Assembly (NCBI RefSeq): GCF_900119895.1
Contig: NZ_FQLR01000004.1
Location: forward strand, 1,488,001-1,552,000
DNA: 64,000 nucleotides
Reading direction: 5' to 3'
Source of the DNA: Collinsella phocaeensis
GTDB lineage: Bacteria > Actinomycetota > Coriobacteriia > Coriobacteriales > Coriobacteriaceae
In this document: piece by piece, positions 1 through 64,000 of the stretch
Layout: each line of letters opens with the position of its first letter
How positions within the stretch are numbered: the stretch's first letter is position 1
Made by a program: the position numbers and the translations under genes
The notes under the pieces: generated by a model
What the model saw: the letters and a program-made list of their open reading frames with translations, nothing else
The model's database searches: none
Told to the model about the DNA's origin: nothing

Positions 1-662
1 TATGGAACCTGCTCCTCGCGCTCGTTGGCGGTTTTGCCGGCGGCCTCGGCATGTCGCGCGACCAGGAGCCCGCCACGCTCATCTCGGGTGTCGCGGTCGC
101 CACCGCGCTGATGCCTCCGCTCTGCGCCGCGGGCTACGGAATCGCCGCCGCGGACCTGACGCTGTTCCTCTCGGCGCTCTACGAATTCGGCATCAACGTC
201 GTGTTCATCGCGCTGTCCGCCGAGGTCGTGCTGCTGCTCCTCCGCGTGCCCCTCAAGCGTGACCTCAATGACGACGGGATCGTCACCGAGGCAGAGGACG
301 CCCAGGCGCAGGCGCGCTCGCGCACGCTCCGCAGCAGGATCGTTCTCGCCACCGTCGTCTTCGCCCTGCCCTGCATTATGCTTACATCCAACCTGGTCAA
401 GGCCGCCGACGATGCGACGCCCGACTCCTTTGGCGCAGCCTCGACCGCCGAGGAGCTGGCAGTCGTCTGCCCCGGCTTCAAGGAGTACACCGTCGGCATG
501 CGCACGAGGGCGGATGCGGAAGGCGCCGGGACGACACACGAGGAATTGGTTGCCCGCGTGGTGACGGACGCGGAGCTCTCAGCCGACGAACAGAATACGG
601 TGCGCAAGCTCATCGAACTCGACGTCGAAGGTCTCGACCGCGTCGAGTTCTCGGTGGAATGA
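1..662 (+). CDS. DUF389 family membrane protein, 3' part
   Basis: The reading frame is already open at the window edge (codons from base 3), so this is the C-terminal 219 residues of a longer protein. The start is a hydrophobic Gly/Leu/Ala stretch, followed by ISGVAVATALMPPLCAAGYG, which matches the conserved core of DUF389 membrane proteins (TIGR00341 type). Another membrane segment follows (about residues 50-78), then a charged linker, another hydrophobic stretch (about 113-133) and a soluble tail. DUF389 proteins have no established substrate. Family assignment rests on the motif; function is unknown. An internal ATG at 51 is unlikely to be the true start because the family motif region begins upstream of it. 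Confidence 0.8.
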   Translation, partial: WNLLLALVGGFAGGLGMSRDQEPATLISGVAVATALMPPLCAAGYGIAAADLTLFLSALYEFGINVVFIALSAEVVLLLLRVPLKRDLNDDGIVTEAEDAQAQARSRTLRSRIVLATVVFALPCIMLTSNLVKAADDATPDSFGAASTAEELAVVCPGFKEYTVGMRTRADAEGAGTTHEELVARVVTDAELSADEQNTVRKLIELDVEGLDRVEFSVE

Positions 663-817
663 CCCATCAACCTGCACCCTCGCTCCCGTTCGCAGCCGCG
701 GTGCATGCAGACGAGAAGCGGTGCGCCGAGCGGTCAAATGAGCCACATCACCGACGACCAAGGGGTCCCAACCGAGCCCGAGCGGCGCAAAGCAGACGAT
801 CGCCCCCGCTTGGTCGA

Positions 818-963
818 CGCATCTATAGCGTTTTTCGTATTCATATCGGAATGACCCGAGTAGCCGCACGGCCCGCTGCAAGAAAGACGCAGGTCACGAA
901 ATTGCCATGTGGTCGGTATACAAAAGGGTTCCCGGCAACAGTACGAAAAACGCTATCGATGCG
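818..963. repeat. 22-bp inverted repeat flanking about 100 bp
   Basis: Bases 818-839 and 942-963 are reverse complements with one mismatch in 22; the perfect 15-bp core is atagcgtttttcgta (825-839) against its complement (942-956). The 102 bp between the arms encode nothing recognisable. It could be a small non-autonomous element, a decayed insertion, or a long-range hairpin. Only this copy occurs in the window. Confidence 0.6.
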
Positions 964-1002
964 CATGCGGAACCTGCCTGCCCCCATGTTGAAGACGACC
1001 GC

Positions 1003-1037
1003 GCGAGGGCGCCCAACCGAAATCGAGACGCCCTCGC
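1003..1037 (-). terminator. Possible terminator of the activase operon
   Basis: A 9-bp perfect stem, gcgagggcg (1003-1011) with cgccctcgc (1029-1037), lies about 25 bp past the stop codon of the minus-strand activase gene. There is no long U tract, so strength is uncertain. Confidence 0.4.
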
Positions 1038-1062
1038 ACAACCTTCGCTTCGCCGAGGGCGA

Positions 1063-4000
1063 CTACCGGCCCTCGCCCGCGGGATGATGCGGCTTCATGC
1101 GGCTCGTCACCGAGTCGCGGCGCTCCATCGCGATGGGCTCCATAACGAAGCCCTTGCCCGCGCGCAGATTCTCCTTCGCCACCGAGATCATGAGCTTGAT
1201 GCGATTGAGCTGATTGACCTCGGACGCACCGGGGTCGTAGTCGACCGCGACGATGTTGCTCTCGGGGTGCTGACGGCGCAGCTCCTTGATCACGGCCTTG
1301 CCCACCACGTGGTTGGGCAGGCACGCGAACGGCTGCGTGCAGATGATGTTCGGAGCGCCATGGTCGATGAGGTCGAGCATCTCGGCCGTGAGCAGCCAGC
1401 CCTCGCCCATGTTGTTGCACAGCGACAGCACCCGGCTGGCCTTCTCGGCCATCGTGGAGATGGACTCGGGGCGCTCGAAGCGCTCGCTGCGCTCGAGCAT
1501 CTCGTCCACGGGTTTACGCATCCAGTCCACCAGGCCGATCGCAGCGTCCATGCTCGTGCGCGCACCCAAGGAACTCCCGAGCTCATCCTTCTGCACCTGG
1601 GCGTTGCTCATGGAGTACAGGAAGAAGTCGAGCAGGCCGGGCACCACAGCCTCGCAGCCCTCGTTCTCGATGACCTCGACCACGTGGTTGTTCGCCGTAG
1701 GATGGAACTTCACCAGAATCTCGCCGACTACGCCGACGCGCGGCTTGGAGCCCTCGCCGACAAGCGGCATGGTGTCGAACGCCGTGATAGCCTCACGGGA
1801 CAGCTTGGTGAAGCTCTTGCGCGTGAACTTGGGGGCGAGCCGGCGCGCCCGCTCCATATAGTCCTCGAACAGCTCGTTTGCAGCCCCCGGCTCGGCCTCG
1901 TACGGACGGCAGCGATAGAGCATCTGCATCATGAGGTCACCGAACAGCACGCTGTAGACGGCAGCCTTGAGCAGCGGCAGCGTGAGCTTGAAACCAGGGT
2001 TGCTCTCGTCCAGCTTCACCGCGGAAAGGCTGATCACCGGGATGTCGGGGTGCCCGGAATCGCGTAGCGCCTTGCGGATGAGCGCGATGTAATTGGTCGC
2101 ACGGCAGCCGCCGCCGGTCTGCGAGATGACCACGGCGGTCTTCGACAGGTCATAGCGACCGCTCTCGATAGCCTCCATGATCTGCCCCGTGACCAGGATG
2201 GACGGATAGCAGATGTCGTTGTTCACATAGCGCAGGCCCGCCTCGATGGCGCCGCGGTCGGTCGAGGGCAGCAGCTCCAGGTTGTAGCCGCTGGCGCGGA
2301 AGACCTCCTTGATGAGGTCAAAATGGATCGGCGCCATCTGCGGGCAGAGGATCGTGTAGCCCGCATCCTTCATCTCCTGGGTGAAGGGCACCTTTTCCCA
2401 TGCGGCGCTCTGGGAGGAACGTTGAGCCTCGAGCTTGTACTTGTGCGTAGCGAACACCGGAGCGTCGGTCGACGGTGCGACGGGAGCGCCGGCGCCCTGC
2501 ACGTACGCGGCGCCCGTGCGCTCCGCCTCGGCGCGGCGCTCGGCCTCCTGGTCCTTCAGCGCCGCCATGAGCGAGCGCACGCGGATGCGCGCGGCACCCA
2601 GGTTGGACACCTCGTCGATCTTGAGCACCGTGTAGATCTTTCCGGAGGCCTCCAGGATCTCCTGCACCTGGTCGGTGGTGAGGGCGTCCAGGCCGCAGCC
2701 GAACGAGTTCATCTGCACCAGGTCGAGGTCGTTGCGCATGGTGACGAAGCGCGCCGCCGCATACAGACGGCTGTGGAACATCCACTGGTCCACGACGCGA
2801 ATGGGGCGCTCGGGCTTCACCAGGTGCGCCACCGAGTCCTCGGTGAGCACCGCGAAGCCGAAGCTGGCGATGAGCTCGGGCAGCGCATGGTTGATCTCGG
2901 GGTCGTTATGGTAGGGTCGCCCGGCGAGCACGATGCCGTGACCGCCGTTCTCCTCGATCCAGTGCACGGCTTCCTCGCCCATGGTCTGGATGCGCTCGTG
3001 GAAGCGCGCATCCTCCTCGTAGGCGGCGTTCACCGCGGCATCGATCTCGGTGCGGGTGATCTTGGGTCCGCGCACGCGACCGCGACCGGCCTCGGCGTCC
3101 GCGACGCGCTCGACCGCGATCAGCTCGTACAGGCGGCGCTTGAGTTCGACCTTGTCGTGATACGGCACGAACGGATACATGAACTCGACGTGTTTCTCGC
3201 CGATCTCGTCGATGTTGAGACCCAACGCTGTGGGATAGCTCATCACGATGGGGCAGTTGTAGCAGTTGCCCGCCGTGGGATCCTCCTTGCGCTCCCAGCG
3301 AACGCAGGGCATCCAGATGAAGTCCGGGTCCTTCTCGATCAGGTTCATGATGTGCCCGTGGGAGAGCTTGGCGGGGTAGCACACGCTCTCGGACGGCATG
3401 GACTCGATGCCCGCCTCGTAGGTCTTCTTGCTCGAATCGTCGGAGAGCACGACCGAAAAGCCGAGTTCCGTGAAGAAGCGATGCCAGAACGGGTAGTTCT
3501 CGTACATGTTGAGCGCGCGGGGGATGCCCACCGTCCCGCGCGGCGCCTCGTCGGCGGGCAGCACCTCGCGATCGAACAGCAGCCTGTTCTTCGCGGCGAA
3601 AAGGTTGGGGGCCTCGGTCTTGGCTTTTCGGTGCCCCGCGCCCTTCTCGCAGCGGTTGCCGGTGATGAAGCGCCGGCCGCCGCCGAAATCGTTGATGGTG
3701 AGCTGGCAGTTGTTGGAGCACCTGCCACAGCGCGCATGCTTCTGCGTCACGGTGAGGCAAGCGATCTCCGCCGCGGAAAGCACCGTCGAGACGCCGTCGG
3801 CGCCGGCGCGGTCGCGCGCCAGCAGGGCCGCGCCGTAGGCGCCCATGCAGCCCGCGATGTCGGGACGCACCGCGTGCACGCCCGTGAGCTGCTCGAACGC
3901 GCGCAGCGTGGCATCGGACATGAAGGTGCCGCCCTGGACGATGACCTGCGTGCCGATCTCCTTGGGATCGCGCAGCTTGATGACCTTGAACAGCGCGTTC

Positions 4001-5604
4001 TTGATGACGGAGTACGACAGGCCCGCCGCGATGTCGCCCACGGTCGCGCCCTCCTTCTGGGCCTGCTTCACGCGGGAGTTCATGAACACCGTGCAGCGGC
4101 TGCCCAGGTCGACCGGCGCCTTGGCGCGAATCGCCGCGGCGGCAAAGGCGCGAACGTCCATGTCCATGGACACCGCGAAGCTCTCGATGAAGCTGCCGCA
4201 TCCGCTCGAGCACGCCTCGTTGAGCATGATGTGCTCGATGACGCCGTCGCGCACGCGCAGGCACTTCATGTCCTGACCGCCGATATCGAGGATGAACTCC
4301 ACGCCCGGCAGGAAAGCGCGGGCGCCGCGCAGGTGCGCGACCGTCTCGATCTCGCCGGAGTCGGCCTTCAGGGCCTCGATGAGCAGAGCCTCGCCGTAGC
4401 CGGTCGTGGTCACGTGGCCGATCGCGCAGCCGGACGGGATGTGCTCGTAGAAGTCCGCCATGATGGTCTTGGCGGTTCCCAGGATGTCGCCGTTGTTGCT
4501 GCCGTACCAGGTGTGCAGGAGCTGGCCGTCCTCGCCCACCATGGCCGCCTTCATCGTGGTCGACCCGGCGTCCAGGCCGATGAAGACGCGGTCGCCGGCA
4601 TAGCTCGACAGGTCGCCGCGCGGCACGACCTCCGCATCGTGGCGCTCCTTGAAGGCCGCATAGTCCTCCTCACTCGCGAACAGCGGCTCGAGTCGTGCGA
4701 CCTCGGACCCCTGCGTGTCGCCGAGCGCGTCGATGGCCGCGATGAGCTCGGGGAAGCAGGACAGCTTGTCCGATTCGTGCGCCATCGCGGCGCCCGACGC
4801 CACGAACAGGTGCGCGTTGTCCGGCACGATGCGGTGCTCCTCGTCCAGGTCGAGCGTGAGGTAGAAGCGACGGCGCAACTCGGAGAGGTACTGGAGCGGG
4901 CCGCCCAGGAAGGCGACGTGGCCGCGGATGGGGCGGCCGCAGGCGAGGCCGGAGATGGTCTGCGTCACCACGGCCTGGAAGATCGAGGCGGCCACGTCCT
5001 CCGGACGCGCGCCCTCGTTGAGCAGCGGCTGCACGTCCGTCTTGGCGAACACGCCGCAGCGGCTCGCGATCGGGTAGATCGTGGTCGCACTCGCGGCGAG
5101 CTCGTTGAGCCCGCTCGCATCGGTGTGGAGCAGCGTCGCCATCTGATCGATGAACGCACCGGTGCCGCCCGCGCACGTGCCGTTCATGCGCTGCTCGATA
5201 CCCGAATCGAAATAGATGATCTTGGCGTCCTCGCCGCCGAGCTCGATCGCGACGTCCGTCTGCGGGATCAAGGTCTCGACCGCGCGCTTGGAGGCGATGA
5301 CCTCCTGGACGAACTCGAGGCCGAGCCACTGCGAAAGCAGAAGGCCGCCCGAACCGGTGATGGCGCACGTCATCTTCGCCTCGGGCATGAGCTTCGCGGC
5401 GCCTTCGAACAGATCGCGCGCGCATGCGCGCACGTCGGTGTGATGCCGCTGGTACTTGGCGTACACAATATCGTTCGCATCGTTGAGCACGGCGAGCTTG
5501 ACGGTGGTCGACCCCACGTCGATGCCGAGGTGGAGCGCGCCGCATGCGCGCTCGGGATTCCAGATGGCGCCGTCGGCCAGGATGCTGTTCTTGTCTTCTG
5601 CCAT
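1063..5604 (-). CDS. Giant acyl-CoA dehydratase activase (HgdC-like) with DUF2229 and HgdB-like parts
   Basis: A 1513-residue protein of the 2-hydroxyglutaryl-CoA dehydratase activator group. Two BadF/HgdC-type ATPase domains are visible: residues about 24-300 (GIDVGSTTVK, cluster cysteines C144 in NGTCAGGTG and C183 in SRCGVF) and about 340-600 (GLDAGSTTMK, C465 in NEACSSGCG and C503 in SRCTVF). A Cys-rich linker (CGRCSNNC) leads to a DUF2229-like part and a C-terminal region resembling the dehydratase beta subunit. Family members use ATP hydrolysis to drive an electron through a [4Fe-4S] cluster into a radical dehydratase; what this fused form acts on is not known. Start at 5604 is chosen because the protein N-terminus (MAEDKNS) begins just past the end of the tetR gene; upstream codons belong to tetR in another frame. 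Two bases separate it from tetR, so the two form an operon. Confidence 0.9.
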   Translation of the reverse strand: MAEDKNSILADGAIWNPERACGALHLGIDVGSTTVKLAVLNDANDIVYAKYQRHHTDVRACARDLFEGAAKLMPEAKMTCAITGSGGLLLSQWLGLEFVQEVIASKRAVETLIPQTDVAIELGGEDAKIIYFDSGIEQRMNGTCAGGTGAFIDQMATLLHTDASGLNELAASATTIYPIASRCGVFAKTDVQPLLNEGARPEDVAASIFQAVVTQTISGLACGRPIRGHVAFLGGPLQYLSELRRRFYLTLDLDEEHRIVPDNAHLFVASGAAMAHESDKLSCFPELIAAIDALGDTQGSEVARLEPLFASEEDYAAFKERHDAEVVPRGDLSSYAGDRVFIGLDAGSTTMKAAMVGEDGQLLHTWYGSNNGDILGTAKTIMADFYEHIPSGCAIGHVTTTGYGEALLIEALKADSGEIETVAHLRGARAFLPGVEFILDIGGQDMKCLRVRDGVIEHIMLNEACSSGCGSFIESFAVSMDMDVRAFAAAAIRAKAPVDLGSRCTVFMNSRVKQAQKEGATVGDIAAGLSYSVIKNALFKVIKLRDPKEIGTQVIVQGGTFMSDATLRAFEQLTGVHAVRPDIAGCMGAYGAALLARDRAGADGVSTVLSAAEIACLTVTQKHARCGRCSNNCQLTINDFGGGRRFITGNRCEKGAGHRKAKTEAPNLFAAKNRLLFDREVLPADEAPRGTVGIPRALNMYENYPFWHRFFTELGFSVVLSDDSSKKTYEAGIESMPSESVCYPAKLSHGHIMNLIEKDPDFIWMPCVRWERKEDPTAGNCYNCPIVMSYPTALGLNIDEIGEKHVEFMYPFVPYHDKVELKRRLYELIAVERVADAEAGRGRVRGPKITRTEIDAAVNAAYEEDARFHERIQTMGEEAVHWIEENGGHGIVLAGRPYHNDPEINHALPELIASFGFAVLTEDSVAHLVKPERPIRVVDQWMFHSRLYAAARFVTMRNDLDLVQMNSFGCGLDALTTDQVQEILEASGKIYTVLKIDEVSNLGAARIRVRSLMAALKDQEAERRAEAERTGAAYVQGAGAPVAPSTDAPVFATHKYKLEAQRSSQSAAWEKVPFTQEMKDAGYTILCPQMAPIHFDLIKEVFRASGYNLELLPSTDRGAIEAGLRYVNNDICYPSILVTGQIMEAIESGRYDLSKTAVVISQTGGGCRATNYIALIRKALRDSGHPDIPVISLSAVKLDESNPGFKLTLPLLKAAVYSVLFGDLMMQMLYRCRPYEAEPGAANELFEDYMERARRLAPKFTRKSFTKLSREAITAFDTMPLVGEGSKPRVGVVGEILVKFHPTANNHVVEVIENEGCEAVVPGLLDFFLYSMSNAQVQKDELGSSLGARTSMDAAIGLVDWMRKPVDEMLERSERFERPESISTMAEKASRVLSLCNNMGEGWLLTAEMLDLIDHGAPNIICTQPFACLPNHVVGKAVIKELRRQHPESNIVAVDYDPGASEVNQLNRIKLMISVAKENLRAGKGFVMEPIAMERRDSVTSRMKPHHPAGEGR

Positions 5605-5606
5605 GG

Positions 5607-6341
5607 TTAGTTTCCTTCCGTTCGCTCGGAAGCAGGGATGTCGGATTCCGTCGTGTGCGCCGCCGCCTTCATGCTCATGAGCTTGAGGCCGTATGCCGGA
5701 ACGTTGATGTCGATGGGCTTTCCGTACAGGTCGCCGGGGCGGACGAACGCCACGACGGTCATGATGCGCGCCATCGTCTCGGGGCTCTCGACCAGACCGT
5801 TGCTGAACCAACGCTGGACGATGCCGACCTCCGAGGCGATGACGGAACTCAGGTAGTAATCGAAGAAGGTGCCCAGGGCATCGGGGAAGATGCCCGTCTG
5901 CATGCGCTCGGACACGACCCCGCGCGCGAGCACGAGCAGCTTCTCGATGAAGGCGGGGTCGCCACCGGGCCCCAGCAGCGCGCCGATAAGCTCACCGTTG
6001 TCCTTAAGGTAGGTGAGGAGCTCGACGGACCCCGAAGCGGGCTCCGCGGCATCGATGTGCGCGTAGAGGTCCTCGAGATGCGCCGCGGCGATCGCGTCGA
6101 TATGCGTGCGCACCTCGTCGAGAACCGACTCCTCGACACGCTCGATAAAGTCCGGGATATCGCGGTAATGACTGTAGAACGTGCGCCTCGTCAGACCGGC
6201 GCGCTCCGTGAGCCCCGCGACCGTCACGCGCGCGAGGTCGCCGGATTCCGCGAGCTCCTCCGCCAGCGCGCGGCGGAGCAGGCGCTGGGAGCGCAGGGAC
6301 CTGCGGTCGCACTTGCGCTCAGGTTGCGTCTCGATGTCCAC
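5607..6341 (-). CDS. TetR/AcrR family transcriptional regulator
   Basis: A 244-residue protein. Residues about 18-65 form the usual TetR N-terminal helix-turn-helix (AGLTERAGLTRRTFYSHYRD), followed by a divergent helical ligand-binding domain. It starts with GTG at 6341, four bases after a GGAGG ribosome binding site; no ATG nearby fits better. Its stop lies two bases before the activase start, so it probably regulates its own operon. A perfect TGCACA-TAG-TGTGCA palindrome 45 bp upstream is a likely operator. The ligand cannot be told from the sequence. Confidence 0.9.
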   Translation of the reverse strand: MDIETQPERKCDRRSLRSQRLLRRALAEELAESGDLARVTVAGLTERAGLTRRTFYSHYRDIPDFIERVEESVLDEVRTHIDAIAAAHLEDLYAHIDAAEPASGSVELLTYLKDNGELIGALLGPGGDPAFIEKLLVLARGVVSERMQTGIFPDALGTFFDYYLSSVIASEVGIVQRWFSNGLVESPETMARIMTVVAFVRPGDLYGKPIDINVPAYGLKLMSMKAAAHTTESDIPASERTEGN

Positions 6342-6385
6342 GTCGCCTCCACGGTACTCAAGATATTACTCCGACTGAGCATTAT

Positions 6386-6400
6386 TGCACATAGTGTGCA
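6386..6400 (-). promoter_or_regulatory. Candidate TetR operator in the tetR-activase promoter
   Basis: Perfect 6-3-6 palindrome tgcaca-tag-tgtgca, 45 bp upstream of the GTG start. On the minus strand a TAATAT -10-like hexamer lies 17 bp past the right half-site, so the palindrome would cover the -35 region, as expected for autorepression. Binding is inferred. Confidence 0.5.
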
Positions 6401-7362
6401 TCATATGTCGCGACCGACCCCTTTCATGCAATCCGCACGTTTGTCTACGGCCCAGGGCACCCCGTTGATTTAGAACCTGCATTGAGAGACAGGCACCGAT
6501 TTGGGGAAATTGGGCAAGGTATTTCGAGAGTGCCATTCGGCTACGAAATATCGGCCTTTCAAGCCTGAAGACAGGCTTCGATGCCGAGCGCCCGTCTCGA
6601 TGCGGATAAAGAGGCAATGCGATGGAAGGACAGACGGTTCCTCGAGACCCGAGATATAGCCGATCGGTCAAAGCCGAGGCCCCCCCGATTCGGCTACGGC
6701 CCTCATAAGGGCGGCAGCGATGGCCCCATTGCCAAACATGCGTGAGCGCGCTCCTTTGCGCCGGATTTATGCACCGGCTACATACAGGTTCCAGGGTTGC
6801 CGTGCGCGGGTGGTCAAAATCCCAGCCGAGACAGTGCTGTCTGCGTGAGAAGGCGGGTCGGGCGGCGCGCAATCGGCGCTCAAGCAGCCGTTCCTAGATG
6901 ACCAGAAGGCACAATAGCATGCACTGTCGATACAGATGTCTCCGAACGCATGGAAGCCGACCGACTACATTCCGCGCAGCACCATGTATATGCGCGCCGA
7001 GTACTGTCTCGACCTGTTTTTTGACCATGCTCAAGTATCCGCACCCAGCGCACCGCAGTTTCGCCGCCTCGAAGCTTCCCGACCTCCGACCTCGAGCGCG
7101 GCTACGCCGTGCACCGCCAAGCCGGACGCAGCGCACAGCCGGTCATGGCTCGCCTGGGCCCAAGCCGGCAATCTGCGCACGTCACGAGCCTGAGATGCGC
7201 ATATCCAAAAGAGGATGCGCCCCACAGCCGACTTCGGACAAGACGCCGCCCCGGCCTCCACGTGCGCCGGCTGCGCGACCATCCATGCAGCCGGCATCGA
7301 TGTAGAAAACCGACTGCACGGCGGATCTCTCCCGACTCGAATTCGCTCAAGGCGGAAAACCG
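6401..7362. other. Gene-poor interval of about 960 bp
   Basis: Open frames of 60-170 codons exist on both strands but none has a good ribosome binding site or a protein-like sequence, and they overlap one another. I recognise no RNA gene. It may be a decayed region or carry an unrecognised RNA. Confidence 0.5.
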
Positions 7363-8172
7363 CTAGCCCAGCGCCACGTCGAGGACCATCATGAGCACGA
7401 AGCCCGCAATGACGCCGAGCGTGCCCACATTGGAGTGCTCACCGAGGTGGGCCTCGGGGATGAGCTCCTCGACGACGACGTAGATCATCGCCCCCGCGGC
7501 GAACGCGAGCATCCAGGGCATGAACGGCTCGATCCAACCCGACGCGAGGACGACGCCGATCCCGAAGATGGGTTCGACGATGCCCGAGAGGCTGCCCAGC
7601 AAGAAGGCCTTTGCGCGGCCCATGCCCTCGCGCGCCAGCGGAAGCGAAACCGCCGCGCCCTCGGGGAAGTTCTGCAGGCCCATGCCGACAGCCAAGGCCA
7701 TCGCCATGCCCAGGAACGCCTCACCGGAGGGTCCGGGGTTCTGGGCGGCCATGGCGAACAGGAGGCCGACGCTCATGCCTTCGGGAATGTTATGGAGCGT
7801 CACGGCCGAAACGAGGAGCGTGGTGCGCTTCCAGTCCGTCTTGATGCCCTCCGGCTCGTCGCCGCCCGAATGGAGATGCGGAAGAAGGGTGTCGAGCGCG
7901 AGCAGGAAGGCAACGCCCAAAAGGAAGCCGCCCGCAGCGGATACCCATCCCACCTGACCGAGCTCTTCTGCCTGCTCGATGGCGGGATTGAGCAGCGACC
8001 AGACGCTCGCCGCGATCATGACGCCCGCCGCGAACCCGAGAAAGATTCGATGGGTGGAGGGTTTGTCGCCCCGCACGAAGAACACCACCGCGGCACCGGC
8101 GGTGGTCATGAGCCACGTAAAGCCGCAACCGAGCGCGGTCCACAGCAAGCCCTGGAGAAGACTGGAGTCCAT
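7363..8172 (-). CDS. ZIP family divalent metal transporter
   Basis: A 269-residue polytopic membrane protein of the ZIP (ZupT/GufA-like) family that imports zinc or related divalent metals. The signature membrane motifs are present: HNIPEG (about residue 127) and QNFPEG (about 167), carrying the metal-binding His/Asn/Glu residues, and EELIPE near the C-terminus. A loop rich in His and acidic residues (LLPHLHSGGDEPEG) sits between segments, as usual. The ATG at 8172 follows a clear GGAGG. A 6-3-6 palindrome in the leader (8206-8220) could be a metal-regulator operator. Metal specificity is not determined. Confidence 0.9.
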   Translation of the reverse strand: MDSSLLQGLLWTALGCGFTWLMTTAGAAVVFFVRGDKPSTHRIFLGFAAGVMIAASVWSLLNPAIEQAEELGQVGWVSAAGGFLLGVAFLLALDTLLPHLHSGGDEPEGIKTDWKRTTLLVSAVTLHNIPEGMSVGLLFAMAAQNPGPSGEAFLGMAMALAVGMGLQNFPEGAAVSLPLAREGMGRAKAFLLGSLSGIVEPIFGIGVVLASGWIEPFMPWMLAFAAGAMIYVVVEELIPEAHLGEHSNVGTLGVIAGFVLMMVLDVALG

Positions 8173-8205
8173 ACGATCCTCCGATAAACCGATGCGCGAC
8201 GCCGC

Positions 8206-8220
8206 AAGGCGCTACGCCTT
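8206..8220 (-). promoter_or_regulatory. Palindrome upstream of the ZIP gene
   Basis: Perfect palindrome aaggcg-cta-cgcctt, 34 bp ahead of the transporter start and next to an A+T-rich stretch. It could be an operator for a metalloregulator or a short leader hairpin; no matching regulator gene is in the window. Confidence 0.35.
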
Positions 8221-8457
8221 AATAAAGCATACTGCTCCGGGTTCATTTTAGCTCAAGCACCTGAGCAGGGAGATCGCCAAGTGTGGCGAAACGGTGCAGG
8301 GCCCTCCCCTCTCATGAAAAAACAGATCCAGGGAGGCCGCGCGGCATCTACCTGCAGATCCCCTCCCCCCTGTAAGAGGAATCGCAAGGCTGTTCAAACG
8401 ACGGCTGATAGCCTTGGTCGCCCGTCAGCGGGACAGGCGGGAGGATGAGGAGGAGCC

Positions 8458-8697
8458 ATGGCGCTTTACTGGCCGAAGCAAAACATCGCGTTCGATATCG
8501 TCGACGACCCCTATAGCGCGCCGATCGAGAGGGATGCGTTCCCGGACATCGCGGTCATACCCATGACGCGCGCCCAGATGGGAGATGCGCGAACCATGGA
8601 CCGCGTCATACGGATCCTAGACGGCTCGGAGGCGGCGGGAGGAGGCGGCGGGATGCGACGCGCCCAGCGCAGGCTTCGTCGGCTGCTCGCCCGCTGA
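8458..8697 (+). CDS. Small hypothetical protein
   Basis: A 79-residue protein preceded by a strong purine-rich ribosome binding site (gaggaggag, 8447-8455). The N-terminal half (FDIVDDPYSAPIERDAFP, then a short beta-strand pattern DIAVIPMTRAQ) looks folded; the C-terminus has a Gly5 run and an Arg-rich tail (MRRAQRRLRRLLAR). I do not recognise a domain. The N-terminal pattern recalls tails of small Collinsella proteins that accompany nuclease-like or abortive-infection proteins, but this is an impression. It stands alone, facing the deformylase-like gene across a strong hairpin. Confidence 0.6.
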   Translation: MALYWPKQNIAFDIVDDPYSAPIERDAFPDIAVIPMTRAQMGDARTMDRVIRILDGSEAAGGGGGMRRAQRRLRRLLAR

Positions 8698-8702
8698 CGG
8701 AA

Positions 8703-8737
8703 AGCGGCGGGAGGGAGCATCCGCCCCTCCCGCCGCT
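8703..8737. terminator. Strong hairpin between convergent genes
   Basis: A 13-bp perfect stem (8703-8715 with 8725-8737; arms agcggcgggaggg and its complement) and a 9-nt loop, just past the stop of the 79-aa gene and 40 bp past the stop of the convergent deformylase-like gene. It can serve both strands. No U tract follows. Confidence 0.6.
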
Positions 8738-8776
8738 CGAGGCGCCAGCCGGTGGCGCATCGCATGAGTGGTCAGA

Positions 8777-9196
8777 TTAGACCAGCTTGCCGTTGCAGTG
8801 GTCAATCATGTGCTGAACCATTTGGGCGACGAACCCGGTGTAGTCGCGACGACGAGCGACCAGCTTGCCGTCCACAAGCTCCTCGAAGGAGACCTTCACC
8901 TTCGCGAATCGCTTGACGCTCACGATCTCCTCGTGGGAAAGGCAGCGCTCCTCCGCCATGTAGGCGCCGAGGCCGAGCAGCATCTTGGGGTTGTAGATGA
9001 CGTGCACGCGCTCCTCGTCGTCAACGAAGGCGGCGATGGCCTTCGTCTCGCCGATCTGGTTGGCAGCAAGGCAGGCGGCATCCTCGGCGGCGGCAAGGGT
9101 GTCGACGAGGTCCTGCGCGATAGCGGCGTCCTCCGCGGTCGCAGCGGCGCACGGCTGCGACAGGACGGCATCGTCGTGGATAAGCTCACGGATCAT
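8777..9196 (-). CDS. Peptide-deformylase-like protein with degenerate active site
   Basis: A 139-residue member of the peptide deformylase fold, shorter than usual Def proteins (about 150-190). Motif 1 is ACLAANQIG (canonical GxGLAAxQ), motif 2 is ERCLS (canonical EGCLS; the metal-binding Cys is kept), motif 3 is QHMIDH instead of QHExDH. The catalytic glutamate of HExxH is thus Met while both metal-ligand histidines remain. Deformylases with that Glu changed are inactive, so this is probably a metal-binding pseudoenzyme. A paralogue with intact HEVDH is at 44534-44944. The ATG at 9196 follows AGGAG. Located just downstream of rpmE on the same strand, behind a terminator. Confidence 0.85.
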   Translation of the reverse strand: MIRELIHDDAVLSQPCAAATAEDAAIAQDLVDTLAAAEDAACLAANQIGETKAIAAFVDDEERVHVIYNPKMLLGLGAYMAEERCLSHEEIVSVKRFAKVKVSFEELVDGKLVARRRDYTGFVAQMVQHMIDHCNGKLV

Positions 9197-9238
9197 GGAA
9201 AGCTCCTATCTACCTGGTGCCGCGACGCGGCACATATC

Positions 9239-9275
9239 AAAAACGGCCCCGCACCCGTAGGGCACGGAGCCGTTG
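9239..9275 (-). terminator. Rho-independent terminator of rpmE
   Basis: On the minus strand a G+C-rich stem (about 13 bp with mismatches, acggctccgtgccc pairing with gggtgcggggccgt) is followed directly by five T residues, 22 bp after the rpmE stop. Confidence 0.75.
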
Positions 9276-9297
9276 ACGCACACATGTGCTTTGAGCG

Positions 9298-9720
9298 CTA
9301 CTCGGCAACCTCGGCGGTCTCGGCCTCGGCGGTCTCGGCAGCGGGCTCCTCGGCAGGAGCCTCGGCGGCCTTCTTGGCGGCCTCGGCGGCGTACTTCTCA
9401 GCACGCTTGGCCTTCTCGGCGGCCTTGGCCTCGCGCTCGGCGGCCTTCTTGGCAGCGGCCTCCTCGGCAGCCTTGGCCTTGGCGGCCTTCTTGGCGGCCT
9501 CGCGCTCGAGGGCGGCCTGGGCGGCGCCACCGAACTTGTCGGCGAAGCGCTGGACGCGTCCACCGGTGTCGACGAACTTCTGCTGACCGGTGTAGAACGG
9601 GTGGCACTCGTTGCAGAGCTCGACCTGGATCTCAGGCTTGGTCGAGCGGGTCATGAACGTGTTGCCGCAGCTGCAGCGAACCGTGCAGTCCACGTACTCC
9701 GGATGGATACCGTTTTTCAT
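9298..9720 (-). CDS. rpmE: 50S ribosomal protein L31 with Ala/Lys/Glu-rich extension
   Basis: A 140-residue protein whose first 70 residues are a zinc-type L31: [17 protein letters not shown] (C16 and C18), [19 protein letters not shown] (C37 and C40) and RVQRF. The rest (about residues 70-140) is a low-complexity extension of Lys/Ala/Glu repeats ending in Pro/Ala/Glu, roughly doubling the usual length of 70-80. The start at 9720 is fixed by the family N-terminus and by an AGAGGAG site. The four-Cys form is replaced or mobilised under zinc limitation in some bacteria. A hairpin in the 5' leader suggests autogenous control. Confidence 0.95.
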
Positions 9721-9815
9721 GGCAGGGCTCCTCTTATATCTCGCGTCCTGGTTTCCAAGCAGGACTAAGGGGTGCCTTGGTTTCCGACCAAGGCAAAACA
9801 GCTTGCCTATGGTAC
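9721..9815 (-). ncRNA. Probable rpmE leader RNA (L31 leader type)
   Basis: Upstream of rpmE a perfect 7-bp stem with 7-nt loop (9774-9794, gccttgg and ccaaggc) sits between the start codon and an A+T-richer promoter-like area. Ribosomal leader RNAs for L31, including a Coriobacteria class, are described in Rfam; I infer membership from position and hairpin and have not matched a covariance model. Confidence 0.45.
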
Positions 9816-9997
9816 CACAGGGCGGGCACTGCCACAAAAGCACCATCTTGCAAGCCCGGGCGACCCGCCGAGCGCCCGCAGCCCGCATCGCGCAAGGTTT
9901 CAAGATCCGACGAAGGGTTCACGCCCGCCGCGAGCGGATACAATGGTGAGGTTGCTCAGATCCGGGCGCGCGGCGCCCATACGCGAAAGGGGCCCTC

Positions 9998-10285
9998 ATG
10001 GCCGAGACCTCATCCAACCGCATCGTCATCACCGTCCTCGGCAAGAACCGCCCGGGCATCGTCGCGGCCGTCACGCGCGTCCTGGGTGAGGAGGGCGTCG
10101 ACATCCGCGACATCACGCAAAGCATCATCGATGATATCTTCACCATGACCATGCTCGCAGATATCGCCGAGTCCGCCCTGGACTTCCACGCGCTCTCCGA
10201 CGCCTTGGCCGAGACCGGCAAGGAGATCGGCGTCGAGGTCTCCCTCCAGCGCGAAGACGTCTTCAACTTCATGTATCGCCTCTAA
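9998..10285 (+). CDS. ACT domain protein (UPF0237 type)
   Basis: A 95-residue stand-alone ACT domain. The sequence IVITVLGKNRPGIVAAVTRVLGEEGVDI has the typical beta-alpha-beta start with the ligand-loop Gly (RPGI), and the C-terminus (EVSLQREDVFNFMYRL) matches the UPF0237 family. Such proteins are thought to bind amino acids; in other bacteria this family often sits beside a DUF711 gene, which is absent here. ATG at 9998 follows GAAAGG. A HAD phosphatase gene begins 34 bp downstream on the same strand, so they are probably co-transcribed. Confidence 0.85.
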   Translation: MAETSSNRIVITVLGKNRPGIVAAVTRVLGEEGVDIRDITQSIIDDIFTMTMLADIAESALDFHALSDALAETGKEIGVEVSLQREDVFNFMYRL

Positions 10286-10319
10286 GCCACGCACGCGACC
10301 ACGCAGCCGAAAGGTTCCC

Positions 10320-11159
10320 ATGATCTTCTTCTCCGATATGGACGGGACGTTCCTCACCACTGAGAAAACGGTGAGCGAGACGAGCCGGCACGCGCTCGAC
10401 GCCATCGCCGAAGCCGGCTTTGAATTCGTCCCCTGCACCGGACGCGCCCTCACGGGCATTCCCGCAGTTGTCCTCGATCATCCCTCCGTACACTACGCCG
10501 TCAGCTCCAACGGCGCCGCCGTCTATCGGCTCGGCCCCGCCGGCAGCCGCCTCGAGGGCGCTGAGCGCATCCGCCTCGTTCCGCTCTCGCGCGAAGCCGC
10601 CCATGCCGTATGGGACATCGCCCAAGCCTACGACGTGACGTTCGATGTCTTTGCCGACAACCACAGCTTCCTGCGCCGAGATCTCTACGACCGCCTCGAA
10701 GACTTCGTCGACGACCCGTATACGCTCGCTTCCATGCGGGCCGGGCGCACGCCCGTGGACGAGGAGCCCGACGAGACCATTGACCGCGTGCACGACCTCG
10801 AGCGGCTGGCCATGTACTGGCGCGATTCGGACGACCGCGACCGCATCGTCGAGGCCGTTGGCGCCATCGAGGGCGTTGCCCTAACGCGCTCCTATCCCAT
10901 GAACATCGAGGTCATGGACAAGGATGCCTCCAAGGGCACCGCTCTGGACTGGCTATGCCGACACCTGGGCATCCCCGCCTCCAACGCCGTCGCATTCGGC
11001 GACAACTTCAACGATATCGAGATGCTCCGGGTCGCAGGGACCGGCGTCGCCATGGATAACGCCGAGCCCGAGACCAAGGCGGCCGCCGACCGCGTCTGCG
11101 CGGCCAACGACGACGACGGCGTAGCGCTCACCATACTTGAGCTGATCCAACGCGCATAG
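10320..11159 (+). CDS. Cof-type HAD-IIB phosphatase
   Basis: A 279-residue hydrolase of the HAD superfamily, Cof subfamily. Motif I is FSDMDGTFL at the N-terminus (catalytic Asp pair DMD), motif II/III lie in the C-terminal part, and motif IV is AFGDNFNDIEML. The C2B cap fills the middle. Members dephosphorylate sugar phosphates and pyridoxal phosphate with broad specificity, so the substrate cannot be assigned. The ATG follows GAAAGG; the gene ends before a strong bidirectional hairpin shared with a second Cof-type gene facing it. Confidence 0.88.
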   Translation: MIFFSDMDGTFLTTEKTVSETSRHALDAIAEAGFEFVPCTGRALTGIPAVVLDHPSVHYAVSSNGAAVYRLGPAGSRLEGAERIRLVPLSREAAHAVWDIAQAYDVTFDVFADNHSFLRRDLYDRLEDFVDDPYTLASMRAGRTPVDEEPDETIDRVHDLERLAMYWRDSDDRDRIVEAVGAIEGVALTRSYPMNIEVMDKDASKGTALDWLCRHLGIPASNAVAFGDNFNDIEMLRVAGTGVAMDNAEPETKAAADRVCAANDDDGVALTILELIQRA

Positions 11160-11178
11160 GCGCTCCGCAAGCGGATGA

Positions 11179-11221
11179 CGAGGGCCCGGCACGCCTCCCG
11201 AAGGAGCGTGCCGGGCCCTCG
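11179..11221. terminator. Bidirectional terminator hairpin between two HAD genes
   Basis: Arms cgagggcccggcacg and cgtgccgggccctcg (15 bp perfect) extended by further pairing around a short loop. It lies between convergent genes ending at 11159 and 11273. Confidence 0.7.
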
Positions 11222-11272
11222 TTCACCTTGCGAAACGAACCCTCGCACCGAAGCACGAAGCCGGGACATCGC

Positions 11273-12067
11273 TTAGTCGAGCGACTCAAGGATGCGGCGC
11301 ATCTCCGCCTGCACCGCGTGATCGCGATTGCGCCCCACGACGCGGTCGGCTACGGCCTTGAGGGCGGGGCGCCCGTTTTCCATGGCACATCCGCATCCCG
11401 CGAAGCGGATGAGCTGGTAGTCGTTCATCGCATCGCCGAACGCCATGACCTCATCGCGCTCGATGCCGTAATGCTCCATCAGGAGCTGAACGCCCGTCGC
11501 CTTGCTCACCCCGGGCTGCATGCAATCGATCCACGAGCTTCCGGACGGTGCGAACACGAAGTCGTCGCCCAGCTCCTGCGTCAAGACATAGGCGTTGTCC
11601 ATCACGTTGCCATCGCTGCAAAAGACGCTCGCCTTGATGATGTTCACGTCGACGTCGGGAAGCTCCCAGATGCGCTCGACGTTGGGAAGGTCCTTGTCGA
11701 CCTCGCGAACGAACTTGCCCTCATCATCGAGCAGGAACGACTTGGTGCGATCGAAGAGCGCGAGGTGCAGGTTGTCGAAGAGCGCGACCGTCTTGGCGAG
11801 GCGACGGATGGAAAGATGGGAATAGACCTCGCGGCCGATCTGACGCCCCTCGGCATACACCTGGGCACCGTTGGAAGCCACGAAATCCATCTCCTCGCGC
11901 ACGGGCGCGAAGAACTGGCAGAGCTTATCGAAGCGGCGCCCCGACGACGCGGCGAAGTGCACGCCTCGGTCCCGCAGGGCGCGAATGAGCTCGTAGGTCT
12001 CCTCGGGCACCTGGCTGCTCTCGTCCAGCAGCGTGCCGTCCATATCCGAAGCGATCAGCTTAATCAT
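11273..12067 (-). CDS. Cof-type HAD-IIB phosphatase (second)
   Basis: A 264-residue HAD-IIB protein with motif I IASDMDGTLLDE and motif IV AFGDAMNDYQLI near the C-terminus, and a family-typical N-terminal SSGRRFDKL after motif I. It is only distantly similar to the convergent neighbour, so the two are probably not a recent duplication. The start at 12067 has a perfect AGGAGG ribosome binding site. Substrate unknown. Confidence 0.88.
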   Translation of the reverse strand: MIKLIASDMDGTLLDESSQVPEETYELIRALRDRGVHFAASSGRRFDKLCQFFAPVREEMDFVASNGAQVYAEGRQIGREVYSHLSIRRLAKTVALFDNLHLALFDRTKSFLLDDEGKFVREVDKDLPNVERIWELPDVDVNIIKASVFCSDGNVMDNAYVLTQELGDDFVFAPSGSSWIDCMQPGVSKATGVQLLMEHYGIERDEVMAFGDAMNDYQLIRFAGCGCAMENGRPALKAVADRVVGRNRDHAVQAEMRRILESLD

Positions 12068-12185
12068 GTATCACAAACCTCCTGTTTCAATATGCGCACC
12101 GCAAGTGTGCGCCCTCTATGGCAGCTTCCCGTCAAAGAGAGGACAGCCTCCCCGCCGGCCACATGACCGCAAGACGGCGGGACCA

Positions 12186-14003
12186 TCACTCCGCGTAAGA
12201 GAACGTGGTGACGTCGAACATCCCCTCGGGACGGATGCGCAACGAGGGGATGACGGGCAACGGCAAGAAGATGATGCCCATGATGGGATCGAGCGGCGGC
12301 AGGATCCCGGCAGCACGGGCCTCAGCCATGAACGCACCATGCTGGCGGGCCACCTCTTCAGCGGAGGCGTCGCTCATGAGACCGCCGAGCGGGAGCGGAA
12401 TCCGGGCGACGACCTTGCCCCCGCGGACCAGGACGTGCCCGCCCTGCCCCACGCTCTCCACCGCAAGCAGCATGTCCTCCGGATTATCGCCCACCACGCA
12501 CACGTTGTGCGAATCGTGTCCGATCGTGCTGGCGACGGCACCGCCCTCGATGGTGTATCCGCGGACCCAGCCGCGTCCGATGTGCGAGCCGACAAGGCCC
12601 AGCCCCGCCGGGCCCTCGCCGTCCGCACCCGCCTGCTGGGCGGCGACGCCGCGTCCGTGGCGCTCGATCAACATGATGCGGCAGAGGCCCTCATCGGACT
12701 CGGGACGGGCCATACCGGTAATCGCGTTACCGGGAATGACGTCGATGACCGGCTCCCCCGGGCGGAACCCGTAGGAAAACGCCTCGAGCGACAGCCGCGG
12801 CAGCTTCACCGAATTGCGCAGCAGCCCCTCAAGGCGGACCGCCTCGGCGGAAGGCTCGGACATCTCCCCCACGAACTCGCCCTCTGCCGCGACAAGGCGT
12901 CCGGCAGCGTACACGCGGTGCGGAGCACCCGAGAACGTGAGGTCGTCGAGCACCAGCAAGTCTGCCCGCTTGCCCGGGGCGATGGACCCGCGGCGCTCAA
13001 GGGCGGGAACGATCCCGTGGTCCAAGCCGAAGCACTCCGCCGTCGAGAGCGTCGCCATCGAGATCGCCGTGACGGGGTCGATGCCCATCTCGACGGCCAG
13101 GCGGCAGGCGTTGTCGATCATGCCCTGCGAAAGCGCGTCGGAAGGCGCGCGGTCATCCGTCGCGAAGCAGCAACGGCGCGCACGGGCAAGGTCCTCGAGC
13201 ACGAGCGGGGCGAGGCTCTCCAGATCATGGCTGCAGGTACCCTCGCGCAGCATGATGTACATGCCGCGGGACAGCTTGTCGAGCGCCTCCTCGGGAACCG
13301 TCGACTCGTGGTCGGCTATGACGCCCGCTGCGGCATAGGCGTTGAGGTCGCGCCCCATGACCATGGGGGCGTGGCCATCCACCTGTCGCGATGCGGTATC
13401 GGCGCCCACGGCAACGCGTTCGCACGTCTCGGGATCGGCCGTGAAGATGCCCGGCAGGTTCATCATCTCGCCCAAGCCGAAGATCTCGCCCGGATGCTCG
13501 GCCATGAAGGCGCGCATATCGGACGCCGTGATGGTGGCGCCCGCCTGCTCATCGGGCAGGGCGGGCACGCACGAGGGCATCATGAACTTGATGTCGATGG
13601 GCGCGCGGCGCGCGTCGGCGATCATGAACGAGAGGCCGTCGAGCCCGCAGACGTTCGCGATCTCGTGGCTGTCGGCAATGGCGGTCGTGGTGCCGCGCGT
13701 CGCCGCCATCCTGGCGTATTCCGCGGGCCGGATATTGGAGCTCTCGATATGCAGGTGCCCGTCGATCAGGCCGGGCGCGAGGTAGCGCCCCTCGCAGTCG
13801 ACGACCTCATCCGCGTCGTAGGCCTCCACGTCGTCTCGTCCCTCGTACATGACGCCGGCGATGACGCCGCGACGGACCGCGACGCTGCCCTTGGCGACGC
13901 GATGGCCGTAGACGTCGACGATCCGAGCGTTCCGGAACACCGTATCGGCCTTCAGCCTTCCCTCCGCCGCATCGATGACGTCGATCAGCTCGCGTGCGTT
14001 CAT
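12186..14003 (-). CDS. ade: Adenine deaminase
   Basis: A 605-residue amidohydrolase that converts adenine to hypoxanthine in purine salvage. The Ade-family metal site is seen in APGLIDGHLHIESSN (HxH), the following helix, ADSHEIANVCG, and the C-terminal half carries the family motifs SIGHDSHNVCVVG and PLGGLMS. Length matches the family (560-610). The start at 14003 (MNARELIDVID) has an AAGGGGAG site; an in-frame ATG 54 bases upstream lies in a poor context. It lies downstream of the kinase gene on the same strand with 139 bp between. Confidence 0.93.
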   Translation of the reverse strand: MNARELIDVIDAAEGRLKADTVFRNARIVDVYGHRVAKGSVAVRRGVIAGVMYEGRDDVEAYDADEVVDCEGRYLAPGLIDGHLHIESSNIRPAEYARMAATRGTTTAIADSHEIANVCGLDGLSFMIADARRAPIDIKFMMPSCVPALPDEQAGATITASDMRAFMAEHPGEIFGLGEMMNLPGIFTADPETCERVAVGADTASRQVDGHAPMVMGRDLNAYAAAGVIADHESTVPEEALDKLSRGMYIMLREGTCSHDLESLAPLVLEDLARARRCCFATDDRAPSDALSQGMIDNACRLAVEMGIDPVTAISMATLSTAECFGLDHGIVPALERRGSIAPGKRADLLVLDDLTFSGAPHRVYAAGRLVAAEGEFVGEMSEPSAEAVRLEGLLRNSVKLPRLSLEAFSYGFRPGEPVIDVIPGNAITGMARPESDEGLCRIMLIERHGRGVAAQQAGADGEGPAGLGLVGSHIGRGWVRGYTIEGGAVASTIGHDSHNVCVVGDNPEDMLLAVESVGQGGHVLVRGGKVVARIPLPLGGLMSDASAEEVARQHGAFMAEARAAGILPPLDPIMGIIFLPLPVIPSLRIRPEGMFDVTTFSYAE

Positions 14004-14142
14004 AACGCTCCCCTTCCCTATCGCCACAGCCGGCAGCCGCCGGCGCGCATGGTCCATTGGCGTCTATCTTACCCAGTTGAACCCGGCCCGACGCGACGAT
14101 ATGGATCCCGCGGCCAACCCCCAACGACCGACGGAATCGAAC

Positions 14143-15474
14143 TCAGATCGAGCCGGATGCCATGCCCGCGGCGACAGCGAGAAACATGGACGCCGCGATC
14201 ACGGCGACACCCATCTTCACCTCGGAACATACGCTCCGACGCGCAAGTGCGGGAAATCGCCGGCGCAGACGGCGGCGGTCGAGCATGAGATAGGCGATGA
14301 CGGTGAAGTCGAGCGCGGCCATCCCCAGGTATTCGAGGACCAGAAACCAAATCGGGAGCGCGGCGTCGTGCGCGTTGGGCGAGACGACGGCGAAGATGCA
14401 GCCCATCAGGTAGAACGCCCAGACGACGAGCACCGCTGCGTTCCAGATGCGCCCCGCCCAGGACGGCACGGCTCCCAGCGCGCGCAAGACGGAGCCACGG
14501 GCGGCGGCATAGAGACGCGCGGGGCGCCGCGGCGGAATGGACGCGGGCGGAGGTGCGGGCTCGATGAAGATTCCGGTAGACGGCGACTCCGAAACGCGGT
14601 CCTGAGGGGCGGGCGCCGGATGCGAAGGCGGCGGGGCGACGGGAGCCGGGGCCAGCGCATCGCGGGCGGCGGCGGCGAATGCCCGGACCGTCTGGAAGCG
14701 TGCCGCGGGATCGAAGGCGCACGCGCAGGCGACCACATGGGCGCAATCCTCCGAAAGGCCCGCGCCCAAGCACGCGCCCAGGTCGCATACGCTCGGCGGG
14801 GTCGTTCCCGTCAAACAGAAATACAGCAGTTTTCCCATGGCGTACACGTCGCTGCGCTCATCGGTCTGGCCGAAGCCGAACTGCTCGGGCGGAGCATATG
14901 CGCGCGTCAGAAAGTGCGCCGTATCCGTCTCCGCGCCCTCGCGCCAACTCTGTGCAATCCCGAAATCGATGATCACCGGCGCCCCGTGGCGCACGATAAC
15001 GTTCTGGGGCTTGAGATCGCGATGGATCAGCGGGGCATCTAGACGCTCGTGCAGGCAGGCGACGGCGTCCGCCAGCGCGGGCACGACGAGGAGCGCCAGC
15101 GCATCCCCCGCCCCGAACGCCACAGCGAAACGATCGAGCGCGTCCCCCTCGATGAACTCCATGACCACCGTCAGGCTGCCGGCGGAACGCTCGCACGAAA
15201 CGATACGAGGAACGCCGGGAAGCTGCACCCCGATCGTTTGGGCACGGACGAGCTCCTCGTACGCAGTCCCGAGTCCCTTGACGCACTCGATGCGCTTTCG
15301 CACGAACCGCTCGCCCCCTTCGGAGGCGCCCTGCAGCCGAACGAGCTCGGTCACCTCATGGGGCGAGCTCTTGAGTGTCCGTTCGACAAGCCAAGGGCCA
15401 TCGAACTCGCTCGCCAGAAAGGCGTCGAGCTCCGAAGAGAGGTTCTGCGCACGGGTGTCAGTCAAGGTGTTCAT
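14143..15474 (-). CDS. Membrane-anchored serine/threonine protein kinase
   Basis: A 443-residue protein. The Hanks-type kinase domain occupies residues about 35-270: ATP-binding Lys K60 (RFVRKRI), catalytic loop HRDLKPQN at 151-158, DFG at 170-172, activation segment YAPPEQ, and DVYAMGKLLY. A Pro/Ala-rich linker follows, then three hydrophobic segments (about 350-372, 380-405, 420-441), so the kinase should be tethered to the membrane from its C-terminus. There are no PASTA repeats, unlike PknB. The neighbour upstream encodes an HTH protein of a family often found next to such kinases. Ribosome binding is weak (atggga). Confidence 0.9.
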   Translation of the reverse strand: MNTLTDTRAQNLSSELDAFLASEFDGPWLVERTLKSSPHEVTELVRLQGASEGGERFVRKRIECVKGLGTAYEELVRAQTIGVQLPGVPRIVSCERSAGSLTVVMEFIEGDALDRFAVAFGAGDALALLVVPALADAVACLHERLDAPLIHRDLKPQNVIVRHGAPVIIDFGIAQSWREGAETDTAHFLTRAYAPPEQFGFGQTDERSDVYAMGKLLYFCLTGTTPPSVCDLGACLGAGLSEDCAHVVACACAFDPAARFQTVRAFAAAARDALAPAPVAPPPSHPAPAPQDRVSESPSTGIFIEPAPPPASIPPRRPARLYAAARGSVLRALGAVPSWAGRIWNAAVLVVWAFYLMGCIFAVVSPNAHDAALPIWFLVLEYLGMAALDFTVIAYLMLDRRRLRRRFPALARRSVCSEVKMGVAVIAASMFLAVAAGMASGSI

Positions 15475-15490
15475 AGTCCCATAGTAACAG

Positions 15491-15524
15491 GATGCCCGGA
15501 CACGCGAACGCGCATCCGGGCATC
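15491..15524 (-). terminator. Hairpin terminator after the HTH gene
   Basis: Perfect 10-bp stem gatgcccgga/tccgggcatc with additional inner pairing, between the HTH stop (15560) and the kinase start (15474). It implies that the kinase is at least partly transcribed separately. Confidence 0.6.
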
Positions 15525-15559
15525 TCGGGCGGTCGTGCGGAGGCGGACGATCGCAGAAG

Positions 15560-15979
15560 CTAGCAGACCGTTTCCTCGCCCAGGCGGTAGAGCTCTTCGT
15601 TCACCCTTTGCAAAGAACAGCCGCGATCAAGGCAGAAGATGATGATGGCGTCCCGGCGGTTCTTGGGGTCCAGCATGCTCGCGCCGGCACAGGTAAGGGC
15701 ACGGTTCGCCTCGCGCAGGCTAAGCGCCATCGCGAAGGCTATCTGGAGCACCTTGTTTCGCGACGGATTGCGGGCGCCGGTAAAAATCTGATACCCGAAG
15801 GTCTCGTTCAGATCGGCCATGCGCACCACGCGCACGCGCTCCAGATGCTTGGCTTCGAGCAGGCCTTGAAGATACTCGGCGAGCGAACGGGAGGAAAACT
15901 CGTGATCGTCGATGAACGAATCGATGCAAGGGGCGCCGAGCAGTTCCTGCAGCACCTCTTCCGTCAAACGCTCAGACAT
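15560..15979 (-). CDS. Helix-turn-helix protein associated with the kinase
   Basis: A 139-residue protein with an XRE-like helix-turn-helix around residues 45-95 (RVVRMADLNETFGYQIFTGARNPSRNKVLQIA in two overlapping helices) and a C-terminal part PKNRRDAIIIFCLDRG / EELYRLGEETV. This arrangement matches a family found beside serine/threonine kinases in Firmicutes and Actinobacteria; no function is established. It might be a kinase substrate or adaptor. The start at 15979 follows AGGAGGGG; codons further upstream have no site. Likely partner: kinase at 14143-15474. Confidence 0.8.
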   Translation of the reverse strand: MSERLTEEVLQELLGAPCIDSFIDDHEFSSRSLAEYLQGLLEAKHLERVRVVRMADLNETFGYQIFTGARNPSRNKVLQIAFAMALSLREANRALTCAGASMLDPKNRRDAIIIFCLDRGCSLQRVNEELYRLGEETVC

Positions 15980-16059
15980 ACATCCCCTCCTGTCCCGTCT
16001 GTGACGCACGCCCCGGGGTGCGACCGCACCAGCACGATACACCGTGCCCCGGCACGGCC

Positions 16060-16557
16060 CTACCCCAGATTCGCGACAGCGTAATCCGCTTCTTCCTGGG
16101 TGAATTTCTCCCCATATTCCGAGACCAGCTGGTCGCGAATCGCCTCGGGCGACATGTGCATATCATCTTGATACACCTTCGCCTTCTCGAGCGCATTGGC
16201 GTTGTAGTCCGCCTGAAGGTTATCGATGGCGTACTGGGCGGCTTCCGGGGAGAACTGCTCGCCATATTCCGAGACAAGCTGGTCGTAGATGCCCTGCTTC
16301 GACATGTGCATCATGTCGGAATAGGTCTCAGCCTTCTTGAGCGCCGATATGTACTCAGTCGGCACGTCCGGCTCCGGTTCGAGCTCGGGCTCTGAGACCG
16401 CGCTCTCGACGGAAGCGCTCCCGGACCCCTCATCGCGCGACACCGTGGCCCCCGAGGAGCTGTCTGCAGAGTTGCCGCCGCCTGCCACGGCGACGACGAC
16501 CACGACGAGCAACGCAAGGATGATCTTGCCTATCGGCTTCTTCTTACCCTCAGCCAT
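16060..16557 (-). CDS. Ltp-domain surface protein with two tandem repeats
   Basis: A 165-residue exported or membrane-anchored protein. The N-terminus is Lys-rich followed by a hydrophobic helix (about residues 10-26), then an acidic/Ser-rich linker, then two Ltp-type repeats of about 48 residues (LKKAETYSDMMHMSKQGIYD and LEKAKVYQDDMHMSPEAIRD), each ending in a YAIDNL/YAVANL motif. Ltp domains occur in phage superinfection-exclusion lipoproteins such as that of phage TP-J34 and in many Gram-positive surface proteins. There is no lipobox Cys: the expected position is Gly, so anchoring would be by the helix. The start is uncertain: 16557 has weak ribosome binding; an ATG at 16590 is an alternative. 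Confidence 0.8.
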   Translation of the reverse strand: MAEGKKKPIGKIILALLVVVVVAVAGGGNSADSSSGATVSRDEGSGSASVESAVSEPELEPEPDVPTEYISALKKAETYSDMMHMSKQGIYDQLVSEYGEQFSPEAAQYAIDNLQADYNANALEKAKVYQDDMHMSPEAIRDQLVSEYGEKFTQEEADYAVANLG

Positions 16558-16640
16558 AACGATTCCAATCTCTCGACGGCGGGCGCTCATGCCCCGCCCC
16601 CAACACAAGAGAAACTGTATCGATATGGCCCGGCCGTTTC

Positions 16641-16657
16641 ATTAGCTGAGAGCTAAT
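16641..16657 (-). promoter_or_regulatory. Perfect palindrome upstream of the Ltp gene
   Basis: attagct-gag-agctaat, 7-3-7, about 84 bp before the Ltp start, in an otherwise G+C-rich interval. Its form suggests a dimeric repressor site. The rest of 16558-16866 holds no gene I can support. Confidence 0.45.
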
Positions 16658-16866
16658 ACCCGACGCCCCCGCACGGCACGCCCCGTTCGCCCAGCACGCC
16701 GAAAAGACCGCGTGGCCGCGCCCGTACATCGAGCGCCGAGCGTGGGCGTGCGGAAACCCGGCGTGACGGTCCCGCGCGCAAGCTGGCCGCCGAGGAGGCT
16801 CGCCGGTGGAACGAAACGCCCGATGCCGCACGTGGCGCACGGCTGCACGGCTCGGCCGACAACCGT

Positions 16867-18096
16867 CTACGGCAACGCGAGCAGGCGGCGGTACACGTCG
16901 ACCCCGCGCACAAGGACGCTCTCGTCGAACATCAGGGCGTCGCCGTGCAGGGGCGCCCGCGCGCAACCGAGCTCTCCGTAGCCCCCAGCCGTCGCCCCCT
17001 CGCTCGGCCCGATCCCCAACAGGAAGAACACGCCCGGCAGATGGCGCTGGTAGAAGGAGAAGTCCTCGGCGATCAGAAGCGGCTCGCGCACGCGCTCGAG
17101 CTCGGGCAGCGCGCGCCGAACGAGGGCGAACAGCTCCGGGTCGTTGTCCACCGGAGGGTAGCCGTCGGCGAACTCGACTGACCCCGTGCACCCGCACGAG
17201 GAGCACGCCTCATCAAGCACCGCGCGAATCCCCGTGCGCGCGCGGTCGAACATCGCGTCGGTGAACACGCGCACGCTGCCGGCGACGTGCGCGCTGCCGG
17301 CAACGGCGTTGCACACCGTCCCCGCCTCAAGGAACCCGAAGCGCGCCAGGCAGGGCTCCTCGGCTCCCAGGCGGTCCATGAGCTCGCGCACCCCGGCGAC
17401 GAACCGCGCTGCAGCGAGCATGGCGTCGCGGCTCTCGGACGCCGCGACGCCATAGGTCTTGGCGATATGCGTGCTCACGCCCTCGATATGCACATGGGTC
17501 TCGCTCGAGCGGGCGAGCAGCGGCCCCGCGCACGACGCCACCGCGCCCCACGGGAGGTCCGGCCACACGTGGAACCCGAAGATCCGGTCGACGCGATAGC
17601 GCTCGAACACGCCCGAGGCGCACACGGTCGCGGCGCCGCCCGTCGTCTCCTCGGCGGGCTGGAACACGAACAGGACGCTGCGGCCCAGCTTCGCCCTGCC
17701 CGCGGCCCCCGCCGAAAGCACCTCGTCGACCTCCACGGCGGCAGCAAGCGCCATGGCCATATGGGCGTCGTGGCCGCACGCGTGCATGCGCCCCGCATGA
17801 CGCGATGAGAACGCGCTGCCCGTCGCCTCGGTGATGGGCAGCGCGTCCATGTCCGCCCGGACGGCTGTCGCGGCAGGGGAGCCGCAATCGAAAAACGCGC
17901 ACACGCAGCCCGGCGCGGGACGGGAGAGCTCGCAGGAAAGGCCCGATAGCACGCCCTCGACATAGGCCATGGTGCTGAACAGGTCGACGTCGAGCTCGGG
18001 TATGCGGTGCAGGTCGCGGCGGAACCTCCGCAACCGCCCGAGCCGGTCATCCCTCCGCCCGCCGTCCAACTGCGTGCCCTCGACCCTATGCCCCAT
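16867..18096 (-). CDS. M20 family amidohydrolase, possible N-acetyl-diaminopimelate deacetylase
   Basis: A 409-residue zinc-dependent amidohydrolase of peptidase family M20D. Visible metal and catalytic features: HACGHDAHMA (about residue 103), FQPAEETTGG (catalytic Glu pair), FHVWPDLPWG, and AEDFSFYQ near the C-terminus. This group hydrolyses N-acyl amino acids. It is transcribed divergently from a lysA-dapA-dapB-dapH operon that uses the N-acetyl branch and otherwise lacks a deacetylase, so DapE2/YkuR-like N-acetyl-LL-diaminopimelate deacetylase is a reasonable inference. A general aminoacylase or indole-acyl hydrolase is the alternative. Start at 18096 has GGGAGGGG. Confidence 0.8.
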   Translation of the reverse strand: MGHRVEGTQLDGGRRDDRLGRLRRFRRDLHRIPELDVDLFSTMAYVEGVLSGLSCELSRPAPGCVCAFFDCGSPAATAVRADMDALPITEATGSAFSSRHAGRMHACGHDAHMAMALAAAVEVDEVLSAGAAGRAKLGRSVLFVFQPAEETTGGAATVCASGVFERYRVDRIFGFHVWPDLPWGAVASCAGPLLARSSETHVHIEGVSTHIAKTYGVAASESRDAMLAAARFVAGVRELMDRLGAEEPCLARFGFLEAGTVCNAVAGSAHVAGSVRVFTDAMFDRARTGIRAVLDEACSSCGCTGSVEFADGYPPVDNDPELFALVRRALPELERVREPLLIAEDFSFYQRHLPGVFFLLGIGPSEGATAGGYGELGCARAPLHGDALMFDESVLVRGVDVYRRLLALP

Positions 18097-18344
18097 ATGC
18101 CCCTCCCATGCCTCATGCGCCGCTGCCGGCTGGCGCCGCGGCAATCCGCCGGGCAGCGGGCGTACCCGCCGGGGGCCGCACGGCTTCTCCGCCGCAGCGC
18201 CCGACGGCCATCACGATGTGGGCAATTATACCGGCGCGGCGCGCAGGCGTTCCGACCGCGGAGTCTCAACCCGCAAAGGTTTCCGTCCTGTTGCGCGATG
18301 GCGGCCCGGCTCGCCAAGCGCTCCATCCTGATAAAGTAGATAGA

Positions 18345-18480
18345 CCGATAGAGGCGCGGGAACGATGAGGCGCGGGCGAGCCGGCAGGCGCAGACCCCGT
18401 GCGGGGGCAATCCTGCCGAACCCGGCCGCCGGGCACGGCGCGACGGGTGGGCCCGCGGGGAACACCCGCAGGACTGTCTG
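18345..18480 (+). promoter_or_regulatory. Lysine riboswitch (L box)
   Basis: The 5' consensus GATAGAGGCGCGGGAACGAT at 18347-18366 matches the lysine riboswitch core (GAUAGAGGUGC...). A cggcagg/cctgccg stem, the tGCCGAA box, the ggcacggc segment, and the closing GGACTGTC (18471-18478) follow in consensus order; GATAG and CTGTC pair to form P1. Helices are short and very G+C rich. It lies 42 bp ahead of lysA, so lysine should repress lysA-dapA-dapB-dapH. No U-tract terminator is seen between it and the start, so control is probably translational. Confidence 0.8.
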
Positions 18481-18521
18481 CATCGTTTTTGCAGGAGCGC
18501 TATCCGCACAGAGGAGCTTCC

Positions 18522-19847
18522 ATGACCAAAACACCCTTCGTCACGAAGGACCGGCTCGTGTCCATCTGCGAGCACTTCCCCACCCCGTTCCACCTATACG
18601 ACGAGGCGGGCATCCGCCGCAACATGGAGGCGGTGCGCGACGCCTTCGCCTGGAACCCGGGCTTCCGCGAGTACTTCGCCGTCAAGGCGAACCCCAACCC
18701 CGCGCTCATTTCCATTCTGGGCGAGTATGGCTGCGGCCTGGACTGCTCGAGCGCCACGGAGCTCATACTCGCCGAGGCGCTGGGCATGCGCGGCGATAAG
18801 GTCATGCTCTCCGCCAACGACGTCCCGGCCGAGGACTTCCGCCTCGCCGCGGAGCTCGACGCTATCGTCAATTTCGACGACATCAGCCACATCCCGTTCT
18901 ATCGGCACGTCGCGGGCCCCATTCCCAAGACGGTGAGCTGCCGGTTCAACCCGGGTGGGCTGTTCCAGCTGGCAAACGGCATCATGGACAACCCCGGCGA
19001 CTCCAAATACGGCATGACCGAAGAGCAGCTGCCCGAAGCCTACCGCATGCTCTCCGAGGCCGGGGCCGAGACCTTCGGCCTGCATGCCTTCCTGGCGAGC
19101 AACACCGTGACGGACGAATACTATCCCGCCCTCGCCCGCATCCTGTTCGCGCTCGCGGTGCGCCTCGAGCGCGAGACCGGCGTCCACATCGGCTTCATCA
19201 ACCTCTCGGGCGGCGTGGGCATCCCCTATCGCCCCGACAAGCGGGCAAACGACATCCGCGCCATCGGCGAAGGCGTGCGACGGGCCTTCGAGGAGATCCT
19301 CGTCCCCGCCGGCATGGGCGACGTCGCGATCTTCACCGAGATGGGCCGCTTCATGATGGGACCCTACGGCTGCCTGGTCACGCGGGCCATCCACGAGAAG
19401 CGCACCTACAAGGACTACATCGGCGTCGACGCCAACGCCTGCGACCTCATCCGCCCGGCGATGTACGGCGCCTACCACCACATCACCGTGATGGGCCAGG
19501 CGAACGGCCCGGACAAGAGCGGCAGCCCGGCGGTGCGCACCTACGACGTCACCGGCAACCTGTGCGAGAACAACGACAAGTTCGCCCGCGACCGCGCCCT
19601 GCCCGAGGTGGAGATCGGCGACCTGCTCGTGATCCATGACACCGGGGCGCACGGCTACTCCATGGGCTACAACTACAACGGCCGCCTGCGCAGCGCCGAA
19701 GTCCTGCTGCGCGAAGACGGCGGCTGCAGGCTCATCCGCCGCGCCGAGACGCCGTCCGACTACTTCGCGACCCTCGACGTGCAGGCGGGCGTCCACGCCC
19801 GACTCGAGCGCATCGCGCACGGCGAGGCCGCGCAGGGCGTCCGGTAG
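18522..19847 (+). CDS. lysA: Diaminopimelate decarboxylase
   Basis: A 441-residue PLP-dependent fold-III decarboxylase that makes L-lysine from meso-diaminopimelate. The PLP lysine is in EYFAVKANPNP (about residue 52); GCGLDCSS, the Gly-rich phosphate loop (INLSGGVGIPYRP), EMGRFMMGP and GNLCENNDKFARDR with the conserved catalytic Cys (residue of GNLCE) follow; YSMGYNYNGRLRSAE is the C-terminal active-site Tyr region. The protein is of the longer DapDC-like variety. Start at 18522 follows AGAGGAG. First gene of the riboswitch-controlled operon. Confidence 0.93.
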   Translation: MTKTPFVTKDRLVSICEHFPTPFHLYDEAGIRRNMEAVRDAFAWNPGFREYFAVKANPNPALISILGEYGCGLDCSSATELILAEALGMRGDKVMLSANDVPAEDFRLAAELDAIVNFDDISHIPFYRHVAGPIPKTVSCRFNPGGLFQLANGIMDNPGDSKYGMTEEQLPEAYRMLSEAGAETFGLHAFLASNTVTDEYYPALARILFALAVRLERETGVHIGFINLSGGVGIPYRPDKRANDIRAIGEGVRRAFEEILVPAGMGDVAIFTEMGRFMMGPYGCLVTRAIHEKRTYKDYIGVDANACDLIRPAMYGAYHHITVMGQANGPDKSGSPAVRTYDVTGNLCENNDKFARDRALPEVEIGDLLVIHDTGAHGYSMGYNYNGRLRSAEVLLREDGGCRLIRRAETPSDYFATLDVQAGVHARLERIAHGEAAQGVR

Positions 19848-19930
19848 CGACACCGCGCGGCCCGATCGCCGTCCCGTCGCGCCGCGCGGTGCGCCCCGCC
19901 GTCATGAGACCCATCGAAAGGAGCCCATAC

Positions 19931-20821
19931 ATGGATATCCGCAACCTCACCGGATCGATCGTCGCGCTCGTCACCCCGTTCTCGGCGGACGGCTCGATCG
20001 ACTTCGACGCGCTCGCCCGGCTCGTCGACTGGCATCTCGACCAGGGCACCGACGCCATCCTCACCCTGGGGACAACGGGCGAGAGCTCGACCATGACGCA
20101 CGAGGAGGACGAGAGGGTCGTGGCGTTCGTCGTGGAGCGCGTCGGCGGGCGCATCCCCGTGATCGCCGGCTCCGGGTCCAACTGCACGCAGACCATGCTC
20201 GAGAAGTCCCTTGCCTTCCAGCGCCTGGGCACCGACGGCCTACTGCTCATCGCCCCGTATTACAACAAGAGCAACGAGGAGGGCATCTACCGGCACTTCG
20301 CCACCGTCGCCGACGCGGTGGACATCCCCTGCATCCTCTACAACATCCCTGGGCGGTGCGGCTGCGGCGTCAGCGTCGCCAACGTCGAGCGCCTGAGCCG
20401 TCACCCCAACGTCATGGGCATCAAGGAGGCGAGCGGCAGCATGGACTTCGCGATGAGCATCGCGCACCTCGTCTCCGACGACTTCCGCATGTACTCCGGC
20501 GAGGATGCCCTCACCGTCCCGCTCATGGCGATCGGCGCCTCCGGCACCATCTCCGTGTGGGCCGACGTCCAGCCTGCGCTCGTGCACGAGATGTGCGCCG
20601 CCGCGCTCGCCGGAGACTTCGCGCGGGCCAGCTCGATCCAGATCGCCGGCCTGCCCCTCATCCGAGCACTGTTCTCCGAGGTCAACCCCATCCCGGTCAA
20701 GGAGGCGCTGGCCCAGATGGGCATGCTCGACCTCGCCTACCGCGCGCCGCTCGCCCCCATGGCGGACGCGACGCGCGCGCACCTTTCCCACGTCCTGAAG
20801 GAGGCTGGTCTTCTTGCTTAA
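19931..20821 (+). CDS. dapA: 4-hydroxy-tetrahydrodipicolinate synthase
   Basis: A 296-residue class I aldolase that condenses pyruvate with aspartate semialdehyde, first committed step of the diaminopimelate/lysine branch. Signatures: LVTPFSADGSIDF, GTTGESSTMTHEED (catalytic triad Thr), PYYNKSNEEGIYRHF (Tyr), LYNIPGRCG and the Schiff-base Lys in MGIKEASG. Length matches the family. The ATG at 19931 follows AAAGGAG. Its stop overlaps the TTG start of dapB by eight bases. Confidence 0.95.
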   Translation: MDIRNLTGSIVALVTPFSADGSIDFDALARLVDWHLDQGTDAILTLGTTGESSTMTHEEDERVVAFVVERVGGRIPVIAGSGSNCTQTMLEKSLAFQRLGTDGLLLIAPYYNKSNEEGIYRHFATVADAVDIPCILYNIPGRCGCGVSVANVERLSRHPNVMGIKEASGSMDFAMSIAHLVSDDFRMYSGEDALTVPLMAIGASGTISVWADVQPALVHEMCAAALAGDFARASSIQIAGLPLIRALFSEVNPIPVKEALAQMGMLDLAYRAPLAPMADATRAHLSHVLKEAGLLA

Positions 20822-21593
20822 GATCGCCATCATGGGGGCGGGTCGCATGGGCTCGCTCATCCGCTCCACCGCCGAGACCATGCGCGATGCGGCCGGAGAG
20901 GCCGTCTTCGACGTCGCGTTCCAGGTCGGACGCGACCTGTCCGACCTCGACTCCGCCCCTGCCGTCGACGTGCTCGTGGACTTCTCCCACGCCTCGTGCC
21001 TCGAGGCGGCCGTCGCCTACGCGCGCCGCAGCGGGGCTGCCCTCGTGTGCGGCACCACGGGCCTCACCGCCGCGCAGATGGGGTCCCTGCGCGCCCTCGG
21101 CGCGCACGCCGCGGTGCTGCACTCCGGCAACTACTCCATCGGTATCGCGGCGCTCCGCCACCTCGTCGGCCAGGCCGCGCGCGAGCTGCCCGGCTTCGAC
21201 GTGGAGATCGTCGAGTGCCATCACAACAAGAAGGTCGACGCGCCCTCGGGGACCGCGAAGCTCCTGCTCGACACCGTGCTATCCGAGAAGAACGCCGCCT
21301 CGGCCGCCACATGCGCCCCGACGGATGCGGCCGTCGGGGGCTACCGGCCCGTGTACGGGCGCGAGGGCATGTGCGGCGCGCGCGATGAGCGCGAGGTCGG
21401 CGTCCACGCCCTGCGCGGCGGGACCGTCGCCGGGGTCCACACGGTGTCGTTTTTCGGTACCGACGAGGAGCTCTCCCTCACCCACCGCGCCACGAGCCGC
21501 CAGATCTTCGTCGACGGCGCCTTGGCGGCGACCCTCAAGCTCGCAGGCCGCGAGCCCGGGTTCTACACCTTCGACGAGATCATGTTCGCCTAG
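20814..21593 (+). CDS. dapB: 4-hydroxy-tetrahydrodipicolinate reductase
   Basis: A 259-residue NAD(P)H-dependent reductase of the diaminopimelate pathway. N-terminal nucleotide-binding motif IAIMGAGRMGSLI, VDFSHASCLE, CGTTGLTAAQ, and the signature EIVECHHNKKVDAPSGTAK (catalytic His and Lys) are all present. It begins with TTG inside the end of dapA, eight bases of overlap, with a GGAG site inside dapA, so translation is likely coupled. Length is typical. Confidence 0.95.
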   Translation: MLKIAIMGAGRMGSLIRSTAETMRDAAGEAVFDVAFQVGRDLSDLDSAPAVDVLVDFSHASCLEAAVAYARRSGAALVCGTTGLTAAQMGSLRALGAHAAVLHSGNYSIGIAALRHLVGQAARELPGFDVEIVECHHNKKVDAPSGTAKLLLDTVLSEKNAASAATCAPTDAAVGGYRPVYGREGMCGARDEREVGVHALRGGTVAGVHTVSFFGTDEELSLTHRATSRQIFVDGALAATLKLAGREPGFYTFDEIMFA

Positions 21594-21656
21594 CGCGAAG
21601 ACCGCGCACGCGCGCCTTGGAGCGCGCCCCGACACCATGAAAGGAAGATACGCACC

Positions 21657-22370
21657 GTGAGCACCGAGATGAACGCACAGGAGATCATCGACTTCATCGC
21701 CAGCGCCGAGAAGAAGACCCCCGTCAAGGCCTACGTCAGGCTCAAGGGGGGAGCCTCGGCCGATTGGGGCGACGCGCGCGTCTACGGCGGGCCCGAGGGC
21801 ATCGTCATCTTCGGGGACTGGTCCGAGCTCTCGCGCGCGCTCGAGGCCAACGCCGACGCGATCGAATACTTCGATATCGAAAACGACTGCCGCAACTCCG
21901 CCGTCCCGCTGCTCGACCTCAAGGGCGTCAACGCCCGCATCGAGCCCGGCGCGATCATCCGCGACCGCGTGCAGATCGGAGACGCGGCCGTGATCATGAT
22001 GGGCGCGGTGATCAACATCGGCGCGGTGATCGGCGACGGGACGATGATCGACATGGGAGCCATCCTGGGCGGACGCGCCACCGTGGGCAAACGCTGCCAC
22101 ATCGGGGCCGGCACGGTCCTCGCCGGCGTGGTGGAACCCGCGAGCGCCACGCCCGTCATCGTGGAGGACGACGTCATGATCGGCGCGAACGCCGTGGTGC
22201 TCGAAGGCGTGCGCGTCGGCGCGAACGCCGTGGTGGCCGCTGGCGCCGTATGCGTGGAGGACGTTCCCGCCGGCTCCGTCGTCGCAGGCATTCCGGCGCG
22301 CGTCATCAAGATGCGCGACGGGAAGACCGACAGCAAGACCGGCCTGGAAGAGGGGCTGCGCCAGCTGTAG
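21657..22370 (+). CDS. dapH: Tetrahydrodipicolinate N-acetyltransferase
   Basis: A 237-residue left-handed beta-helix acyltransferase. The N-terminal domain (about 1-85, [19 protein letters not shown]) is the DapH-specific domain and the hexapeptide repeats ([20 protein letters not shown] ... [31 protein letters not shown]) fill the rest, ending in [11 protein letters not shown]. DapH acetylates tetrahydrodipicolinate, so lysine is made by the acetylase branch. It starts with GTG at 21657 after AGGAAG. Last gene of the operon, followed by a strong hairpin. Confidence 0.93.
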
Positions 22371-22423
22371 GTCCCCGACGCCGGGCGCGACGCCGGTCCC
22401 GACAAGACGATTCCTGTCGTAAC

Positions 22424-22462
22424 GGGCGGGGGGCGCGTACAGGCCGTGCGCGCCCCCCGCCC
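22424..22462. terminator. Strong hairpin between dapH and convergent gene
   Basis: Perfect 14-bp G+C stem (gggcggggggcgcg with its complement) and an 11-nt loop, ending 6 bp before the stop of the minus-strand lipase-like gene. Probably terminates both genes. Confidence 0.75.
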
Positions 22463-22468
22463 TCCCTG

Positions 22469-23773
22469 TTATCCGGACGGCAGCAGCCGGTCCAGCACGC
22501 CCGACGCGGCCCCGGCGGCCTTCTCGACCGTCGCCGTCCTCGCCAGGGCCTTGAGCGCGTCGACGACGAACGCCCGCTGCTCGGGCTCCAGGGCGTCCAC
22601 CGCCTCGCGCAGCACCGGCAGGCTCTCCCGCCAATCCGCGCGCACGTCGGAGAAGCGCTCGGCACCGGTGGCCCCGACCACGCCGAAGAGCGTGTCGATG
22701 AACGCGCCGCGCTCGTCGTAGGAGTACTTCTCCATCCACGCGTCAAGCAGCGAATCGAAGCTGCGCGAGCTCACCGAAAGCCCGTCCGCCTCGCGAAACG
22801 CGCAGCCGTCGACGGCCCACAGGAACGGGTTGTGCTGGGCGGCCGAGACGCCCTCGGACTCGACCACCGTGCGGCGAATGTCCCCGTCGTGCATCACGAC
22901 GCCGATCACCGTCGACTTGGGAACCGTCTTCTCAACCCGGCCGCGGATGCGCGCGAACCCCTCCGTGGCGAGGAACTCGTCGTTGAACCCCGGGCCGTCA
23001 TGGGAGAACACGCGGGCGATGCGCGTCTGCAGCGCCTCGCCGCACGCCGCGGCGGCATAGATCGCGAGGTTGCCTCCCTTGGAGTGCCCTCCCACGTAGA
23101 CGGGCCCCTCGAAGCGCCCGATCGCTTCCGTCAGATACCGGGCCGCCTCGGTCTGGGAGGGAACCGGGCAGAAAGCCGCCATGTTGAAATCTTCCTTCCA
23201 GCCCACAAGGGTGGAATCCGTGCCGCGGAAAGCCACGTAGACTCCTCCGCCGGGCAGCAGAAACGTCATCGCGGCGAACTGCTCCTCGCGGCCCGGATCG
23301 GTCCTGAAGCAGAAATCCGCCAGACGGATATCACGGAACCGCGGGTTCGCGCAGACCGCGAACAGGAGGTCCCGGCTGCTCTCGGGATCCCACGTGCGCC
23401 GAACCATCCACGGCATGTCCTCCGCGCGCAGAAGCTCGCGCAGGCCGATCCCGGCGGGCGTGCAAGCCGCGAACAGCGCGTCGGGCAGGCGAGTATAGGC
23501 GATCCAGGAAAGCACGAGGCTGTCGACCGCGCAGAGCGGACGGCGTTCGAACGTGTCGAACTCGCTCCGTACGTAAGAAAGAAATCCCGACTCCTGCCGC
23601 GGGGAGGAGACCTCGGGCATGGGGTCCACCACGGGCACGGGCGCGGCCGGCACCCGTGCGGAATCTTCACGGCGCTTCTCGCGCGCTCCCCGCCCGCCTT
23701 TCTTGCGAACGGGACGCCCGCTCCCGCCGTGTGCCGCCCGTTCGCCCTTGCCGCGCGGACGCGTCCTCGCCAT
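22469..23773 (-). CDS. DUF2974 (Mbeg1-like) lipase/esterase-fold protein
   Basis: A 434-residue alpha/beta-hydrolase-like protein. The nucleophile elbow is VGGHSKGGNLAIYAAA (about residue 230; Ser in GHSKG), preceded by the oxyanion region YVAFRGTDSTLVGWKEDFNM, which together mark the DUF2974 family. The first 50 residues are a basic low-complexity tail (Arg/Lys/Gly). Members are presumed lipases or esterases with no defined substrate. The start at 23773 is supported by GGGAGGGG; the frame runs further upstream without a site. No signal peptide is seen. Confidence 0.85.
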   Translation of the reverse strand: MARTRPRGKGERAAHGGSGRPVRKKGGRGAREKRREDSARVPAAPVPVVDPMPEVSSPRQESGFLSYVRSEFDTFERRPLCAVDSLVLSWIAYTRLPDALFAACTPAGIGLRELLRAEDMPWMVRRTWDPESSRDLLFAVCANPRFRDIRLADFCFRTDPGREEQFAAMTFLLPGGGVYVAFRGTDSTLVGWKEDFNMAAFCPVPSQTEAARYLTEAIGRFEGPVYVGGHSKGGNLAIYAAAACGEALQTRIARVFSHDGPGFNDEFLATEGFARIRGRVEKTVPKSTVIGVVMHDGDIRRTVVESEGVSAAQHNPFLWAVDGCAFREADGLSVSSRSFDSLLDAWMEKYSYDERGAFIDTLFGVVGATGAERFSDVRADWRESLPVLREAVDALEPEQRAFVVDALKALARTATVEKAAGAASGVLDRLLPSG

Positions 23774-23991
23774 GTCCCCTCCCATCCTCCGAACCCGCCT
23801 TCCGGCACGCGCGCCGAGCGGTTTCGCCATGCACTACGGTATACCCCGCTCGCGCCATCGAGCCATACGCCGAACGGTCTTGTAACGTTTTCCGGCACCG
23901 GCACCAAGAGCGGCGGCACCGGGCGACGATTCCGCACGGCGGGCCAGGCGCCCGCGCCCTCGGCGATCGCGGACCGCGGGGCACATGCGCG

Positions 23992-24996
23992 CTATCGGTT
24001 CTCGATCGACCCGATGTTCTTCAACGAGAGCGTGATCAGACCGTTGGGCTCGTTCACAAACTCGACGTACTCGGAGTTTTTCAGCATCTCCGCGGGGAAG
24101 CTGATCTCGATGCCGGTATCGGTGCGTATCTTGTGGTTGCGCACCGGGGCGCGCTCCACGACCGCGCGCTCGACGGGCACGCGCTCGGGCAGCTGCTCCT
24201 CGCGCATCTCGGACTCGAAGCTCTCGCGCAGCACGGGCTCGTCCTCGAAGATCTCTTCCGCGAGGTCCCACGGCGCGATCTCCTCGTCCTCCTCGACCTT
24301 CTCGGCCACCACGGCCTTGGCGCGGGCGAGCGCGACCGCCGCGTTGGCGCCGTGCTCCTCCGCCACCTGCTCGACCACCCTCGTCACCGTGTCGATGACC
24401 TCCTTGCCCGACACGCCCGTCGCGCACTGCAGCAGGCCGTCGGGGACGATGAAGGCGTCCTCGCCGGCGATCTTGCGCTTCTTGTCCTGGTACAGGATGT
24501 CGAGCGAGCTCGCGCGGACCAGCGCGAACGACGTCACCTTCTGCGAGGGCGCGGGAAGGATCGCATAGCGCTTGGCGATGTCGTTGCGCACCTCGCCTCC
24601 CTCGCGCGCCACCTCGTGCATGAAGGCCGTGCGGCTCGCCATGAGGAGGACCGCGAACCAGCGCACCTCGTCGTCATCCTCGAAGTCGGCGACCAGCACA
24701 TCGGTCGACTCGGCCTTGTCGGCGCGGGCGAGCTCGCTGGAGAAGAACTCGGCGATCTGCTGCGAGAGGTCGATGAAGTCGCGGTCACCGAACAGGAACG
24801 CCTTGAGCTCGCCGGCAAAGGCGCTGTTCTCGGCGAACGTCCCGCGCCTGTTGTCCGTGTTCGTGCGGGCGCGGCGCAGATGCGATGTCACGAACGACCG
24901 GACCGCCCGCGTGTCGAGGTCGAGCTCGCGCTGGGACAGTACGTTGACCGCCGATTCGAAATCCAAGATATGCAGGACGGCGTGATTGATCTTCAT
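23992..24996 (-). CDS. Nucleoid-associated protein (NdpA/YejK-like)
   Basis: A 334-residue protein of the 37-kDa nucleoid-associated family (PF04245). It begins MKINHAVLHILDFES, contains FAENSAFAGELKAFLFG and the later ELLKNSEYVEF-like C-terminus (SFPAEMLKNSEYVEFV), as in YejK. Members bind DNA and coat the nucleoid; the role is unclear. Start at 24996 follows AAGGAG; an upstream in-frame ATG lacks a site. Confidence 0.8.
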   Translation of the reverse strand: MKINHAVLHILDFESAVNVLSQRELDLDTRAVRSFVTSHLRRARTNTDNRRGTFAENSAFAGELKAFLFGDRDFIDLSQQIAEFFSSELARADKAESTDVLVADFEDDDEVRWFAVLLMASRTAFMHEVAREGGEVRNDIAKRYAILPAPSQKVTSFALVRASSLDILYQDKKRKIAGEDAFIVPDGLLQCATGVSGKEVIDTVTRVVEQVAEEHGANAAVALARAKAVVAEKVEEDEEIAPWDLAEEIFEDEPVLRESFESEMREEQLPERVPVERAVVERAPVRNHKIRTDTGIEISFPAEMLKNSEYVEFVNEPNGLITLSLKNIGSIENR

Positions 24997-25064
24997 GCGG
25001 GGCGTCTCCTTATCGTTCATTTGAGCCCAACCATTATAGGCGCCGGCGCGCCGCCCGCCCACGG

Positions 25065-25079
25065 GGTGACTTAGTCACC
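25065..25079 (+). promoter_or_regulatory. Palindrome upstream of the rhodanese/CoA-disulfide reductase operon
   Basis: Perfect 7-1-7 palindrome ggtgact-t-agtcacc, 62 bp ahead of the rhodanese start. The half-site GTGA/TCAC resembles Crp/Fnr-family sites, and a Crp/Fnr gene is two genes downstream; spacing (5) is not the classic one. Regulation is inferred. Confidence 0.45.
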
Positions 25080-25141
25080 GAACGCGCGTCGGCCCATCCG
25101 TAGGATGAAACCGTAACCTTCCGATGAACAGGAGCGACACC

Positions 25142-25477
25142 ATGGGATTCTTCGAGAGCCTCTTCGGAGGCGGAGCCGATATCAACGAAGAGATGCAGCG
25201 GGCGGAGTCCGTCGGCGACCACGCCGTCATCGACGTGCGCAGCGCGGACGAGTACGCCACGGGCCACGTCCCCGGGGCCGTCAACATCCCCCTCGACCGC
25301 ATCCGCACCGCGCGCACGCCCTATCCGAACCTCAGCCTCCCGCTGTTCGTCTACTGCCTTTCGGGCGCGCGGAGCGCGCGGGCGTGCACCGAGCTGCGCA
25401 TCCTTGGGTACGAGAGCGTCACGGACATGGGCGGGATCAACCGCTGGTCCGGCTCCATCGTGAAAGGCAGGGGATAA
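25142..25477 (+). CDS. Single-domain rhodanese
   Basis: A 111-residue rhodanese-like sulfurtransferase domain. AVIDVRSADEYATGHVPGAVNIPL is split across the usual strand-helix start, and the active-site loop is YCLSGARSARA (persulfide Cys). It could pass sulfane sulfur to or from the CoA-disulfide reductase gene that begins 3 bp downstream. Start at 25142 follows AGGAG; the ATG 18 bases upstream is poorer. Confidence 0.88.
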   Translation: MGFFESLFGGGADINEEMQRAESVGDHAVIDVRSADEYATGHVPGAVNIPLDRIRTARTPYPNLSLPLFVYCLSGARSARACTELRILGYESVTDMGGINRWSGSIVKGRG

Positions 25478-25480
25478 ACC

Positions 25481-27184
25481 ATGAAGGTGGTCATCGTAGG
25501 AGGCGTCGCGGGCGGCGCATCGGCGGCGGCGCGACTGCGCAGGCTCGATGAGGGCGCCGAGATCGTGATGATCGAGCGCACCGGCTACGTCAGCTATGCG
25601 AACTGCGGCCTTCCGTACTACATCGGCGGCGTCATCAAAGAGAAGCGCAGGCTCACCCTCCAGACGCCGGAAAGCTTCCGCGCGCGCTTCCGCATCGACG
25701 TCCGCGTGCGTCAGGAAGTCGTCTCGATCGACCGCGCCGCCAAGACGGTCGACGTCCGCAAGCTGGACGACGGCACGGTCTACACCGAGTCCTACGACAA
25801 GCTCATCCTCTCCCCGGGCGCCCATCCGACGGTCCCGAACATCCCGGGCACCGACAGCGCGCGCCTTCACACGCTGCGCAGCGTGGAGGACACCTTCCGC
25901 ATCCGCGAGGCGGTGACGGACGGCGCCGCGCGCAGCGCCACGGTCGTGGGCGGCGGCTTCATCGGCCTCGAGATGGCGGAGAACCTGCGCGAGCTCGGCA
26001 TCGCCGTCGCCCTGCTCCAGCGCGGCGAGCACATCATGCCCGCGCTCGACGCCGACATGGCGGCCCTCGTCCACAACCGCTTGCGCTCAGGCGGCGTGGA
26101 CCTGCGCCTCCGCGCGGGCGTGACCGGCTTCGCGGACGAAGAGGACGGCATCGCGACCCTGCTCGACACCGGCGAGCGCATCGTCTCCGACATCGCCATC
26201 CTGGCCGTCGGCGTGACCCCCGAGAGCGCGCTCGCGCGGGCGGCGGGCCTCGAGCTCGGCCTGCGCGGGGCTATCCGGACCGATGCCTGCATGCGCACCT
26301 CAGACCCGGACATCTACGCCGTCGGCGACGCCGTCGAGGTCGTCCATGCCGTCACGGGCCAGCCCGCCGTCATCTCGCTTGCCGGCCCCGCCAACAAGCA
26401 GGGCCGCATCGCCGCCGATGCCATCTGCGGCATCGAGCACCCCTTCACCGGATCCCAAGGGTCCTCGATCCTCAAGGTGTTCGACCTCGACGTCGCCGCG
26501 ACGGGGCTCACCGAGCGGGCCGCGCAGGCTGCGGGCATCGACTTCGACTCGGTCGTGCTCACCCCGCCCAACCACGCGACCTACTACCCCGGCGGCCACG
26601 CCATGACCCTCAAGGTGCTCTTCGAGCGCGGCAGCGGCCGCATCCTCGGTGCGCAGGCCGTAGGTCGCGGTGGCGTCGACAAGCGCATCGACGTGCTGGC
26701 CGTCGCCATCCGCGCGCGCATGGACGCCTACGACCTCGCCGAGCTCGACCTCGCCTACGCCCCGCCGTACTCCTCGGCAAAAGACCCGGTCAACATGGCC
26801 GGCTTCATGATCCAGAACATCCTCGAGGAGCGCGTGGACAAGGTGACGTGGACGGAAGTGGAACGCGCCGTCGAGACGCCCGGCCCGGATGCCCCGCTCG
26901 TGCTCGACACCCGCACCGTCGGGGAATGGGAGCGCGGCCATGTCGAGGGCGCCGCCCACATCCCGCTCGACGAGCTGCGCGAGCACCTCGATGAGCTCCC
27001 CCGCGACCGTCGCCTGCTCGTGTACTGCCAAAGCGGCCTGCGCAGCTACGTCGCCTGCCGCATCCTCGCCCAGCACGGGTTCCCCTGCGCCAACGTCGCC
27101 GGGGGATACGGGTTTTACGATCAGGTCCTCGAGGGCCGCTATGTCGAGGACTCCGAGGTCGGCCCCTGCGGCATGCGCGCGTAG
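25481..27184 (+). CDS. CoA-disulfide/persulfide reductase with C-terminal rhodanese domain
   Basis: A 567-residue FAD flavoprotein. N-terminal FAD motif VVIVGGVAGGASAAARLRR; the single redox Cys in SYANCGLPYYIGG (about C43), typical of CoA-disulfide reductase/NADH oxidase; NAD(P)H motif VVGGGFIGLEMAENL; FAD motif IYAVGDAVE; Tyr pair in LAYAPPYSSAKDPVN. The last 100 residues are a rhodanese domain with active Cys in VYCQSGLRS. This is the CoADR-RHD architecture, which reduces CoA disulfide, CoA persulfide or polysulfide. Operon with the upstream rhodanese (3-bp gap). Confidence 0.92.
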   Translation: MKVVIVGGVAGGASAAARLRRLDEGAEIVMIERTGYVSYANCGLPYYIGGVIKEKRRLTLQTPESFRARFRIDVRVRQEVVSIDRAAKTVDVRKLDDGTVYTESYDKLILSPGAHPTVPNIPGTDSARLHTLRSVEDTFRIREAVTDGAARSATVVGGGFIGLEMAENLRELGIAVALLQRGEHIMPALDADMAALVHNRLRSGGVDLRLRAGVTGFADEEDGIATLLDTGERIVSDIAILAVGVTPESALARAAGLELGLRGAIRTDACMRTSDPDIYAVGDAVEVVHAVTGQPAVISLAGPANKQGRIAADAICGIEHPFTGSQGSSILKVFDLDVAATGLTERAAQAAGIDFDSVVLTPPNHATYYPGGHAMTLKVLFERGSGRILGAQAVGRGGVDKRIDVLAVAIRARMDAYDLAELDLAYAPPYSSAKDPVNMAGFMIQNILEERVDKVTWTEVERAVETPGPDAPLVLDTRTVGEWERGHVEGAAHIPLDELREHLDELPRDRRLLVYCQSGLRSYVACRILAQHGFPCANVAGGYGFYDQVLEGRYVEDSEVGPCGMRA

Positions 27185-27220
27185 GGGCATGCCCTCCAAC
27201 AAGGCGTCCAAGTAGGATAC

Positions 27221-27246
27221 GGGCGGGTCGCTCGAGCGGCCCGCCC
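27221..27246 (+). terminator. Terminator after the CoADR gene
   Basis: A 26-bp palindrome (gggcgggtcgctc and gagcggcccgccc, one G-U pair) 36 bp past the stop, followed by attt. It separates the CoADR operon from the Crp/Fnr gene. Confidence 0.6.
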
Positions 27247-27364
27247 ATTTGCCGGCAAGGGAGCTCGACGGATGCGACCGGACGATGGCGGCATCAGGAT
27301 CGCTCGGCTATCGGAAACGCGCCTGAAGCCCTACCATAAGGGCACCGATCAGAATCGAGGTCCC

Positions 27365-28039
27365 ATGGCTCCCAGCGAAACCGAACTCTCGCGCATCCCC
27401 TTCTGGAAGCACCTTACCCCAGCGGAGCGGGCCGAGCTCGCCGCCGCAAGCCGCATCGTCGACGTCGAGGCCGGAGTCGCCGTGCAGGGATCGGGTCACG
27501 GATGCGCCGGTGTCGTCTTCGTGCGCGCAGGCTCTCTGCGCGCCTCGATGCACGCAGAGAGCGGGCGGCAGATCACGCTGTTCCACGTCGAGGCAAGCGA
27601 GTGCTGCGTGCTCGCCGCAAGCTGCGTGCTGCCCATGGTCACCTTCGACATCGTGCTCCAATCCACGGAACGCTCCAGCCTACTTGTCGTCGAGCCGCGC
27701 ACCTACGCGCGCATCGCCGAGGCCAACGCCCATGTGGAAGCGTTCACGTTCCGCCAGGCGACCGAGCGCTTCAGCGACTGCATGTGGGTCATGCAGCAGG
27801 TCCTGTTTATGAGCTTCGATACGCGCCTTGCGATCTTCCTGCTCGATGAGTCGGCGCGCACCGGGTCTGAGGCCCTCAAGCTCACGCACGAGCAGATCGC
27901 CCAGCACATGGGCAGCGCGCGCGAGGTCGTCACGCGCATGCTGCGCTACTTCGCCGACGAGGGATATGTCCGCCTGTCCCGCGGAACGGTCGAGCTCGCC
28001 GACAAGGCCGCCCTGCGCGCCCTCACCGTCCAGGCATAG
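27365..28039 (+). CDS. Crp/Fnr family transcriptional regulator
   Basis: A 224-residue regulator: cyclic-nucleotide-binding-like beta-roll (about 15-125) and a C-terminal winged helix (EQIAQHMGSAREVVTRMLRYFADEGYVRLSRGTVEL). It keeps several Cys (SECCVLAASCVL, about residues 78-88) in the sensor domain, compatible with redox or metal sensing, but without the N-terminal Cys cluster of Fnr. Start 27365 has GAGG close by. Transcribed after the sulfur-redox operon, which it may control. Confidence 0.88.
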   Translation: MAPSETELSRIPFWKHLTPAERAELAAASRIVDVEAGVAVQGSGHGCAGVVFVRAGSLRASMHAESGRQITLFHVEASECCVLAASCVLPMVTFDIVLQSTERSSLLVVEPRTYARIAEANAHVEAFTFRQATERFSDCMWVMQQVLFMSFDTRLAIFLLDESARTGSEALKLTHEQIAQHMGSAREVVTRMLRYFADEGYVRLSRGTVELADKAALRALTVQA

Positions 28040-28044
28040 TCGCC

Positions 28045-28077
28045 GCACAGCGTTCGGACTATCCTGTGTCTTTTTTT
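28045..28077 (+). terminator. Weak terminator after the Crp/Fnr gene
   Basis: Stem cacag/ctgtg (28046-28050, 28064-28068) followed by a run of seven T (28071-28077). Confidence 0.45.
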
Positions 28078-28080
28078 GCT

Positions 28081-28305
28081 TGACCCCCTATATTTCTGGA
28101 CAAATTTGGCAGATATATAAGTCCGCTTGGGCGATCGGTCTCCCCACGAAAGGCCTTCGGCGCAAAAACGCCGGACTTTGCGCCGCAATGCCTCCCGTTA
28201 AGTGACATATGTTGCATAACGATGCCGACCACCCTCAGCAAAGCGGCCATTACGGCTGCCCCTTCTTCTATATTTGCCAACAATGTCCGAACATTCAGGG
28301 GGTTA
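28081..28305. repeat. Inverted pair of an imperfect 41-bp element
   Basis: Plus-strand 28081-28121 and the reverse complement of 28265-28305 share accccct, ggaca, ttggca and atata at identical spacing (31 of about 41 positions). They point toward each other across about 143 bp. The whole interval 28040-28596 is A+T-richer than its surroundings and contains no supported gene. Could be two facing promoter/operator modules or ends of a small mobile element. Confidence 0.55.
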
Positions 28306-28530
28306 AAATTAGATTCGTATATTCTGACCCCTGTTGATGCATGGCCCGCAGTCGTCACCGACCAAAAACGAACGTCACCGAATCCAACCATCTGAATAGG
28401 CTCGAAAGGCGCAAGCCCGACATGCCAACCACGTCGAACAACCGATGGACCCGCGGCATCAACATAACCCGCAGCGGCTGGTCACCGCCCGCATCGTCTC
28501 AAGACCAGAACAATCGTCCCGCACGGCACA

Positions 28531-28560
28531 AAAAGGCGGCGACCCGTCGGCCGCCGCCCC
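28531..28560 (-). terminator. Rho-independent terminator of ldh
   Basis: On the minus strand a G+C stem (ggcggc with gccgcc) is followed by five T. It lies about 37 bp past the ldh stop. Confidence 0.75.
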
Positions 28561-28596
28561 CATATAGCAAATTATCAGCTCCCCCGAGCAACGCGC

Positions 28597-29544
28597 CTAC
28601 TCGAAATCACACTGATCGATGACGTCCTTCAGAGCGCTCGCGGAACGATGCAGCTCGGCAAGCTCCTCGGCGGAGAGCGAAACGGGGACGCGGCACTCGA
28701 TACCGTTGCGCCCGACGATCGTGGGCATGGAGATCGCGATATCGGACAAGCCGTACTCCCCCACCATCAGACTGGATACGGGAAGGATGTGCTTCTCGTC
28801 CCGCATGATCGCGGTGCACAGGCGCTTGACGGACATGGCGATGCCGTAATAGGTCGCATGCTTCCTGGAGATGATCTCGTATGCGGCGTTCTTCACCTCT
28901 TCGGCGATGCGGCGCTCGGACTCCTCATGGTCGAAATGCCCGCGCATCTCGCAGAAGCTGGTAAGGGGCACGCCCGAGACGTTCGCGCTCGACCACACCG
29001 CGAGCTCGGAGTCGCCGTGCTCACCGATGATATAGGCGTGGACGTTGCGCGGGTCGACGCCCAGGCGATCGCCCAGGGCATCCTTCAGGCGCGCGGAATC
29101 GAGCACGGTGCCCGAACCGATGACGCGGCTCTCGGGCAGGCCGCTCATCTTGATGGCGGCGTACGTCAGCACGTCGACCGGGTTGGAGACGATGAGCAGG
29201 ATGCCCTCGAAGCCCACCTCGCGGATGCGCGGGATGATGGACTTGAAGATGTTGACGTTCTTGTTGACCAGATCGAGACGCGTCTCGCCGGGCTTCTGGG
29301 CGGCACCGGCGGTCACCACGATGATCGCGGCGTCGGCAGCATCCTCGTAGTCACCCGCATAGATCTTCATCGGGCTGGCGAACGGGGCGCCATGGCTGAT
29401 GTCGAGCGCCTCGCCCTCCGCGCGGGCGTGGTCCACATCGATCAGGACCATCTCGGAGAACAGGCCGCTCTGCATCAGCGCGAAAGCGGACGAAGAGCCC
29501 ACGAAACCGCATCCGACGATGGCGACCTTCCTGTCGTTGACCAT
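28597..29544 (-). CDS. ldh: L-lactate dehydrogenase
   Basis: A 315-residue NAD-dependent dehydrogenase that reduces pyruvate to L-lactate. VAIVGCGFVGSSSAFALM is the NAD-binding start, IDVDHARAEGEALDISHG follows, VTAGAAQKPGETRLDL holds the substrate loop with Gln and Arg (QKPGETR) typical of lactate rather than malate dehydrogenase, and YIIGEHGDSELAVWSS carries the catalytic His. Length is standard. The start at 29544 follows TTGGAG. Its promoter shows a TATAAT -10 and a palindrome. Confidence 0.95.
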   Translation of the reverse strand: MVNDRKVAIVGCGFVGSSSAFALMQSGLFSEMVLIDVDHARAEGEALDISHGAPFASPMKIYAGDYEDAADAAIIVVTAGAAQKPGETRLDLVNKNVNIFKSIIPRIREVGFEGILLIVSNPVDVLTYAAIKMSGLPESRVIGSGTVLDSARLKDALGDRLGVDPRNVHAYIIGEHGDSELAVWSSANVSGVPLTSFCEMRGHFDHEESERRIAEEVKNAAYEIISRKHATYYGIAMSVKRLCTAIMRDEKHILPVSSLMVGEYGLSDIAISMPTIVGRNGIECRVPVSLSAEELAELHRSASALKDVIDQCDFE

Positions 29545-29594
29545 AGCTATCTCCAATCTGGACATCGACCCAACTCGGCCGATAACAAACTATG

Positions 29595-29630
29595 ATCCTA
29601 TTATCTACCTCTTATAGGATTATATGCTAC
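29595..29630 (-). promoter_or_regulatory. ldh promoter region with inverted repeat
   Basis: 7-bp arms atcctat (29595-29601) and ataggat (29624-29630) flank an 22-bp spacer; a TATAAT hexamer on the minus strand lies directly beyond the right arm. The palindrome would fall just after the transcription start, a repressor-like position (for instance Rex would need TTGTG half-sites, which are absent). Confidence 0.4.
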
Positions 29631-29692
29631 CGTTCACCGAATACTAAGTCGCACTGTAGAAAGTTTTAGCTTGACGGAAAACCCTATAGCGC

Positions 29693-30922
29693 CTAGCGCT
29701 CCTCGATAAGGCGATCGATGAGCTCGACGGTCTTGCGGTAGGCGTGCGGCCGGTCGAACTGCTCTTCAGCGACCGCCCGGGCACGGGCGCCCATCTGGGC
29801 ACGGGCATCGGGGGCCGCAGCGAGCTCGAGCAGCGCCGCCGCCAGCGCGTCGGGGCTCTGCGGCTCGACGTTGACGCCGAAGCAGTCCGCCTCCACTTTG
29901 GCGGAGAACTCGGCGCTCTTCGACGTGTTGACCATCGGAATGCCTGCAGCGAGATAGTCGCCGATCTTGGTGACGATGCTCTGGGCGGCCTTGCCCACCA
30001 AGGAGTTGACCGTGATGTCCGAGGCGCACAGCCAGGCGGCCATCACGTCGTAGGGCATGTAGCCCACCAGCTCCGCGTCGCAACCGGTCTCGGCGACGGC
30101 GCGCTCGATCTCGGGACGCGCCGCGCCGTCCCCCAGGAGCTTGAGCTTGATGCGCGGATCGGTCCTCTGCGCAGAGGCTACAGCCCGCACGAGCGTGACC
30201 AGGTCGTAGCACGCGCTGAGGGTGCCGGCGTAGGTGATCCACACCTCCCCTTCCGGCTTGACGACCTCGGCGGCATGCGCGCGGGCCCCGGCGTCGAAGG
30301 CCGCCAGGTCGTTGCCCACGTACACCGTGATGCTCGGGATGTCGCGCGGACGGTCGGCGAAGGCGCGCGACGCGTACTCGTCGGACGTCCCCACGATCGC
30401 GTCGGCGAGGTCGTATGCCGCGCGCGCCTGGCGGTACAGCGGCCAGAAGAGCACATCGGAAACCACGGGGATGTCGAACGCGACCCTGAACGCTTCCGGC
30501 CAGAGGTCGTTGACGTCGATCACGAAAGGTATGCCGTAGCGCTTGGCGGCGCGACCGATCTCGCGCGCGACGTCGTTGGGGGGAATCTGGCAGTAGATCA
30601 GATCGTAATCGTGGTGCTCGTCGAAATAGGCGCGGGCGCTCTTGGCGGCGATATGGTGCGACCAGATGCGCTGGGGGCAGATATTCTTGGGGTAGCCCGG
30701 CTCCTCGATGAATCGAACCGCGAACGCATCGGTGCCGGCATCGAACGTCGCGGCATCGCGGAAGCGCTTGTCCCAATGCTGGAACCGGGAGGTGATGAAA
30801 TCCACCTCGTACCCAGCGCAGGCAAGCTGCTCGCACAGGAAGGTGTAGCGCGTGGCCCCGCGGACCTCGTCGCCCAGCTTCGCGTCGATGCTGAACACCG
30901 CGATGCGTTTCTTCCCAGCCAT
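29693..30922 (-). CDS. Family 4 glycosyltransferase
   Basis: A 409-residue GT-B-type glycosyltransferase. The N-terminal domain begins RIAVFSIDAKLGDEVRGATR; the C-terminal domain carries the GT4-like donor site (YAGTLSACYDLVTLVRAV, KLLGDGAARPEIERAV, VGYMPYDVMAAWLCASDI, with the ExxF/E-type TKIGDYLAAGIPMV). Products may be cell-surface polysaccharide or glycolipid. The start at 30922 follows GAGGA. It is 47 bp downstream of a GT2 gene, so the two likely act in the same pathway. Confidence 0.85.
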   Translation of the reverse strand: MAGKKRIAVFSIDAKLGDEVRGATRYTFLCEQLACAGYEVDFITSRFQHWDKRFRDAATFDAGTDAFAVRFIEEPGYPKNICPQRIWSHHIAAKSARAYFDEHHDYDLIYCQIPPNDVAREIGRAAKRYGIPFVIDVNDLWPEAFRVAFDIPVVSDVLFWPLYRQARAAYDLADAIVGTSDEYASRAFADRPRDIPSITVYVGNDLAAFDAGARAHAAEVVKPEGEVWITYAGTLSACYDLVTLVRAVASAQRTDPRIKLKLLGDGAARPEIERAVAETGCDAELVGYMPYDVMAAWLCASDITVNSLVGKAAQSIVTKIGDYLAAGIPMVNTSKSAEFSAKVEADCFGVNVEPQSPDALAAALLELAAAPDARAQMGARARAVAEEQFDRPHAYRKTVELIDRLIEER

Positions 30923-30969
30923 TGACCGTCCTCTGTCTCGCGCGCGGGGCCTCCCGACGCGGCCGTATC

Positions 30970-32082
30970 CTATGCGTCGTCCGATGCGGACATGGAACGG
31001 CCCCGCTCCGAGCGCCGGCGCAGCACGATGCGCGCGTGCGCGCACACGAAGCCGAGGCCGTTGGTGCGCAGACCGTGGACCGATTCCCCAATAAGATAGG
31101 CCAAGTAGCGAAGATTCGAAACCTTGCACGGCTCGATACCCCTCAATGAGCAGAACGTGCGCTTGAGCTCCGCCGGCACCGCGGGCAGCTCGGAGACCAA
31201 GCCGGGGTCCATCCTGCCGAACATGTGCTCGATCTTACGCCGGAGCAGCGGATCAGCCAGGCCACCGCGGCCGATGGCGAGGCCCGCATGGCGGAAGCCC
31301 ACGGTATACAGGGCGGAGCGAACGCCCGCATCGCGGACGCCCAGACGATCGAGCACATCGGCCATGTCCTCCCAGCGCTCGAACGCCAGCGCGGAGGGCT
31401 GCCGCGCCGTGGACGACTCGGGAAGGTCCTCGCGATAGCAGTAGAAGCTCTCGTCGGTGTAGACGATGCACTCGGCCTGGGCCAGGGTCTCGATGAGGAA
31501 CGGGTTGTCCACCCAGCCCGCCCCGGGGACCTCCATGAAGCGGATCGCATGCGATGCCAGGAAATCACGGCGGTAGAGCGCCGACCAGATGCTCGGGTGG
31601 TGCATGATGAGGCGCGGGCACTCCGCGAGGGTGAACGCCTCGCCCACCGGGCGCACGCGTTTGTAGTAAGCGCACCGGAACAGCCGCTCATCGGGCGTTC
31701 CGGGCATCCACACGCGCCAGTACGCGGACTTGACGACGTCGGGCATGCCCGTACGGCGGGCAAGGCCGAACAGGCTGTCGTACATGCCCGGCTTGAGGTA
31801 GTCGTCCGGCTCGACGATGGCGATGTAGGAGCCGCGCGCCTCGTCGATGCCGCGGTTCACGGTGGCGCCGTAGCCCTGGTTGGGCTTGTCCACCACGCGG
31901 ACACGCGGGTCGGCGGCGGCGTGGGCGCGCATGATGTCGAGCGACGAATCGCTCGACCCGTCGTTCAGCACGATTACCTCGAGCGAACAGGAGCTGTTGG
32001 CCTCGATGCTCGTCAGGCATTGGTCGAGATAAGCCTCGGTGTTATAGCACGGCACGATAACCGACACGTCGATATCCGACAA
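30970..32082 (-). CDS. Family 2 glycosyltransferase
   Basis: A 370-residue GT-A glycosyltransferase. VSVIVPCYNTEAYLDQCLTS, VLNDGSSDSS (Asp for nucleotide), GYGATVNRGIDEARGSYIAI and EPDDYLKPGMY (DxD-like) are clear. It begins with TTG at 32082 after GGAG; no ATG or GTG fits the family N-terminus as well. The C-terminal 100 residues show no membrane segment. Operon with the GT4 gene downstream. Confidence 0.87.
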   Translation of the reverse strand: MSDIDVSVIVPCYNTEAYLDQCLTSIEANSSCSLEVIVLNDGSSDSSLDIMRAHAAADPRVRVVDKPNQGYGATVNRGIDEARGSYIAIVEPDDYLKPGMYDSLFGLARRTGMPDVVKSAYWRVWMPGTPDERLFRCAYYKRVRPVGEAFTLAECPRLIMHHPSIWSALYRRDFLASHAIRFMEVPGAGWVDNPFLIETLAQAECIVYTDESFYCYREDLPESSTARQPSALAFERWEDMADVLDRLGVRDAGVRSALYTVGFRHAGLAIGRGGLADPLLRRKIEHMFGRMDPGLVSELPAVPAELKRTFCSLRGIEPCKVSNLRYLAYLIGESVHGLRTNGLGFVCAHARIVLRRRSERGRSMSASDDA

Positions 32083-32189
32083 ACTCGCTCCTCAGTCGAT
32101 AGCAAACCGTTCGACGGCGCCCCGCCGCCGCCCCGCCCGGCCCTCGACGCCTGCCGAGGGCCGCGAGCGGGCGAAAGACACGCGAAGGC

Positions 32190-33356
32190 CTAGCCCCGGA
32201 TGCCGGCGGCGGCGATGGCGGCCACCGCGTCGCGCAGGCCGGCGGGCGGCAGCACGAGCGCCATGCGCACGTAGCCCTCGCCATGCGGGCCGAAGCTCGC
32301 GCCGGGCGTCACGATGACGCCCGCCTTCTCCATGAGCTCCTCGCAAAACGCCATGGAATCGCAGCGGCCGCCGGGCAGCCTCACCCACACGAACATCGAG
32401 CCATGGGCGTTCGGGCGCTCCCAGCCCAGGGCCTCGAGGCCGTCGCACAGCGCGTCGCGGCGCTCCTGGTACTTGAGGCGCTGGGCCTCGACCTCGTCGA
32501 GCGGGCCCTCGAGCGCTGCGATGGCGGCCTTCTGGATGGGGAAGAACATGCCGAAGTCGATCTGGCTGCGCAGCTTGGCGAAGGCGGCGACCACATCGGG
32601 CCGGCCCACGATGAAGCCGATGCGGGCTCCGGTCACGTTGAACGACTTGGAGAGCGAGAAGAACTCGACGCCGACCTCGAGCGCACCGGGGTGCGCGAGG
32701 AAGGTGCCGCCGGCCGGCCCGTCGAAGACGATGTCGGAATACGCGTTGTCGTGCACGATGAGCAGGTCGTGCTCGCGCGCGAAGGCGATGATCTCGTCGT
32801 AGAGCGCGTCGTTTCCCACCGAGCCCACGGGGTTGGCGGGCAGGGACACGATCATGTACTTGGCGCGGTCGGCGACCTCGGGGTCGATGCCGGCCACGTA
32901 GGGCAGGAAGTCACGCTCGGCGTTGAGCGGGTAGTACTCGAGCTTGGCGCCGGCGATCTTGGCTCCCGCCTCGAAGACGGGGTAGCACGGGTCGGGCACG
33001 AGCACGGTGTCTCCGGGGTTCAGCAGGGCCAGCCCCAGATGCCCCACGCCCTCCTGCGTGCCGTTGCACGAGGCGACCATATCGGGCGTGATGCCCTCCA
33101 CGCCGAAGCGGCGGGCATAGTAGTCGCACACCGCCTGCTTGAGCTCGGGCAGATCGCGCAGCGAGTATTTCCACATGGCCGGGTCGAGCGCCGCCTCGCG
33201 CAAGGCGGACACGACGTGCTCGTACGGCTCGAAGTCGGGGGTGCCCACGGAGAGGTTGTAGATGGTGCGACCCTGCGCCTCGAGCGCCAGGCGCTTCTGG
33301 TTGAGCGAGGCGAAGACCTCGTCGCTGAACAGGTCGAGACGGTCTGCGAACTTCAT
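32190..33356 (-). CDS. PLP-dependent class I/II aminotransferase
   Basis: A 388-residue fold-type I aminotransferase. NLSVGTPDFEP, SCNGTQEGVGHLGLALLNPGD, VSLPANPVGSV (Asn), HDNAYSDIVFDG and the PLP lysine in FFSLSKSFNVTGARIGF are present; the C-terminus holds the substrate Arg (EGYVRMALVLP). The closest groups are aspartate/LL-diaminopimelate-type aminotransferases. Since this organism uses the acetylase branch, the N-acetyl-diaminopimelate aminotransferase step (PatA/DapX) would be a plausible role, but general aspartate or alanine transamination is equally possible. Start has AAAGGA. Confidence 0.85.
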   Translation of the reverse strand: MKFADRLDLFSDEVFASLNQKRLALEAQGRTIYNLSVGTPDFEPYEHVVSALREAALDPAMWKYSLRDLPELKQAVCDYYARRFGVEGITPDMVASCNGTQEGVGHLGLALLNPGDTVLVPDPCYPVFEAGAKIAGAKLEYYPLNAERDFLPYVAGIDPEVADRAKYMIVSLPANPVGSVGNDALYDEIIAFAREHDLLIVHDNAYSDIVFDGPAGGTFLAHPGALEVGVEFFSLSKSFNVTGARIGFIVGRPDVVAAFAKLRSQIDFGMFFPIQKAAIAALEGPLDEVEAQRLKYQERRDALCDGLEALGWERPNAHGSMFVWVRLPGGRCDSMAFCEELMEKAGVIVTPGASFGPHGEGYVRMALVLPPAGLRDAVAAIAAAGIRG

Positions 33357-33502
33357 GGGTCGTCCTTTCCGTTGCGCCCGCGCGAACGGGCTCGCGATGG
33401 GACCCGCGCACGGGTCCCCGGTTCACGTCCCGGCGCACGGGACGATTCGGTCATGTCCCTAAGTGTAGCGCGCCGTGCAGGCGCCGGCGCCGCGCTCAGG
33501 CG

Positions 33503-35593
33503 CTACGCCTCGAGCGCCTCGACCTGGTCGAGCCAGAGCGCCGCGGAGGCGTCGCTCGGCATGCGCCAGTCTCCGCGAGGGCTCACGCTCACACTCCCCA
33601 CCTTGGGACCGTCGGGCAGGCAGCTGCGCTTGAACTGCTGAGCGAAGAAGCGCCGGTAGAAGACGCGCAGCCAGGAGAGGATGACGGCGGGCTCGTAGGC
33701 CGGACCGCCGTCTTCGGACGGTTCCGCAAAGGTGCGGCAGGCCATGCGGTAGATCTTCGCGGGCGCGAAGCCGAAGCGCAGCATGTGGTAGAGGAAGAAG
33801 TCGTGCAGCTCGTACGGACCGACGAGCTCCTCGGTGCACTGGGCGATCTCCCCGTCACCCGTAGGCGGCAGGAGCTCGGGCGAGACGGGCGTGTCGAGCA
33901 CGTCGCGCAGCACGGAGGCGATCTGACCACCGAAGGATTCCGCGGCGTGTGCGACGAGATGGCGGACGAGCGTCTTGGGCACGCCGGCGTTGACTCCGTA
34001 CATGCTCATGTGGTCGGCGTTGTAGGTCGCCCAGCCCAGGGCGAGCTCAGAGAGGTCACCGGTGCCGACAACGAAGCCGCCGAGCTCGTTGGAAAGATCC
34101 ATGAGGACCTGCGTGCGCTCTCGGGCCTGGGCGTTCTCATACGTGACGTCCGCGACGTCCGGATCGTGCCCGATATCGGCGAAATGCCCGCGGACCGCCT
34201 CGCCGATGGGGATGGTCCGGAAGTCGACGCCCAGATGCTCGGCCAGGCGCTCGGCGTTGGATTTGGTGCGCGCGGTGGTGCCGAACCCGGGCATCGACAC
34301 GGCGTGGACGCCCGTGCGCGGGAGCCCCAGCGCGTCGAAGGCGCGGACGGTGACGAGCAGCGCGAGCGTGGAGTCCAAGCCGCCCGAGAGGCCGATCACA
34401 GCGGAACGGGTGCCGGTATGGGCAAGACGCGTCTTGAGGCCGGCGGCCTGCAGGTTGAAGATGGTCTCGCAGCGCTCGGCGAGATCGGACGTCCCCGCCG
34501 GCACGAAAGGCTTGCGCGGGGCGACGCGCAGGGTCTCCGCAGCGGAATACAGCGGGTAGATGACCTTCTCCTCGCGCGCGTCCCCCTCGGACGCCGGGGC
34601 GCAAAGGCCAACGTCGCCCTCATCCTCAATACAGCTGGAGCCCGAGAACGAGAAGGGAACCTCCAGGCACGCGACGCCGCTGAAGGGCTCGGGGGCCCAG
34701 GTGTTGCAGCGGCGGCGCTCGGACATCAGGCGATCGAGGTCGACGTCGACGATGGCCATGTCGCAGGTGAACATGTCGGTCTTGGCGAGCAGCGATCCGT
34801 TCTCGGCGATCAGGTTCTCGCCCGAGAAGACCAAGTCGGTGGTCGATTCGCCCTCCCCTGCGTTGGCGTACGCATAGGCGCAGAACAGCCGGGCGGACTG
34901 GCCCCGCACCAAATCGCGCCGATAGGCGGACTTCCCGACGATCTCGCTCGAGGCGCTGGCGTTCAAGATCACCGTCGCGCCCAGCTGGGTCGTCATGGCA
35001 ACGGACGGAGGCTCGGGGACCCACAGGTCCTCGCAGACCTCGACGCCGATGGCCACGTCCTGCATGCCGGGATCGGAGCAGCGGTAGACCATATGGGAGC
35101 CGAAGGGAACGTACCCGTTGCCGAACGACAGCCGCACGGAGTTGACGGACGAGGGGTCGAACCAACGCCTCTCGTAGAACTCGCCGTAGCTCGGGAGGTT
35201 CTGCTTGACGGTGAGGCCCAGGAGCTTGCCGGCGCAGCAGGCCGCCACGCAGTTGCACACCTTGCTGCCCTGGGCGACGGGAAGGCCCACGGTGAAGAGC
35301 ATGGGTATGTCGTCGGTGTCCTCGAGCAGGCCCATGAGCGCGACCTCGCAAGCCGAGAGGAGCGCCCGATCGTGAAACAGGTCGCCGCAGGTGTAGCCCG
35401 TGAGGCAGAGTTCGGGCAGAACGAGCGCGCCCACCCCCTCGCGAGCGGCGTCGTAGACGCACTCCAAGATCGCGGCGGCGTTACCCGCGATATCGGCGAC
35501 GCGGATCTTGGGCGTCGCGGCGGCGACGCGGAAGAACCCGTCCCCCGACCCGACGCCGGCGGCGCGCGACCAATATCTGAACAGCTCGTCCAT
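33503..35593 (-). CDS. nadE: Glutamine-dependent NAD+ synthetase
   Basis: A 696-residue two-domain enzyme that amidates nicotinic acid adenine dinucleotide. Residues 1-300 are a nitrilase-type glutaminase with the Glu-Lys-Cys triad (LPELCLTGYTCG; VKQNLPSYGEFYERRWF; GVEVCEDLWVP). Residues about 370-690 are the synthetase with P-loop VIGLSGGLDSTLAL and the GTGDLSELALGW motif. This is the long form that uses glutamine. The start at 35593 follows a G-rich site. A nicotinamidase-like gene is 8 kb away. Confidence 0.93.
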   Translation of the reverse strand: MDELFRYWSRAAGVGSGDGFFRVAAATPKIRVADIAGNAAAILECVYDAAREGVGALVLPELCLTGYTCGDLFHDRALLSACEVALMGLLEDTDDIPMLFTVGLPVAQGSKVCNCVAACCAGKLLGLTVKQNLPSYGEFYERRWFDPSSVNSVRLSFGNGYVPFGSHMVYRCSDPGMQDVAIGVEVCEDLWVPEPPSVAMTTQLGATVILNASASSEIVGKSAYRRDLVRGQSARLFCAYAYANAGEGESTTDLVFSGENLIAENGSLLAKTDMFTCDMAIVDVDLDRLMSERRRCNTWAPEPFSGVACLEVPFSFSGSSCIEDEGDVGLCAPASEGDAREEKVIYPLYSAAETLRVAPRKPFVPAGTSDLAERCETIFNLQAAGLKTRLAHTGTRSAVIGLSGGLDSTLALLVTVRAFDALGLPRTGVHAVSMPGFGTTARTKSNAERLAEHLGVDFRTIPIGEAVRGHFADIGHDPDVADVTYENAQARERTQVLMDLSNELGGFVVGTGDLSELALGWATYNADHMSMYGVNAGVPKTLVRHLVAHAAESFGGQIASVLRDVLDTPVSPELLPPTGDGEIAQCTEELVGPYELHDFFLYHMLRFGFAPAKIYRMACRTFAEPSEDGGPAYEPAVILSWLRVFYRRFFAQQFKRSCLPDGPKVGSVSVSPRGDWRMPSDASAALWLDQVEALEA

Positions 35594-35743
35594 GATGCCC
35601 CCATCTCGTTCGTTCGTGCACTCCATTGTAGCGGCCGCGGAGCGATTCGACATCGACGGACCCGGCTCCGCGGCGGGCGCCCGAAGGTGCCGGTGCGCGC
35701 CGGCGCGACGGGTGACGAACGCCCGGACGCAGGGAGGGAAACG

Positions 35744-35794
35744 ATGGGGCGGGACATTCTCCACAAGACCTCCCCGTGTGTCGGCTCTTTCTGA
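35744..35794 (+). CDS. Possible 16-residue leader peptide
   Basis: A short frame (MGRDILHKTSPCVGSF) starts 4 bases after a very good purine-rich site (agggaggg) in the 333-bp gap between nadE and the downstream membrane protein gene. Nothing else supports it. The gap otherwise holds no gene I can name. Confidence 0.2.
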   Translation: MGRDILHKTSPCVGSF

Positions 35795-35926
35795 ACTCTC
35801 GAAAACGACGGGGGCGCGAGGACGGTCGGGGTACCACAATCATGGGCACCGCCTCGACGGCACGCGGCATACCGCCGCGCCGCACGCACCTTTTACGCAC
35901 CACCGCCATGAATCGGAGGCATACCC

Positions 35927-36880
35927 ATGGCTGCACCATATAACGATGAGTACACCGACCGCCAGAAGACGCGCATCTACACCCCCTCGAGCGAGCGCAC
36001 GCGTTACAACCAGGACGACGCCATCGGCCAGACGCAGGCGATAGCGCCCAAGGAGCGCCTCTTCGACGGCATCTCCGTGCCGCAGATCCTCGCCGGCGCC
36101 GCCGCGGCGGCGACCTCCGTGGCGCTGGCGTCCTACATCGGCATCGCCGGCTCGATCATCGGCGCCGCGGTGAGCTCCGTCGTGACCGTCGTCTCCTCCC
36201 AGGTCTACCGTCGCTTCCTCACCGCGAGCGCGCGCAAGATCAAGGACGCCGCCCCGCTCACCGGGTCGAACCCGCGCAATGCCGCCGGCGCGGCCGAGGA
36301 GACCGTTCGCATGGGCTCGACGCCCGTGCGCGGGGCGCGCATCGCGCCCTCCAAGCTCCAGGCGCGCGCCAAAGCCGAGCGCGAGGCGACGCAGCGCAAG
36401 GTCGTCGTGTTCTCCGTCATGGCGGGCCTGCTCGCCGTCGCCGTGTGCGCCGGCGGCATTTGGCTCGCCACGGCGGGCGAGGGCCTGGGCACCAAGGTAG
36501 GAGCCGCGGAACCGGCAGAGGCACAGGACGAGGCCGTCACCGAGGACGCACAGTCGCCGAGCGCCGCTCAGGCCCCCTCGGGCGCGGCGGGTACGGGCGC
36601 GCCGGCCCAGGCCGATTCAGGCGCACCCACCAGCAGCGATGCCGCAAGCGGCGTAGCTTCCGGATCGAGCGCTACCGACCAGGACGCAAACGGCTCCGGG
36701 TCCTCCTCGGGTTCCGGCTCGACGGGAGACTCCACCGCAAGCGGAACGACCGACGGCTCGGACTCAGGTCAGGCGGGCGAAAGCGACACCTCCAGCCAGA
36801 GCGGTACGGGCGATACCGCCCAACAGGGTGGCACGACCGGCGATTCCAGCCCGGCATCCAACACGGAGGCGACCGCCTAG
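35927..36880 (+). CDS. Membrane protein with Ser/Gly/Thr-rich tail
   Basis: A 317-residue protein: a hydrophilic N-terminus (1-48), an Ala/Val-rich hydrophobic region with two segments (about 52-94), a basic linker, another membrane helix (about 159-182) and a 130-residue disordered tail of Ser, Gly, Thr, Ala, Asp (190-317). Composition of the tail is typical of cell-surface or wall-spanning segments. No domain or sortase motif is seen. The ATG follows GGAGG. Function unknown. Confidence 0.8.
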   Translation: MAAPYNDEYTDRQKTRIYTPSSERTRYNQDDAIGQTQAIAPKERLFDGISVPQILAGAAAAATSVALASYIGIAGSIIGAAVSSVVTVVSSQVYRRFLTASARKIKDAAPLTGSNPRNAAGAAEETVRMGSTPVRGARIAPSKLQARAKAEREATQRKVVVFSVMAGLLAVAVCAGGIWLATAGEGLGTKVGAAEPAEAQDEAVTEDAQSPSAAQAPSGAAGTGAPAQADSGAPTSSDAASGVASGSSATDQDANGSGSSSGSGSTGDSTASGTTDGSDSGQAGESDTSSQSGTGDTAQQGGTTGDSSPASNTEATA

Positions 36881-36916
36881 CGGGCAAGCGCGGCACCCGT
36901 TCGCTGGCGCAACCGG

Positions 36917-37243
36917 CTAGCGCGCATCCGTCACGCGGATGGAGGCGCGCACCTGTTTCCAGGGATCGTTCTCGGGAGCGACCTGGATGACCACGCACTC
37001 GAACGCATCGCCATGGCCGTAGTGGAACATCACCGAGAGCGGCCCCACGGAATCGGCGGGGATGTAGCCCAACATCACGTCCCCGTACTTGACGGCGACG
37101 GCATCGGGATCGTAAGGGTTATCCGGCTCGGGAACGAGCGCCAGGGCGTCCCCCACCTTGATCTTCGAAAGCACGAGCGCCCCGTCGTGGTGCTGGAACC
37201 CGGCGATATGGAACGTGAACAGATTGCGCGACGGCTCGTACAT
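36917..37243 (-). CDS. HIRAN domain protein
   Basis: A 108-residue single HIRAN domain: FTFHIAGFQHHDGA, KVGDALALVPEPDNPYDPDAVAVKY and MLGYIPADS are the family core. HIRAN domains bind DNA 3' ends and in eukaryotes are part of SWI2/SNF2 helicases; stand-alone bacterial copies are presumed DNA-damage or replication factors. Start at 37243 follows GGGAG. Convergent with the membrane protein gene upstream. Position at the edge of an accessory region is notable. Confidence 0.8.
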   Translation of the reverse strand: MYEPSRNLFTFHIAGFQHHDGALVLSKIKVGDALALVPEPDNPYDPDAVAVKYGDVMLGYIPADSVGPLSVMFHYGHGDAFECVVIQVAPENDPWKQVRASIRVTDAR

Positions 37244-37509
37244 GGTTGCTCCCATCTCTTGGACGCGGCCGGGCCTGCTTTTGGCGCGGTCACCGACACC
37301 GCCCTTGCAGCGCCCCCTTTTGATGCCTGCAATGTACGACCCCGTGCGGACATATTCTGCACCCGGCCGAAACGCAGGGTCGTCCCGTTGCCACCGAGCC
37401 GCTACCAAGCGCTCCCCGATACGGAACGGGCTTCTCTTCTGCCGGCATAACGCCACCTCCCGCCGCGCTCCGCTACGCACGGCTGCGTCGACGCGCCCGA
37501 AAGATCGTT

Positions 37510-38733
37510 CTAGCGACCCCCAGAAACCATCCTGCGGATACTCGGGAGGCTCGACGCGTCTTCAAGCACGTCGATGAGCTCGTCCGACTGATAGAACGCC
37601 CCGCGATGCTTGTTGCCTATGGGTCGAAGGATGCCGTACTCGCACGCCCTCCCAACCAAGCTTTGCGCCGCGCGCGGCGTGATGCTCAGGTGCTCTGCCA
37701 CATAGGAGATGCTCACCACCGGCTGCACGGCCAGCAGCGCCGGAAGACGACGGATAGCAGACCCCTTTCGCTCCTCGATCCGCTCCGACCAGCCCGCCAT
37801 GACCTCATCCAGTTTCACCGCAACGAGTCTCCCCACGACGAGCGCGAGTTCGAGGGCGTCGACGAGCTGCTCCACCACGGCCATCGGGTCGCCTTGCTGG
37901 TATGCATCGAGCGACTTCATATAGGCATCGACGTTAGTGAGAAGCCCCGCAGAGACCGGCACCGTGACATGGGAGAGTACACCTGAGCGTCGCAGCATCT
38001 TATGAAGCAAAGTGCGTCCTGTCCGACCGTTGCCGTCTATGAAGGGATGAACCGTCTCGAACTGCGCGTGAACGATTGAAGCCTGCACGATGGGATCGAG
38101 GTCATCGCGCGATGCGAACGCCACGATATCGTCGAGATACCCCTCCACCCGTGTCCAGGCCGGAGGAACATACCGCGCGCCATGAGGACTGTAGGCGGAC
38201 CCCCCTATCCAGACCTGCTCTTGTCTGATCTCTCCCCCGAACGCCTCTCCGTCCCGATTAGCTAGAGCACGGTGCACGTCCAAAACCATGCCGATGGACA
38301 GGCCCCCTTCGGTGGAAAGCGCTTCTCTCATCGCAGCGACGTTGCCGGCGATCAAGTGCGCGTTTTGAGGCGCTTCGGAGCAAAGCTCAGCAAGCGCGAC
38401 GTTGCGCACGCTCGACGTAAGGTGCTCTATCTGCGAACTCGCGGAGGACTCGCTTCTCAACAGCAGGGCTGGAAGATCATAGCCCCGCCGGGCCTGCTCG
38501 GAATCGAAGCGAGTGATCGAAACCAACAGGTCGGAGATTCGCGCCGAGAGCAACGGGGTGAGCACGACATCGCGATCGGCGATCATGAGCGGAACGGACG
38601 CCTCGTATGTGGGCAGCACCTTCCTACGTGCGCTTTTGGGCAGCATCGCCAGCTCGTCGGTGTCTCGCTCCCAAGAGAGGGTCTCGTATCCGATTGCCGG
38701 CCACTGCGCCCGATTCGCCCGCTCCGCACCCAT
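37510..38733 (-). CDS. Fic family protein with C-terminal winged helix
   Basis: A 407-residue Fic protein, likely an AMP-transferase (or other nucleotidyl or phosphate-transferring enzyme). The catalytic motif HPFIDGNGRTGR is at 229-240 (His229), the flap QEQVWIGGSAYSPHGARYVPP lies at 171-191, and an N-terminal inhibitory helix of the class II type has S99xxxE103 (SSQIEH), with the inhibitory Glu kept but His in place of the usual Gly/Asn. After residue 300 a DNA-binding-like winged helix (ISYVAEHLSITPRAAQSLV) could bind the tandem inverted repeats in its own promoter. Start at 38733 follows AGGTGA. Confidence 0.88.
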   Translation of the reverse strand: MGAERANRAQWPAIGYETLSWERDTDELAMLPKSARRKVLPTYEASVPLMIADRDVVLTPLLSARISDLLVSITRFDSEQARRGYDLPALLLRSESSASSQIEHLTSSVRNVALAELCSEAPQNAHLIAGNVAAMREALSTEGGLSIGMVLDVHRALANRDGEAFGGEIRQEQVWIGGSAYSPHGARYVPPAWTRVEGYLDDIVAFASRDDLDPIVQASIVHAQFETVHPFIDGNGRTGRTLLHKMLRRSGVLSHVTVPVSAGLLTNVDAYMKSLDAYQQGDPMAVVEQLVDALELALVVGRLVAVKLDEVMAGWSERIEERKGSAIRRLPALLAVQPVVSISYVAEHLSITPRAAQSLVGRACEYGILRPIGNKHRGAFYQSDELIDVLEDASSLPSIRRMVSGGR

Positions 38734-38760
38734 ACTTCACCTCTCTCTCGACCTTACTAT

Positions 38761-38827
38761 CGGAAGTGAACTTATTTTTACTTCCGAAATCAGCAGTATA
38801 ACGGAAGTGAATTAGTTTTTGCTTCCG
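38761..38827. promoter_or_regulatory. Two tandem 26-bp inverted repeats between fic and NUDIX genes
   Basis: 38761-38786 and 38802-38827 each have arms cggaagt...acttccg (second copy gcttccg at the right end) separated by an A+T-rich 12-bp spacer, with starts 41 bp (about four helical turns) apart. A TATAAT (38829-38834) follows for the plus-strand gene and TTATAC-like sequence serves the fic direction. Form and position suggest an operator for the winged helix of the Fic protein or for an unknown repressor. The region is notably A+T-rich. Confidence 0.7.
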
Positions 38828-38967
38828 ATATAATGCGAGCGCAAGAAGCGAATCCGATGTCACGCGGTCAGCAACGGCCCCCTCAAACATGGCGCGTCGC
38901 CCAATTCGATTACGGCGCCCATTGGATCCTATACTGTCAGCGAGACGCATCGAGACAAGAGTGCACC

Positions 38968-39357
38968 TTGAAGACCATCCACGTGGCGGCAGCCATCATC
39001 ATGAGCGGCGATAAGATCCTCGCCGCCCAGCGAGGTTACGGCGAATTCAAAGGCGGCTGGGAGTTTCCCGGCGGAAAACTTGAAGCAGGCGAATCTGGCG
39101 AGCAGGCGTGCATTCGCGAAATACAAGAAGAGCTCGATGTAGCGACCGAGGACCTTGAACTGCTCTATACCGCAGAGCACGACTATGACTCGTTTCACCT
39201 CTCAATGGACTGCTTCACCTGCACCATCGCATCCGGCGAGATACATGATTCCGAACACCAGAACCTACGTTGGCTTGATCGAGACAGCCTCTGGTCAGTC
39301 GACTGGCTCCCTGCAGACATCAAGGTCGTTGAAGCTTTGGAGGCCGCCTTCGCATAG
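38968..39357 (+). CDS. NUDIX (MutT-like) hydrolase
   Basis: A 129-residue NUDIX hydrolase with a perfect Nudix box: GGKLEAGESGEQACIREIQEELDV (G-x5-E-x7-REIQEEL) split here to its core. Start: the frame is open from 38833, but the apparent promoter -10 (38829-38834) overlaps that codon, and family members begin M-KTIHVAAAII, so TTG at 38968 (codon before KTIHV) is preferred; alternative ATG at 38857 would add a 37-residue leader. MutT-like enzymes hydrolyse (d)NTPs, particularly dCTP/8-oxo-dGTP. Divergent from fic. Confidence 0.85.
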   Translation: MKTIHVAAAIIMSGDKILAAQRGYGEFKGGWEFPGGKLEAGESGEQACIREIQEELDVATEDLELLYTAEHDYDSFHLSMDCFTCTIASGEIHDSEHQNLRWLDRDSLWSVDWLPADIKVVEALEAAFA

Positions 39358-40020
39358 GCGAGCCTCTCTCTTACCCGGCGGCCTCGTCCTCATTGAGATC
39401 GCTTGTCATGAACTCATAGATATCATGACGGACCGGGCAGTCGAGACGATAGGTGATCTCGACCGCCCTCTTGTTCGCACCTGCCATCACGATGGGATTG
39501 AACTCCCCCGTCGGGTACATCTCGCCAAGGAAGTAGAATTCCTTGCTTCCCTCGTCGTTCTTGTTTTTCCTCATGAAGAGATATGTCTTCATGCCGTTGC
39601 CCGGCCATGACATCAGGCGTTGGATCTCAGGAGAGTTCAAATCTCGCAGCTGCTTGGAGATCGCGACGAGTTCGCGATCCGACAGGAACCCATCCTCGTA
39701 TTTGATGGAATCGCTGATCTCGGGGTCTTTGTCATAGTTGATGAAGACTGGATATGTGTTGGTCTTCTTATCGTACTTATAGCCACCGATGTTCTGGCCG
39801 TTGACGTTCTTATCCCACTCCAGGAGACGGCAGACCTCCTCGTAGGTGTACTTAGCGAAGAGAACAAAACTCGTGTCCTTATAGATTTCACCGTACGACG
39901 CACGATGCCGCGACAACCCAAACTCCACAACCTCTAGAACTTGGCGACGGAACTCCTTATCTCCGAGCGCACGCGCGAAGGCGCCGGTCAGACTGTAACC
40001 GTCCTTGTCGACAGCCACCA

Positions 40021-40024
40021 GGGG
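40021..40024 (-). other. Frameshift site 1 in the helicase pseudogene (G4)
   Basis: Adding one base to this run (five C on the minus strand) joins GRVLFP to VAVDKDGYS. Confidence 0.75.
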
Positions 40025-40739
40025 AACAAAACCCTACCCGAGGCAAAGTCACCGTAAATCACCGTAAACGCAAAGGCCATCGTGCTTGCCTGGGGCTTCT
40101 TCCGGTACGCCGCGACAGCGGAATCGATAAGGTCGATCGATCTTGCCCTTTGGCCGAGAACAAGCTCTCGAAGCATGAAGAGCTCCTCGAAGCGCTTGCC
40201 GTTCGCGAGCTTCTGGGAAATAAACTTGAGGATAGAGCATTGAGCCGAATCGAACTCCGTATCGTACACGGACTCATGCTTTCGAAGAAATGCGTGATAG
40301 GATCCAAATGTCTTGAAGATGAGCAGAGGGTCGATCGAGCCGTTGCGGTCGAAATCGAGGAGATCGGGAATGCGCCCGATCATCTGCCGAAGATCCGAGT
40401 ACTCGCCGCGCAGAAACTTGGCAGCAGTGAAGTCTCCCCCGTCGATCGCACGATAGATGCGCGCCTCAAACACCCTATCGAAACTTACGGTTGAAGCGCC
40501 AGGAATGATCGCCGATCCCTCCTTGACGATCTTTCTTAACGTATCCTTGTTGTAGGTCTTGTCCCCCGATAGGGCCACAGGAACAAAGAAGTTCTTTTGG
40601 TAGTTGCCAATAAAATCAAGCACCAGAGCGCATTCCTTGCCATCCGACTCACGCAGTCCGTGCCCTAGCTGCTGGACGAACACGATCGCCGGCTCCGTTC
40701 GTCGCAGCATGATGATCTGATTCACCGATGGTATATCGA

Positions 40740-40746
40740 CCCCCCC
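40740..40746 (-). other. Frameshift site 2 in the helicase pseudogene (C7)
   Basis: Run of seven C (G on the coding strand). Five or eight would restore FNEG-VDIPSVNQI. A seven-base run could also be a phase-variable tract. Confidence 0.75.
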
Positions 40747-40959
40747 TCGTTGAAAATATCAACGGAGAAGATGTATTCGATCTCCCCAGCTCCAAGCCTC
40801 GCGATCGCGGCGTCTCGCTCTGCATCAGAATTGCTACCGCTCAATGCAAGCGTTCTGAAACCCCGTACGTTAAACATACGGGAGAGTTCCTCGGCCTCTT
40901 CATTCCTATTGCAAAAGATCAATCCGCGGCGGTTCTCCTTGTCCACCGTGTAATCCTCG

Positions 40960-40965
40960 TTTTTT
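40960..40965 (-). other. Frameshift site 3 in the helicase pseudogene (T6)
   Basis: A seventh T (A on the coding strand) joins RHIIEK to NEDYTVDKENRRGLIF. Confidence 0.75.
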
Positions 40966-41055
40966 CGATGATATGCCTGACGCGTTCCTCGGAGACCAGT
41001 CGGCCGAACAGCGAGAAATCATCCCTCTCTTCGTAATCGATCGAGAAATCAACGA

Positions 41056-41063
41056 TGCCGAAA
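41056..41063. repeat. Left target site duplication of the IS (tgccgaaa)
   Basis: Matching 8-bp copy is at 42231-42238; 8 bp is the duplication size typical of IS1595. Confidence 0.85.
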
Positions 41064-41095
41064 TCCGAGAGTAGCGAATCGTGCGGGTCCTATAC

Positions 41096-42064
41096 CTACC
41101 TTGAGCTGCGGTAATGCGCATCGGTCATAAGCAAATGGCGCATGACCCTTGCCGTTTTGGGCCATTTCTCCTCGTCGCGTCGGACGCGGAACAGGTACAC
41201 GAACCAGTTCAGGTAGGACTGCAGGTTGCCCTTCTTCATCCCGGGGAAGCGGAATAGGTAGCGCCTGAGCCACGAGCACAGGTTGTTCACGAGCTCCATC
41301 GCCTCCAGGTACACAGGGTCCTTCACGTCTGCCTTGTACGCCTCGTCGGTGCACTTGGCGGCCCTCACGAGGCTCATGTGGGCCTTCTCCATGTCGTGGA
41401 CGATGACGGAACCGGGCGCTATGTGCGACAGCAGCGCGTCCCTGATGCGCCTTGAGGAGGGCTTGCCGTGGCCGCATATGGCCACGACGGCGTTCTTGTA
41501 GGCGTCGATGGCCACCGCGATGCAGATCTTGTTCTTCGACAGGCCCCTCTTGGGCACGTAGTCCGCGCTGCGGACGATGTCGGAGTCGGTGAGGTAGAGC
41601 TCGTCGATCCAGACGCGCCCCCTCAGCACCAGGCGGTCCTGGTAGCCGTCCACGGTGGCGAAGACGCGGTGGCGCCACTCGAAGGCCGTGGTATGGGCGA
41701 TGCCGCACACCTCCGCAGCCAGGTCGACCGGCGCGTTGTAGCACATGCAGGTGATGAAGCGCTCCCACACGGGGAGCTCCTTGTTGCTCGACTCGAGCAC
41801 CGTCCCCGTCAGCGCCGAGAAGGCCTCCCCGCACCTCGGGCACCGCCACCTCTGCCGCCCGGCGGGCGTCTTGCCGTCCCTCGAGCAGTCGGGGAAGCCG
41901 CACGACGGGCAGGGCGGGCTCGGGCGCCAGAGCTCGGCGGCCTCGGCGAGGGTCCCGGCTCCGATCAGGGCCCTGCACCTTCTCTCGGCGACTGCGGAGC
42001 AGAGGGCCTCGAACCCGTCGGCGTCGAGCGACGAGACAAGGCCCCCGTAGGGGTTTGCGACCAT
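41096..42064 (-). CDS. IS1595 family transposase (ISXO2-like)
   Basis: A 322-residue transposase, apparently full length. N-terminal zinc ribbon CPSCGFPDC...CPRCGEAFSALTGTVLESSN, then the DDE-type domain with WIDELYLTDSD (first Asp) and VIVHDMEKAHM (second Asp), and an acidic/Asn residue in the C-terminal helix before the LFRFPGMKKGNLQSYLNWFV motif seen in the IS1595 family. The ATG at 42064 has AGGA eight bases ahead, just downstream of stem A of the leader. Confidence 0.93.
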   Translation of the reverse strand: MVANPYGGLVSSLDADGFEALCSAVAERRCRALIGAGTLAEAAELWRPSPPCPSCGFPDCSRDGKTPAGRQRWRCPRCGEAFSALTGTVLESSNKELPVWERFITCMCYNAPVDLAAEVCGIAHTTAFEWRHRVFATVDGYQDRLVLRGRVWIDELYLTDSDIVRSADYVPKRGLSKNKICIAVAIDAYKNAVVAICGHGKPSSRRIRDALLSHIAPGSVIVHDMEKAHMSLVRAAKCTDEAYKADVKDPVYLEAMELVNNLCSWLRRYLFRFPGMKKGNLQSYLNWFVYLFRVRRDEEKWPKTARVMRHLLMTDAHYRSSR

Positions 42065-42079
42065 GGCGAATTCCTATCC

Positions 42080-42154
42080 GCCCAAGCGGCCACCCAGCCA
42101 GGAATGTCGCCAAACATAGGACCGGGTGGCCGCTTGGGCAAATCTATGTTTGGC
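42080..42154 (-). repeat. Two interleaved inverted repeats in the IS leader
   Basis: Stem A: 42080-42095 with 42124-42139, 16 bp perfect (gcccaagcggccaccc). Stem B: 42109-42118 with 42145-42154, 10 bp perfect (gccaaacata). Order A-B-A'-B', so both cannot nest; they could form a pseudoknot or two alternative folds. They lie 16 bp upstream of the transposase start, next to its ribosome binding site. Confidence 0.75.
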
Positions 42155-43654
42155 ATCCCCATGGTACCCCGAGTGGTGTCAGGCGGGTGCGGTGAGGTTA
42201 CCGCGACCCGCACGATTCGCTACTCTCGGATGCCGAAATAATGAAATAGAACGAGCATATCGTTTTCTAGAGCGTCTTGTAACGTAATTTGACACGCAAT
42301 GACATGGTTGAACAAGGCGAACACGTCGTATCCGTCCGTGCGACTCGGCGTAGCCGTCATACCCAACATGAAAGAAGGCTTGAAATAATTCAAAATCGCT
42401 TGATAGCTCGACGCACCCGCACGATGCGCCTCATCGATAACGATATAGTCGAAAGCCCGCGGATCGAAATCATCAAGATGCATGCAAATCGTCGAGCACA
42501 TCGCGAACAGGCAGGTGGCATCCTCGGCGTCAGGGTCGGCTGGATCATACAGGCCATACGAGTAATCGTCTCCCAGAAGGCGGGAATAGCTTTTCATGGA
42601 TGCCGATAAGATACGTTTGCGATGTGCGAGAAAGAGGATACGGGCAGGCCCCACAACCTGCACATCGAAAGCAGAGAGGTATGTTTTCCCGGTCCCCGTC
42701 GCCGAAGCGAGCAGTGCACGCGGCTCGCGGCGTCGATGGAGCACGGAAAGCGCTTCGAGCGCGCTCTTCTGCATGGCGTTGGGCCGAATGTCGGGACTCG
42801 ATGACATGCAGGACACCGAGGACCTGGGCACGGCTTCAAACGACCGCGCAGCCTTAGATGGAACCAGCCCGTGTTCGCGACGGTGGCACCGTAGGAATCA
42901 ATCCATTCCGCAGTAAGGTCGACACTCTCGACCGAATCCCATAGCCCGTCGAACTCCGAACGAATCGCATGGATCATCTCCCCGTTTTCATGCGATCTGA
43001 ACAAGATATTCCACTCTTTGTTGCAGGCCAGGGCAGTCTGGGTGAGATTAGAGCTGCCGAGGATAACGGTAGCCGCTCCATCGGACTCGAAAACATATCC
43101 TTTGGCATGCAAGCTGCCCTGATAAACCCGAGTTGTGATATTGCCGTATTCGAGCAGCTTCCCAAACACTGCTGGACTATTGAAATTGAGATACGTCGAG
43201 GTGAGAATCCGGCCTTTGATACCTCGATCCCTCAGCTCGGATAGCACCTGAACGAGCATATGCAAACCGGACTCCGCGACAAATGCGACACACAGATCAA
43301 ACGATTCGCAGGTAGAAAGTTCACGCTTGACAACCGATAGAACGTTCCTGCCGCGCCGCTTGTCATTGGTAACGACCTGAGGGCGATAGCCCTCCTCCGA
43401 AGGATATGCAGAATCCAGAAACGCAGTCTTCACGGCAGACAGCAACGCGGTATCGAATGAATCGCTGCGGGAACGCATGGCACTCCGATCTATCGATTGA
43501 CGCGCCCAGGATAGCAAAACGGACCGACATGCTCGTCATCCACAATGGATCGCTTCGCCAATATGGCCAGATGCCTGTCCGGCGCCCGCAAACAGACATG
43601 CTCCCCTACAATGGTCGGGACTATACGAATCCACCACCCACAAAGGAGCCCGCC

Positions 43655-44191
43655 ATGTCCCGCAACTACCTCGTCGTCATCGACATGCAGCATGATTTCG
43701 TCGACGGCGCGCTCGGCAGCGCCGAGACCCAGGCCATCGTCGACGCGGTAGCCGCGCGCGCCGCATCCTTCGACGGCACCGTCGCCTTCACCCTCGACAC
43801 GCACGGCGCCGACTACTCCGAAACCCAGGAGGGCCGCAACCTTCCGGTTCCCCACTGCATCCGCGGCACGCACGGCTGGAATCTCGTCCCCGCCCTCGAG
43901 GCCGTTCGCGCCGAGCGCGACGCGCGCGTCTTCGAGAAGCCCACGTTCGGCTCCACCGGACTCGCGCACTGGCTCGCCTCCGAGCACCGCACCGCCCCGA
44001 TCGACTCCATCGAGCTCTGCGGCCTCTGCACCGACATCTGCGTGGTGAGCAACGCCCTGCTCATCAAGGCGGCGCTTCCCGAGGTCCCGCTCACCGTGAA
44101 CCCCGCCCTCTGCGCCGGCGTCACCCCTGCCGCCCACGAGGCCGCACTCGCCACCATGCGCAGCTGCCAGGTGCACATCGTCGAAGGCTGA
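43655..44191 (+). CDS. Nicotinamidase/isochorismatase-like cysteine hydrolase
   Basis: A 178-residue cysteine hydrolase. The triad Asp-Lys-Cys is visible: LVVIDMQHDFVDG (Asp9), FEKPTFGST (Lys), and LCGLCTDICVVSNALL (Cys). The family includes nicotinamidase PncA, isochorismatase and ureidoacrylate hydrolases. The DMQHDF start and THGADY loop resemble nicotinamidases; with nadE in the same window, a role in NAD salvage is plausible. Start at 43655 follows AAAGGAG. It is just outside the helicase pseudogene. Confidence 0.85.
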   Translation: MSRNYLVVIDMQHDFVDGALGSAETQAIVDAVAARAASFDGTVAFTLDTHGADYSETQEGRNLPVPHCIRGTHGWNLVPALEAVRAERDARVFEKPTFGSTGLAHWLASEHRTAPIDSIELCGLCTDICVVSNALLIKAALPEVPLTVNPALCAGVTPAAHEAALATMRSCQVHIVEG

Positions 44192-44208
44192 CCACCGTTC
44201 AGGTCGGC

Positions 44209-44237
44209 GCTTGAGCCCTCGACGTCAGGACTCAAGC
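44209..44237 (+). terminator. Possible hairpin terminator after the hydrolase
   Basis: Stem gcttgag (44209-44215) and ctcaagc (44231-44237), no T tract. Confidence 0.35.
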
Positions 44238-44304
44238 CCCCCCTGCCAACGAGAGGAGCGCGAGATCGCGGCGCATCGTCCTCCACGGCAAGGGGTCGTT
44301 TCGA

Positions 44305-44459
44305 CCTCTCGCCCCCGAAGTGAGTGGATTTTTGCGAGACCTTCAGATACGCTTCGTCTAGCTAAAGTACTTATCTGGCCTTTTGACGCTGGATTCGAGC
44401 CCATATCACGGGTCTTGCGATACGATCGCGATTTTTCCACTCACTTCGGGGGCGAGAGG
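44305..44459. repeat. 155-bp palindromic element with 24-bp inverted ends
   Basis: 44305-44328 and 44436-44459 are perfect 24-bp inverted repeats (beginning cctctcgcccccgaagtg). The 107-bp interior is A+T-richer, with its own partial pairing (cagata/tatctg; T-rich ends), so the whole may fold as one long hairpin or behave as a MITE. No gene. No clear target duplication flanks it. It lies 75 bp before a deformylase-like gene. Confidence 0.8.
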
Positions 44460-44533
44460 GCTCACCAACCCCCCCTCCTCCACCTCTTATCGCCCAGAGA
44501 TGCCAAGATGCCACCGAACACCTGGAGAACCCC

Positions 44534-44944
44534 ATGATCCGACCGATCGTCACGTCCCCGCTCATGCTGCGCCTGCCGTCCGAAGACGCCACGCCCGCCG
44601 ACGCCGCATGCGGTCAGGACCTGCTGGACACGCTCGCCGCCCATACGCACGAGTGCGTAGGCCTCGCCGCCAACATGATCGGGCAGCGGCGGCGCATCAT
44701 CGCCGTCGACGACGGGGGCGCCCCGCTGCTCATGTACAACCCAACGATCCTCGAGCGCAGCGGCCCTTACGAGACACGCGAATCCTGCCTCTCGCTCACG
44801 GGAGAGCGCGAGACCGTACGCTACCGCACGATCAAGGTCACCTACCTCGACGCGGACTTCCGGCCTCGCACGCGCGTCTTCCATGGCTTCACCGCCCAAA
44901 TCATCCAGCACGAGGTCGACCACTGCAACGGTATCGTGATCTAG
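44534..44944 (+). CDS. Peptide-deformylase-like protein, active site intact
   Basis: A 136-residue protein with the deformylase motifs GLAANMIG (motif 1), ESCLS (motif 2, metal Cys) and QHEVDHCNG (motif 3, HExxH). Unlike its paralogue at 8777-9196 it keeps the catalytic Glu, so it may be catalytically active, though it is short and deviates in motif 2 (E-S instead of E-G). Start follows TGGAG. Function as the main deformylase of the cell is uncertain, since a standard def could be elsewhere. Confidence 0.85.
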   Translation: MIRPIVTSPLMLRLPSEDATPADAACGQDLLDTLAAHTHECVGLAANMIGQRRRIIAVDDGGAPLLMYNPTILERSGPYETRESCLSLTGERETVRYRTIKVTYLDADFRPRTRVFHGFTAQIIQHEVDHCNGIVI

Positions 44945-45082
44945 GCGAAAGTCTCCTCGTGCGGGTGCGGGCCATCACCGCACGCCGTCGCCCACGTATC
45001 ATTTTGTTTCGCGACCCCGAGCGCAGCTTCCCTCCGTTACAGTAAAACGGATATCGATTCGACACCCTAAGGAAGGAACCTT

Positions 45083-46416
45083 GTGACCCAACAGGGCAGC
45101 GCCCTCTTCCGGTGCCAAGGAAGCGCGCCCGTGCACAGCGTCATCCCCTTGGCGCTCCAACACGTGCTCGCCGCCTTCGCCGCCATCGTGACGCCCACCA
45201 TCATCGTGGCGGCCGTCTGCGGCTTCACCCCAGAACAGGAGGCGCGCATCATCCAGGCCGCCCTGCTGCTCTCCGCCCTCGACACGCTCCTGCAGCAGTT
45301 CCCCCTGTTCGGGCGCATCGGCTCGGGCCTGCCCATCGTCATGGGAGCGAGCTTCACCTTCGTCCCCGCGTTTCGCGCAATCGGTGTCGACATGGGCTTC
45401 GAGACCGTGCTCGGCGCGCAGATCGTCGGCGGCGTCCTGGTGATGGTCTGCGCGGCGCTGTTCCGCCGTATCCGGTTCCTGTTCCCGCCCGTCGTCATGG
45501 GCACCGTGATCTTCGTTATCGGGCTCTCGCTCTGCCCGGTCGCCGTCAAGTCCATGGCAGGCGGCGAGGGCGCGGAGACCTTCGGCTCGCTCGCCAACTG
45601 GATCGTCGCCCTCACCACCTTCGCAGTCACCTTCGGCGTGGGCACCTACGCCAAGGGCACCCTCAAGCTGGGCGGCATCCTGCTCGGCATGGTGGGCGGC
45701 TTCGCGCTCGCCTGCGGCATGGGCATGGTCGACGTCTCCGGCGTCGGCAGCGCCTCCTGGTTCTCCCTGCCCGCGTTCATGCCGTTCGAGATCGTGCTCG
45801 ATCCCGCGGCCTGCGCCATGATCGGGGTGGTCTCCATCGTCAACATCGTCCAGGTCATGGGCGAGCTGTCCGCCGTCACCTCGGCGAGCATGGACCGCGA
45901 GGCGACCGATGCCGAGCTCTCCGGCGGCATGATGGCCACCGGAATCGTGGGCGCCGTCGCCGCGCTCTTCGGCCCATCCCCACGGTCACCTACGGCCAGA
46001 ACGTGGGCATCATCGCCGAGAACAAGGTCGTGAACCGCTCCGTCTTCACCCTCGCCGCGGCCATCCTGCTGGCAGCCGGCCTGCTGCCCAAGTTCGCCGC
46101 GCTCCTCACCGCCATCCCCCAGCCCGTCATCGGCGGTGCGACGATCGGCGTCTTCGCCACCATCGGCATGAACGGCGTCGTGATGTTCGCCCGCGAGGGC
46201 CTCTCCCAGCGCGACACCACCCTCATGGGGCTCGCGGTCGCCTTCGGCATCGACATCGAGCAATCCGTCGGCGCGCTCGCCGGAGCCGGCATGCCCGCAT
46301 GGGTGAACACCGTGCTCGGGACCTCGTCCATAGGCGTCGCCGCGGTCGTCGCGGTGGTCCTCAACCTCATCCTTCCGCGCGAGGCGCCCGCCGGGGACGC
46401 CGGCGCCCAGGAGTAG
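45083..46416 (+). pseudogene. Uracil/xanthine permease (NCS2), frameshifted
   Basis: A 444-codon NCS2-family nucleobase:cation symporter. The first frame (GTG at 45083 after AAGGAAGG) covers the first ten or so membrane segments to ...VAALFGP; the second frame resumes IPTVTYGQNVGIIAENKVVNRS (the NCS2 signature motif) and continues to 46416. The break is at the CCC of 45973-45975: one extra C restores the protein. Either a recent pseudogene or a sequencing/assembly error at a homopolymer. Substrate could be uracil, xanthine or uric acid. Confidence 0.85.
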
Positions 46417-46511
46417 GCCGCACGACGCGACGCCGGGCCGCCCGACGGCCCATCCGGCCGCACGGAGCGCCCGACCTCCCCTTCGAGACCACTAGCAAAG
46501 GAGATACACCC

Positions 46512-47447
46512 ATGAACGTACTCAGCCTGCTCCCGTTCGACGATACCCAGCGGGCGGCCCTCATGGCCGGCGCGCCCGCCGCGACGTTCGTGCACGCCTC
46601 GCGCACCGACGTCACCGACGACCAGATCGCCCGCGCCGACGTCATCGTGGGCAACCTCGCCCCGAGCCGCCTCGCCGCCGCGACGAACCTCAAGCTGCTG
46701 CAGCTCAACTCCGCCGGCTACGACAAGTACTCAGGCCCCGGCATCCTGCCCGCGGGCGCGCAGCTCGCCTCGGCGGTGGGCGCATACGGCCAGGCGGTCT
46801 CCGAGCACATGTTAACGATGCTCCTCTGCCTCATGAAGCGCCTGCACACCTACCGCGACGACCAGCGCGCCCACGAGTGGACCGACCGCGGCCAGGTGAC
46901 CACGCTCGCCGGTGCGCGCGTGCTGGTGCTGGGCTGCGGCGACATCGGCAACCACTTCGCCCGCCTCTGCCGCGCGATGGGCGCCGAGGTCCACGGCGTG
47001 CGCCGCGGCCTGGGCGCCGCACCGGAGGGGTTCACCGCAGTCCACACCATGGACGAGCTCGACGCCCTGCTTCCCGAGCAGGACGTGGTCGCCTCCTTCC
47101 TGCCCAGCAGCCCCTCCACGAAGGGGCTTGCCGACGCCGCCTTCTTCGCGAAGATGCGCGCCGGGGCGTACTTCGTCAACGGCGGACGCGGCGACCTCGT
47201 GATCCAGGAGGACATCATCGCGGCGCTCGAGAGCGGGCACCTCGCCGGAGCGGCGCTCGACGTCACCACGCCCGAGCCGCTTCCCGCCGACCACCCGCTG
47301 TGGGACGCTCCGGGCGCGTTCGTGACGCCGCACGTCTCCGGCCAGTTCCACCTGCCGGTCGTGCTGGACAACATCGCCGCGATCGCAGCCGAGAACATCG
47401 CCCACGTCGCAGCAGGCGAACCCGTCCGCAACGCCGTGGCCCTGTAG
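46512..47447 (+). CDS. D-isomer-specific 2-hydroxyacid dehydrogenase
   Basis: A 311-residue NAD(P)-dependent dehydrogenase. The NAD motif VLVLGCGDIGNHFARL (GxGxxG), the conserved Arg in FVNGGRGDLV, a Glu in TPEPLPADHPLW and the His (catalytic) in FVTPHVSGQ mark the D-2-hydroxyacid dehydrogenase family. Substrate undefined; possible D-lactate-, hydroxypyruvate- or glyoxylate-reducing role. Start follows AAAGGAG. A strong terminator follows the gene. Confidence 0.88.
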   Translation: MNVLSLLPFDDTQRAALMAGAPAATFVHASRTDVTDDQIARADVIVGNLAPSRLAAATNLKLLQLNSAGYDKYSGPGILPAGAQLASAVGAYGQAVSEHMLTMLLCLMKRLHTYRDDQRAHEWTDRGQVTTLAGARVLVLGCGDIGNHFARLCRAMGAEVHGVRRGLGAAPEGFTAVHTMDELDALLPEQDVVASFLPSSPSTKGLADAAFFAKMRAGAYFVNGGRGDLVIQEDIIAALESGHLAGAALDVTTPEPLPADHPLWDAPGAFVTPHVSGQFHLPVVLDNIAAIAAENIAHVAAGEPVRNAVAL

Positions 47448-47520
47448 GAGGGCGCACCGGGAACAGGGCGCCGGCCATATCGGCGGCCCCGCCCCATCTG
47501 CCTTGTTCGACGAAGACCGC

Positions 47521-47557
47521 AAGCGCCCTCGCATCCCCAACGGATGCGAGGGCGCTT
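47521..47557 (+). terminator. Hairpin terminator after the dehydrogenase
   Basis: Perfect 16-bp stem aagcgccctcgcatcc with its complement around a 5-nt loop (ccaac), ending in tt. Confidence 0.7.
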
Positions 47558-47721
47558 CGCGTTATCGGATGGATGCCTGTCGCGCAGGCGGATCCATCGG
47601 AGCGTGCCAGGAGCCTCATCGGTCGCGTCGCCGTAAGCCGGCCCCGCGCGGTACGCCCCCGCACTGCGAGGCCGGAGGCGGAGCGATCGTGCGACGGCAG
47701 CAAGGCAAGCCGCACCGGCGC

Positions 47722-49125
47722 CTACGCCCCGAGCGTGACGACCTCGGCCCCCTCGATGCGGATATCCGCCGCGTAGAACGCCTCGAGCGCGCGGATGGCG
47801 AGGGCGACGTCGTGCGACCCGGCCGTCTCACAGCACGAATGCATCGCGAGCTGGGCGCAGCCCACGTCGACGGCGTGCAGGCTCACCTGCGTGTTGGAGA
47901 TGTTGCCGAGCGTCGAGCCTCCCGCCATGTCGCTGCGGTTCGAGAAGGCCTGGTAGCGGACGCCGGCATCGTCGAGGATCCCCGTGAGCACCGCGCGGCT
48001 GAAGGCGTCCGTGCAGTAGTGCTGGTTGGCGGCCTCCTTCACCACCAGCCCGCCGTTGAGGCGCGGGCCCGCCAGCGGATCGGCGAGCTCGGGGTGCGCC
48101 GGATGCACGGCATGGGCGTTGTCGCAGCTCACCAGCATCGAGGCGGACAGCGCGCGCAGGTAGTCCTCCGCACCGAAACCCAGGGCCGCGTTCACGCGGG
48201 AAAGCGTGTCGACGAGAAGCGTCGATGCGGCCCCCTGCTTGGTCTCCGAGCCGACCTCCTCGTTGTCGAAGCACGCGAAGACCGTCACCGCCGAGGCGTT
48301 GGACGCGGCGACGAACGCCTCGAGCGACGCGTAGGCGCACATGAGGTCGTCCAGGCGCGGCGCCGAGATGAACTCGTCGATGGCTCCCCACACGCGCCCG
48401 GCATCGCGGACGGCCAGGAACAGGTCGCGCGCGATCACCTGGTCGGGTGCGACCTCCAGCGCATCGGCGACGAGCAGGTCCAGCGACCCCGCCGCGAGGT
48501 CGCCGACGGAGACGAGCGGAAAGAGGTCGCTCGCGCGGTTGGGAGAGAAGGCCTTGTTGACGTCGCGGTTCATATGGATCGCGAGGCTCGGGATGAGCGC
48601 GACGTCGCGGTTGAGGGCCACCAGGCGGCTCTCGATGCGGCCGCCCTCCCGCACGAGCGCGCGGCCGGCGAGCGTGAGCGGGCGGTCGAACCACGTGTAG
48701 TCGATCATGCCGCCATACGCCTCGGTGTCCAGGCGCAGCGACCCGCCCGCCCCCTCGACCTCGGCGGCGGCCTTCACCTTGAACGTCGGGGAATCGGAGT
48801 GGGATGCGGCGAGCTGGAAGCGGTACGGGGCCCGCCTGCCGTCCGAGACGGCGGCGCCCACGGCGGGCGCCGGGACGTCGGAACCCACCCGCCACGCGAT
48901 GACGCTCGAGCCGTTGCGCTGCGTGTAGTACGAACCGCCCGGGACGACGGACCACGCGGCGCCCTCCGGAAGATAGGTGAAGCCGGCCGCGTCCAGGCGC
49001 TCGCGGATGCGCGCCGCGGCGTGAAACATCGTGGGGCTGGACTCGATGAACTCGATAAGGCCGCGGGCGGCGTCCATGTCGCCCGAATCCGCCGGGGCCC
49101 CACCCCGTGCTCCAAACATCGCCAT
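47722..49125 (-). CDS. M18 family aminopeptidase
   Basis: A 467-residue di-zinc aminopeptidase of family M18 (ApeB-like). Metal ligands appear in AASHSDSPTFKVK, FDNEEVGSETKQG (catalytic Glu), DNAHAVHPAHPEL and a C-terminal His in AMHSCCETAG; GMIDYTWFDRPL and SNRSDMAGGSTLGN are the family signature. Cleaves acidic or neutral N-terminal residues from peptides. Start at 49125 follows AAGGGAG. Confidence 0.9.
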   Translation of the reverse strand: MAMFGARGGAPADSGDMDAARGLIEFIESSPTMFHAAARIRERLDAAGFTYLPEGAAWSVVPGGSYYTQRNGSSVIAWRVGSDVPAPAVGAAVSDGRRAPYRFQLAASHSDSPTFKVKAAAEVEGAGGSLRLDTEAYGGMIDYTWFDRPLTLAGRALVREGGRIESRLVALNRDVALIPSLAIHMNRDVNKAFSPNRASDLFPLVSVGDLAAGSLDLLVADALEVAPDQVIARDLFLAVRDAGRVWGAIDEFISAPRLDDLMCAYASLEAFVAASNASAVTVFACFDNEEVGSETKQGAASTLLVDTLSRVNAALGFGAEDYLRALSASMLVSCDNAHAVHPAHPELADPLAGPRLNGGLVVKEAANQHYCTDAFSRAVLTGILDDAGVRYQAFSNRSDMAGGSTLGNISNTQVSLHAVDVGCAQLAMHSCCETAGSHDVALAIRALEAFYAADIRIEGAEVVTLGA

Positions 49126-49200
49126 CGTGACTCCCTTCTGCGCGCCCGTGCGCGCCGATCTCGAATGCAACCAGTCTAGCGCGCGCCGCGTCGTCGGGGC

Positions 49201-49229
49201 GCGCCAATGGGGACGCACCCTTTTGGCGC
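49201..49229. repeat. 31-bp palindrome family, copy 1 (variant)
   Basis: gcgccaa...ttggcgc around ggggacgcaccct; same plan as the copies at 56818, 60081 and 60125. Confidence 0.55.
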
Positions 49230-49383
49230 GCGCCTCGCGCACGGCCTCCCCGCGCCGGCCGGGGATAGCGGAAGCGCCAAAGGGATACGCCCCCATCGGC
49301 GCGCCGGATAGCGCGACCGGGCGCAGCGTTTTGGGCATAATAGGGGAATACGCAGAAGCGACGAAGGGACGGCGCGTCACCTC

Positions 49384-50085
49384 ATGGCATACATCGAGTT
49401 CAAGGACGTCATCAAGGCCTACGGTTCGGGCGGCGGCGAGATCCACGCCCTCGACGGGGCGAGCTTCACGGTCGAGCGCGGCGAGCTCGCGGTGGTCCTC
49501 GGCGCCTCGGGCGCCGGGAAGACCACCGCCCTCAACATCCTCGGCGGCATGGACACCGCGACCTCCGGCGCCGTCACCGTGGGCGGCCGCGAGATCTCCG
49601 CCGCCGGCGAGGCCGAGCTCGTCGACTACCGACGCGCCGACGTGGGGTTCGTCTTCCAGTTCTACAACCTCGTGCCCAACCTCACCGCGCTCGAGAACGT
49701 CGAGCTCGCGGCGCAGATCTGCCCCGACTCGTTCGACGCCGCCGAAACGCTCGCCAAGGTGGGCCTCGCCGACCGCCAGGACAACTTCCCGGCCCAGCTC
49801 TCCGGCGGCGAGCAGCAGCGCGTCTCCATCGCCCGCGCGCTCGCGAAGAACCCCAAGCTCCTTTTGTGCGACGAGCCCACCGGCGCGCTGGACTACCAGA
49901 CCGGCAAGCAGATCCTCAAGCTTTTGCAGGACACCTGCCGCACCGAGGGCATCACCGTGGTCATCATCACCCACAACTCGGCCCTCGCCCCCATGGCCGA
50001 CCGCCTCATCCGCTTCAAGAGCGGCCGCGTCGTGTCCGAGGACGTCAATCCCGCGCCCACGCCGGTCGAGCAGATCGAATGGTAG
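49384..50085 (+). CDS. ABC transporter ATP-binding protein (MacB/LolD type)
   Basis: A 233-residue ABC ATPase. Walker [18 protein letters not shown]-loop [20 protein letters not shown], signature [15 protein letters not shown], Walker [13 protein letters not shown] and H-loop IITHNSALA are complete; the PNLTALENV loop is that of the MacB/LolD group, which partners FtsX-fold permeases. Overlaps the permease start, so they are co-translated. Substrate unknown. Confidence 0.9.
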
Positions 50086-52916
50086 ACGCCATGGACACCC
50101 CGAACGACCGCATCGACGGCGCCCCGGCCTCCCTCGACGGCTCCACCCGGCACCCCGAAGGCGCCTTCGGCACGACCGGCCAGGAAAGCGGACAGGGCGA
50201 GCCCCGGACGCCGAGCTTCCTTACGCGCGACGTCGCCTGGTGGGAGGTCAGCGAACCGCAGAACCTCAACACGCCCGCGTTCCGGCGGGGCATCGTCCGG
50301 ACCATCCGGGGCAGCAAGAAGCGCTTCCTCTCCATCGCCGTGATCGTGATGCTCGGCACCACGATGCTCATCGGCCTCAACGCCGGCTGCGAGGACCTGC
50401 GCGACTCCGCGGACGTCTACTTCGACCGCCAGAACCTCTACGACATCTCCGTCCAGTCGACGCTCGGCCTCACGGGAGACGACCTCGAGGCAGTCCGCGA
50501 CGTCGAGGGCGTCGAGGTCGCCGAGGGAATCTACAGCGAGACCGCCTACACCACGCTCGGTTCGCAACGCGAGCGCGTCGAGGTCACGTCCCTATCCAAG
50601 GAGGACATCGACCAGCCCGTCCTCGTCGAAGGCGACCTGCCCGAGGCGAACGACGAGGTCGCCGTCACGCAGAAGTACCTCAACGACGCGGGCAAGCGCA
50701 TCGGCGACACGGTGACCTTCTCGGCGCGCGGCGGCTCCAACCCTGACGCCGCGGAAGTGTTTCTCCAACAGGAGTACACCATCACGGGCGTGGTGAAAGA
50801 CCCCATCGACATCTTGGCGGAAACCACGACCAACGCCTTCCGCGCCACGGCGAGCTCCGATTACGGCTTCTACGTCACGAAGGGCGCGACGGCGCAGGAC
50901 GTCTACACCGCCATCCGCGTGCGCGTGGCGGGCGCAGAGGACAAGGACTGCTACACGCGCGCCTACACCGACCTTGTGGACGCGGTCGCCCAGGATATCG
51001 AGGCCATGCGCGACGAGCGCGAGGAGGCGCGCGAGCACGAGCTCACCGTCGAGGCGGCCGAGCAGATCGATGCGCTCGAGCGGGGCGCTGAGGTCTCCTT
51101 CCAGATGGAGGAGGACCGTATCGCGCGCATGCCGGCAGGATCCGCAGAGCGCATCGAAGCAGAAGCCGAGCTCGCTCGCCAGCGCGAGCAGGTGGCCGCG
51201 CAGGCGGCCGATGCCCGCGAGCAGATCGCCGGCGTAGAGGGCGCCACCTGGTACATCCAGGACCGCACGAGCATCTCGAGCTTCGCGAGCGTGGATTCCG
51301 ACACGTCCTCGATCGAATCCATCGCGACGATCTTCCCGCTCATCTTCTTCGTGGTCGCCGTCCTCATCAGCCTCACCACCGCCACGCGCATGGTCGAGGA
51401 GGAGCGCACGCTCATAGGCCTGTACAAGGCGCTCGGCTACGCGCGGCGGCGCATCCTGTCCAAGTACGTGCGCTACGTGCTGTACGCCTGCCTCGCGGGC
51501 GGTGCCGTCGGCTGCCTTCTGGGCTTCGTCGCCCTGCCGGAGTTCCTGTTCACGGTGTTCCGCGCCATGTACGACCTGCCTGCCTGGAACCTCGGCTTCG
51601 ACGGATTGCGCGCCCTGTTCGCCGTGGGGCTGTTCGCCGCCGGCACCGTGGGCGCGACCGTGCTCGCATGCCGCCAGGAACTCGCCGAGACGCCCGCGTC
51701 GCTCATGCGCCCCCGCGCACCGCGCACGGGCGCACGCATCCTGCTCGAGCGCATCCGCCCGATCTGGCGTCACCTGGGCTTCCTCAACAAGGTGACCGCG
51801 CGAAACCTGTTCCGCTACAAGAAGCGCGCCCTCATGACCATCATCGGCGTCGCCGGCTGCACCGCGCTCGTCATCTGCGGCTTCGGCATACGCGACACGG
51901 TCACCTCGCTTTCCGCCAAGCAGTACGGATCGGTCACCAAGGCGGACCTCACCGCCGTGTCCACCCCCGCCGATTTCGCAAGCGCCCGCGAGACGCTGCA
52001 CGAACGCGCCGAGGGCGAGGGGCTCACGATCGAAAGCGAGCTTCCGGTCTACATCGACAGCGTGACCCTCGAGCACGGCGACGCATCCGAGACGGTGCAG
52101 CTCATCGCCGTCGACGACGCGCGGGCAGACGAGCTTTCCGACTACATCGGCACCGTCGACGAGGGCGGAACCGGGCTCTCCGTGTCGGACGGCGCCCTCA
52201 TCACCAAAAACGCGGCGCAGGTGCTCGGCTTCGGTGCGGGCGACACGGTCCGCATGCAGGACTCCGCGCTGGATGCCGGCGATGTGCAGGTCGCCGGCAT
52301 CCCCGTCGCCTACCTGGGCAACACGGTCATGCTCACCAAGACCGCCTACCGCGATGCTTTCGGCAAGGACGCTCCCGACAACGCCCTGCTGGCCGACCTT
52401 TCGGGAAACCCCTCCCTGCAGATTGCGCTCGGGGAGGCCTCCGCGGACGACGGCTGGCTTTCCGTCACGAGCACGCGCGCGCTCGAACGCGACTTCGAGA
52501 AGAACTTCACCGTCGTCAACTCCGTCGTGGCGCTCATCACCGTGATGGCGGCTGCCCTTTCGTTCGTCGTGGTGTTCACCCTTTCCAGCACCAACATCTC
52601 GGAACGCGAGCGCGAGCTTGCCACCATCAAGGTGCTCGGCTTCCGCGCCGGCGAGGTCCACACGTACGTGAACAAGGAGACGCTCATCCTCACGGCCATC
52701 GGCGCGCTGGCGGGCGTGCCGCTCGGGGCCGTCCTCGCCGAGAGCTTCACCTACATCCTGCAGCTCCCCTCGCTCTACTTCGACGTGCAGGTCGAGCCGC
52801 TCACCTACGTGTACGCCGTCGCGCTCGCCTTCGCCTTCACGATCATCGTCAACCTGGCCACCAACCGCTCGCTCGACCGCATAGACATGGTCGGCGCACT
52901 CAAGAGCGCCGAATAG
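50079..52916 (+). CDS. FtsX-like ABC permease with large extracytoplasmic domain
   Basis: A 945-residue membrane protein: an N-terminal cytoplasmic tail, a helix (about 83-103), a large extracytoplasmic part with a coiled-coil-like Glu/Arg-rich stretch (about 320-420), then FtsX domain (about 420-580: LIFFVVAVLISLTTATRMVEEERTLIGLYKALGYARRRI), second extracellular domain, and a second FtsX domain at the C-terminus (ALSFVVVFTLSSTNISERERELATIKVLGF). Double-FtsX architecture as in YvrN/BceB-type or adhesion-linked exporters. ATG at 50079 overlaps the ATPase stop; 50091 is an alternative. The glycosyltransferase gene follows after 3 bp. Confidence 0.88.
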   Translation: MVDAMDTPNDRIDGAPASLDGSTRHPEGAFGTTGQESGQGEPRTPSFLTRDVAWWEVSEPQNLNTPAFRRGIVRTIRGSKKRFLSIAVIVMLGTTMLIGLNAGCEDLRDSADVYFDRQNLYDISVQSTLGLTGDDLEAVRDVEGVEVAEGIYSETAYTTLGSQRERVEVTSLSKEDIDQPVLVEGDLPEANDEVAVTQKYLNDAGKRIGDTVTFSARGGSNPDAAEVFLQQEYTITGVVKDPIDILAETTTNAFRATASSDYGFYVTKGATAQDVYTAIRVRVAGAEDKDCYTRAYTDLVDAVAQDIEAMRDEREEAREHELTVEAAEQIDALERGAEVSFQMEEDRIARMPAGSAERIEAEAELARQREQVAAQAADAREQIAGVEGATWYIQDRTSISSFASVDSDTSSIESIATIFPLIFFVVAVLISLTTATRMVEEERTLIGLYKALGYARRRILSKYVRYVLYACLAGGAVGCLLGFVALPEFLFTVFRAMYDLPAWNLGFDGLRALFAVGLFAAGTVGATVLACRQELAETPASLMRPRAPRTGARILLERIRPIWRHLGFLNKVTARNLFRYKKRALMTIIGVAGCTALVICGFGIRDTVTSLSAKQYGSVTKADLTAVSTPADFASARETLHERAEGEGLTIESELPVYIDSVTLEHGDASETVQLIAVDDARADELSDYIGTVDEGGTGLSVSDGALITKNAAQVLGFGAGDTVRMQDSALDAGDVQVAGIPVAYLGNTVMLTKTAYRDAFGKDAPDNALLADLSGNPSLQIALGEASADDGWLSVTSTRALERDFEKNFTVVNSVVALITVMAAALSFVVVFTLSSTNISERERELATIKVLGFRAGEVHTYVNKETLILTAIGALAGVPLGAVLAESFTYILQLPSLYFDVQVEPLTYVYAVALAFAFTIIVNLATNRSLDRIDMVGALKSAE

Positions 52917-52919
52917 CCC

Positions 52920-53681
52920 ATGGAAGACGCGATGACGGCCGGTGCGCACACCGCCTCGAAGGCGGAACGCGACCTCACCCTGGTGCTGCCCGCCTACAAC
53001 GAGGAGCGCGACCTCGAGCGCGGCTGCCTGCTCGCGCTGGACGCCCTGCGCGCCCTCGCCAGCGAGCGCCCGGGCATGCGCTGGCTGCTCGTCGTGGCGA
53101 GCAACGGATCCACCGACGCCACCCCGCGCATCGCCGAGCGCCTCGAGCGGCGCTACCCCGGCGAGGTGCGGGCGCTCGTCATCGAGCGGGCCGGCCGCGG
53201 CGGCGCGCTCAAGCGGGCATGGAAGACCTTCCCGGCACACGTCCTCGCCTACTCCGACGTCGACCTCTCCTGCGACATCGCGCAGCTGGGCGCACTCGTG
53301 GACCCCGTGCTGGAGGGACGGACCGACATCGCGTTCGGCTCGCGTCTCGCCCCGGGCGCCCGCACGCAGCGCCGCGCGGGGCGCGAGGCCATCTCGCGCA
53401 TCTACAACGCACTGCTCCAGCGCTATCTGCACGTGGGGTTCCGCGATGCGCAATGCGGCTTCAAGGCCGTGAGCGCCCGCGTCGCGCGCAAGGTCGTGCC
53501 CGCCGTCGCCGACGACGGGTGGTTTTTCGACACCGAGCTGCTCGTGCGTGCCGAGCGGTCCGGCCTGCGCCTGCACGAGCTGCCCGCGCGCTGGCGCGAG
53601 GACCCGCGCAGCAGCGTGCGCATCCTGCGGACCGCGCTCGCCGACCTGGCCGGCATGCGACGCCTGCGCAGCGAGCTGTAG
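52920..53681 (+). CDS. Family 2 glycosyltransferase, DPM/Dpg1-like
   Basis: A 253-residue GT-A enzyme with LTLVLPAYNEERDLERG, the ASNGSTDATP loop, ERAGRGGALKRAWK and AYSDVDLSCD (DxD), and QCGFKAVSARV as in dolichyl-phosphate or undecaprenyl-phosphate glucosyltransferases. It has no membrane helix. Three bases after the permease stop, so probably the same operon; this suggests the exporter handles a glycosylated or lipid-linked product, which is inference. Confidence 0.85.
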   Translation: MEDAMTAGAHTASKAERDLTLVLPAYNEERDLERGCLLALDALRALASERPGMRWLLVVASNGSTDATPRIAERLERRYPGEVRALVIERAGRGGALKRAWKTFPAHVLAYSDVDLSCDIAQLGALVDPVLEGRTDIAFGSRLAPGARTQRRAGREAISRIYNALLQRYLHVGFRDAQCGFKAVSARVARKVVPAVADDGWFFDTELLVRAERSGLRLHELPARWREDPRSSVRILRTALADLAGMRRLRSEL

Positions 53682-53764
53682 GACATGGGCGCGTCGTCAG
53701 CGCTCTACCCAACACGCCTCGGCGCGAACCTCGCCTTTGGATCCGTCACGATAGGAATCGGACA

Positions 53765-54451
53765 TCATCCACGCGCATCGCCACACGACAGCCTGCGCGC
53801 CCGCTCAATAAAGAACTCAGGGTTGATCTCGCCACCCGCGGTCTCACGGCATGCAACGGAGCATTGGACGCCCAAACCGGCCAAGTCCCCAGTGCCGCAG
53901 CGGTCGATTGCGCCTCGGACAACGTCGTCAAACGCGTCCACATCGCATGGGACTGGAACCCCGCCCCCCAAGGTGCGCAGCAACCCGTCCGCCGGCAGAC
54001 TGCGCCACAGGCTCCCATGGCCAACGATATCGACGCCCTCCGCCGAACGCACGGCGTCATCGAAGGCCTCGATACCCAAATCGCCTCGATGGATCAGACC
54101 GCATCGATCCACATCTACGGCAACGACGCTCGCGGCCGGAGAGACCATGGCGCAGAGCGCATACTCCCCCATTACCTCGTAGGGAGCAGAGCCGCGCCAA
54201 ACCCTGATGGCGCGAGCGCGCGCCACCTGGTCGCAAAACGATTCCCATGCACAAACGAAATCGTCGGGCAGCTCGATGCCCATGGACTGCAGGGCAGCGC
54301 ATCTGCCGGCGGCGGTCCAATCGGAAAGAACGCCGAGCGTAAGGTCCTCATGCCATACGGCCACAGCCCCGACCGGCGCCCCGCACGCCCTGCACATATG
54401 CAGACATGCGGAGACGCTCGAATCGAAGCAGACTTCCAACGATGCAGTCAT
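53765..54451 (-). CDS. Hypothetical protein, DUF1835-like N-terminus
   Basis: A 228-residue protein, fully plausible: GGGGAGGA ribosome binding site, smooth composition. N-terminal part contains many Cys (SSVSACLHMCRACG) and VWHEDLTLGVLSDWTAAGRCAAL then AIRVWRGSAPYEVMGEYALC, which resembles the DUF1835 pattern (VWxEDL ... xVWxG). The C-terminal half (VDIVGHGSLWRSL, GEINPEFFIERA) is unassigned. Function unknown; it runs opposite the GT gene, next to degV. Confidence 0.6.
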   Translation of the reverse strand: MTASLEVCFDSSVSACLHMCRACGAPVGAVAVWHEDLTLGVLSDWTAAGRCAALQSMGIELPDDFVCAWESFCDQVARARAIRVWRGSAPYEVMGEYALCAMVSPAASVVAVDVDRCGLIHRGDLGIEAFDDAVRSAEGVDIVGHGSLWRSLPADGLLRTLGGGVPVPCDVDAFDDVVRGAIDRCGTGDLAGLGVQCSVACRETAGGEINPEFFIERARRLSCGDARG

Positions 54452-54560
54452 ACGTCCTCCCCGGCTGCCCAGCCCATGTCGGCACCAGCCATCGAAAGCA
54501 AGCATGGACCACGTGGCACCCATCGAAACCGATACACATCGCACAGGGCCGACGCGTCCC

Positions 54561-55421
54561 CTACGCCCGCTTGAGCAGGATCGCGCCGAAGGCGGTAGGG
54601 CCGCAATGGCTGGAGATGACGCCACCCACCTGGGTCCACGTGACATCCTCGAAGCCCAGCTCGCGCGCATAGGCGGCCATGTCGTGGCGCAGCTCGTCGG
54701 ACAGGCCCACGGAGTAGGCCAGGCCCACCCAGGAGTAATCGATATCGCCGTGCGAGACCATGTGGTCGAGGAACGCCTTGGACGCCTTGAGCATCGAACC
54801 GCGAAACTTCTTGGTCGCCACGAAGGTGCCGCCGGTCACCTCGATGCACGGCTTGATCTTGAGCAGGTGCGCACCAAGAAACGCCATGTTCGACAGGCGG
54901 CCCCCGGCCTTGAGGAAGGCGAGGTCCGTGGGCACGAAGCCCAGCAGGACGCGCTCGGAGGCGCGCTCGGCGAACGTGAGGACCTCCTCCACTGTGGCAT
55001 CCGGGTTGGCCTCGATGAACTTGGCCGTCTCCTGCGCGATCCAGGATTGCCCCACCGACACGAACTTGGTGTCGATCGAATGCACGTAGTCGCGGCCCTC
55101 GGCGGCGATGAGCGCGGATTGATAGGAGCACGTGGTGGCGGCGGAGTACGCGAGGTGGATGATCTGCGCCCCGGGCTGCTCGGCGTGGATACGGTCGAAG
55201 ACGTCGGCGAAGTCCGCCGGCGAGCACCCGCTCGTCTTGGGCAGGACGCCCATCTCGTTGCAGCGGGAATAGATCTCCAGCGGCGAGATGGAACCGTCGT
55301 CGAGGACCTCGTCCCCGATGGTGACGTGCATGGGGACGCGCACGATGCCGTATCGCTCGCACAGGTCGGGAGTAACGTCCGAACCCGATTCGACCACGAT
55401 CACGTACTGTGCCACTACCAT
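54561..55421 (-). CDS. DegV family fatty-acid-binding protein
   Basis: A 286-residue DegV protein. YVIVVESGSDVTPDLCERYG, LPKTSGCSPADF (TSQP-like), IIHLAYSAATTCSYQSA and LLGFVPTDLAFLKAGGRLS are the conserved elements, with C-terminal SSHCGPTAFGA. These bind fatty acids (FakB) and present them to FakA kinase; no fakA is in the window. Start 55421 (ATG) chosen; a TTG at 55430 in frame is alternative. Confidence 0.9.
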   Translation of the reverse strand: MVVAQYVIVVESGSDVTPDLCERYGIVRVPMHVTIGDEVLDDGSISPLEIYSRCNEMGVLPKTSGCSPADFADVFDRIHAEQPGAQIIHLAYSAATTCSYQSALIAAEGRDYVHSIDTKFVSVGQSWIAQETAKFIEANPDATVEEVLTFAERASERVLLGFVPTDLAFLKAGGRLSNMAFLGAHLLKIKPCIEVTGGTFVATKKFRGSMLKASKAFLDHMVSHGDIDYSWVGLAYSVGLSDELRHDMAAYARELGFEDVTWTQVGGVISSHCGPTAFGAILLKRA

Positions 55422-55577
55422 CACGACCAATCTGGAATCAAGGCGCGCAGCGCCGAGGTGAAAAAGCGGGCCTCAGATCTCGCGCCCGCTAACTGGCATG
55501 ATTGTACACACTTTTACGTGATGTGTGGGATTACTCCACACCATCGCGCTCGATGCGGAAGAGAGCACGCCCCAGAC

Positions 55578-55612
55578 AGAAAAGGCCCTTCCCGCCTGTA
55601 GCGGAAAGGGCC
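55578..55612 (-). terminator. Rho-independent terminator of asd
   Basis: Minus-strand stem ggcccttt...aagggcc (55584-55612) is followed by TTTTCTGT, 58 bp after the asd stop. Confidence 0.75.
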
Positions 55613-55669
55613 GGAGGATGGATCGAACGGGTCCGATCGGTGCGCCGGGGCGGCGTGGGCCGCGGGCCG

Positions 55670-56695
55670 CTACTCGGTCAGCAGCTTGGCTATCTGGACG
55701 GCGTTGGTCGCCGCGCCCTTGCGGATCTGGTCACCGCAGCACCAGAAGGTGATGCCGCGCAGGGCCTCGGGGTTGGAGATGTCGCGGCGCACGCGGCCCA
55801 CCCAGATGAGGTCCTGGTCGGACGTATCGAGCGGCATGGGCCAGCGGTCGTGCGCACTGGCGGCCTCGAGGTCGTCCACGAGCTTGACGCCCGGCGCGGC
55901 GGCGAGCGCCTCGCGGGCCCCATCGAGCGTGATGTCGCGCTCGAACTCCAGCGTCACGCTCTCGGAGTGGGAACGCGGCACGGGAACGCGGACACAGGTG
56001 CAGTTCACGCGCAGCTCCGGCAGGTGCATGATCTTGCGACCCTCGTTTTGCATCTTCATCTCCTCGGAGGTGAAGCCCTCGAACTTCTCGCCACCGATCT
56101 GCGGGATGAGGTTGCTCGCCAGCTGAGCGGTGAACGCGCGGGGCTCGGGCATCTCCTCGCCGCGGCCCATGGCGCCGATCTGCGCCTCGAGCTCCAGCAT
56201 GCCCGGCATGCCGGCGCCGGAGGCGGCCTGGTAGGTGGAGACGATCATGCGCGTCACGCCGGCGAGCTTATGCAGCGGCCAGGTGGGAACGAGACCGATG
56301 ATGGTAGCGCAGTTGGGGTTGGCGATGATGCCGTGATGGCCCTTGACGTCCTCAGCATTGATCTCGGGGATGACGAGCGGCACGTCCTCGTCCAGGCGGA
56401 AGGCGTGCGAGTTGTCCACCACCACGGCGCCGCGCTTGACGGCCTCCGGGTAGAGGGCCTTCGCGACATCATCCTCTGCGGCGCCGAGCACGATGTCCAC
56501 GCCGTCGAACGCCTCGGGCACGGCCACCTCGACCGTGACGTCGCCCCAGGGCGTCGCGATGACCTTGCCCGCCGAGCGCGGGCTGGCCAGCAGCTTGAGC
56601 GCACCGACCGGGAAGTCCTGCTCCTTCAGGCATGCAAGCATCTGCGTGCCCACGGCACCCGTCGCGCCGACGATGGCGACTGTATACTGCTTCAT
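55670..56695 (-). CDS. asd: Aspartate-semialdehyde dehydrogenase
   Basis: A 341-residue enzyme converting aspartyl phosphate to aspartate semialdehyde, branch point to lysine and threonine. VAIVGATGAVGTQML (NADP), VVDNSHAFR, ANPNCATIIGLVP (catalytic Cys), and EEMKMQNEGRKIMHLP (substrate-binding region) are present. Start follows AGGGGG; same strand as lysC, whose gene lies 192 bp upstream, past a palindrome. Confidence 0.95.
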   Translation of the reverse strand: MKQYTVAIVGATGAVGTQMLACLKEQDFPVGALKLLASPRSAGKVIATPWGDVTVEVAVPEAFDGVDIVLGAAEDDVAKALYPEAVKRGAVVVDNSHAFRLDEDVPLVIPEINAEDVKGHHGIIANPNCATIIGLVPTWPLHKLAGVTRMIVSTYQAASGAGMPGMLELEAQIGAMGRGEEMPEPRAFTAQLASNLIPQIGGEKFEGFTSEEMKMQNEGRKIMHLPELRVNCTCVRVPVPRSHSESVTLEFERDITLDGAREALAAAPGVKLVDDLEAASAHDRWPMPLDTSDQDLIWVGRVRRDISNPEALRGITFWCCGDQIRKGAATNAVQIAKLLTE

Positions 56696-56817
56696 GGTTG
56701 TTCCCCCTTACGGGACGCTGCACGAACTCCTCCGCGGACGATCCCGGCGGCTGGCGCATGCGAACGGATAGAAAACGAGTGGACGGCTGGCTTCAAGAAC
56801 CCCGGCAGCCTCCAGAG

Positions 56818-56848
56818 CGTGCCATAAGGGACGCACCCTTATGGCACG
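56818..56848. repeat. 31-bp palindrome family, copy 2
   Basis: Perfect palindrome with 13-bp arms (cgtgccataaggg) and a 5-base loop (acgca), between lysC and asd. Might attenuate or terminate transcription between the two genes. Confidence 0.75.
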
Positions 56849-56886
56849 CCGGCCATGGCGCAGGCGGCCGGAGCGAGCGAGGCGGC

Positions 56887-58251
56887 TTAGAACGGCGCCG
56901 CCACCGGCTCGAGGTCCGACGTCCTCACGATGCCGCTCTCGTCGGAGAAGGCATGGTAGATGGTCTTGATGGCCAAATCGAAGTCCTTCTCCTCCACGCC
57001 GACGATGATGTTGATCTCGTCGCAGCCCTGGGTGATCATGCGGACGCTCACGCCCTCCTGGCCGAGCATGCCGAACAGGTGACCGGAGACGCCGGGACGC
57101 CCGCGCAGGTTGCGGCCGACGGTGGCGATAAGCGCCAGATCCTCGACGACCTCGATCTCGAGCGGCTCGACCTCTTTCTTGATGTCGGCGATCAGCGACC
57201 ACAGGGAGTCCTTGACGTCGGCGGCCTGGACGACCGCGGCGAACTGGTCGACGCCGGTGGGCATGTGCTCGACGGAGACGCCGTAGCGCTCGAAGACGGA
57301 CAGCGCGCGGCGCATGAAGCCGATGCGGCTCTTGGTGCGGTCGCGCGAGACGTTGATGGCGATGAACCCGCGCTTGCCCGCGATGCCGGTGATGATGGGC
57401 TCGGAATCGCCTTCCTTCGCGGTCTCGGAGATGACGGTGCCGGGATCCTGGGGCGCGTTGGTGTTCTTGATGACCAGCGGGATGCCGGCGTCGCGCACGG
57501 GGAAGACAGCCTCCTCGTGCAGCACGGAGGCTCCCATGTAGGAGAGCTCGCGCAGCTCCTCGTAGGTGATGCGGGGGATGGGCTGCGCGCCCTCGACGAT
57601 GCGGGGGTCGGCGGACAAAAAGCCCGAGACGTCCGTCCAGTTCTCGTACAGGTCGGCTTCGAGGCACTGGGCCAGGATGGATCCGGAGATGTCGCCGCCG
57701 CCGCGGTCGAGCAGCTTGACCTGACCTTCCCGCGTCGCGCCGTAGAAGCCGGGCATCACGAAGCCGCCCTCGCGGGCGTTCTCGCGCACCAGCTCGGCAG
57801 TGCGCTTCATGGAGAGGGTGCCGTCGTGATGGAAGGCGACCATGTCGACGGCGTCGATGAACGGCAGGCCCAGGTACTCGGCCATGAGGCGGGCGGTGAA
57901 GTACTCGCCGCGGCTCACGAGCTCCTCGGTGGTGTAGCCGCCCGAGCGGGCGCGCTCGGCGAAAGCGGCGAACTCCTCGCGAATGGGGTAGGAAAGACCG
58001 AGCTCGTCGGCGATGTCGAAATAACGTTGGCCGATGTCGGCGAGCAGATCCTCGCAAGACACATGGTAGTTGACGTGCGCATCGACCAGGTAGAGCAGGT
58101 CGGTCACCTTGGCGTCGCCGGAGAAGCGACGGCCGCACGCGGACACCACCACGAAACGGCGCGCGGGGTCCGCATCGACGATGGCCTTGATTTTCTTAAA
58201 CTGCTCGGCGGATGCGACGGACGAGCCGCCGAACTTTGCGATCTTGATCAT
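56887..58251 (-). CDS. lysC: Aspartokinase
   Basis: A 454-residue aspartate kinase. N-terminal IAKFGGSSVASAEQFKK (kinase KFGGSS), VSACGRRF, ELVSRGEYFTA, GFYGATREGQVKLLDRGGGD, and two C-terminal ACT domains (from about 320: GISVEHMP region and VSVRMITQGCDEINI) that usually sense lysine or threonine. Start: ATG at 58251 fits the family; the GGAAGG site is unusually far (12 bases) and an overlapping mini-frame (MQRA, stop) lies between. An upstream in-frame ATG at 58284 is less supported. Confidence 0.93.
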   Translation of the reverse strand: MIKIAKFGGSSVASAEQFKKIKAIVDADPARRFVVVSACGRRFSGDAKVTDLLYLVDAHVNYHVSCEDLLADIGQRYFDIADELGLSYPIREEFAAFAERARSGGYTTEELVSRGEYFTARLMAEYLGLPFIDAVDMVAFHHDGTLSMKRTAELVRENAREGGFVMPGFYGATREGQVKLLDRGGGDISGSILAQCLEADLYENWTDVSGFLSADPRIVEGAQPIPRITYEELRELSYMGASVLHEEAVFPVRDAGIPLVIKNTNAPQDPGTVISETAKEGDSEPIITGIAGKRGFIAINVSRDRTKSRIGFMRRALSVFERYGVSVEHMPTGVDQFAAVVQAADVKDSLWSLIADIKKEVEPLEIEVVEDLALIATVGRNLRGRPGVSGHLFGMLGQEGVSVRMITQGCDEINIIVGVEEKDFDLAIKTIYHAFSDESGIVRTSDLEPVAAPF

Positions 58252-58557
58252 GCGCGCTGCATACCTTCCCTGCGTATCGATCATCTGGCACTAGCCCGGC
58301 CCTGCGGGCGTGCGGCCCCACTCGAAAGCTGGCCCCGTGCAAGCCGGTCCGTTCCCGCAGGAGCCGCTTTAGTACGAGCAAGTGTACCTGAGGACGTGCG
58401 ACGGGGCGCCGAGCATGACGGCATTGTTTCGAAACCGAGAACATGCTGTGGACGCTGCTTGGACGGACAGGGCAAACACGCAGAGCGCACATTCGTCCAC
58501 GGCGGCTCTGCTACGATAAAGCAACGAATACCGCCTGCACCATGAGGAGCTGCCGAT

Positions 58558-60072
58558 ATGGGAATCTACCATAGCACACGTTCTCGTTCGCTCGCCTACA
58601 CCGCCAAGGAGGCCATCCGCCGCGGCATCGCCCCGGACGGCGGTCTGTTCGTCAGCGACGAGCTCGGCGATGTGCAGGTGCCCCTCGACGGGCTGGCGGA
58701 CAAGGGCTATCTCGAGCTCGCGCGCGAGGTCCTGGGCGCCCTGCTCACCGATTATTCCGCCGACGAGATCGCCGCCTGCGTGACCGAGGCGTACGAGGGC
58801 ACGTTCGCGAGCGACGAGGTGACCCCCGTGGTCGCGCTCGACGGTTCGGGCATCTCCTCCGACGGCGCGCCCGCGTCCGTGCTCGAGCTCTGGCACGGGC
58901 CCACGAGCGCCTTCAAGGACGTGGCGCTCCAGATGCTCCCCCGCCTGATGGCGCGCACGAGCGCCGACGACGAGGGCGCGGCCGAGAAGATCATGATCGT
59001 CACCGCCACCTCCGGCGACACGGGCAAGGCCGCCCTCGCGGGCTTCGCCGACGCGCCGGGGTGCGGCATCACCGTCTTCTACCCGGAGGGCAAGGTGAGC
59101 CGCGTCCAGGAGCTCCAGATGAGCACCCAGGAGGGCGGCAACGTGTCCGTGTGCGCCGTGCGCGGCAACTTCGATGACGCCCAGAGCGCCGTGAAGCGCA
59201 TCTTCGGCGACGCCGCCCTCGCCGGGCGCCTGGCCGCCGAGGGCGTCCAGCTCTCCAGCGCCAACTCGATCAACGTCGGCCGCCTGGTGCCGCAGGTCGT
59301 GTACTACTTCGCCGCCTACGCCCAGCTGCTGCGCGCCGGCTCGATCGCAGCCGGCGACGCCGTCGAGTTCTGCGTGCCCACCGGCAACTTCGGCGACATC
59401 CTCGCCGGCTACTACGCCAAGCGCCTGGGCCTGCCCGTTGCCAAGCTCATCGTAGCGAGCGATGCGAACAACGTGCTCTACGACTTCCTCACCACGGGAA
59501 CCTACGACCGCGAGCGCCCCTTCTTCACGACCACCTCGCCCTCCATGGACATCCTCGTGTCCTCCAACCTCGAGCGTATGCTCTACTACCTGTCCGACGG
59601 CGACTGCGAGCTCGTGGCCGACCTGATGGGCAAGCTCGCCTCAGAGGGCTCCTACACCCTTCCCGCCGGTCTGCTCGCGCGCATCCAGGAACTCTTCGGA
59701 TGCGGTTGGGCGAGCGAGGACGAGGTTGCCGCGGCCATCAAGGACTGCTGGGACGCGTGCGGCTACCTCATCGATCCGCATACCGCCTGCGGCTACCACG
59801 TGATGCGCGAAGCGCCGGCGGCCGAGGGCGCCCGCGCGCGCGTGCTGCTCTCCACCGCCAGCCCGTATAAGTTCCCGCGCGTCGTCGCCGAATCGCTCGG
59901 ACTCACCTGCCCGGACGACGACTTCGCCTGCATGGACGTGCTCGAGCGGGCCACCGGCACCTGCGCGCCCGCGCAGCTCGCCGAGCTGCAGGAGAAGCCC
60001 GTGCTGCACGACGCCGTGGTCGGCGTCGACGACATGGGCGCCTTCGTGGAGGCGGCCGCCGCGAAGCTGTAG
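58558..60072 (+). CDS. thrC: Threonine synthase
   Basis: A 504-residue PLP enzyme that makes threonine from homoserine phosphate. Structural features of the long (yeast/E. coli-type) form: N-terminal YTAKEAIRRGIAPDGGLFV, the PLP lysine in HGPTSAFKDVALQ, SGDTGKAALAGF, NSINVGRLVPQVVYYF (Ser/Asn), PTGNFGDILAGYYAKR (phosphate loop) and SASPYKF-like STASPYKFP. Divergent from lysC with 306 bp between. Start follows GAGGAG. Same operon as thrB. Confidence 0.95.
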   Translation: MGIYHSTRSRSLAYTAKEAIRRGIAPDGGLFVSDELGDVQVPLDGLADKGYLELAREVLGALLTDYSADEIAACVTEAYEGTFASDEVTPVVALDGSGISSDGAPASVLELWHGPTSAFKDVALQMLPRLMARTSADDEGAAEKIMIVTATSGDTGKAALAGFADAPGCGITVFYPEGKVSRVQELQMSTQEGGNVSVCAVRGNFDDAQSAVKRIFGDAALAGRLAAEGVQLSSANSINVGRLVPQVVYYFAAYAQLLRAGSIAAGDAVEFCVPTGNFGDILAGYYAKRLGLPVAKLIVASDANNVLYDFLTTGTYDRERPFFTTTSPSMDILVSSNLERMLYYLSDGDCELVADLMGKLASEGSYTLPAGLLARIQELFGCGWASEDEVAAAIKDCWDACGYLIDPHTACGYHVMREAPAAEGARARVLLSTASPYKFPRVVAESLGLTCPDDDFACMDVLERATGTCAPAQLAELQEKPVLHDAVVGVDDMGAFVEAAAAKL

Positions 60073-60080
60073 CCGCCGGC

Positions 60081-60155
60081 CGTGCCAAAAGGGACGTACC
60101 CTAATGGCACGGCTAAACGTTCGGCGCGCCGTTAGGGTACGTCCCTTTTGGCACG
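60081..60155. repeat. Head-to-head pair of 31-bp palindromes (copies 3 and 4)
   Basis: 60081-60111 and the reverse complement of 60125-60155 share 24 identical bases (cgtgccaaaagggacgtacc and onward) and are separated by 13 bp, so the pair can fold as one long hairpin in the 134-bp thrC-thrB gap. Each copy is also internally palindromic. Confidence 0.8.
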
Positions 60156-60206
60156 CGCCTGCGCCCGCTCCCAGCAGCCGATCCAGCACCCCTCAGGAGG
60201 CCCCGC

Positions 60207-61088
60207 ATGATCAAGATCACCGTCCCCGCGACCAGTGCCAACCTCGGCATCGGCTACGACACGCTCGGCATGGCCGTCTCGCTGTACTCGCACTTCACGT
60301 TCGAGCGCGCCGAGACGCTGCAGATCACCGGCTGTCCCGAGGAGTTCCAAAACGAGGGCAACCTCGTGTACGTCTCGTTCGTCGATGCGCTGCGCGAGTG
60401 GGGCGAGGAGCCCTTCCCCGTGAAGCTCGACATCTCCACCGAGGTGCCCGTGGCGCGCGGGCTCGGATCCAGCTCCACCTGCGTGGTCGCCGGCATCATG
60501 GCGGCCGCGGCGCTCACCGGCCACACCGTCGACCGCGCCGAGCTCGTGCGCATCGCCACCGCCGTGGAGGGTCACCCCGACAACGTCGCACCCGCCATCC
60601 TGGGCGGCGCCGTGTGCTCGTTCACGCCCGAGGGCGGACTCCCCCGCTGCCTGCGCTACGACGTGAGCGACCGCCTGCGCTTCATCACCGTGATCCCGCC
60701 CTACGAGGTGCATACGAGCGAGGCGCGCAAGGTCGTTCCGCAGGAGGTCCCCCTGTCCAGCGCCGTATGGCAGATGGGTCGCATCGCAGGCATGACGCGC
60801 GGCCTGGAGACCGGCGACCTCGGCCTGATCGCCGACGCCAACGACGACCGCCTGCAGGAGCCCTACCGCCGTGCGCTCATCCCCGATTACGACGCGATCC
60901 GCGCGACCTGCCTGGACGGCGGCGCGGGCACGCTGTGGATCTCTGGATCCGGATCGACCCTCATGGCCGTCACGGACGACACCATCGTGGCGAAGTTCCT
61001 CCAGGTTCGCCTGCGCGAGGCGTTCCCCGCCTGCGAGACGCACATCCTCACCTGCGACACGGAAGGCGCCCAGATCGAGTATCTGTAG
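60207..61088 (+). CDS. thrB: Homoserine kinase
   Basis: A 293-residue GHMP kinase. PATSANLGIGYDTLGMAV (N-terminal motif), PVARGLGSSSTCVVAG (phosphate-binding loop), HPDNVAPAILGGAV and the C-terminal GAGTLWISGSGSTLMA are the GHMP signatures. It phosphorylates homoserine, giving the thrC substrate; the two are adjacent, linked by a palindrome pair. Start has AGGAGG. Confidence 0.95.
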   Translation: MIKITVPATSANLGIGYDTLGMAVSLYSHFTFERAETLQITGCPEEFQNEGNLVYVSFVDALREWGEEPFPVKLDISTEVPVARGLGSSSTCVVAGIMAAAALTGHTVDRAELVRIATAVEGHPDNVAPAILGGAVCSFTPEGGLPRCLRYDVSDRLRFITVIPPYEVHTSEARKVVPQEVPLSSAVWQMGRIAGMTRGLETGDLGLIADANDDRLQEPYRRALIPDYDAIRATCLDGGAGTLWISGSGSTLMAVTDDTIVAKFLQVRLREAFPACETHILTCDTEGAQIEYL

Positions 61089-61154
61089 CGAGGAGTGGGG
61101 CCGAGGCGGCGACGCGCCAGGATCGCTCGACGCACCGCAATCAACGTTCGCGGA

Positions 61155-61200
61155 CAGGGACCCGCGACGACCCCGTTAGCGGTATCGTCGCGGGTCCCTG
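61155..61200 (+). terminator. Terminator hairpin after thrB
   Basis: Perfect 16-bp stem, cagggacccgcgacga (61155-61170) with its complement (61185-61200), 14-nt loop. Confidence 0.7.
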
Positions 61201-61214
61201 CTATTCACGGCACG

Positions 61215-61263
61215 GATGACCAGGAAGGCCCCCGCGCACAGCGGGGCGCCCTCCTGGTCATCT
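61215..61263 (-). terminator. Terminator hairpin after gatB
   Basis: Imperfect G+C-rich stem (gatgaccaggagggcgcccc pairing with the rest) 39 bp past the gatB stop on the minus strand, back to back with the thrB hairpin. Confidence 0.6.
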
Positions 61264-61301
61264 TCATCCCGACGCGCGCGGCGGGCGCCACAGGCGCCTC
61301 G

Positions 61302-62987
61302 CTACGACAGGCTCGCGCGCAGCAGTTCGTTGAAGAGCTTGGGGTTGCCCGTGCCCCGGCTCGCCTTCATGCACTGGCCCACCAGAAAGCCGATGACCTT
61401 CTGGTTGCCGTCGCGGTACTGCTGGGCCTGATCGGGGCAGTTGGCGAGCACCTCGTCGACGATCGGCTGCAGGGCGCCGGCATCGCTCACCTGGCGCATG
61501 CCGCGGGCGTCCACGATCGCCTCCGGGTCCTCGCCCGTCTCGGCCATGGCCCCGAAGACCTCGTGGGCCTGGTTGCTCGAGATCGCGTCGGAGGCGAGCA
61601 GCCTGGCGAGCGACGCGACCTGCGCCGGCGCGATCCCGCTTGCGGCGAGGTCGGCGCCCGACGCCTTGAGGAAGCCCGTGAGCTCGTTGACGATGAGGTT
61701 CGCCACCGTCTGGGCCTCCTTGCCGGAGCGGCCCGCGGCAGCGCGCTCGAAGAACGCCGCCATGTCGGGATCGCCGGCGAGCTGTTCGGCGTCGGCCCGC
61801 TTGATGCCGAAATCGGCCTCGAAGCGATCGCGCTTCGCATCGGGCAGCTCGGGGATCTCGGCCCGGCAGCGCTCGATGAACTCGTCCGTGAGGTCGAACG
61901 GGGCCAGGTCGGGATCGGGGAACAGGCGGTAGTCGTCGGCCGTCTCCTTCACGCGCATCACCTGGGTGCGCTTGCGGCTCGGCTCCCAATGGCGCGTCTC
62001 CTGGTAGATGGTGCCGCCCTCCTCGAGGACCTCGGCCTGGCGGCAGATCTCGTAGGCCAAGCCGTCGTGCAGCGCCTTGAAGCTGTTGAGGTTCTTGAGC
62101 TCCGTCTTGGTGCCGAGACTCGTCTCGCCGCGGCGGCGCAGGCTGACGTTGCCGTCGCAGCGCATGGAGCCGTGCTCCATCGAGCAGTCGGAGATGCCGA
62201 GCGTGAGGAAGATGCGGCGGAGCTTCTCCATGAAGAGGCGCGCCTCCTCGGGCGTGCGCAGGTCGGGCTCGGTGACGAGCTCGATGAGCGGCGTGCCGCA
62301 GCGGTTGTAGTCCACGAGGCTCTCGGCAGCGCCGCCGATGCGGCCCTCCTCGCCGCCCACATGCACCATCTTGGCAGCATCCTCCTCCATATGGATGCGC
62401 AGGATGCGAATGGGCACGGTGTAGCTGCCGTCCTCGTGGAGCTCCGGCACGGCGAGGCCCGCCGTGTCGTAGCCGCTCATGGCGGAAAGCGCACCGACCG
62501 CCGCGCGGCCCTCGGCCATCTGCTTGTTCATGGCAGTCGAGAGGCCCTCGGCGTTGGCGCTCGCCGAGGCGAGGCTCTCCGCCTCCGCCGCGCCGAACGC
62601 GCACGCGGGACGCTCGGCGGCGCCGCGGCCGGTGACCTCGAGGTCGAGGCGGCCGTGCATGGCGAAGGCGACGGGGCCCTGGGTGGTCTGGAAGTTCTTC
62701 GCCATGTCCGGATAGAAATAGTGCTTCCGGTAGAACATGGAGCGCTTCTGGATCTGGCAGTTCGTGGCGATGCCGGCCTTCACGATGCTCTCGATGGCGC
62801 GCTTGTTGGGGACCGGCAGGGCGCCGGGCAGGCCCAGGCACACCGGGCACACGTTGGCGTTCGGCTCGTCATCATGGCTGAGCTTGCAGCCGCAGAACAT
62901 CTTGGTGTCGAGCGCGGTGAGCTCGGTGTGGATCTCCAGGCCGATAACGGCCTCCCAGTCCTTCAGGACCTCCGCGAGCTCCTTCAT
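61302..62987 (-). CDS. gatB: Asp-tRNA(Asn)/Glu-tRNA(Gln) amidotransferase subunit B
   Basis: A 561-residue GatB, longer than the usual 470-500. WEAVIGLEIHTELTALDTKMFCGC (zinc Cys with CPVCLG), YPDMAKNFQTTQ, RIHMEEDAAKMVHVGG, SLVDYNRCGTPLIELVTEPD and EGGTIYQETRHWEP are the diagnostic regions; a C-terminal YqeY-like domain follows (from about 415). A 60-80-residue insertion, low-complexity Ala/Glu/Ser (about 122-185), splits the family motif between HGRLDLEV and the VPIRILRIHMEED strand. The start overlaps the gatA stop by ATGA. Confidence 0.95.
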   Translation of the reverse strand: MKELAEVLKDWEAVIGLEIHTELTALDTKMFCGCKLSHDDEPNANVCPVCLGLPGALPVPNKRAIESIVKAGIATNCQIQKRSMFYRKHYFYPDMAKNFQTTQGPVAFAMHGRLDLEVTGRGAAERPACAFGAAEAESLASASANAEGLSTAMNKQMAEGRAAVGALSAMSGYDTAGLAVPELHEDGSYTVPIRILRIHMEEDAAKMVHVGGEEGRIGGAAESLVDYNRCGTPLIELVTEPDLRTPEEARLFMEKLRRIFLTLGISDCSMEHGSMRCDGNVSLRRRGETSLGTKTELKNLNSFKALHDGLAYEICRQAEVLEEGGTIYQETRHWEPSRKRTQVMRVKETADDYRLFPDPDLAPFDLTDEFIERCRAEIPELPDAKRDRFEADFGIKRADAEQLAGDPDMAAFFERAAAGRSGKEAQTVANLIVNELTGFLKASGADLAASGIAPAQVASLARLLASDAISSNQAHEVFGAMAETGEDPEAIVDARGMRQVSDAGALQPIVDEVLANCPDQAQQYRDGNQKVIGFLVGQCMKASRGTGNPKLFNELLRASLS

Positions 62988-64000
62988 GCGAGCTCACCTC
63001 CCTTCCCTGCGAAGGCGGGCGCGACGGCGCCCGCGGCGGCGCCGGCCACCTCGTCCTCACGCCCGCGCTCCACGGCACGGGCGAACGTCAAAAGGTCACG
63101 GTCGGCGAACGCCGGGCCCACCAGCTGCGCCGCCACGGGCAGGCCGGAATCGGCCCCGAGGCCGAGCGGAACGGAAACGCCGCCGTTACCTGCGATGTTG
63201 ATCGAGATGGTGTACAGGTCGGACAGGTACATCTGCGTCGGATCGGAGATCTCGCCGTGCTTGAACGCGGTGCGCGGGCAGGCGGGCATGAGGATGGCGT
63301 CGACCTTCTCGTAGGCAGATGCGTAATCGGCCGTGATGAGGGTGCGTGCCTTCTGCGCCGCATAGTAGTACGTGTCGTACACGCCGCTCGAGAGCAGGTA
63401 GGCGCCGAGCATCTGGCGGCGCTTGGCCTCCGCGCCGAAACCGTGCGCACGGCTCTTCGCGCTCTGGGCGGCGAGGTTGGAGCAGCCGGGCTCCTGATAG
63501 CCGTAGCGGATGCCGTCGAAGCGCGCGAGGTTGGAGAATGCCTCGGCGGGGCCGATCACGTAATACGCGGCGATGGCGGCATCGAGGTGCGGCAGGTCGA
63601 CCTCGACGAGCTCGGCGCCCTGGTCGGCCAGGGTGCGGGCCGCGGACTCCACGGCGGCGCGCACCTCGGGCGTCAGGCCCTCGGCCTCCATGAGCGCGGG
63701 GACGATGCCCACGCGACGGCCCTCGACCGGGTCGTCGAGATGGGCGAGGAAATCCTGCGCGCAATCCCGGCTCGTGCCGTCCTGCGGGTCGCGACCGGCG
63801 GCGGTGAGCGCCTGCATGGCCAAGGCGACGTCCTCGACGGTACGGCCGAAGGGCCCGACCTGGTCGAGCGAGCTGCCGAAGGCGACGACGCCGTAGCGCG
63901 AGACCGCGCCGTACGTGGGCTTCATGCCCACGACGCCGCAGAGCGCCGCCGGCTGGCGGATCGATCCGCCCGTATCGGAACCGAGGGAGAGCGCGACCTC
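62984..64000 (-). CDS. gatA: Amidotransferase subunit A, 3' part
   Basis: The frame enters at the window edge and encodes the C-terminal about 338 residues of the amidase-signature glutaminyl amidotransferase subunit. The amidase signature with cis-Ser/Ser is at the window edge (SLGSDTGGSIRQPAALCGVVG), followed by KPTYGAVSRYGVVAFGSSLDQVGP. The missing 5' part includes the catalytic Lys. The stop overlaps the gatB start (ATGA), so the order is gatA-gatB; gatC should precede upstream of the window. Confidence 0.95.
   Translation of the reverse strand, partial: EVALSLGSDTGGSIRQPAALCGVVGMKPTYGAVSRYGVVAFGSSLDQVGPFGRTVEDVALAMQALTAAGRDPQDGTSRDCAQDFLAHLDDPVEGRRVGIVPALMEAEGLTPEVRAAVESAARTLADQGAELVEVDLPHLDAAIAAYYVIGPAEAFSNLARFDGIRYGYQEPGCSNLAAQSAKSRAHGFGAEAKRRQMLGAYLLSSGVYDTYYYAAQKARTLITADYASAYEKVDAILMPACPRTAFKHGEISDPTQMYLSDLYTISINIAGNGGVSVPLGLGADSGLPVAAQLVGPAFADRDLLTFARAVERGREDEVAGAAAGAVAPAFAGKGGELA

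Follow-up and report, generated by a model that had tools for sequence, protein, structure and literature searches.

The 155-bp palindromic element at positions 44305 to 44459 of the window, i.e., of the 64,000-nucleotide stretch of DNA analyzed here, belongs to a family of nested palindromes that are dispersed in genomes of Coriobacteria and in which mostly lineage-typical outer arms enclose a core motif that is found across lineages. We propose, with a probability of roughly 0.4, that the arms of these DNA elements constitute a double-stranded site for a putative sequence-specific protein and that the elements spread rarely and in a non-autonomous manner.

The left arm (positions 44305 to 44328, plus strand; CCTCTCGCCCCCGAAGTGAGTGGA) and the right arm (positions 44436 to 44459, minus strand) are each 24 bp long, and an inverted-repeat comparison revealed that they are exact reverse complements of each other (24 of 24 positions). 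In a random 64-kb sequence of the same composition, some 8e-7 such perfect repeats with a spacer of at most 300 nt are expected. Both arms have an imperfect outward extension (positions 44292 to 44304 and 44460 to 44472, respectively), and these extensions pair in part, resulting in an inverted repeat of 37 nt with 86% complementarity (44292-44328/44436-44472). The 107-nt interior has a G+C content of 46.7%, compared to 66.4% for the window. T tracts, read from the letters, are located immediately inside the left (positions 44329 to 44333) and the right (positions 44432 to 44435) arm; an A or T tract inside the left arm, on one strand or the other, is present in most copies of the host genome. 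Alignments of the copies placed the core motif CCAGATAAGTACTTTAGCTAGACGAAGCGTAT, the version in this copy of a conserved CCAGTTGAGYRCTTTAYC..GATAAAGYGTACT motif, at positions 44347 to 44378 of the minus strand; the plus orientation of the family corresponds, for this copy, to the minus strand of the window. The inner GAGTAGAC/GTCTACTC repeat is below the scoring threshold in this copy, and the left arm can form a 5-pair hairpin by itself. The 14 bases flanking each arm show no target duplication. The element lies between two predicted genes of the isochorismatase and peptide deformylase families, both on the plus strand. The latter (positions 44534 to 44944, plus strand; PF01327) encodes a protein of 136 amino acids with the motif variants GLAANMIG, ESCLS, and HEVDHC, which differ from the usual peptide deformylase motif forms. 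The initial annotation had reported perfect 24-bp inverted ends, an A+T-rich interior, no obvious target duplication, and a position in front of a deformylase-like gene, and these four observations were confirmed.

The host assembly (2,105,457 bases in 4 contigs, 98.79% complete) was searched with the element, which resulted in 28 matches, mostly to the arms. The 12-mer CGAAGTGAGTGG of the left arm occurs 21 times in the host genome, in every case inside an element of the family, and the same 12-mer read backwards, used as a control, had no match. There are 12 copies, namely, 9 with two arms and 3 degraded ones in which one arm is altered, and the arm core span amounts to 132 to 133 bp in 9 of the 9 two-armed copies. 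All 12 copies are intergenic and have different neighbors, as judged from genes called with a home-made codon scorer. Their interiors have diverged strongly save for the motif CCAG(T/A/G)T(G/A)AG..CTTTA..GAAGYRTACT. The search for other copies that the initial annotation had proposed thus yielded 12 dispersed intergenic copies, instead of the single copy at the same site in all relatives that it had named as favoring an RNA gene over a mobile element.

The family extends well beyond the host genome. A first model built from 16 sequences (R1) had a match in 35 of the 43 genomes of the genus. A second model of 38 sequences (R2), applied with a threshold of E 0.001 to a sample of 297 genomes of the order, had matches in 85 of these, including 40 of the 43 genomes of the genus; the matches represent 11 of 107 genera and 3 of the sampled families. 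R2 holds a long inverted repeat, and weak matches among these may be other palindromes. Genomes G005, G015, and G031 had no R2 match. By eye, the core was also recognized in further genera of the taxonomic family to which the genus belongs (G066, G071, G087, G104, G234, and others) and in two more families (G178, G271, and G250). Two contigs of Melainabacteria (L054 and L056) contain palindromes with an 11-bp stretch of the host-genome arms; by eye they lack the core motif, and these repeats were set aside as unrelated. The literature searched, mostly at the level of listings, did not describe such an element for Collinsella.

The comparison of arms and cores showed that these two parts of the element differ in how they are distributed among genomes, and several observations can be made. 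(i) Across 40 elements from 8 genomes, the arms, of about 20 to 30 bp, are mostly common to the copies of one genome and different in most genomes. There are exceptions to this pattern, since several arm variants occur within G032 and within G087, the Collinsella aerofaciens-like genomes have several arm families, and one arm type spans genera, being present in the host genome (G000), in BA40, and in An7 (G087). (ii) An ungapped comparison covered 44 of 46 element segments (2 BA40 segments were misplaced and dropped, and 10 of 56 elements with a weak or misplaced motif had been omitted beforehand). Identity of the two arms was 0.67/0.66 within genomes versus 0.38/0.40 between genomes, that of the core motif was 0.60 versus 0.57, and that of the middle was 0.38 versus 0.33. 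Core identity per genome ranged from 0.43 (G000) to 0.72 (G026). (iii) For 26 of 44 copies, the nearest core relative came from their own genome, compared to 7.3 expected and a maximum of 16 in 1,000 shuffles, which indicates some recent copying and implies that arms and cores are not fully decoupled. (iv) The same arms are found on different size and core classes, with three size classes in G064 and two each in G034 and G066. (v) The better preserved copies contain an inner repeat (GAGTAGAC..GTCTACTC) that is concentric with the outer arms.

The lengths of the elements fall into few classes. Among the matches listed, 141 loci from 34 genomes, with at most nine places scored per genome, had lengths of 148 to 152 bp (48 loci), 157 to 161 bp (83 loci), 170 to 171 bp (8 loci), and 145 bp (2 loci), with none at 153 to 156 or 162 to 169 bp; the covariance model may favor certain lengths. 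The spacing of the inner repeat, scorable in 50 of 122 elements with orthologues included, was 63 to 65 bp (27 elements), 74 to 76 bp (19 elements), or 85 to 86 bp (3 elements) in 49 of these 50, the remaining one being at 67 bp, and the center of the inner repeat is constant relative to the arms to within half a base. The length classes are spaced by about 10.5 bp, which fits a turn of B-DNA; they may instead correspond to a few (three) ancient lineages.

Orthologous copies provided information on how the element changes in place. All nine G234 sites with the exact arm have a counterpart in G216 (8 among the fetched stretches and 1 retrieved by search); the elements are inherited vertically between these sister species and are located at different sites in more distant species. 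In seven of the eight pairs, the remaining one being dropped because its arm was not found, 6 of 319 arm sites differed, compared to 77 of 744 interior sites and 74 of 560 sites in the 40-bp flanks (Fisher, 3e-7 for arms versus interiors and 1e-9 for arms versus flanks); in the regions 100 to 300 bp away, 154 of 2,800 sites differed. None of the 20 positions of the 10-bp arm ends varies among nine orthologues from C. aerofaciens-like genomes, as opposed to 28 of 60 positions in the 30-nt flanks (Fisher, 7e-5), and variation was found at 5 of 17 positions of the arm extensions, 18 of 44 of the core, and 7 of 20 of the inner repeat, which is thus not specially conserved. Both sets of orthologues were located via their arms, which biases them towards conserved arms. 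At a site located by its flank alone, G216 differed at 2 of 40 arm positions, 20 of 109 interior positions, and 4 of 80 flank positions, and G187 at 1 of 40, 20 of 109, and 1 of 80, respectively; here the arms changed more slowly than the interior but not more slowly than the flanks. Arms thus change slowly relative to interiors, and they are probably constrained in place. Hypermutation of the interior, an idea prompted by the copy pair c725/c730 described below, is not needed, since the interiors of other orthologues drift roughly like the nearby intergenic flanks; the flank-located site, where flanks changed more slowly than the interior, is the exception.

A structured RNA, which the initial annotation had considered alongside a mobile element, is a possible but doubtful alternative. 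The element would be transcribed and form one long hairpin, in which the arms would be stem P1 and the core would bind a protein. The folding of the element is indeed very stable (z -9.5), as expected for any long palindrome. In the structure named for this model, 89.0% of the cells are paired, compared to 66.1% in shuffled controls and 38 to 49% when the structure is slid, and changes on both sides were found in 31 of its 36 pairs. Mismatches in the inner hairpin were more often G-U than A-C (102 to 34), as were those in the inner repeat of the nine orthologues (13 to 9), and of the two strands, the one with the motif has the more stable fold in 28 of 38 elements. The G-U excess of the inner hairpin and the strand difference in folding favor a folded single strand. 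This excess is, however, absent from the arms (29 G-U to 28 A-C in 95 oriented elements) and from the 12 pairs around the inner repeat (68 to 63 in 67 scorable elements), of which only 65% pair at all. The lack of such a bias counts against an RNA because a single-stranded fold should tolerate G-U more, whereas protein sites should be indifferent to it. Furthermore, the arm sequence is kept in orthologues beyond mere pairing, loop lengths correspond to few steps of about 10.5, the motif is on the strand of the genes in 4 and on the opposite strand in 4 of the 8 tandem settings in the host genome (counted by hand), and no promoter-like site was found in the 155-bp copy.

Searches for known RNA families and predictions from alignments addressed the RNA reading as well. 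Searches with the covariance models of Rfam 15 at gathering and relaxed thresholds provided no convincing match over the elements; the sole match over an element was mir-2767 at chance level (L066, E 0.66, 26.4 bits versus a cut-off of 69), and Collinsella-1 (RF01700), assumed to be present in the searched library, had no match. RNAalifold on the first alignment retained the arms alone, and in a pair-excess scan of a larger alignment the arm helix was the only strong helix. As regards the structured RNA of the initial annotation, one inner hairpin has a G-U excess, the nested palindromes lack such an excess, and Rfam has no convincing counterpart. Other observations made in the course of these searches were a match to V_AS7 (Vibrio RNA AS7) near an element (L065, 1928-2096, minus strand; E 6e-12, below the gathering score) and a lysine riboswitch (RF00168, 63 bits) at positions 18341 to 18510 of the plus strand; at gathering thresholds, Rfam has no other match in the window. 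The window contains no tRNA. By eye, a perfect internal hairpin of 20 bp around TAAG is present in the core of one element (L272, about 745 to 795; G234); this hairpin perhaps arose from template switching.

The term mobile is based here on the dispersal of the copies and on their differing sites. An inverted-repeat scan over 650 bp upstream of the yebC-like and proC-like genes, where the host genome has copies, detected no comparable element in 29 of 29 relatives each (42 of the 43 genomes contain the gene, each search returned 30 loci, and the upstream neighbor is not always the same gene). The similarity between the copies c725 and c730, which are separated by 4.8 kb, is confined to 213 bp, and five copies in G066 are about 75 to 79% alike over the element (93% for one pair), with largely different flanks. 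Dispersed copies with matching ends, sites at which relatives have no comparable element, and pairs that are homologous essentially over the element alone are in line with a plain IS-derived MITE, i.e., with short derivatives produced by deletion and mobilized by a transposase that reads the arms as terminal inverted repeats, and like MITEs the elements are short, non-coding, and flanked by terminal inverted repeats. We nevertheless consider this origin unlikely. (i) Exact arm matches in G000, G001, and G066 are paired only at the spacing of the element or are solitary. Pairing by hand resulted in 17 pairs with spans of 135 to 137 and one single match in G001, and in 26 pairs (22 of 128 to 129 and 4 of 139) and 5 singles in G066; no longer-spaced exact arm pair that could represent an autonomous element was present in these three genomes. 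(ii) It is the core motif that is retained and the ends that change, which is the reverse of what is seen in a MITE. (iii) Arms change more slowly than interiors in orthologues, unlike in a plain decaying MITE. (iv) No target duplication was seen beside the arms of the copies inspected.

The same data bear on what the initial annotation had said about mobility. Its description of the element as MITE-like holds as regards the dispersed intergenic copies and the two sites at which relatives have no comparable element; the search for empty sites that it had suggested yielded no clean one in relatives, the intergenic regions being too diverged to read, and the slow change of the arms does not fit that description. 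As it had stated, the ends differ from those of the IS in the window (positions 41063 to 42231), which has its own perfect 27-bp ends (41063-41089/42205-42231) and an IS1595-like transposase just under the Pfam cut-off. This IS adjoins reading frames with ResIII and PLD domains that overlap in different frames, perhaps a broken gene. A different palindrome, of 80 bp, nearly uninterrupted, with 38-bp perfect arms and without the family core, precedes the yebC-like gene of L139 (G008) by about 170 nt. The statement that the element has another mobilizer or none is narrowed by the exclusion of RAYT as a general mobilizer (see below), and no mobilizer was found. A phage, plasmid, or viral origin was likewise rejected, because two exact patterns had no match in viral contigs and a blastn search with the 155-bp copy had none in phage and plasmid records. 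In all, the elements could not be traced to a RAYT, an IS, an Rfam family, a phage, or a plasmid.

It is improbable that the hairpin serves as a two-way transcription terminator or as a stabilizer of mRNA 3' ends. Copies between divergent genes are few (2 of 49 placed copies versus 5 of 19 gaps of at least 200 bp in the window; Fisher, 0.016; 60 copies examined, orthologues included, of which 11 were not placed), and the 155-bp copy contains two terminator-like sites, both on the plus strand, compared to a mean of 0.2 in shuffled sequences. A terminator, however, requires pairing and neither a common arm sequence throughout a genome nor a conserved core. Very improbable are REP/BIME elements mobilized by a RAYT (Y1) transposase: although the palindromes are lineage-typical and common to the copies of a genome and the Y1 family occurs in 37 of 43 genomes, the copy-rich genomes G001, G026, and G032 have no Y1 match at the limit used, which largely refutes RAYT as the general mobilizer, and by eye the arms in most lineages are not hairpins on their own and no transposase was recognized beside host-genome copies.

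The reading that we prefer is thus that of a DNA site. The ascertainment bias towards conserved arms, an inner repeat that is not specially conserved, and the difference in folding between the strands slightly lower its probability, to the value given above, and slightly raise that of a structured RNA, which is the foremost alternative. Repeats that are typical of a lineage and nearly unchanging in place imply a partner protein, and we infer that this putative sequence-specific protein would bind both arms as double-stranded DNA on matching helix faces, with a specificity that would change between lineages. The inner repeat and the core may bind a conserved partner, and the resulting protein-DNA complex would act in place, much like the complexes of BIMEs with gyrase or IHF. 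New copies would arise rarely, by a non-autonomous, transposition-like process catalyzed by a putative enzyme. Neither a binding protein nor a mobilizer was identified in this analysis. A more far-reaching and tentative proposal is that the family is a new class of chromosomal elements in which lineage-specific "address" arms and a core shared across bacterial families evolve separately, so that copies of any core type would have to match a putative, diverging DNA-binding system with their arms in register on the helix. If so, the separately evolving arms would represent a concerted turnover of a genome-wide recognition code in bacteria, with neither a transposase nor RAYT as its carrier. With a single core, many arm codes, and few spacings, the family offers, in common residents of the gut, a comparative system for studying the concerted replacement of a genome-wide DNA recognition code.

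Several known systems resemble this family in part. Palindromic structured-RNA candidates from human microbiomes have been detected on both strands and discussed as REP sequences or terminators (PMC8040213), and the Coriobacteria elements are likewise palindromic on both strands. In the part of that article covered here, the palindromic examples are mostly or entirely from Bacteroidetes, and the single mention of Collinsella concerns a 51-bp element upstream of L7/L12 (PMC8040213). Our analysis suggests that the element works most like a BIME, that is, as a dispersed, protein-bound extragenic palindrome, and assigns it to none of the named families. BIMEs act in place with gyrase or IHF, and the BIME-1 or RIB elements of enterobacteria consist of inverted REPs around an IHF site. 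As in BIME-1/RIB, the elements studied here are dispersed, intergenic, and about 100 to 150 bp long, with inverted ends that are specific to the species and enclose a conserved internal motif. They differ from these in that their ends are longer and pair mutually, most of them, as judged by eye, not being hairpins by themselves, that they need no RAYT, that they have few fixed lengths, and that their core is common to several bacterial families. The Correia elements (NEMIS) and ERIC are palindromic, MITE-like repeats of about 105 to 155 bp, with inverted ends of about 25 bp in the case of Correia. The Coriobacteria elements share with them their size, the palindromic MITE-like form, and the ability to fold as RNA; a TA duplication was not seen in them. 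The main difference is in the relation between ends and interior: Correia/NEMIS and ERIC keep both within one group, whereas in the Coriobacteria the ends change between most lineages and the core motif is retained.
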